Position numbers and translations under genes: made by a program
In this document: positions 1 to 23,558 of the stretch, piece after piece
How the letters are laid out: each line of letters opens with the position of its first letter
Numbering within the stretch: the first letter of the stretch is position 1
Notes under the pieces: generated by a model
Databases searched by the model: none
Told to the model about the DNA's origin: nothing
The model's input: the letters and a program-made list of their open reading frames with translations, nothing else
Source: a virus
Length of the DNA: 23,558 nucleotides
Reading direction: 5' to 3' (one strand)
IMG/VR virus record: IMGVR_UViG_3300037493_000686
Location: 1-23,558 of that record

Positions 1-2002
1 CAATACCTCCCGCATTATTCCACTCACTTATTATTGTTGAGTTGTGTATTTCTACCGTTGAACTATTCGAAAGGATAGAATAACTGCTAGAAGATTTCGA
101 TATTAAATTATACGCTTTTGATGCACTTACTAATTGAGCGCCTCTTGATGATGAGCTTATACCCGTACAATTATATATAAATGCAGTCGATGCTGTAAGT
201 CCAATACCGCTTACCGAAATACCCACACATCCAACTGCATTAATTGCATTTGTGACTTCTAATCCAACACTTGAAATAGACCTACCTACACAATTATAAG
301 CGTTAGCAGCAGCTAAAAATCCACTGCCACTTGTTGATATACCTACACTATTAGATTGATTTCCTGCCAATCCATAAATACCGTAACCTGAATCAGATAC
401 ACCTGTACAGTTTTGAATATCTCCACCACTATGGCAACGAATACCATAACCTCCGCTTGTTCCGTAACCAATCGAATTATTTAATCTTGCACCTACTGAA
501 GAAAATATAACAATTGCACCCCAAGTAGTGGTCGCATAAGCCACCGCATAGTTAATTTCGTGTGTTGAGCTTGAATTAAATAATATACCAACACCACTAC
601 CTGAATTTCTAAAAGTTGAGCCTGAACAGTTAATTATACCACTTCCGTTAATTCCTAAAATTAAACAAGAATTATCGAATAAAGTTCCAGTGCTTCCCGT
701 TCTAACAACGTTTAAATTATTGATATTACAAGAAGTTACTACTGAGTTGGCTGCTGAGAAAGCGTGACTTAAACCACTATTATTTAAAGTATATGTATAA
801 CCATTTCCGTTTATATTTACACCATTTTTCAAAGTAATTGTAACCGCTCCCGTTTCAGTAACATTTGCAAACATCTCAATAGTTTGTCCGCTTGTTGCTG
901 CTGCCATTGCTAAAGTCAAAGTAGCATAGTAAGTGTATACACCTGAAGCGTTTGTGATTCCAAAGATACCGCTACCACCTCCGCCACTTATAACCAAGTC
1001 ACCGCTTCCAAGTAAACTATTTCCGTTTATTGTTTTTATGTTTGTTGCGCTTACTAAGGTAGGTTGTTTACCGTTAAACGTTGTCCAATCTGCGCTACTT
1101 AAAGCACCCCTATTTGCAGCTGAAGCAGTTGGTAAATTAAATGTGTGAGTTGAGCCTGTTGAGTTAATTGCAAAATCAGTTCCACTTGTACCCGTTGCTA
1201 AGTTCTGAACTTGCGCAGTAATACCGTTCAAAGAAGTTAACCCCGTTGAGAATGTAGTAATTATTTGGCTTAGGTGATTGTCCTCAGTGTGTAGCTTAAT
1301 TGTTCGACCACTTGGCGTTACATAGATTCTAACAACTAATCTATCCGTTAAAGCCAAAGTAGTTTGAGGTATAGCCAAAGCAGTTAAATATAAATCAATC
1401 GCAGTTCCACCCGTTATGATTTCGGGATTTGTTGAGTTAGATGCAATCAATGACAAAGTAGCACCATCCCATTTGTAAAGTTCTACATAAAATGATGGAT
1501 TTCCACCGCTTGACGAAGAACTAAAATACGTTTCAAAATTCCAATTTCCTGCTGGTATCTCTAATTGATTAGGATCATTTGCATCCGTTATAAAAGATTG
1601 AATATATCCGTTTGCACTTATTGTAAAATCAGTCCCCGCTCCGATAATTGGAACTTTATTTATTTCACGCATTGCAATACCTCCGAATGTACCTTGACTT
1701 ACTGAGCCATTCAAGTAATAACTAACCGATGCACCGCCTCCGCTTGTTGTAGGAAAGTTAGCTAAACTACCATCACCTCTTACATATTGACTCGCTACAC
1801 CCGCACCCGTCACCGCAATATCACCACTTGACGTTATTGGACTATTTGCTACTGTGAATGCGCTCGGCATTGTTAAACCAACTGAAGTTACTGTGCCTGA
1901 AGGTAAAGCTGCTAAAGCATCAAAAACAGCATTGCTTGTAACAGGATTTAAACTGCCATTGGTAACAGCATTTTCTATTGGGAGATTAATATTTACTGCC
2001 AT
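1..2002 (-). CDS. Tail fibre / tailspike with parallel beta-helix, 3' end outside the window
   Basis: An open frame starts at ATG 2002 and runs without a stop to base 1, giving about 667 residues; the C-terminus lies beyond the left edge. The ATG overlaps the end of the preceding 220-aa gene. The N-terminus contains NLPIENAVTNGS and NPVTSNAVFDAL, a pattern I recall from phage fibres. A middle part (about residues 310-330) has the fibre motif INGNSLLGSGDLVI followed by a Gly-rich hinge. From about residue 340 (SGQTIEMFANV...) it becomes Ser/Gly/Thr/Asn-rich. The last 150 residues form repeats of about 20 residues with the shape NCxGIxxSGxGL, as expected for rungs of a right-handed parallel beta-helix (pectin-lyase-like fold). 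Such proteins bind or degrade surface glycans, so this is the likely receptor-binding or depolymerase protein. Catalytic residues cannot be assigned. The frame is certain; the fibre role is inferred from fold and position. Confidence 0.85.
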   Translation of the reverse strand, partial: MAVNINLPIENAVTNGSLNPVTSNAVFDALAALPSGTVTSVGLTMPSAFTVANSPITSSGDIAVTGAGVASQYVRGDGSLANFPTTSGGGASVSYYLNGSVSQGTFGGIAMREINKVPIIGAGTDFTISANGYIQSFITDANDPNQLEIPAGNWNFETYFSSSSSGGNPSFYVELYKWDGATLSLIASNSTNPEIITGGTAIDLYLTALAIPQTTLALTDRLVVRIYVTPSGRTIKLHTEDNHLSQIITTFSTGLTSLNGITAQVQNLATGTSGTDFAINSTGSTHTFNLPTASAANRGALSSADWTTFNGKQPTLVSATNIKTINGNSLLGSGDLVISGGGGSGIFGITNASGVYTYYATLTLAMAAATSGQTIEMFANVTETGAVTITLKNGVNINGNGYTYTLNNSGLSHAFSAANSVVTSCNINNLNVVRTGSTGTLFDNSCLILGINGSGIINCSGSTFRNSGSGVGILFNSSSTHEINYAVAYATTTWGAIVIFSSVGARLNNSIGYGTSGGYGIRCHSGGDIQNCTGVSDSGYGIYGLAGNQSNSVGISTSGSGFLAAANAYNCVGRSISSVGLEVTNAINAVGCVGISVSGIGLTASTAFIYNCTGISSSSRGAQLVSASKAYNLISKSSSSYSILSNSSTVEIHNSTIISEWNNAGGI

Positions 2003-2655
2003 ACTACGTTAATTGTTTCTGTTTTTAAACTTGGAATTGTTACACTTGTGGTCACCCCATTAATTATGAAGTTGTAAGTTGTATCAGGTAAAATTAAAGT
2101 CCCACCACTAGCAACTAGATTAAGATAGGTTGAATCTGTATTTCTTACTGTTGCATCCTCGCAAATATTACTAGGAATAGTTGCAGCATCGCAAGAAGTC
2201 ATATCGTTAGGAATCAATACGTCAAACGAAGCAACCCATCCAGCTAAGTAGTTTTCAAATCTTTCGGTAAATGGTTCAATGTTTGGATTTCCGTCTAGCT
2301 GATATAATTCAGTAAATAGATCACCGCTTTCTAATACTTTAAGTAAACGAGCTATAACAGCAAACTGAGTATTCAACACATCTTGTTCGTTATCGTTTCC
2401 TCTAAATTGTCCTAGCGCAGTATTGTCAATTGCATCCTTAGAAATATCGACAATATCCATAGCCATAACAGAAATGTTATACCTAAAAACATTTCCCTCC
2501 ATTGTAGCGTTATTAACTACAACATGAGATAGTGGAAATATAGTTTGTTTCTTAAGGTCAACACGAAAAATATCACCATACGTAATAGTGTTTACAAATA
2601 CATCTTGAGCTAACTGAACTCTTATTCTTTCCGTTATGTTGTAAAATCCTTGCAT
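1993..2655 (-). CDS. Tail terminator / neck-like protein
   Basis: A 220-aa protein. The first ~155 residues look like a compact alpha/beta domain with the pattern TYGDIFRVDLKKQTIFPL, then FRYNISVMAMDIVD and NDNEQDVLNTQFAV, and end with a segment around LAGWVASFDVLIPND. I recall this arrangement from conserved Bacteroidota phage proteins, and it resembles tail-terminator or neck proteins that cap the tail tube at the head end; no specific residue proves it. The last ~65 residues form a separate beta-rich tail (LILPDTTYNFIINGV). The ATG overlaps the stop of the 149-aa gene (TAATG), so translation is probably coupled. The downstream fibre gene starts inside its last codons. Confidence 0.6.
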   Translation of the reverse strand: MQGFYNITERIRVQLAQDVFVNTITYGDIFRVDLKKQTIFPLSHVVVNNATMEGNVFRYNISVMAMDIVDISKDAIDNTALGQFRGNDNEQDVLNTQFAVIARLLKVLESGDLFTELYQLDGNPNIEPFTERFENYLAGWVASFDVLIPNDMTSCDAATIPSNICEDATVRNTDSTYLNLVASGGTLILPDTTYNFIINGVTTSVTIPSLKTETINVVWQ

Positions 2656-3104
2656 TATGGGTGTACCTCAATAATTAAACTAACCTGATCTAATATATCG
2701 TTAGAAGCTACAAGTGCGGTTGTATAAGTTTCAACTCTGATTTTATCAACGTCAACTCTCCATGCTCTAGCAAATCCGTTTTTACCCCCCGTATTCATTA
2801 CAACGTATGTTTTGTTATTGGTAAACTCACCCGTTAAAGTAAGTGTATAAACACCAACAGCAACATAAGCCCATGTAGGAGTTCCGCTTAATTGATTTAT
2901 ACCTATTGTAGAAGTTGGAGCATTAGTACTTGTTTGAGTTACATTTGCTTTGTAAGTCTTAATTCCATTACGAAGCTGCAAACCAGTTAACTTTCTACTA
3001 CCAAATAAACCACCACCCAAATCTTGACTAACTTCAATTAAATCGGTAGCAGCTAAATTACCTGTTGAATGTGCTGTTAATTCACTTATCCTTACTTCCG
3101 CCAT
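2655..3104 (-). CDS. Small virion protein, fibre-like N-terminus
   Basis: A 149-aa protein. The N-terminus (MAEVRISELTAHS, then AATDLIEVSQDLGGG and SRKLTGLQLRNGI) matches a pattern often seen at the start of phage tail or head fibres: a short helix, an 'I/L-x-V-S-x-D' strand, and a 'KxTGxQL' loop. The remainder is predicted beta-rich (WAYVAVGVYTLTLTGEF) and may be a small knob. It sits between the connector and tail-terminator-like genes, so it is probably a structural part of the neck or fibre. The ATG leader is AAACGAAAATGG, close to that of the gene starting at 18342. The exact role is unknown. Confidence 0.55.
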   Translation of the reverse strand: MAEVRISELTAHSTGNLAATDLIEVSQDLGGGLFGSRKLTGLQLRNGIKTYKANVTQTSTNAPTSTIGINQLSGTPTWAYVAVGVYTLTLTGEFTNNKTYVVMNTGGKNGFARAWRVDVDKIRVETYTTALVASNDILDQVSLIIEVHP

Positions 3105-3177
3105 TTTCGTTTAATTTAGTTAGAAATACAGTTAACTTAATAATGTTTTCTTCTTTTGGTTTATAGTTCTTTCTCAT
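3082..3177 (-). CDS. Possible 31-aa basic peptide
   Basis: A short frame starting at ATG 3177 overlaps the stop of the connector gene (ATGA) and ends 23 bases inside the next gene. The product (MRKNYKPKEENIIKLTVFLT...) is Lys-rich. It fills what would otherwise be a 69-base gap, and the two overlaps match the style of other small genes here. No family recognised; it could be chance. Confidence 0.35.
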   Translation of the reverse strand: MRKNYKPKEENIIKLTVFLTKLNENGGSKDK

Positions 3178-3908
3178 AAGTACCAGCCTGAAAAGTTTAT
3201 ATCTCTATCTGGGTTAACATCTCCATTACTATTTGTGTTATACTCAGGATATAAGTTGTTATTAAAACACATATAATCAACAAATCTTTTAGTATAGTTT
3301 TCAGCAATGCTGCGTTCTTTTTCAACTAAGAAATCTACTTCCTCTTTACTTACCGATTCGCTATTTTCTGAACCATGCTTATAAACTCCTTTGTTAGCAA
3401 CTGTATAAGCTGCCCAAGGTAAATACTCAACCATTGCCCAATGTATCAGCATAGGCTTTACATATGTAACTAAAAGGTTATTATAGTCCGTTGGTATTGT
3501 GTAAATTGAAGCTATTGTAACTGCTCCATTTGTACCACCTAAAACAGTTGCAGTATCTCCAACTTTGTAATTCGTACCAGCTGTGTTTATTGTGGCGTTT
3601 GTAATTAACCCACCAGCCGCTGTAATATTCAATTTTAAACCCGTTCCCGTTGCGCTTGTTGTATTTATAGCTGTTCCCGTAGTATATCCAGTTCCTTGGT
3701 TACTTACTGTTATTGCAGTTGGTATTCCTGAATTTGCTAAAATAACTTCAGATTGTAATTTTTCAAACAAATCAGTACCTAAGTAGTTTTGAATATGAAT
3801 ATCTTGAGAAATCTTAATGTATTGAACAAATTTATCTACATCAACATTACCGTTAAGTGATGTGCTTTTAGTTAAATCTTCTCTAGTTATGAATAGTGCT
3901 TGTGCCAT
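3174..3908 (-). CDS. Head-tail connector (adaptor) protein with an inserted beta domain
   Basis: A 244-aa protein. Residues 1-60 (LFITREDLTK, then IKISQDIHIQNYLGTDLFEK) and 137-215 (TYVKPMLIHWAMVEYLPWAA, then ENYTKRFVDYM) form a helical adaptor type that I recall following the portal in Bacteroidota phages; such proteins form the ring between portal and tail. Residues about 62-136 do not fit the helical core. They are Gly/Thr/Asn-rich with two similar units (NQGTGYTTG and TAGTNYKVGD) and look like a beta domain inserted into a loop. The ATG overlaps the portal stop (TAATG), which supports a head-completion role. The C-terminal 25 residues are Asn/Asp-rich. Confidence 0.65.
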   Translation of the reverse strand: MAQALFITREDLTKSTSLNGNVDVDKFVQYIKISQDIHIQNYLGTDLFEKLQSEVILANSGIPTAITVSNQGTGYTTGTAINTTSATGTGLKLNITAAGGLITNATINTAGTNYKVGDTATVLGGTNGAVTIASIYTIPTDYNNLLVTYVKPMLIHWAMVEYLPWAAYTVANKGVYKHGSENSESVSKEEVDFLVEKERSIAENYTKRFVDYMCFNNNLYPEYNTNSNGDVNPDRDINFSGWYL

Positions 3909-5668
3909 TATGCTACGTCTGAGGGTAAATTAGTATTATTAGGGCTAAATCCTTTCAATGGCATATCGTTAGGCTTCATAGCAACCTCTTTAGGGTTTCT
4001 AACAACATAACCAAACTTCTCAGCTTTGTTAGTTGATATAGTTGGAGCGTTAGGACTTTTAACATCAATAGATTTACTTGCGCTAACGTAAGTCTTACGA
4101 ACCCATTTGTGACCACATCTAGGACCGCCTTTGTATTTGAATATATCGTAAGTGTCTGTTCCAAATTCTCCAAAACCTTCGTTAACTACAGTCTCACTCA
4201 TCATTGCAATATCTTCCTTGCGATATAACTTGTTACGTTGCATCATTAATTTACAAAAGTCACGCTCAGGTGATTTGTTACCATCGTACACATATCTTAC
4301 CTTAAAGTAAAATCCATCAATCTCTTTGTCTTGGTTTGACTTTTGATTAGGTGAAGCAACACCTGAGTTAACAAATTCCCAAACCTTACTAAGTAAAGAT
4401 TGCTTAGGCTTGAAATATTCCTTTAATTGATTATCAAAATCTTCTTCATTATCATAATCAACCTCTCTTTCATCTATTAACTCCCAACCTTCCAGGTCTT
4501 CATCTTCACCAAAGCGTGACAAAACGTCACTAAGTTTATCATGTGAACTCATCGCAACTTCCTCAGACTTTTGCTCATCCGCTTCAATGTCTTCAAATAA
4601 GTTTAAACGTCTAAAGAATAAGTCTAAGCTAATATTGTTAAATGCTAATATCTCAGCAATAGCGTCTAAGTGAATATCTTGTTGTGGTCTGATAACTGTA
4701 TTGTGGAAATACTTAGCAGCTACTTCTATTTCATCAGCATTAGAACTGAAACCTTGACCGTCAGGAGAAATTCCTACAAGCATAGGTGAAGTAATACAAT
4801 GACCTACTAATATTTTATTTCTACACTCAGTCGATAAGTAGTTGTAATGATCGGGTGCATCGTTTAATGGAATATCGTCTACCGTTGTTTTCTGCTCCTG
4901 GTTATTGTTAAATGATACAATTACTTTCTGACCTCTAGCACCTGTTAACTTACCAAGTACTTTCTTAGCTTGGATCTTTTGTTGTTCCTCAGTTGGTACA
5001 CCATTATTAAAGTTGACTACCTTAGTACCACTAAATCCGTTATCCACGTCATTAATCAAATACTCAGAAATACGTTCTTCAAGAATACAATAGTCTAAGC
5101 ATGGTTCATAAGCAACAGCTGAGAAATATTTTCTACCAACTGACTGCGCTCCAAATACAAGTAATTCAATACCCTCGTTAGAAGTTCCGAAAGATGGAAT
5201 TCGTTTAGGTGGAAATGCTTTAGTATCACTCCAATTATCAGAATAATAATAACCCGTAATATTACCATCTTTATCGCACTTTTCAGGTCTAATTAAATTG
5301 ATAGGCATATATTTTACCTTAACAATCTTATTGTGCGCTTTATTGTAAATTAATTGATATGCTCCTTGTCCTAAATGATATAAATTATCTCCAGCAGCTC
5401 TTAAGTCATGAGGTCTAAACAATGCTAACATTTGAGCAAAGTCATTAGGTCGCTTGTTTGCATTCTTAGCATACAATCCTCTACCATACATTAAACGTGC
5501 AATGTTGTTGATAATTGAACCGTTTGTTGTAGAGTTACGTCTGCGATCAATCAACCATGTATAATAGTCATTTTCAGTTCCGTATTCAACCCATTTATCT
5601 CTACCGTCTTCTATAATCTCAGGTTGAGTATAAGCTGATAACTCTAAAATATGTGTGTTATTAGTCAT
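3908..5668 (-). CDS. Portal protein with C-terminal Mu-F-like head morphogenesis domain
   Basis: A 586-aa protein. Residues ~25-360 resemble a phage portal: an N-terminal WVEYGTENDYYTWLIDR segment, INNIARLMYGRGLYA, the wing/stem segment RNKILVGHCITSPMLVGISPDG, and a helical FHNTVIRPQQDIHLDAIAEIL. Portals form the dodecameric ring through which DNA enters the capsid. Residues ~365-450 are an acidic linker. Residues ~455-565 form a second domain with FKVRYVYDG, SPERDFCKLM, a GGPRCGHKWVRKTY motif (C518, H520) and ISTNKAEKFGYVVRNPKE. This resembles the minor head (Mu gpF / SPP1 gp7) C-terminal domain, usually a separate gene. The start overlaps the 109-aa gene by 8 bases. Portal call fairly secure; the fused domain is a visual match. 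Confidence 0.75.
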   Translation of the reverse strand: MTNNTHILELSAYTQPEIIEDGRDKWVEYGTENDYYTWLIDRRRNSTTNGSIINNIARLMYGRGLYAKNANKRPNDFAQMLALFRPHDLRAAGDNLYHLGQGAYQLIYNKAHNKIVKVKYMPINLIRPEKCDKDGNITGYYYSDNWSDTKAFPPKRIPSFGTSNEGIELLVFGAQSVGRKYFSAVAYEPCLDYCILEERISEYLINDVDNGFSGTKVVNFNNGVPTEEQQKIQAKKVLGKLTGARGQKVIVSFNNNQEQKTTVDDIPLNDAPDHYNYLSTECRNKILVGHCITSPMLVGISPDGQGFSSNADEIEVAAKYFHNTVIRPQQDIHLDAIAEILAFNNISLDLFFRRLNLFEDIEADEQKSEEVAMSSHDKLSDVLSRFGEDEDLEGWELIDEREVDYDNEEDFDNQLKEYFKPKQSLLSKVWEFVNSGVASPNQKSNQDKEIDGFYFKVRYVYDGNKSPERDFCKLMMQRNKLYRKEDIAMMSETVVNEGFGEFGTDTYDIFKYKGGPRCGHKWVRKTYVSASKSIDVKSPNAPTISTNKAEKFGYVVRNPKEVAMKPNDMPLKGFSPNNTNLPSDVA

Positions 5669-5990
5669 AAACTATAAATTCGTTATCCGTTGTGTTCTGA
5701 ACATACTCACCGTTATTTATTGTGTATGTTGTAGCAGATTGATTAGTGCAAAATATCTTATCTTTATAAACTACATTAGCACCATCCAAGACTGTTAAGG
5801 TATAAGTGTGACCTTCTACTAATGCAATGATTTTAGAAATAACCGCATAGTAATCTAACTGAGTTATCGTAATGCTGTAAGTAATAGAATCTCTAGTAGT
5901 TTCATCGGTAATAATCATGCTATCCGCTGCAAATTGTCGAGGGATAATTTTAAAGGTTTGCGATGTAGCCGACTGTTGTAATACTATCAT
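5661..5990 (-). CDS. Small beta-rich virion protein, unknown function
   Basis: A 109-aa protein with alternating hydrophobic strands (SITYSITITQLDYYAVIS, then GHTYTLTVLDGANVVYKD and TYTINNGEYVQNTTDN), suggesting a single Ig-like or beta-sandwich domain. No signal peptide. It lies between a terminator-like hairpin and the portal gene, whose start overlaps its end. A decoration, head-fibre or connector-associated role is plausible, but I cannot assign a family. Confidence 0.5.
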   Translation of the reverse strand: MIVLQQSATSQTFKIIPRQFAADSMIITDETTRDSITYSITITQLDYYAVISKIIALVEGHTYTLTVLDGANVVYKDKIFCTNQSATTYTINNGEYVQNTTDNEFIVYD

Positions 5991-6023
5991 ATTAATATAA
6001 CAACAAAGTACCTAATCTGTTTT

Positions 6024-6059
6024 AAAAACAAAAACCCCCACCAATTAAGATGAGGGTTT
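6024..6059 (-). terminator. Terminator-like hairpin after the 180-aa tail-tube candidate
   Basis: On the minus strand, AAACCCTCATC (6059-6049) pairs with GGTGGGGGTTT (6042-6032) over 11 bp with two G-U pairs and a 6-base loop. T-rich sequence (TTGTTTTT) follows immediately. It lies 18 bases after the stop of the upstream gene. This is the normal form of an intrinsic terminator. Confidence 0.8.
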
Positions 6060-6077
6060 CAATCAGTAAAAGTAGTA

Positions 6078-6620
6078 TTAAGATCCTAATACGATAGTTA
6101 CTCCAGCAGTAGTTAACAAAGCATCAGTTGTAGCTTCCATAAAGTTAGCTGGTACTGGCTCCATTCCTACAAGTGTCAAAGTGTAACCGCTTAAGTCACC
6201 CATTGCAGCACCTGTTGTAATAGTACCACCCGTTACATCCATCCCACGCTTTAGCCCACACATGAAATAGTTAGAGTTATTATCTACAACGATAACAGTA
6301 GGGTTTCCGTAAGCTAACAATTTCACTTGTTTGTGAGTAGCAATATCTTGCTTAGTCAACGTCAAGTTCAAAGTTTGCTCAAAGTAAGTTGTACCCGTAT
6401 CTCTTGAAGATACAATAGTTTGTTCAAATGAACTAGCAGAACCTTTAAGGTCATACTTATAACCGCTAGGAGTTCCCGTTACGGTTTCAATAACATCAGT
6501 ATTAGTTGAATCATAAGTTACTCCAGTCATGTCCCCTTGGTTCATGAAGAAAATAGCTTTCAATCCTCCTACTGTGTCTTTACATGGGAGCAATCTCCCT
6601 AAACTTAAATCACAAGGCAT
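6078..6620 (-). CDS. Probable major tail (tube) protein
   Basis: A 180-aa protein starting MPCDLSLGRLLPCKDTVGGL. It is mostly beta (YFEQTLNLTLTKQDIATHKQ, VKLLAYGNPTVIVVDNNSNY, GDLSGYTLTLVGMEPVPANF), consistent with the double beta-sandwich of tail-tube proteins, and I recall similar proteins in Bacteroidota phages. The gene directly follows the major capsid gene and is bracketed by two terminator-like hairpins, an arrangement expected for a high-copy structural protein. C4 and C13 are two nearby cysteines near the N-terminus. The leader is ATAAACGAAATG. An alternative is a second head decoration protein. Confidence 0.55.
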   Translation of the reverse strand: MPCDLSLGRLLPCKDTVGGLKAIFFMNQGDMTGVTYDSTNTDVIETVTGTPSGYKYDLKGSASSFEQTIVSSRDTGTTYFEQTLNLTLTKQDIATHKQVKLLAYGNPTVIVVDNNSNYFMCGLKRGMDVTGGTITTGAAMGDLSGYTLTLVGMEPVPANFMEATTDALLTTAGVTIVLGS

Positions 6621-6634
6621 TTCGTTTATGTATT

Positions 6635-6670
6635 AAAAAAGGGGTAGGCGTTTATTTCACCCACCCCTTT
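6635..6670 (-). terminator. Terminator-like hairpin after the major capsid gene
   Basis: On the minus strand, AAAGGGGTGGGTG (6670-6658) pairs with CGCCTACCCCTTT (6650-6638) over 13 bp with two G-U wobbles and the 7-base loop AAATAAA; the T-run ends at 6635. It lies 20 bases past the capsid stop and only 14 bases before the next ATG, so it probably acts as a partial terminator or as an mRNA-stabilising 3' end. Confidence 0.85.
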
Positions 6671-6690
6671 CAAGTTAATTAATCTTGTTA

Positions 6691-7644
6691 TTAGTTAGCT
6701 GAGTTAGTGATACCGTAAGTAACGATGTCAGTAACATTACCGTAGTTAACAGCACCTGTAAACTTCATGATAAAACGTACATTATCAGAACCGTCAATAT
6801 CCTCCATGTCGATAACCTTAACAGCTTGGTGGTCATTCAACAAACCAGTACCGAAATACAAGTTATCCTTGTAAGTAGCAATAGCAACTGTTGAAGTCAT
6901 ACCCTTGCACATTACCAAAGGAACACCATCAACTGAAACTGAACCATCAGTATACCACATTGAACCCATTGCGTTAACACCGTTTGCACCAAGTCCTGAT
7001 GTACCGAATCCACCTAATGATTGGATGTAAGCCTTAAAGATAGCTTGTGAACAGTAGATAGCAAATCCTTCGTAACCCCAAAGACGATCAGGAGTAGCAG
7101 CGATAATCTTACGCAATTCAACTAAGATAGTACCAGCAGCAACAGCAGCACCAGCAACTTCTTGAGCAGCAGGTAAAGCAGCATCAGCAGCTAACAACGT
7201 TTCAAATCCATCAAACTCACCAGCGTTAGCGTTAACACCTGACCAGATAGTAGTTTCCATCTTAGAAGCAACTTTAGCAGCAACGTGAGCAATTAAGAAA
7301 TCAGCAAAGTTCTTAGGTAGTACATCAGTAGCTGAATAACCCATAGATACCGCTTCCCAATCAGAACGGAAATCAGCCTTACAAAGTTGTAAATTTACCT
7401 TTAATGATTCAGGTTGTAGAGTACGCTCAGTTAACGTAACTGTAGACGTTGGATCAAAGTCACATCCACCATTCTTAACGATATCGTTAACTGAGATGTT
7501 CTTTAATGTTTCACGATACTTAATGTTTGGTTTAACAGTGATTAAGTTCGATTCAATTGTGTTAGCTGACAAAATCGCAGCAGCGATATACTTACCTGCA
7601 AATTCTCCAGCGTAAGTTGTTGTCATGTTAGTTTGTGTAGCCAT
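6691..7644 (-). CDS. Major capsid protein
   Basis: A 317-aa protein of normal size for a cleaved or HK97-like shell protein. Diagnostic parts are the N-terminal TTTYAGEFAGKYIAAAILSA, an early extended strand (ITVKPNIKYRETLKNISVND), an FRSDWEAVSMGYSATDVLPK segment, a long helix FLIAHVAAKVASKMETTIWS like the spine helix of HK97-fold shells, and a C-terminal strand FIMKFTGAVNYGNVTDIVTY. The gene follows the scaffold-like and decoration genes and is followed by a strong hairpin. Codons are more regular (GCA, GCT, GTA, ACA) than in neighbours, as expected for a highly expressed gene. Position and fold-like pattern agree; I did not confirm it by search. Confidence 0.85.
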   Translation of the reverse strand: MATQTNMTTTYAGEFAGKYIAAAILSANTIESNLITVKPNIKYRETLKNISVNDIVKNGGCDFDPTSTVTLTERTLQPESLKVNLQLCKADFRSDWEAVSMGYSATDVLPKNFADFLIAHVAAKVASKMETTIWSGVNANAGEFDGFETLLAADAALPAAQEVAGAAVAAGTILVELRKIIAATPDRLWGYEGFAIYCSQAIFKAYIQSLGGFGTSGLGANGVNAMGSMWYTDGSVSVDGVPLVMCKGMTSTVAIATYKDNLYFGTGLLNDHQAVKVIDMEDIDGSDNVRFIMKFTGAVNYGNVTDIVTYGITNSAN

Positions 7645-7670
7645 TTCTTTATATTATTATTTAATTCTTA

Positions 7671-8084
7671 TTATGCTTGTGAAGCCCAAATTCCAACACC
7701 ACCAGTAACGTACCACTTAGTAGCAGCTACAGCAGTAATTGTAACGAAGTCACCGTTGTTAGCAGTAGCTTTAGTGTTTACCAAATCTTTGTTAACTACA
7801 CCTGAAGCAACTGAATCAGCAGCAGCATTAGCAATTGAACCATTAAATCCGTCAGCAGCGTTAGGATCTAATGTGATTAAGTTGTTACCGTCAGCACCAG
7901 TGTTACGGAATGTGAAAGTCATACCGATGTTGTTCGCATCGATTAAAGGCAAAGTAAGTACAAGTGCATCAGTAGCAACGTTGTATTCTTTCCCAGCGTC
8001 AGCAGCAGTAAATGTTGTTGAAGCAGTTACAGTAGATTGAGGTTTTCTAACTCTCAATACATCATTTGAAGTTGTAATTGGCAT
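7671..8084 (-). CDS. Probable capsid decoration / head fibre protein
   Basis: A 137-aa Ala/Asn/Thr-rich protein. The pattern TASTTFTAADAGKEYNVAT, then LVLTLPLIDANNIGMTFTFR and NTGADGNNLITLDPNAADGF, is one I associate with small trimeric beta proteins that decorate phage heads or fibre shafts. It sits two bases after the scaffold-like gene and 26 bases before the major capsid gene, the usual place for a decoration protein. The ending (VTITAVAATKWYVTGGVGIW) is a beta-hairpin with aromatic residues, as in many such proteins. Confidence 0.6.
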   Translation of the reverse strand: MPITTSNDVLRVRKPQSTVTASTTFTAADAGKEYNVATDALVLTLPLIDANNIGMTFTFRNTGADGNNLITLDPNAADGFNGSIANAAADSVASGVVNKDLVNTKATANNGDFVTITAVAATKWYVTGGVGIWASQA

Positions 8085-8086
8085 GT

Positions 8087-8659
8087 TTATTTGTATAATT
8101 TAGTTAATATTCTATCCATTGGAGATTGCGCACTATTTTTAGCATATCTAAAAACTTCAATAGGTTGTGCATTCTCAGGGTTGTGATTGATTGGTTCAGC
8201 AGCTGGTAGGTCATCTGATAACTCAACTTTCGTTAACTCAGCAATTCTAGCTTCTAACTCAGCAATCTTTTCTTCGTGTGCTGAAAACTGAGTTTCCTTA
8301 ACGATTGATTCAATTACTTTTTTAGCAGTTGGAGCTTGTGGTGCAGCCATCTCAGCTTCAGGAGATACTTCAGCAACTGGTGCTTCTTCTTCTACTTCTT
8401 CTACTTCTTGCTCTTTAATCTCAGCAATAATACCTTCTTCTAAAACTACTAATACACGCTCATCTTCTAAAACATACTCACCAATAGGTAGAGCAATTTG
8501 AGCATCTTCAGTAATTACAAATACGGGTTGACCTACTTCGAACAATTCCGCTTCGATAACAGTAACCCCGTCAGCTAGTTTCATTTGCTCTAGCATAACC
8601 TCTACCGCTTTTAAACCTACTTTGCGTAGGATTGTGTTTATTGTTTCTTTCATAATCAT
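8087..8659 (-). CDS. Acidic scaffold-like protein
   Basis: A 190-aa protein. Residues ~25-85 carry a beta-rich module (KLADGVTVIEAELFEVGQPV, then LPIGEYVLEDERVLVVLEEG IIAEIK) that I recall next to prohead proteases in Bacteroidota phages. Residues ~83-115 are strongly Glu/Ala/Pro-rich, and ~130-145 (EEKIAELEARIAELTK) is a coiled coil with heptad spacing. The acidic linker, coiled coil and position just upstream of the decoration and capsid genes suggest scaffolding, probably removed by the adjacent protease. The start could be ATG 8659 or ATG 8653; the gene is read as MIMKE. Confidence 0.6.
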   Translation of the reverse strand: MIMKETINTILRKVGLKAVEVMLEQMKLADGVTVIEAELFEVGQPVFVITEDAQIALPIGEYVLEDERVLVVLEEGIIAEIKEQEVEEVEEEAPVAEVSPEAEMAAPQAPTAKKVIESIVKETQFSAHEEKIAELEARIAELTKVELSDDLPAAEPINHNPENAQPIEVFRYAKNSAQSPMDRILTKLYK

Positions 8660-8690
8660 TTAACTATTTAATTTATATTCTGTTGTAAAT

Positions 8691-8807
8691 TCAACTTCTT
8701 ACTATCTGAGTAACAGTACTTGTGTGACCGTTAATCAACGAACCTACACCTTGACCGCCTGACTTCTTAAGATAGTCTTTTAACTTTGGTTTAATTATTT
8801 TTGCCAT
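8691..8807 (-). CDS. 38-aa basic protein between protease and scaffold genes
   Basis: A complete frame from ATG 8807 to TGA 8691, beginning 3 bases after the protease stop. The product (MAKIIKPKLKDYLKKSGGQG then VGSLINGHTSTVTQIVRS) has a Lys-rich half and a Gly/Ser/Thr half. It occupies most of the 151-base space between two well-supported genes. No family recognised. Placement and full use of the gap make it more likely real than chance. Confidence 0.5.
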   Translation of the reverse strand: MAKIIKPKLKDYLKKSGGQGVGSLINGHTSTVTQIVRS

Positions 8808-8810
8808 AGG

Positions 8811-9671
8811 TTAATATCCTTTAAGATTTGATTTTGCTTCAAACGAAGCCTTACCATCTCTTGAAATTCTTTTAGATAAATCATTTAGCGACTTTACTAA
8901 ATCATTAACACCTAAATCTTTTGCTTTTTGCTCTGCTGAAAGAACTTCTCTTGATAAAGCATCCCATAATTCCATAGCTGGCATAGCTGCCTTTGCTTGT
9001 CTGATTGATATAATAGCTGATCCTAAATCTCCTGCTAATTTTGAATATTTAGCTTGTAATTCATCATATAGTGACAACTCAACTTTCTGACTTGACAACA
9101 CCGCATTCAATTCTTTTAAAATTTGTTCTTCCATTGTTTCTTTATTTTTACTTTGTAACTGTTCAAACCCATCGAAACGAGCCTCTATACTATATCCTTT
9201 AAACTTACCAGCTTTTACTTCATTCCAAACCGCATCGTTATCAATCTTAGACATCAAAACCCATTCACCACCTTTAGCACCTAACCCGTAAAGATTAGAT
9301 TTGTCATGCTTAACATCTTCAACAACCCATGATTCGATAACTGTAATTCCGTCTACCTTTTCTTCATGATCCGTTGTAAATTTCTTTAACATCATTTTCT
9401 TCATAAAGTCCTCAGCAGCTTGTGCAACCGTTTCTTTAGTAAAGTAGATGTTAAACTTCTTACCACCCATTAAACGAAGTATGCGCTTCTCAGGAACTAA
9501 AGCAAACCCAACTACAATACGTCTTTCTTCATCGACTACTTTAAACTCAACATCTTGAGCAGCTAAGGCAACAAAGTTTTCTTCTATTGCTGGTTGGTCA
9601 ACTAACGAAATAGCAAACACTCCATCGTCAGCTGATTTTATCGTTAACTCAATTTCTTGTATCTTCTCCAT
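8811..9671 (-). CDS. Prohead protease, XkdF-like (S78-type), with scaffold-like C-terminus
   Basis: A 286-aa protein. The N-terminus (ELTIKSADDGVFAISLVDQP) and the segments FTTDHEEKVDGITVIESWVV and WVLMSKIDNDAVWNEVKAGK then FKGYSIEARF match the XkdF / S78_2 prohead serine protease pattern. Likely catalytic residues are H102 (TDH) and S161 (GYS). It would process the scaffold and capsid proteins during head maturation. Residues ~180-280 are helical and charged (EEQILKELNAVLSSQ, YDELQAKYSKLAG), like an internal scaffold. M180 (ATG 9134) could be an internal start that yields a separate 107-aa scaffold, as in lambda C/Nu3. It is followed by the scaffold-like, decoration and capsid genes. Confidence 0.8.
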   Translation of the reverse strand: MEKIQEIELTIKSADDGVFAISLVDQPAIEENFVALAAQDVEFKVVDEERRIVVGFALVPEKRILRLMGGKKFNIYFTKETVAQAAEDFMKKMMLKKFTTDHEEKVDGITVIESWVVEDVKHDKSNLYGLGAKGGEWVLMSKIDNDAVWNEVKAGKFKGYSIEARFDGFEQLQSKNKETMEEQILKELNAVLSSQKVELSLYDELQAKYSKLAGDLGSAIISIRQAKAAMPAMELWDALSREVLSAEQKAKDLGVNDLVKSLNDLSKRISRDGKASFEAKSNLKGY

Positions 9672-9686
9672 AATTTTATAACTATT

Positions 9687-11513
9687 TTATAGCGTTGCTG
9701 TTTTAATTTGGTTTCTATCTAATGATTGTGCAGTAGTTACAGCACCACTCACAACATAGGCTTGAACAGGGTTGTTATTTAATCCCTCCATTAACTGATT
9801 GGTGTTAGAATTACCCACTATGTTAAAGTTAGCTGGATTACTAGCTGAAGGTATAGAACCACCACCGCCTCCACCACCTGAAGCACCACCGCCACCGCCT
9901 TGGAATTTAGTTTTAGATATACTTGCTACTCTAACAAGTCCTTGAGCAATAGCTATACCAGCAGCAATAGCAGCACGTATTGGAGCATCAGGAGTTGTTA
10001 TAGCCATTTGTGAAGCGTAAGCTGATTGAGCAGCTTGATAAGTTTCAATTGTTGTAGTAGCTATTGCAGCAGCTTTTTTTACATTAAACGCTTTCTTTTG
10101 TGAAGCTTCAGAATCTCCAGCAAACAAATCAGCAATTTCACCAAGTGTAGATAGTGCTGTTTTTGCCATGTTTAGTTCAGCGTCAAGTTGTGCTTTCTTA
10201 GCTGCCTTAGCTTTTTCAGCATCTTCTTTACGTTTAGCTTCTTTTATTTTATTCTCAGCATCGGCTTGAGTTTTCAATACATCTAAGTCGATAGCATTGT
10301 TCTCTATTGCTATTGCTCTTTTAGTTTGCAAGAAAGTTGTTTCTAATGCTAACTTACCAGCGTTAACTTCAGCTATTGCGTCAAGTTCTTCTTTACGTTT
10401 CTTAGCCGCTTCGTCATTACCCTTTTTAGCTTCAGTATTCAAACTTATCTGAGCAGTCTTTAAATCGTTAATTGCATCCTCACTCGCTTCTATTTCTTGG
10501 TTTCGTGTAGTAAGTTGAGCGTTTGTTGCTTGTAGTTGTTTCTCAGTTTCTTTATCAATCTCTTTAATCTGAGCTAAAGCATCACCAATTTTCTTAATGT
10601 TAAGTGATTGAAACACTCCAATCTTATCATCAACAATAGCTTGTTTAGCTGCTAGGATTTGCTGCTGTAGTTTCTCCTTAGTTTGTTGTTGTGAAGCCTT
10701 TAGTTTTTCTTTCTCGCTGTTAAGTATTCGAACCTCTGCCTTATCTTGTTCGAGTGATATCTCTAAAGTCTTAATCTTTTCAGCATTGATTTCCTTTTGT
10801 ACCTTAGAAGCATCCTCACCCATTGCAATACGTCTAGCAGCTTCACGATCTAAATCTTTTAGTATCTTATCGTTTATCTTGTTTTGCTGTTGTGCAGTCT
10901 TTTCTAATTGCTTACGGTAGTTTTCACTTGCCTCTTTTGATTTATTAAAAGCATCGATAACCTCAGCGTTTGCCTTAGTAGCAAAATACATAGCTGCTGC
11001 ACTTAGAGCAATAAAAGCTGTAACTATTAAACCGATTGGATTAGACATTAATACAGCATTCAAAGCCTTAAACGCTGGGATTGATTCACGTACTGATTGA
11101 ACACCTTGAGCAATAGCCATAGCTGAGTTAACCTTAAGTAACGCTTCCTCGACCTTAGCACTCTCAGCTCCAAATGCACCCATAACACCCTGAGCAAGTT
11201 CAAACCCACCTGATAAACCTTGAATAGAACCACCTAGCTTTTGTGACATCGTTCCACTCATTCCATCGACAGCCATATCAACGTCAACGATGACTTTCTT
11301 CATCTTACCAATCTGCGCAGCTAACTGAGTAAACTCTTGTGTGCCTTGCTGACCAGCTGCAGCCATTTCATATAGTTGGTCTTCTAACTCACCGATGCGA
11401 CCTGTTAATGGTTGAACCTCGCCATAAACATCCTCGAATGAAGCCTCTAATCTATTTAAAGATTTTACACCTTCCTCAGTTTGTACATCAACAACTATTG
11501 TTTTCTTTTCCAT
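9687..11513 (-). CDS. Tape measure protein
   Basis: A 608-aa protein with the layout of tape measures. Residues 1-130 are helical with a hydrophilic N-terminus (KKTIVVDVQTEEGVKSLNRL). A hydrophobic segment lies at about 158-178 (NPIGLIVTAFIALSAAAMYF). A long Lys/Glu/Ala/Gln coiled coil spans about 190-460. A second Ala/Ile-rich segment is near 505-530. A poly-Gly stretch lies at about 538-552, with an Asn-rich C-terminus. Tape measures set tail length and pass into the host membrane with the DNA. Using roughly 0.15 nm per residue (general knowledge), a tail near 90 nm would be expected, implying a siphovirus-like particle. The start overlaps the 51-aa ORF. Confidence 0.88.
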   Translation of the reverse strand: MEKKTIVVDVQTEEGVKSLNRLEASFEDVYGEVQPLTGRIGELEDQLYEMAAAGQQGTQEFTQLAAQIGKMKKVIVDVDMAVDGMSGTMSQKLGGSIQGLSGGFELAQGVMGAFGAESAKVEEALLKVNSAMAIAQGVQSVRESIPAFKALNAVLMSNPIGLIVTAFIALSAAAMYFATKANAEVIDAFNKSKEASENYRKQLEKTAQQQNKINDKILKDLDREAARRIAMGEDASKVQKEINAEKIKTLEISLEQDKAEVRILNSEKEKLKASQQQTKEKLQQQILAAKQAIVDDKIGVFQSLNIKKIGDALAQIKEIDKETEKQLQATNAQLTTRNQEIEASEDAINDLKTAQISLNTEAKKGNDEAAKKRKEELDAIAEVNAGKLALETTFLQTKRAIAIENNAIDLDVLKTQADAENKIKEAKRKEDAEKAKAAKKAQLDAELNMAKTALSTLGEIADLFAGDSEASQKKAFNVKKAAAIATTTIETYQAAQSAYASQMAITTPDAPIRAAIAAGIAIAQGLVRVASISKTKFQGGGGGASGGGGGGGSIPSASNPANFNIVGNSNTNQLMEGLNNNPVQAYVVSGAVTTAQSLDRNQIKTATL

Positions 11514-11650
11514 AACTGCTCTCGAATTGTTTGTTTAACCATCTCCTTAAATGTTTTAGGTATTTTGTACCTACCCTTTGCAATCTCAATATTTTCACTT
11601 TTAGCGTGAAACTTTGAAACTCCTAGCATATCAATTATATTCTTTATCAT
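11495..11650 (-). CDS. 51-aa basic protein overlapping the tape measure start
   Basis: The frame runs from ATG 11650, which shares ATGA with the stop of the 786-aa gene, to TAG 11495, inside the first codons of the tape measure gene. The product begins MIKNIIDMLGVSKFHAKSEN and ends KEMVKQTIREQLWKRKQ; it is Lys/Arg-rich and probably helical. It fills the whole gap between two large genes and keeps the same overlap style as its neighbours. It may be a small tail assembly factor; function unknown. Confidence 0.65.
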   Translation of the reverse strand: MIKNIIDMLGVSKFHAKSENIEIAKGRYKIPKTFKEMVKQTIREQLWKRKQ

Positions 11651-14007
11651 TCTGAAATCCTATTTTGTCTATTCTCAGTTACTCTTTGATTTGTAAATCC
11701 TGTTCCCTCAGTTATTCTAATTAGCCTACATCGAGCTTGTGTAATCGTTATGTATTGAGTAGGCAAGGTCACACCACGAACAACTATTGTTAATGGAAAT
11801 GTATTTGTTCTACTAACTCCACCATTTGCGGTACAAGTAAATACAACTGTCTGTTCTCCTACTGGTGTAGTATCGTTAGGTGTTGCAAATTGAGTTTCTA
11901 AAGGTGTACCGATTGTTATTGTGGTATCGGGTGAAATACTAAAGGCAACATCTAAAGTCTGAGCAGCGCAGCTTATGTTGTAGCTTTGGTTATAATCTTG
12001 TGCGTCTCTCCAATTACTAAGTAAAACTAATTCAACCTCACCAGTCACCAAATTTTGCTTCATATCGTTAATAAGATATTTTTTATCTCTAATAATCATG
12101 CTATCATTCAATCGTATAGAAGTCATTTCGTTTAAAGGAAATAAACACTTAACGTTTAGTATTCTAGTCTTTAGATTGTAAAGATTAAGTAAGTAGCTTT
12201 CGTAATATTCTCTATACAAAGTATTGTTAACAACATCCAAGCTCAACGAACTAAACTCGCTGCCAAAGTTCAAGGTATAGTCTTCTTGTGCAAAGTTCAT
12301 GTCTTGACCGAATGGAACGTAACCCGTAACTTGATCTACTGTTGTGCCATTATCAAAATAAAACGAAACGTTTATATCTTGGTAGTCATACATATATAAT
12401 AAGGTAGGCTTCGGTACATAGTTCTTGTATTCAGGTTCAGTACCTAAACAAAAACCTACTTGTAGATTTGTATTTGTAAACTTATTATGTAGAGGTGTTT
12501 CAAATGGTAACTGAATAGTATAGTCACCACCATCGTAGTCAAATGTAGCTGATAAATCTGAGTATTCACGCTTGAACAAATCGAAGAACGCACGATTCAT
12601 AAACGATAAACATTGCTGCCATTTAAAGTTAATATTCTTGTATAGCTTAGGTCTATTTACCGTAATACTTTCAAATGAAGTATAGGGTGTTATATCCCAA
12701 TCAATACCACTATTATAATAAACATCTAAAGGTTCAATTTTAAATGTAGTTAAATCAGTCCCTGTTACAGTCAAGTTGTAAGTGTTCACAAGTCCATTAA
12801 TGAAGTCTACTATCTTCATGTCAGGAGCGAGAAAAGATAAATCAGTTGTAACGGTTGTGCTTATTGATGTGTTGGATGAATCAGAATAGGTATCAATAAA
12901 CAGCGTAGGGGAAGTAAATGTAAAACTTTCAAAAAGATTATAACGTAACTTATAAGTTACTGTATTAGTGAAAGTCATAGCAGCTGTTGAACGTAGCTTA
13001 AATGTTAACACCCTACTTAAACCTACTGTATTATTTTCGTTTATTATATTAAATATCTGAGTACCGTTACCTAATTGGCTAAACTGATATACGTTATTAT
13101 CGTATACGTCTAAATAATAATTAATGGTTGAAGCTGTAATTATTTCAACAGTTGTGATATGTTTGGTATTCAATAATGTATCGTAAGGCGGAACAATTAA
13201 ATCAGCTGGAGAAACATAACTATACTGTACCTTATTATTGTACAGTATATCAGTTGAAACTCCGCTTTCTCCAAACTGTAATTTTCTAGCTCTTGTAAAG
13301 AATTCAAATTTCTCTTTATTCTTATACCAAAGATAAGCGTGTCTAAACTGTTTAGTATCTAAGAATGAACCCGTAAAAGTTAACCCGTATTGAGTAGCTA
13401 TAATATCTAGTATTGACTTAACCCTAACAGCTGGGAACAACTCACTCAAATCTATTGGTGCTGTGTTTAAACTTATATCGTTTTCATCTGCACTTCCGTA
13501 CTGCCACACTCGACCTGAGCTAATCAATGGCCAACGTACATTATAGTCAGTTGTATTGAAATCAGTTTCAACCCTTGCTTGTATCTCAGCACCTGAATAA
13601 GTATGGTCTAACGTGTCATAGTCTAAATCACTTAGTTTGTCCTCTCCTACTAAGTCTTTAATGTTTACAACGTCACCATAAAACGATACAGTATAGCTAT
13701 CCCCATTCGTGGATTTTATCTCAGACTTTTCAAGTTGTATCTTACCCGTTCTAAATGGAATGTGGTCTATCTCTATTCGTGCATCTCGTCTTAAGTTGTG
13801 ATCTATAACACCGTCTAAATCATTCTGAAAATAGTACTCAAAGATTTGGTTGTTTCTATCTGAACAAGGAATGGTAAACGTCTGCGAGAAGTCAGTAAAT
13901 ACCTTGCCTATATCAGTTATATTTTGTACCGTTGAGTTGACTACAATTTGTTCATCACTGAATAAGTCTAATATTCTATTCTCTACATATATCTGAACTG
14001 ATCGCAT
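11647..14007 (-). CDS. Large tail tip / baseplate-type protein
   Basis: A 786-aa protein. The N-terminus has a pattern typical of a conserved Bacteroidota phage tail protein: IYVENRILDLFSDEQIVVN, then DIGKVFTDFSQTFTIPCSDR and NNQIFEYYFQNDLDG. The middle is rich in aromatic and beta segments. A part near residues 590-680 (YLLNLYNLKTRILNVKCLFP, then IRLNDSMIIRDKKYLINDMK) looks like the barrel domain of a baseplate-hub/tail-lysin-like protein. Residues ~690-770 look like an appended Ig-like domain (TVVFTCTANGGVSRTNTFPL). It overlaps the 344-aa gene (TAATG). I infer a tail-tip hub; no catalytic motif is visible. Confidence 0.6.
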   Translation of the reverse strand: MRSVQIYVENRILDLFSDEQIVVNSTVQNITDIGKVFTDFSQTFTIPCSDRNNQIFEYYFQNDLDGVIDHNLRRDARIEIDHIPFRTGKIQLEKSEIKSTNGDSYTVSFYGDVVNIKDLVGEDKLSDLDYDTLDHTYSGAEIQARVETDFNTTDYNVRWPLISSGRVWQYGSADENDISLNTAPIDLSELFPAVRVKSILDIIATQYGLTFTGSFLDTKQFRHAYLWYKNKEKFEFFTRARKLQFGESGVSTDILYNNKVQYSYVSPADLIVPPYDTLLNTKHITTVEIITASTINYYLDVYDNNVYQFSQLGNGTQIFNIINENNTVGLSRVLTFKLRSTAAMTFTNTVTYKLRYNLFESFTFTSPTLFIDTYSDSSNTSISTTVTTDLSFLAPDMKIVDFINGLVNTYNLTVTGTDLTTFKIEPLDVYYNSGIDWDITPYTSFESITVNRPKLYKNINFKWQQCLSFMNRAFFDLFKREYSDLSATFDYDGGDYTIQLPFETPLHNKFTNTNLQVGFCLGTEPEYKNYVPKPTLLYMYDYQDINVSFYFDNGTTVDQVTGYVPFGQDMNFAQEDYTLNFGSEFSSLSLDVVNNTLYREYYESYLLNLYNLKTRILNVKCLFPLNEMTSIRLNDSMIIRDKKYLINDMKQNLVTGEVELVLLSNWRDAQDYNQSYNISCAAQTLDVAFSISPDTTITIGTPLETQFATPNDTTPVGEQTVVFTCTANGGVSRTNTFPLTIVVRGVTLPTQYITITQARCRLIRITEGTGFTNQRVTENRQNRISE

Positions 14008-15041
14008 TACATTACGTTGTTTATAATATCATTAGCATAATCAAACTCCATTGAGTAGTTAATCATTTTATCGTTAATATTCTTAACTTTCTCAATTGAC
14101 TTAGTTTTAATCTTAACTGGTTTGTTGTCTAATAATATAACCTCAGAAAGCATTAACTGTTGTATAGCTTCGGAGTTATTTTCTTCAACCCAACCTGTGT
14201 TAATCTTAACACTCGCATTTCCGTTAATATTCATAAACTTATTGTAACCTACCGAAGTGTTGTATATCGGTGAATCAGGCATTAGCTTCCAATCAGAACC
14301 ACTTACTTCTATGTTGTCACGCTTTGCCTTGAAGAATATCAATCTTTGCCACACTCCAAACTTGTTAACGAAGTCGCATTCGATTGGTGTATATCTTGGT
14401 TCGCATTGAGCTGTGAATGTAAACGTAGCTAATGTAACTGAACCCGATGTATTGAATATGCTTAACGTGTTACCCGTTGCGATGTAAGAAGTATGAACCA
14501 TTGGAACTTGCTTAATTATTCCTGACAAAGCCACGTTTGTAGTTGCTCCCGTTCCTAACTGCGTGTACCTTGCTTCTAATGTAGTTAATGAATTTACAAA
14601 CACCGATACACTACCACCGTTATCATTTTCTTTAACATAGAAATCACCAGCTGATAAGAATACATTATTGTAAATAGGATTTGAACCCTCCTCGAAATAA
14701 CCGTAACCATCAAAGCAAATGAACTCACTTGTAGCATTAAGTACTCCATTAAGATAAGTCTTAGCTGTGCAATAACAATAGTTAGCAACAGGAACAACCG
14801 CTTGAGATGCTATTTCAGTAAAGGAAGTATGCTCGATATAATTACGTACATAAGGTGATACATTGAAATAAACCGTTGTTGCCAATGTAGAAGGTATTGG
14901 TTTACTAAGTGTTAATGTTGGAGTACCAGGAATACTTGCTGGTGAGTTCCAAATATATAAATCACATCTTACTGAATCGTTAGCTACTCCCGTAACTGAC
15001 ACACTTCTAGGTGAACGTGCAAATAATTTTTCTAGTGCCAT
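14007..15041 (-). CDS. Tail protein, possibly distal tail-like
   Basis: A 344-aa protein, mostly beta: LEKLFARSPRSVSVTGVAND, then CDLYIWNSPASIPGTPTLTL, TVYFNVSPYVRNYIEH, and a C-terminal half with LPMH-free strands ending in VKIKTKSIEKVKNINDKMIN then YSMEFDYANDIINNV. It lies between the tail-completion-like gene and the 786-aa tail-tip candidate, with TAATG overlaps on both sides, so it is almost certainly virion-associated and co-translated with them. A distal-tail (Dit-like) adaptor is one reading; I cannot name a family from sequence alone. Confidence 0.5.
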   Translation of the reverse strand: MALEKLFARSPRSVSVTGVANDSVRCDLYIWNSPASIPGTPTLTLSKPIPSTLATTVYFNVSPYVRNYIEHTSFTEIASQAVVPVANYCYCTAKTYLNGVLNATSEFICFDGYGYFEEGSNPIYNNVFLSAGDFYVKENDNGGSVSVFVNSLTTLEARYTQLGTGATTNVALSGIIKQVPMVHTSYIATGNTLSIFNTSGSVTLATFTFTAQCEPRYTPIECDFVNKFGVWQRLIFFKAKRDNIEVSGSDWKLMPDSPIYNTSVGYNKFMNINGNASVKINTGWVEENNSEAIQQLMLSEVILLDNKPVKIKTKSIEKVKNINDKMINYSMEFDYANDIINNVM

Positions 15042-15547
15042 TAATCATATTTCTTTAAAGTGTATTTTAAAAACTCATCTATATCTAAACCAAATGCTTC
15101 TATAATATCATCACCTAATCTTTTATAAGCTAATTCAAAAGGTCGGGTAAAGAAAAGACTTGGTTTGATTCCATTATTGAACACTGACCTTGCGATAAGG
15201 TAGCTTAATGATTTATTAGTGATGAATCGACCTCTCTTATCTCTACCCTTAATGCCTTTTCTTTTTATCCACGCTTCAAATACTTGAGCAGGTGGTTGTT
15301 TATTCGTATAACTAAACGGTGTATTGTACTTCTTCTTTACTCCGCTTACCCCTTGGTCTTGAAACTCACCATAGATAGGCATCTCAAAACCTAATTCAAA
15401 GCTGTTCTTACTAACCTTAAGAAAGCTGTTCATGTCATTGTATAAAGTCTTGGATGCGTTCTTTTTATTCCTAGTAAGGTTTTTCCTTGCCTCGGTAATA
15501 ACGTGCTTTCTAAAAGCGTTTAACTCATCCTCTACATTAGATAACAT
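15041..15547 (-). CDS. HK97 gp10-like tail completion protein
   Basis: A 168-aa basic protein. It has an N-terminal helical part (EDELNAFRKHVITEARKNLT), a central YGEFQDQGVSG loop, and a C-terminal SYLIARSVFNNGIKPSLFFT then RPFELAYKRLGDDII segment. The order 'Y-x-E-F ... G-I-x-P-x-x-F' resembles HK97 gp10 / tail completion proteins that join the head to the tail. Its ATG overlaps the stop of the -1 frame of the chaperone gene (ATGTTATCTAA), so its translation probably depends on ribosomes coming from that frame. It is therefore likely coupled to the rate of frameshifting. Confidence 0.5.
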   Translation of the reverse strand: MLSNVEDELNAFRKHVITEARKNLTRNKKNASKTLYNDMNSFLKVSKNSFELGFEMPIYGEFQDQGVSGVKKKYNTPFSYTNKQPPAQVFEAWIKRKGIKGRDKRGRFITNKSLSYLIARSVFNNGIKPSLFFTRPFELAYKRLGDDIIEAFGLDIDEFLKYTLKKYD

Positions 15548-16285
15548 TTCTTTTCTTTAATCGTTTTATCTCTAATTTATTCTTTTGGTCTTCAAACACC
15601 AGGAAGTTTAAACAAGCTAAGACTGGTAGCTGTGTAACTCTTTCAAACTCTGTAAGGTTTCCTCTAGCGATTGCGTATATAGATTGATACCATCCCCATC
15701 TTTTGTTAAACTGTTCTTCTTCTGAGTAGCCATCTTGATCCCCTCCGTTTCCAAATAATGAAGGGTAGCCATCAGTAATTCGTTGCTTAAATTGTAAAAA
15801 AAAACCATTGCGCCCATTACAACGTCAAGTGGAGCATATTGCATAACCTCCGAATAAGTAGCAGTGCCTTCGTATGGTTCAATCTCATACTTATCGCCTT
15901 TAGTCTTGACAATCGGTCTAAACATAACAGCCATTGCTTTGTGCATATTATCCCACTCACCGATGTTTGTTTCTAAATCGATGTACTCACCGAAGCTCAT
16001 ATCTTCAAGCGATGGAATAAAACCAAACTCCTTGCCACCTAATTCAAATCGATGTATAAATTTCTTTTCTTCGTTAAACATTCCGTTAAGATGATCAACA
16101 GTTTCATTGATTGACTTAGCGTTAAAGTAAAGCACCTGAGATAGTTTAATCTTGCAGAATATACTAATCATCTTTTGACTAATAAACTCCTCTGAATCTT
16201 CCTTATCTACCAATCGCATAAACACCTGGTATTGTTCAAGTGTTAAGTCATTAAGTTTAGACGGTACAGTTATCTCTACATTCAT
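15537..16285 (-). CDS. Tail assembly chaperone, long form made by -1 frameshift (249 aa)
   Basis: Reading the zero frame to 15797 (163 codons, ending VFF) and then shifting back one base at the T9 run opens an 86-codon frame that ends at TAA 15539-15537. The added part begins LQFKQRITDGYPSLFGNGGD and contains QFNKRWGWYQSIYAIARGNL then TEFERVTQLPVLACLNFLVF and EDQKNKLEIKRLKKR. This aromatic/helical segment has the look of the conserved second domain of siphovirus tail assembly chaperones (lambda gpGT-like), which binds the tape measure and tube protein. No start codon is needed in that frame. The frame fills the space before the next gene and overlaps its ATG. The frame is directly visible; use of the frameshift is inferred. 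Confidence 0.85.
15617..16285 (-). CDS. Tail assembly chaperone, short form (222 aa)
   Basis: The zero-frame protein starts at ATG 16285, 32 bases after the large terminase stop. The N-terminal part (VPSKLNDLTLEQYQVFMRLV, then EFISQKMISIFCKIKLSQVL, and FELGGKEFGFIPSLEDMSFG EYIDLETN) is a helical domain I recall from tail assembly chaperones. Residues 105-163 include MHKAMAVMFRPIVKTKGDKY and DVVMGAMVFFYNLS. The last 59 residues after the slippery site (from YNLSNELL) are what ribosomes make when they do not shift. By analogy with lambda gpG and gpGT, the short form should be more abundant and both are needed for tail assembly. Its place before the gp10-like and tail genes fits. Confidence 0.8.
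   Translation of the reverse strand: MNVEITVPSKLNDLTLEQYQVFMRLVDKEDSEEFISQKMISIFCKIKLSQVLYFNAKSINETVDHLNGMFNEEKKFIHRFELGGKEFGFIPSLEDMSFGEYIDLETNIGEWDNMHKAMAVMFRPIVKTKGDKYEIEPYEGTATYSEVMQYAPLDVVMGAMVFFYNLSNELLMATLHYLETEGIKMATQKKNSLTKDGDGINLYTQSLEETLQSLKELHSYQS
15796..15804 (-). promoter_or_regulatory. Programmed -1 frameshift slippery run (U9)
   Basis: The minus-strand RNA reads AUGGUUUUUUUUUACAAU. In the zero frame the codons are GUU UUU UUU UAC, so the standard X XXY YYZ heptamer U UUU UUU is present exactly in phase. After a -1 slip the next codon is UUA and the 86-codon frame opens. A stem downstream (CCCUUC with GGAGGG) starts about 34 bases away, too far to be a typical stimulator. The same run could also work by RNA polymerase slippage adding one U. 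Confidence 0.8.
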
Positions 16286-16317
16286 ATTATTATAACTTAA
16301 ATTGTTTAATTTTGTTG

Positions 16318-17523
16318 TTAATAGATAGCATAGCTTCCTCGGTTTGGATTCTCTAGTTGATATGTAACAGCATAGCGTATAGCATCAATCGCATGGTTAA
16401 AGTTATCTATGGGAGTTTTAGATTTCTTTTCTAGCCATGAATAGTTATTAAGTTCTTTGTGTAACTCTATGCTTTCAGGATCAATAACCAAATCGTAATC
16501 TTGTAGTATTGATATACCATGAGTAACCGAACCCTGACCTTTGACAGCTTCAAGTATATTTAACCCCTTAGCTCTAAGTTCATTTATTAAACGTGGTTCA
16601 GCACTATCAGCTATTGTTAAACTATCACCAGCTACACGCTTGTTAATTTCGTATAAGTCTGAGGTGGTTAAACCCGTCTGATATAAATGCAGCTTAATGT
16701 ATATCTTCTTGTTTGCTCTATCTATTGAAGTTTCAACCAATGTAGATGGATCATTGCTAAAACCGTAATCTTGACCGAATACATTTGTACCAGTATTAAC
16801 GAACTCACCGATAGACCAATTGGTAAAGATAACACCTTCAGCTTTGTCAAGCCAACCACCCATGATTTGATGCTTGAACTTCTCAGGTCTATGTGATTTG
16901 ATTTGTTCTATTTGGTCAAGGAATGATTTGCTTAGATTCTCAATGTTATCCAAGTAAGTTGTGTGAATATAAGTAGTATCGTTTCTCGTTAGTGTTGAAC
17001 CTTCTTGAATACCTTTAGATTCAAAGAAACGATTGTAAATAAAATGCTCTTTTGTTGTCGGGTTAAGTATAAGAATTACCCTATTTTGTTTTACCTTGTG
17101 ACGTATAGATAGATCAATCTTATCAAATGTATCTTCATCGGTTAACTCCTCAGCTTCATCAAGCACCCAAGTAGTTACACCTTGTAACGATTTGAGATTA
17201 GCAGTCTGAGTTCCTGAGCTGGTCTTAATACCTTTGAAGATAATCTTACTACCCGTTACAGTATTAATAATCTCATCTTTAGTTATGACAAAATTAGACT
17301 GCATTTCCATTAACTCAATCTTTTCAATGAACTCAGGAATGATTGAGATGTGAGCAGAAACTAAAGTATATCTGGTAAATAGTATAACGTGACCTTGTTC
17401 GTAAGTTAGAAGCAATAGAAATGAGGTTACACTAAAGGATTTAGAACTACCCCTACCTCCAGTTACTATGAAATATCTACTATCAGAACCGAGATTCTTG
17501 TACTTATCATTTAGAGTTACCAA
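16318..17523 (-). CDS. terL: Terminase large subunit
   Basis: A 401-aa two-domain DNA packaging motor. The ATPase domain shows Walker A GGRGSSKS at 22-29, Walker B TTWVLDEAEE at 117-126 (D122, E123) and the coupling motif LNPT near 153-156. The C-terminal RNase H-like nuclease domain has D252 in FGQDYGF, D306 in TIADSAEP and D380 in NHAIDAIRYA. It matches the PBSX/Terminase_3 type and is complete, with normal length. It cuts concatemers and drives DNA into the prohead through the portal. Its start overlaps the small terminase gene by 17 bases. The next gene is the tail chaperone, not the portal, which is unusual. Confidence 0.96.
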   Translation of the reverse strand: MVTLNDKYKNLGSDSRYFIVTGGRGSSKSFSVTSFLLLLTYEQGHVILFTRYTLVSAHISIIPEFIEKIELMEMQSNFVITKDEIINTVTGSKIIFKGIKTSSGTQTANLKSLQGVTTWVLDEAEELTDEDTFDKIDLSIRHKVKQNRVILILNPTTKEHFIYNRFFESKGIQEGSTLTRNDTTYIHTTYLDNIENLSKSFLDQIEQIKSHRPEKFKHQIMGGWLDKAEGVIFTNWSIGEFVNTGTNVFGQDYGFSNDPSTLVETSIDRANKKIYIKLHLYQTGLTTSDLYEINKRVAGDSLTIADSAEPRLINELRAKGLNILEAVKGQGSVTHGISILQDYDLVIDPESIELHKELNNYSWLEKKSKTPIDNFNHAIDAIRYAVTYQLENPNRGSYAIY

Positions 17524-17782
17524 ACTTAAGATAATTCTTTATATCAAAATCAATTAACTCATGTTGATTGTGTACTGTTTCTTTTGGTTTGCCATAAGTA
17601 TATTCAATGATCAACTTAGAAGCACTAATCTTATCCGATTGTCTTGCGTTATCATCTATAATAATATTAGCTAAACACTGAATAGCATCTAATGAATAAG
17701 GTTGCATTAAATCCTTTATTCTATTCTCTTCGTCTTTAGGCTTTCGACCTGAGTTAGGTCTTACACCACCTTTACCCGCCAT
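17507..17782 (-). CDS. Terminase small subunit (short)
   Basis: A 91-aa protein starting MAGKGGVRPNSGRKPKDEEN, the typical Gly/Arg/Lys-rich N-terminus of one phage small-terminase type, and ending with a helical ARQSDKISASKLIIEYTYGK segment that also recurs in those proteins. It would recognise the pac or cos site and load the large subunit. At 91 aa it is shorter than many small terminases and shows no clear full HTH, so the DNA-binding part may be the basic N-terminus. It overlaps the large terminase by 17 bases, which strongly supports the role. Confidence 0.75.
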   Translation of the reverse strand: MAGKGGVRPNSGRKPKDEENRIKDLMQPYSLDAIQCLANIIIDDNARQSDKISASKLIIEYTYGKPKETVHNQHELIDFDIKNYLKFGNSK

Positions 17783-17804
17783 TGGTTTCGTATTGGTTAA
17801 TCAA

Positions 17805-17993
17805 TCAATTCTCACTATACTGCATCTCATCAAATACCTCCTTGCTAACTTCATTAAACTCTAACAGTTTAGAATCACAATCAAAGTATATTACATAAGA
17901 ATAACCCAAAACATTAAGATTTGTTTTGAGTGTTTTCCATTCTGCTAAATGTAAGTTAGGATTCACTACCGCTATGTAGTATTTCATCTTCAT
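17805..17993 (-). CDS. Small protein of unknown function
   Basis: A 62-aa protein (MKMKYYIAVVNPNLHLAEWK, then LNVLGYSYVIYFDCDSKLLE). It looks like a small alpha/beta fold. The start may be ATG 17993 or ATG 17987; both lie inside the end of the 128-aa gene (38-base overlap). It sits between the packaging and regulatory genes. No family recognised. Confidence 0.5.
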   Translation of the reverse strand: MKMKYYIAVVNPNLHLAEWKTLKTNLNVLGYSYVIYFDCDSKLLEFNEVSKEVFDEMQYSEN

Positions 17994-18342
17994 ATACTTT
18001 CATTACTCGCTTAAGCTCATTGTGAACATCTCTAAAACAATCTGAGCAACTTGTAGAAGGTTTACTTACTTGGAACACTCTATTGTATATTTCAAGTACT
18101 TTCATTTGATTAGACGCTGTTACCTCGTTAGTGGTTGTCGCAAAATATTCAACTAACCAGTTGTACTCATGCTCAAGTAAGCATTGATTCTGACGATAAG
18201 GAAACATCTCATTGAGTTTCTCTTTACGCTTATCGCATCCACAATCTTCACCAGCTATAAATTTAACTGCCTTATCTATTCCTGTTGCCTCGGTAATCTT
18301 TGCAATAGTATCACCTAGTCCTTTACTTTTTGTTCTTGCCAT
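17956..18342 (-). CDS. Cysteine-containing phage protein of unknown function
   Basis: A 128-aa mainly helical protein. It starts MARTKSKGLGDTIAKITEAT, followed by AVKFIAGEDCGCDKRKEKLN. Cysteines at 34 and 36 (CGC) and at 99 and 102 (CSDC), with one more at 54, look like a possible metal-binding set. I recall similar proteins with a GEDCGCxxRK motif just upstream of terminases in Bacteroidota phages. A DNA-binding or packaging accessory role is a guess. The ATG has the leader TTAACGAAAATGG, shared with the gene at 3104. The end overlaps the 62-aa gene. Confidence 0.65.
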   Translation of the reverse strand: MARTKSKGLGDTIAKITEATGIDKAVKFIAGEDCGCDKRKEKLNEMFPYRQNQCLLEHEYNWLVEYFATTTNEVTASNQMKVLEIYNRVFQVSKPSTSCSDCFRDVHNELKRVMKVYEDEILHSGSES

Positions 18343-18493
18343 TTTCGTTAATTAAGATATTTATAACCATCATCTTAGCAGCTAAGTAATGATTGTCCAT
18401 AAGGTTAAATTTATCATGCTTGGTAGCTTCTACCATTTGCATCCCCGTTGTTTCTAATTGTTCCCGTAAGAACTTGTCTACTTGTTTATTCAT
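18323..18493 (-). CDS. 56-aa helical protein overlapping the sigma factor stop
   Basis: A complete frame from ATG 18493 (ATGA overlap with the sigma gene stop) to TAA 18323, overlapping the next gene by 20 bases. The product (MNKQVDKFLREQLETTGMQM, then DNHYLAAKMMVINILINENG) is amphipathic helical and Met-rich. It accounts for all of the 147-base gap, and the two overlaps make chance unlikely. Unknown function. Confidence 0.7.
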   Translation of the reverse strand: MNKQVDKFLREQLETTGMQMVEATKHDKFNLMDNHYLAAKMMVINILINENGKNKK

Positions 18494-19023
18494 ATTAGTT
18501 CGTAATCTTTGTTAAAATAATCTTCTATATCTTCACCGACTTCTTTCTTAAGTCTTATCTTACAATTCTTAATAGTGTGAAATACTGATGTTAAGGAAAT
18601 ATTAGTCTCAGCTTCTATATCTCGCATTGACATCCCACTAGTCAGGTAAAGGTCAAACAGTTTAACATCGTACCAGTGCCATTGTGATTTTGATTTATCT
18701 ACTTTGTTTAGTAGTTCACCGTATGCTTGTTCAGAATGTAAACTATCTATATAAGCAAAATCCCCTAAGTCTTCAATGTTTAACTTTTGAATCTTAGAGG
18801 ATTGTTTCTTGTATGAAATAAATATAGATCGTAGCGTGAAATAAATGTAACCTTTATTGACCTGGTTATCCTTTACAATCTTTTCTTCGGTTGTGTAGTT
18901 TAAACATCGTAAGTACATTTCTTGTACTATATCTTCAGCATAATCATTGCAGCCCCAAGACTTGACGAGCTTAACCCATTCACTATGATGCTTCGATATG
19001 TGGTTCAACCATTTTGCGTTCAC
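18490..19023 (-). CDS. Phage RNA polymerase sigma factor (sigma-70/ECF-like)
   Basis: A 177-aa protein with a sigma region 2-like part at about 15-75 (CNDYAEDIVQEMYLRCLNY, then NKGYIYFTLRSIFISYKKQ) and a region 4-like HTH at about 115-162 (DLYLTSGMSMRDIEAETNIS then LTSVFHTIKNCKIRLKKEVG). This resembles small ECF-type sigma factors and probably redirects host RNA polymerase to late genes; terminase and virion genes follow it. The start is GTG 19023: an in-frame TAA lies six codons upstream and no ATG is available until well into region 2. An inverted repeat lies just upstream. The gene ends in the ATGA of the 56-aa ORF. Confidence 0.8.
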   Translation of the reverse strand: MNAKWLNHISKHHSEWVKLVKSWGCNDYAEDIVQEMYLRCLNYTTEEKIVKDNQVNKGYIYFTLRSIFISYKKQSSKIQKLNIEDLGDFAYIDSLHSEQAYGELLNKVDKSKSQWHWYDVKLFDLYLTSGMSMRDIEAETNISLTSVFHTIKNCKIRLKKEVGEDIEDYFNKDYELI

Positions 19024-19051
19024 GAGGCTAATATAATCAAATTATTTTAAT

Positions 19052-19062
19052 AACCTAAGGTT
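19052..19062. promoter_or_regulatory. Inverted repeat upstream of the sigma gene
   Basis: AACCT-A-AGGTT is a perfect 5-bp inverted repeat with one central base, 29-39 bases before the GTG start. Next to it on the minus strand is ATAATTTG (one base off a TAnnTTTG -7 element), with a TTG 18 bases further upstream, so the repeat would sit between the -33 and -7 parts of a possible promoter. Short repeat; weak evidence. Confidence 0.3.
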
Positions 19063-19153
19063 CAACATTTTTTTCAATGCGAGTTGTCCTAAAGAAATAA
19101 CGAAGCAAGGCATCACGAACTAATTTATTCTTAATTATTAGAGGTATATCCAT
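19055..19153 (-). CDS. Possible 32-aa peptide
   Basis: ATG 19153 to TAG 19055 (MDIPLIIKNKLVRDALLRYF then FRTTRIEKNVEP). It is basic and helical and follows the leader AAACGGATGG, similar to that of the 73-aa gene (AACGGATG). It lies in an otherwise empty 150-base gap before the sigma gene. Could be chance. Confidence 0.3.
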   Translation of the reverse strand: MDIPLIIKNKLVRDALLRYFFRTTRIEKNVEP

Positions 19154-19173
19154 CCGTTTATGTATTGTCTTAT

Positions 19174-19359
19174 TCACGCAACTAATGTAAGTAAAAAATC
19201 CATAACATCACCCCAATATTGAAATAAACTTGAATTTGCTTCGGTAGGATCTATTTCTAGGTGTTCGTGTACCATTGCTAGTATCTTCTTACAGCGGTTA
19301 ATAGCTTCGACTAATCCATGATTCTCTACCATTTGCTGGGCTTTTAATTGTGCTGTCAT
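19174..19359 (-). CDS. Small helical protein, unknown function
   Basis: A 61-aa protein (MTAQLKAQQMVENHGLVEAI, then ANSSLFQYWGDVMDFLLTLV). It is fully helical and of the kind often found in strings of small early/middle phage genes. The ATG overlaps the preceding gene's stop. Unknown role. Confidence 0.6.
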   Translation of the reverse strand: MTAQLKAQQMVENHGLVEAINRCKKILAMVHEHLEIDPTEANSSLFQYWGDVMDFLLTLVA

Positions 19360-19622
19360 GATTCTCTCAGATTATCTTCGTTTGACTGATTAAAAGAATC
19401 AAATGCGCCTTGCTCCATTTCGGACCAGTCAACATATTCGTGCATCGTTTTAGCTAGTATTTCTAAATTAACCAGGCAACGATCAACCTCATGTACAAAA
19501 TCAATTGAATGAATTTTGATATAGTCATGTCGCAGCGTGAAGTCACAATAAGTTACTTCGATATCATCCTCTAATCTAATCTCGAATGCTGTTTGTGTTC
19601 CGTTAAATCCGTATAACTTCAT
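19356..19622 (-). CDS. Small phage protein, unknown function
   Basis: An 88-aa acidic protein (MKLYGFNGTQTAFEIRLEDD, then HSIDFVHEVDRCLVNLEILA). The first half is predicted beta, the second helical with an acidic end. It overlaps both neighbours by 4 bases, so it belongs to the same small-gene operon. No family recognised. Confidence 0.6.
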   Translation of the reverse strand: MKLYGFNGTQTAFEIRLEDDIEVTYCDFTLRHDYIKIHSIDFVHEVDRCLVNLEILAKTMHEYVDWSEMEQGAFDSFNQSNEDNLRES

Positions 19623-19840
19623 ATCACAAGTTTGTTAATGTATAAAATTTCTCTGATTTGTTCTCTTAAATAGTCAGCCATTGCATATTCTTCTGATGAT
19701 GCCTCCCTATTTTGGTATATTCCATGCTTTGTAATTGACCTTAATAATTGGTCAAGCTCCAATACTGTGTGCTTCCAATCGAAAGCCTCAAGTGCTAACT
19801 TAGCATCTTCTTCCTCATCGTATTCAATTGTTATTTTCAT
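19619..19840 (-). CDS. Small acidic phage protein, unknown function
   Basis: A 73-aa protein (MKITIEYDEEEDAKLALEAF, then WKHTVLELDQLLRSITKHGI, and YLREQIREILYIN). The pattern 'E-x-D-A-x-x-A-L-x-x-x-D-W ... L-D-x-x-L-R' is one I recall from a widespread small phage family of unknown function. It overlaps the 67-aa gene by 17 bases and the 88-aa gene by 4. Confidence 0.65.
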   Translation of the reverse strand: MKITIEYDEEEDAKLALEAFDWKHTVLELDQLLRSITKHGIYQNREASSEEYAMADYLREQIREILYINKLVI

Positions 19841-20027
19841 CCGTTATATTTTTAAGTTGATTGTAAATAGATTCCGATTGTTTTCCCCAGTACATCTCAC
19901 AAGTCTTACCATCAAATGGTGGTGTGAAAAAATAGCTTTGTCTATACTCACTTTTTTCAGAGGTGAATCGGTAACAATTTTCTTTAAGTGGGCAACCATC
20001 ACCCGTACACATCGTTATATCAGCCAT
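19824..20027 (-). CDS. Small four-cysteine protein, possible zinc binder
   Basis: A 67-aa protein (MADITMCTGDGCPLKENCYR, then SYFFTPPFDGKTCEMYWGK). Cysteines 7, 12, 18 and 43 are arranged CX4CX5CX24C and could bind a metal. I recall the pattern MCxGxxCPLKxxCYR...C...YWG from many phages of Bacteroidota. The leader is A/T-rich, and the gene begins 40 bases after the 77-aa gene. Function unknown. Confidence 0.7.
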   Translation of the reverse strand: MADITMCTGDGCPLKENCYRFTSEKSEYRQSYFFTPPFDGKTCEMYWGKQSESIYNQLKNITDENNN

Positions 20028-20067
20028 AAAAGTCCAGTTTTTTAATTAATAAACATGACAAAATCAA

Positions 20068-20301
20068 TCAAAATTCTTCTAGTGCTTCTAATAACTCATC
20101 CGCAAATTTTACAGCGCAATATGCTATTTCATCCTCACTATATCTACCACTTGAAATTACTGATTGTAAAGCTAATCCAGCAAAGTATTCACGCTTTGTT
20201 AAACCGATATAACCACAATCATCTAAATTTGAAATTGGAAATGCACATCCTATTCCATTATCTTCAGCAATATTTCTTAATTCTTCTTTTGTTCTTTTCA
20301 T
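20068..20301 (-). CDS. Small phage protein of a common type, unknown function
   Basis: A 77-aa acidic helical protein. The core GLTKREYFAGLALQSVISSG followed by EDEIAYCAVKFADELLEAL is a pattern seen in many small phage proteins (LTKREYFA...A-D-L-L). Function not established to my knowledge. Its 5' leader holds the three-way-junction RNA, so its expression may depend on that structure; it would be the first gene after a terminator if the structure ends transcription. Confidence 0.7.
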   Translation of the reverse strand: MKRTKEELRNIAEDNGIGCAFPISNLDDCGYIGLTKREYFAGLALQSVISSGRYSEDEIAYCAVKFADELLEALEEF

Positions 20302-20330
20302 CTTATTTAAATTTAATTTATTGTATAAGT

Positions 20331-20383
20331 AAAAGAGGGGAAAGGTTTTTATCCTTTACTGTTGGAACTCCAACACACCCCTC
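20331..20383 (-). ncRNA. Predicted three-way-junction RNA element / complex terminator
   Basis: On the minus strand GAGGGG (20383-20378) pairs with CCCCTC (20340-20335). Inside are two hairpins: TGTTGG-AGTT-CCAACA, a 6-bp stem with a tetraloop, and AAAGG-ATAAAAA-CCTTT, a 5-bp stem. Every base in the 49-base element is in a stem, loop or a 2-base joint. TTTT follows at once. It lies between the SSB gene stop and the 77-aa gene. It may be an elaborate intrinsic terminator, a leader regulating the next genes, or a stable RNA. No known riboswitch class recognised. Confidence 0.6.
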
Positions 20384-20426
20384 ATAGGTTAAATGTTTCG
20401 ATTAATAGTTGTACGTTTGGATCATC

Positions 20427-20762
20427 TCAGAAGGGAAGATCATTCTCCAATTCAATCGGTGGTGTTTGTGTTAGTGGTGCTGGAGCTTGTCCTGGTGCAT
20501 CAATCTTCCAACCTTCAATCGTATTGAAATACTTTTCTTCGCCTTGTGGATTAACCCAGCATCGACCTCTCAAATTAACTCCGATTGTAACCTCTTGACC
20601 TGGTCTAATACCATCCAACAAACTACACTTATCCTGAGTAAACTGCACCTCAATTTCTTGTGGATATGTGTCACTAGTAACAACTACCAATGTACGTTTA
20701 CTGAATTTGTCGCTTACTACCTGAGTAGCGTTTACTAATTTTACTTTACCTGATACTTCCAT
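20427..20762 (-). CDS. DUF3127-like OB-fold single-stranded DNA-binding protein
   Basis: A 111-aa protein. Residues 1-88 form a compact beta domain (MEVSGKVKLVNATQVVSDKF, then SKRTLVVVTSDTYPQEIEVQ, GQEVTIGVNLRGRCWVNPQG and YFNTIEGWKID) matching the DUF3127/OB-fold pattern. A Pro/Ala-rich linker (89-103) ends with the acidic tip ELENDLPF, like the C-terminal tip by which bacterial SSB recruits partners. It would coat ssDNA during phage replication and recombination. It follows the YqaJ exonuclease by 3 bases, forming an operon with it. Confident about type; function by homology of the family only. Confidence 0.75.
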   Translation of the reverse strand: MEVSGKVKLVNATQVVSDKFSKRTLVVVTSDTYPQEIEVQFTQDKCSLLDGIRPGQEVTIGVNLRGRCWVNPQGEEKYFNTIEGWKIDAPGQAPAPLTQTPPIELENDLPF

Positions 20763-20765
20763 AAC

Positions 20766-21413
20766 TTAAAAACTTAATAATTCTACTCCTTTATTCATTT
20801 GCTTATTCAATTCATGCGCTTCGTTTAACGCAATCTCACCCCATTCTTTTACCGACTTTAATACTGGCTTTGCATTCGTGCCTAAGTTAATCAAACTTTC
20901 TCTATTAATCGACCAAACCTTCAATTGTTTCATTGCTTCAGGTCTATACGATCCAAAGTATAACGTTTCTAGTTTAGGATTAACCGTAAAATAATGTACA
21001 CACTGATGTACATAATCTAATGGAATCTCAACGCTTAAACAATTTTCAACGTGCTTTTTAGCTGATGGACACTTGACCTCGAAACATATAGTTTCATCCT
21101 CACTAATCGCATCAGGTGAAATGCCTATAATTGGACACTCAACTGATTGCAACCATCCCACTGATTCAACTTGAACACCAGTATACTGCATCATCTCGAA
21201 TATTGCCTCAGGCTCAAGCTCGTTACCTCGTTCCATCGCAGCTGATTGGTAGCTTTCTTCGTGTACATATTGCTCAGTATATTCAGCTAACATTTCTAAA
21301 TAGAGTGTATCACCTTTAGTAAATAAACCCTTTGATCGTGTACCGCCAACTTTAGCCCATCGAACTTCCATCCATTCGGGCGTTCCTTGTATTATATCTT
21401 TTCTTGTTATCAT
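20766..21413 (-). CDS. YqaJ-like / lambda-exonuclease-type 5'-3' exonuclease
   Basis: A 215-aa PD-(D/E)XK nuclease. The opening QGTPEWMEVRWAKVGGTRSK is the usual YqaJ N-terminus. The AMERGNELEPEAIFEMMQ helix carries the first acidic residues (E65/E67). GISPDAI gives D101, FEVKCPS gives E112 and K114, and VHQCVHYFTV gives Q137. All core residues are present, so the enzyme should be active. It would resect dsDNA ends for single-strand annealing recombination. The start overlaps the 172-aa gene by 4 bases and the SSB gene follows, giving a recombination operon. A separate annealing protein of the RecT/Beta type is not recognised beside it. Confidence 0.88.
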   Translation of the reverse strand: MITRKDIIQGTPEWMEVRWAKVGGTRSKGLFTKGDTLYLEMLAEYTEQYVHEESYQSAAMERGNELEPEAIFEMMQYTGVQVESVGWLQSVECPIIGISPDAISEDETICFEVKCPSAKKHVENCLSVEIPLDYVHQCVHYFTVNPKLETLYFGSYRPEAMKQLKVWSINRESLINLGTNAKPVLKSVKEWGEIALNEAHELNKQMNKGVELLSF

Positions 21414-21928
21414 GATAATAAAGTTTTCATTTCATCTTTCTTTGCAACTACAACGCTTAAACCTTGCTCGGCTTTAGATAAGCTCATGTAACGCTCTTTT
21501 AAATCGTCTAAGCTAATTGCTCCACTTAATACATTTAATGCTGCTGTAGCGTCTAATTGTGGTGCTACGTTCAAAGCCTTACGAACTCGAACACCTCCAA
21601 CTATCTGACCTTTCATTTTAACTGTAGCGTCAATGTATAGTTCAACTGTTACAGGCATCTTCCAGGTGTTCAGATTTGCACCACCATTGCACAATCTGCG
21701 GATAGTTGCGGCATTGGTTGCGTTAAGTACTAATGGCTTAATTGATTCGTTAAAGTAAGCTATATTAAAGTTACCTTTACTACCAGCTACTACTGCGCCT
21801 TGTTCGTGCCATACTTCATTAATTGTAACGATTAGAGATTGACCGTTCTCTAGCATTTCCTCTAAGTCAATTACTCCGAGGTGGTCTGATTTGTAAGCTA
21901 TTCGATAGCTAACGTCTTTTGTTTTCAT
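21410..21928 (-). CDS. Conserved phage protein, candidate ssDNA-binding or annealing partner of the exonuclease
   Basis: A 172-aa protein. The N-terminus (SDHLGVIDLEEMLENGQSLI, VTINEVWHEQGAV) and the central IKPLVLNATNAATIRRLCNG then TVELYIDATVKMKGQIVGGV RVRKAL resemble a small beta-rich family I recall from phage recombination/replication operons; its role is unsettled. The last 45 residues are helical. It overlaps the YqaJ exonuclease gene by 4 bases and is the first gene after the promoter region at 21950. This is the position where a RecT or Erf single-strand annealing protein normally sits, so an annealing or SSB-like role is a reasonable inference, not shown. Confidence 0.6.
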   Translation of the reverse strand: MKTKDVSYRIAYKSDHLGVIDLEEMLENGQSLIVTINEVWHEQGAVVAGSKGNFNIAYFNESIKPLVLNATNAATIRRLCNGGANLNTWKMPVTVELYIDATVKMKGQIVGGVRVRKALNVAPQLDATAALNVLSGAISLDDLKERYMSLSKAEQGLSVVVAKKDEMKTLLS

Positions 21929-21949
21929 ATAATTTATGTTTTGTTTTTA

Positions 21950-21957
21950 CAAATATA
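21950..21957 (-). promoter_or_regulatory. Bacteroidota-type promoter -7 element (TATATTTG)
   Basis: TATATTTG on the minus strand fits the TAnnTTTG -7 consensus of Bacteroidota. It lies 22 bases before the ATG of the 172-aa gene, in a 77-base gap that is otherwise non-coding. No good TTG -33 element is found at the usual distance. It would drive the recombination operon. Confidence 0.55.
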
Positions 21958-21993
21958 CGGTGTTTTAATATAGATGATACCATGCTATGCTAG

Positions 21994-22010
21994 TTTAGAA
22001 TGATTCTAAA
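21994..22010. promoter_or_regulatory. Perfect 17-bp palindrome, possible operator
   Basis: TTTAGAATGATTCTAAA is an 8-bp perfect inverted repeat around one base. It overlaps the stop codon of the VRR-NUC-like gene and lies about 48 bases (centre to centre) upstream of the -7 element at 21950. A dimeric repressor or activator could bind here. The loop of one base and lack of a T-run argue against a terminator. Confidence 0.5.
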
Positions 22011-22506
22011 TTATAGGCAATATCACATTATCAAACAAATCAAAGAAATCATCCATTCCACGAATGATATAATAGTCATTTCCATAGACTTCGTTAAGTT
22101 TCTTTTCATAGGTCTTCTGATCGTCACTTTGTCTATCCTTGTATTTGGTCTTAATGTTTTGCGCCTTAATCTCAATGCAAAACAATCGATTGTTCTTGCT
22201 TATCTCAACATCATGGTGACCTTTCTCAAACTCTGACTTTCGATAAAACGTGTTGACTTTCTGAATTTCTCTTCCTGATGGGTGTATAAGTGTTTCGGTT
22301 GTGCTGGTCCGTTTAGCAGCTGAGTCAGTAATTGAGAGCTTCAATCCTTTAGCTTTACAAAATGCTTTCAAATTTGCTTTGATTCCTTTCTCATTCGTAT
22401 CGACTGCGATAGTTATGGCTCTACAGTTATCAGGGACATTAGGATATAATATACGATTCTCATCTAGTAAGATGTTATAAAAGCGGAGTTTGTTGTTTTT
22501 GGTCAT
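22006..22506 (-). CDS. VRR-NUC-like PD-(D/E)XK nuclease
   Basis: A 166-aa protein. The second half has the nuclease core FEKGHHDVEISKNN (D99), then LFCIEIKAQN (E112, K114) and KDRQSDDQ (Q130), the D-X12-EIK-...-Q pattern of VRR-NUC/Holliday-resolvase-type endonucleases. The first 85 residues are an unusual N-terminal extension (LRFYNILLDENRILYPNVPD) with no clear family; it may bind DNA. In phages such nucleases resolve branched DNA or act in replication. The start overlaps the 85-aa gene by ATGA. A palindrome overlaps the stop. Confidence 0.7.
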   Translation of the reverse strand: MTKNNKLRFYNILLDENRILYPNVPDNCRAITIAVDTNEKGIKANLKAFCKAKGLKLSITDSAAKRTSTTETLIHPSGREIQKVNTFYRKSEFEKGHHDVEISKNNRLFCIEIKAQNIKTKYKDRQSDDQKTYEKKLNEVYGNDYYIIRGMDDFFDLFDNVILPII

Positions 22507-22760
22507 AGCTCACAATGGTTAATTATTTTAACAGACTTTAAGTTCTTTGGTTTCTTTACTTGGTAATATACATTATTACAAATCCTAATAATTGACGCTC
22601 TATAAATAGCAAACATCATTTCTTTGTTTTTATAACAATCTGAAAACTCGTCACCACTTCGATTATATCTAATTACTAACTTATATGGATATTCCATATT
22701 ATTAGGGTTGTAAGTCATAGTATGTCTTGCCCTGACTTTCTTCAATAGTTTTACTTTCAT
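22503..22760 (-). CDS. Small basic protein, unknown function
   Basis: An 85-aa Lys/Arg/Tyr/Asn-rich protein (MKVKLLKKVRARHTMTYNPN, then YPYKLVIRYNRSGDEFSDCY). It is predicted beta-rich and overlaps the 46-aa ORF and the VRR-NUC-like gene by 4 bases each. No family recognised; it may be DNA-binding given its charge. Confidence 0.55.
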   Translation of the reverse strand: MKVKLLKKVRARHTMTYNPNNMEYPYKLVIRYNRSGDEFSDCYKNKEMMFAIYRASIIRICNNVYYQVKKPKNLKSVKIINHCEL

Positions 22761-22897
22761 CTTTCTTTCAATCGTTTTATTAATAGTTCCTTTTCATTTT
22801 CTAGTAATCGTTTTTTCTCTTTACTCACCATTTCCTTAATACTTAAAATACCCAATCCTTTAGATACTTGTTCAGCGTTGTTTAGTGTTTTTTCCAT
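22757..22897 (-). CDS. 46-aa charged helical protein
   Basis: The frame runs from ATG 22897, one base after the HNH gene stop, to TGA 22757, which overlaps the next ATG (ATGA). The product (MEKTLNNAEQVSKGLGILSI then KEMVSKEKKRLLENEKELLI KRLKER) looks like a coiled coil. It exactly fills the 138-base gap between two genes, so I consider it real. Function unknown. Confidence 0.7.
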   Translation of the reverse strand: MEKTLNNAEQVSKGLGILSIKEMVSKEKKRLLENEKELLIKRLKER

Positions 22898-22898
22898 G

Positions 22899-23408
22899 TT
22901 ATATTTGTTTTTTTAAATGTATTTTATCATGACATGCTTTGCAAACTGAAACTAAATCAAATAGAATTTCATTAAATAAATGATCATAATTTTTATGATG
23001 TACTTCCGTTGCTTCTTTTTCAAGGCATCCTTGACATGTATAATTATCTCTTTTTAATACTAGTTTACGAATTTTAAACCATTCACTAGACTTAATATAA
23101 ATTTGATAATTTTCTTTTCTTTTTTCATTAATTTCATCATTTTTTAATTTCATTAAATTCAATTCAGAGTTTCTATAAACTCGATATTCTTCCCAATTAG
23201 TATCAGGTAAACTTTCTTTTATTTGACCAGTATTTATTTTAAATTCAAGATTTTCTATATCTGATTTTTTGTATTTATGACTTGGTTGGTAGTCACAATT
23301 ACTACATTGTTTTACTATAAACATACGATTATCAGATGTGTATTTATATCTATAAACAAGTTTATGTTCTGGGCATTTATTCTTTAGCCAATTATCATAT
23401 TCAATCAT
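22899..23408 (-). CDS. HNH endonuclease with N-terminal zinc-ribbon-like segment
   Basis: A 169-aa protein. The C-terminal HNH domain shows CQGC (125/128), EVHHKNYDHLFNE (HH at 137-138) and VSVCKACHDKIHL (156-164), i.e. all metal and zinc ligands. Residues 12-50 carry CPEHKLVYRYKY and CSNCDYQ, a possible second zinc site. The sequence is more A+T- and Lys-rich than its neighbours. It could be a homing-type HNH or part of the phage's own machinery. It follows the HTH protein with an ATGA overlap, which argues against a recent independent insertion. Confidence 0.85.
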   Translation of the reverse strand: MIEYDNWLKNKCPEHKLVYRYKYTSDNRMFIVKQCSNCDYQPSHKYKKSDIENLEFKINTGQIKESLPDTNWEEYRVYRNSELNLMKLKNDEINEKRKENYQIYIKSSEWFKIRKLVLKRDNYTCQGCLEKEATEVHHKNYDHLFNEILFDLVSVCKACHDKIHLKKQI

Positions 23409-23558
23409 CCTTCTATTTTTTTAATTAAACGTTGTATTTGTACTCTTGAAACTCCTAACAATTCAGCAACCTTTGAACGGTTAAAATGTGGATCAGCTGC
23501 ATGAATGGCTTTTAATTTATCAAATGTATTTTCAACACCTTTAGATGCAGTTTTCAAA
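23405..23558 (-). CDS. Helix-turn-helix protein, C-terminal 50 residues only
   Basis: An open frame enters from the right edge and ends at TGA 23407-23405, overlapping the HNH start (ATGA). The visible end contains HFNRSKVAELLGVSRVQIQR, then LIKKIEG, a clear HTH with the second helix at SRVQIQRLIKK. It may be a transcription regulator or a DNA-binding accessory protein; the N-terminal part lies outside the window. Confidence 0.7.
   Translation of the reverse strand, partial: LKTASKGVENTFDKLKAIHAADPHFNRSKVAELLGVSRVQIQRLIKKIEG

Follow-up and report, generated by a model that had tools for sequence, protein, structure and literature searches.

A conserved run of nine T links two reading frames in a family of Bacteroidota phage genes that probably encode tail assembly chaperones

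The window, by which we mean the whole stretch of DNA analysed, is the entire record of an uncultured virus (23,558 bases). All the features described in this paragraph lie on its minus strand. Directly downstream of the gene for the terminase large subunit (16318 to 17523) is an open reading frame of 222 codons (15617 to 16285) containing a run of nine T (15796 to 15804; U9 in the mRNA), the sole A/T run of eight or more in the 23.6 kb window. The slippery heptamer T_TTT_TTT (15797 to 15803) lies in phase within this run, the 0-frame codons being GTT TTT TTT TAC. The -1 frame (15537 to 15803) opens with FFL, reads FFLQFKQRITDGYPSLF...RWGWYQSIYAIARGNL... and continues for 86 codons past the two phenylalanines (FF) to NVI and a TAA stop at 15539-15537, 11 bases inside the next gene (15041 to 15547; ATG at 15547), which encodes a 168-residue protein of PHROG 29822 (unknown function). 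The transframe product would have 249 residues, the first 163 of them the same as in the 222-residue form. The gene thus comprises an N-domain common to both products (residues 1-163; PHROG 32199), a 59-residue 0-frame tail, and a -1 C-domain with a GWY motif (PHROG 38404), the last two being encoded over a dual-frame stretch at 15617 to 15796. The initial annotation had reported the same coordinates, U9 run, in-phase heptamer, -1 frame to 15537, overlap with the ATG and 249-residue product, all of which were obtained again when re-derived.

The PHROG 32199 profile matched the N part of the window protein at 4e-15 and 15 of 15 members of the family, and the PHROG 38404 profile matched 9 of the 13 members of the -1 alignment, with the window at 0.05 only. 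A probable tape measure gene (9687 to 11513, minus strand), identified by matches to the tape measure PHROGs 9483 and 1538, is separated from the recoded gene by three genes and begins 4.0 kb downstream of it. A probable tail tube protein is encoded at 6078 to 6620. A strong Shine-Dalgarno-like GGAGGGG at approximately 15731-15750 (minus strand) precedes an in-frame ATG in the 0-frame tail (MATQKKN...), an arrangement not seen in distant relatives. Elsewhere in the window, the DUF6712 protein encoded at 3174-3908 (minus strand) has an apparent insert at residues 58-137 or so that resembles repeats of unrelated virion proteins.

Homologues were sought in viral contigs with the following gene, the -1 domain and the N-domain, and four loci from bacterial genome assemblies, where copies were few, were included. 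The searches gave 498 two-domain loci, 362 of them unique once loci recovered by more than one scan, recognised by the sequence around the site, were counted a single time; the set still contains related phages. Most loci were found through N-domain patterns, which lie far from the T9 site and exclude it. More than 550 loci of the gene family were matched in one scan of IMG/VR, and the hosts of the family are Bacteroidota, its members being marine and freshwater phages with hundreds of relatives carrying T9 at the same spot. The in-phase T_TTT_TTT and the -1 offset of the two domains were present in all 362 unique loci. The run was T9 in 343 loci, T10 in 16, T11 in two and T8 in one, so that T9 is exact in 95% of loci, and the relative frame is -1 at every length from T8 to T11. 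When an earlier set of 283 loci was clustered at 60% protein identity, T9 was found in 62 of the 69 groups, and the most distant homologues were 26-30% identical to the window protein. The complete genomes of the cultured Nonlabens phages P12024S and P12024L, about 66% identical to the window in DNA where alignable, have T9 at the same position with the same -1 frame. On the sense strand of the homologous loci T9 is rare elsewhere (22 runs in 1.38 Mb). It had been proposed at the outset that homologues of the -1 frame be sought and aligned for the slippery run and an open second frame; they were found, both features are kept in all 362 unique loci, and neither of the outcomes named as refuting (no homologue, or a broken second frame) was obtained. 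Judged by this conservation, the T9 site is a real, long-conserved recoding site predicted to give a second product of 249 residues.

Some individual loci deserve mention. The sole T8 site (IMGVR_UViG_3300046534_000412, approximately 2498-2511) reads GGT TTT TTT TAC with the heptamer intact. Another locus (L310) was considered as a case of compensating run length and rejected, as the sequences with which it groups carry T10 and one additional codon. One Winogradskyella MAG contains two different copies of the gene (L102 and L103) on two short contigs, each about 40-45% identical to the window, which are probably two phages or prophages. Seven loci (L014-L020) have an extra gene between the recoded gene and the 168-residue gene, resembling the product of 1993-2655 in the window; since that gene lies far downstream in the window, the structural cluster has been rearranged between relatives.

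Codon choice at the junction was determined in 277 aligned sequences and counted per sequence, not per independent event. The residue preceding FF is V in 231, L in 32, F in nine, I in four and G in one, and every V, L, F or I codon at this position takes its T-ending form (GTT in 231 of 231 for valine). Both junction phenylalanines are TTT in 277 of 277, compared with 74% TTT for phenylalanine and 38% GTT for valine elsewhere in the gene. At the protein level, V, L, I or F precedes FF in 99.6% of sequences, a constancy no greater than at other hydrophobic columns, and the -1 residue following FF is L or F in 98%.

The -1 frame is strongly conserved, with G37, W38 and Y39 of its domain invariant, and in this respect the initial view of it as a functional frame was sound; it had overlooked that the 0-frame tail running over the same DNA is also under selection. 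As a null model the -1 proteins were kept and the codons redrawn from the usage of the gene family. Per 50 codons, 2.08 stops were expected in the 0-frame tail and 0.05 were observed, with none in 271 of 277 loci, and the third frame, used as a control, showed 5.23 against 5.42 expected. Amino acid conservation of the 0-frame tail exceeded that of the redrawn sequences with z of 29.6 for codons 4-20 and 24.0 for codons 21-58, and the excess was 0.2 past the 0-frame stop of the window. The z of the third frame also rose inside the overlap (9-10), as expected because the nucleotides there are held by two frames. In the window alone, the length of the 0-frame tail (61 codons from FF) had a p of 0.04 relative to redrawn sequences. 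The near absence of stops and the conservation of amino acids indicate that some 60 codons serve two frames, the last 59 residues of the 222-residue form and the C-domain of the 249-residue form both being selected, as far as sequence comparison can tell, from the same DNA. A dual-selected overlap of this size appears unusually long for such genes. AF2 models (mean pLDDT 82 for the 222-residue protein and 79 for the -1 domain) predict the 0-frame tail as a long helix plus a second helix and the -1 domain as five helices.

A structural search among viral proteins led to Flavobacterium phage 6H and from there to a family of 270-301-residue proteins found in the Duneviridae (Flavobacterium phages 2A, 23T and laban6-1; Cellulophaga phage Ingeline) and a few other phages. 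The three genes read (2A, laban6-1 and Ingeline) each form one uninterrupted ORF whose junction carries no slippery run. In hhalign the transframe product matched these three with 97% probability (E 9e-11) over 223 columns that start at the N-terminus, cross the FF junction and extend into the -1 domain. This end-to-end alignment through FF indicates that the long product also exists in one frame and that the position of the shift is right, and it adds to the original account of the gene, correct as to recoding, a counterpart that had been missed. In the Duneviridae the long form is apparently the sole product. In phage 6H itself (KC959568, approximately 10340-10430) the homologue AGN89393 lies in pieces in different frames; the gene is one ORF in the near-identical 2A, and 6H was for that reason rejected as a second type of frameshift, the comparison with 2A pointing either to a record with a sequencing error or to a gene that is broken. 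A Duneviridae-type single-frame protein (25.6% identity, E 2e-13) is also present at 4953-5777 of Microcystis phage Mea-Yong924-1, which is recorded as a cyanobacterial phage, so that either its host label or gene transfer is of interest.

An indel from sequencing or assembly in the homopolymer, or decay of a gene that truly has one frame, could give the same two frames, since homopolymers are error-prone and the Duneviridae have one unbroken frame. This reading is refuted by the heptamer and -1 offset of 362 of 362 loci: the arrangement recurs unchanged in numerous samples and in the genomes of two cultured phages, the -1 relation holds at any run length from T8 to T11 and the 0-frame tail is selected, and we regard the reading as practically impossible. 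The -1 frame might instead be a separate gene, started on its own through coupling or re-initiation, and P12024S and P12024L do have a -1-frame ATG at the 0-frame stop. However, over its first 30 codons the -1 frame lacks ATG in 152 of 155 loci and lacks ATG, GTG and TTG in 85 of 155, the conserved -1 residues start right at FF, and the fused protein is one ORF elsewhere. In the loci checked the -1 frame is closed by an upstream stop 1 to 56 codons before the site, which together with the lack of an early ATG indicates that in most members it does not stand as an independent gene. An independent start was accordingly rejected, and separate genes are very improbable. In P12024L and P12024S the ORFs _41 and _39 (7457-7624) are annotated from an internal ATG and correspond to the final part of the preceding gene's -1 frame. 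Automatic annotation had been expected to report the 222-residue form alone; in these cultured relatives the -1 frame is annotated, but as a separate ORF.

The protein pair is probably a tail assembly chaperone of the gpG/gpGT kind, with binding of the tape measure protein by the common N-domain and recruitment of tail-tube subunits by the -1 domain as the likely division of labour. At the sequence level the gene has one start and two products, the -1 shift falling near the end of the first ORF, with a conserved in-phase heptamer at the junction in all 362 unique loci. Among about 60 virus records, Pfam PF10109 (Phage_TAC_7) matched three, each at residues 10-70 or so of this gene (E 5e-6, 9e-4 and 1e-3), all under the curated cut-off of 25 bits. 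A BFVD entry named tail assembly chaperone gave a weak fold match (E 0.04), no solved structure matched the N-domain or the -1 domain, nothing in Pfam and NCBIfam exceeded its cut-off for the family, and PHROGs 32199, 38404 and 25418 are listed as 'unknown function'. Comparison by hhalign of the family with a small P2 gpE set and with Mu gp41 was negative. The gene follows that of the terminase and does not lie between those of the major tail protein and the tape measure protein. The name tail assembly chaperone given by the initial annotation thus agrees with the two-product arrangement and, weakly, with the PF10109 and BFVD matches; the hhalign comparison with P2 gpE and the distance from the tape measure gene speak against it.

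Two points of interpretation carry realistic alternatives, namely which machine slips and what the proteins do. In the reading that we prefer, most translation would stay in the 0 frame and give the 222-residue protein, and a fraction would shift one base back at T9 to give the 249-residue protein, which would share residues 1-163 and end in a conserved C-domain of its own; the tRNA-Phe molecules occupying the P and A sites would re-pair on U_UUU_UUU, as on U_UUU_UUG in P2 E/E+E'. Alternatively, RNA polymerase may add one U (or drop two) on T9; part of the mRNA would then carry U10 and give the long protein without a ribosomal shift, the junction reading ...VFFFLQFK in place of ...VFFLQFK. In favour of such programmed transcriptional slippage, all but one of the 362 unique loci have nine T or more although seven suffice for the ribosome, which weighs against a ribosomal slip; in many bacterial genomes selection against slippage can be discerned from a run length of nine (PMC1088944), and E. 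coli RNA polymerase slips on T7 and longer with a preference for poly(T) (PMC6260861). Moreover, in E. coli U_UUU_UUU performs poorly as a -1 site next to A_AAA_AAG (PMC5009743), other T9 runs in the loci are rare, and in one locus with C after the heptamer (L237) the run is lengthened to T11 on its 5' side. Transcriptional slippage also needs no RNA stimulator, and none conserved was found when downstream folds were scanned by sliding windows in the 69 clusters (mean z about 0 around the site). The claim that the site has no near stimulator consequently holds for the family, although in the window itself a stem of modest stability (-15.7 kcal/mol, z -1.6) is predicted 20 nt downstream. On the other hand, the two extra T are second-position bases of the hydrophobic codons flanking FF (V/L/I/F before it in frame 0, L/F after it in frame -1), and other hydrophobic columns are equally invariant; constraint on the amino acids is enough to account for both of these T, and length nine was rejected as proof of slippage by RNA polymerase. 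The T8 locus retains its heptamer, and no tail chaperone gene using transcriptional slippage was found in the open-licence literature. The -1 frameshift originally proposed is thus upheld as to the offset and the recoding site, and ribosome and RNA polymerase, which give the same frame, are not separated by these data. A ribosomal -1 slip is somewhat favoured, on precedent; slippage by RNA polymerase is a less probable explanation to be taken seriously, and the two may act together. As to function, the recoding may be real and the proteins have a different role in the morphogenesis of tail or head-tail, for instance as a neck or tail-tip scaffold, given that the gene follows the terminase gene and lies three genes from the tape measure gene, that neither chaperone families nor chaperone folds matched it significantly, and that its single-frame relatives appear to make the long form only. 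We consider this less likely than a chaperone role, since two-form recoding is the hallmark of tail chaperones across unrelated phages, every Phage_TAC_7 match below threshold is located on this gene, and the gene lies within the structural cluster, its homologue in Cellulophaga phage Ingeline being three genes ahead of the tape measure gene.

The full account, one start and two proteins that would arise by a ribosomal slip and form a tail chaperone pair, in which we infer the slipping machine, the product ratio and the chaperone function, has in our estimate an even chance of being right. Doubtful, in our opinion, is the joint proposal that the family makes its second product by RNA polymerase slippage on a T run fixed at nine by the length of the RNA-DNA hybrid, has drawn two C-terminal domains from the same 60 or so codons, and descends from an ancestor with the long form only, as in the Duneviridae. 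Whichever machine slips, a large unannotated phage gene family is predicted to make a second, conserved product at a recoding site so strongly conserved that T9 is exact in 95% of loci with proteins down to 26-30% identity, and with so bare a T9 a single reporter could tell ribosome from RNA polymerase. No description of the family, of a T9 site of exact length in a gene of this kind, of a selected overlap this long or of the single-frame counterpart in the Duneviridae was found in the open-licence literature, where absence counts as weak evidence.

Recoded tail genes with two products are already known as a kind. The lambda gpG/gpGT pair also consists of a short form and a -1 extended form from one gene, with another heptamer, G_GGA_AAG, and no sequence similarity was found between it and the window gene. 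The lambda pair, an abundant short form and a rare extended form, is needed for tail assembly (PMC5009743). Phage P2 makes E+E' by a -1 shift at TTTTTTG with no downstream structure (PMC3091744), and we confirmed this site in the P2 sequence. The all-U run with no near stimulator had been set apart initially from the gpG/gpGT arrangement; the P2 site shows that an almost all-U slippery site lacking a stimulator is not new for tail chaperones. P2 gpE and gpE+E' (PF10109) resemble the present pair as two tail proteins from one start by a -1 shift on a U run with no RNA structure, and differ in that the P2 overlap is short and the gene directly precedes the tape measure gene, whereas the window has T9 with T_TTT_TTT, a dual-coding overlap of about 60 codons, a position next to the terminase gene and no hhalign match to gpE. 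Programmed transcriptional slippage occurs on A/T runs of nine in Thermus dnaX and the Shigella mxiE and spa genes (PMC1088944, PMC5009743), which the window gene resembles in run length and lack of an RNA stimulator, and from which it differs in that its family always has an in-phase ribosomal heptamer as well. As in these slippage genes, an A/T homopolymer of about nine lies at the junction in 361 of 362 loci, which amino acid constraint plus the heptamer also explains. Genes 38+39 of Nonlabens phage P12024S and 40+41 of P12024L (PHROG 32199 and 38404) are direct homologues with the same T9 and the same -1 frame, annotated there as two unrelated hypothetical ORFs. Finally, the Duneviridae protein of PHROG 25418 has the same order of N-domain and C-domain as the window product, aligned across FF, in one frame and with no 0-frame short form, whereas the window and all 362 loci need the -1 shift, and it offers a natural comparison for the gain or loss of two-product genes.
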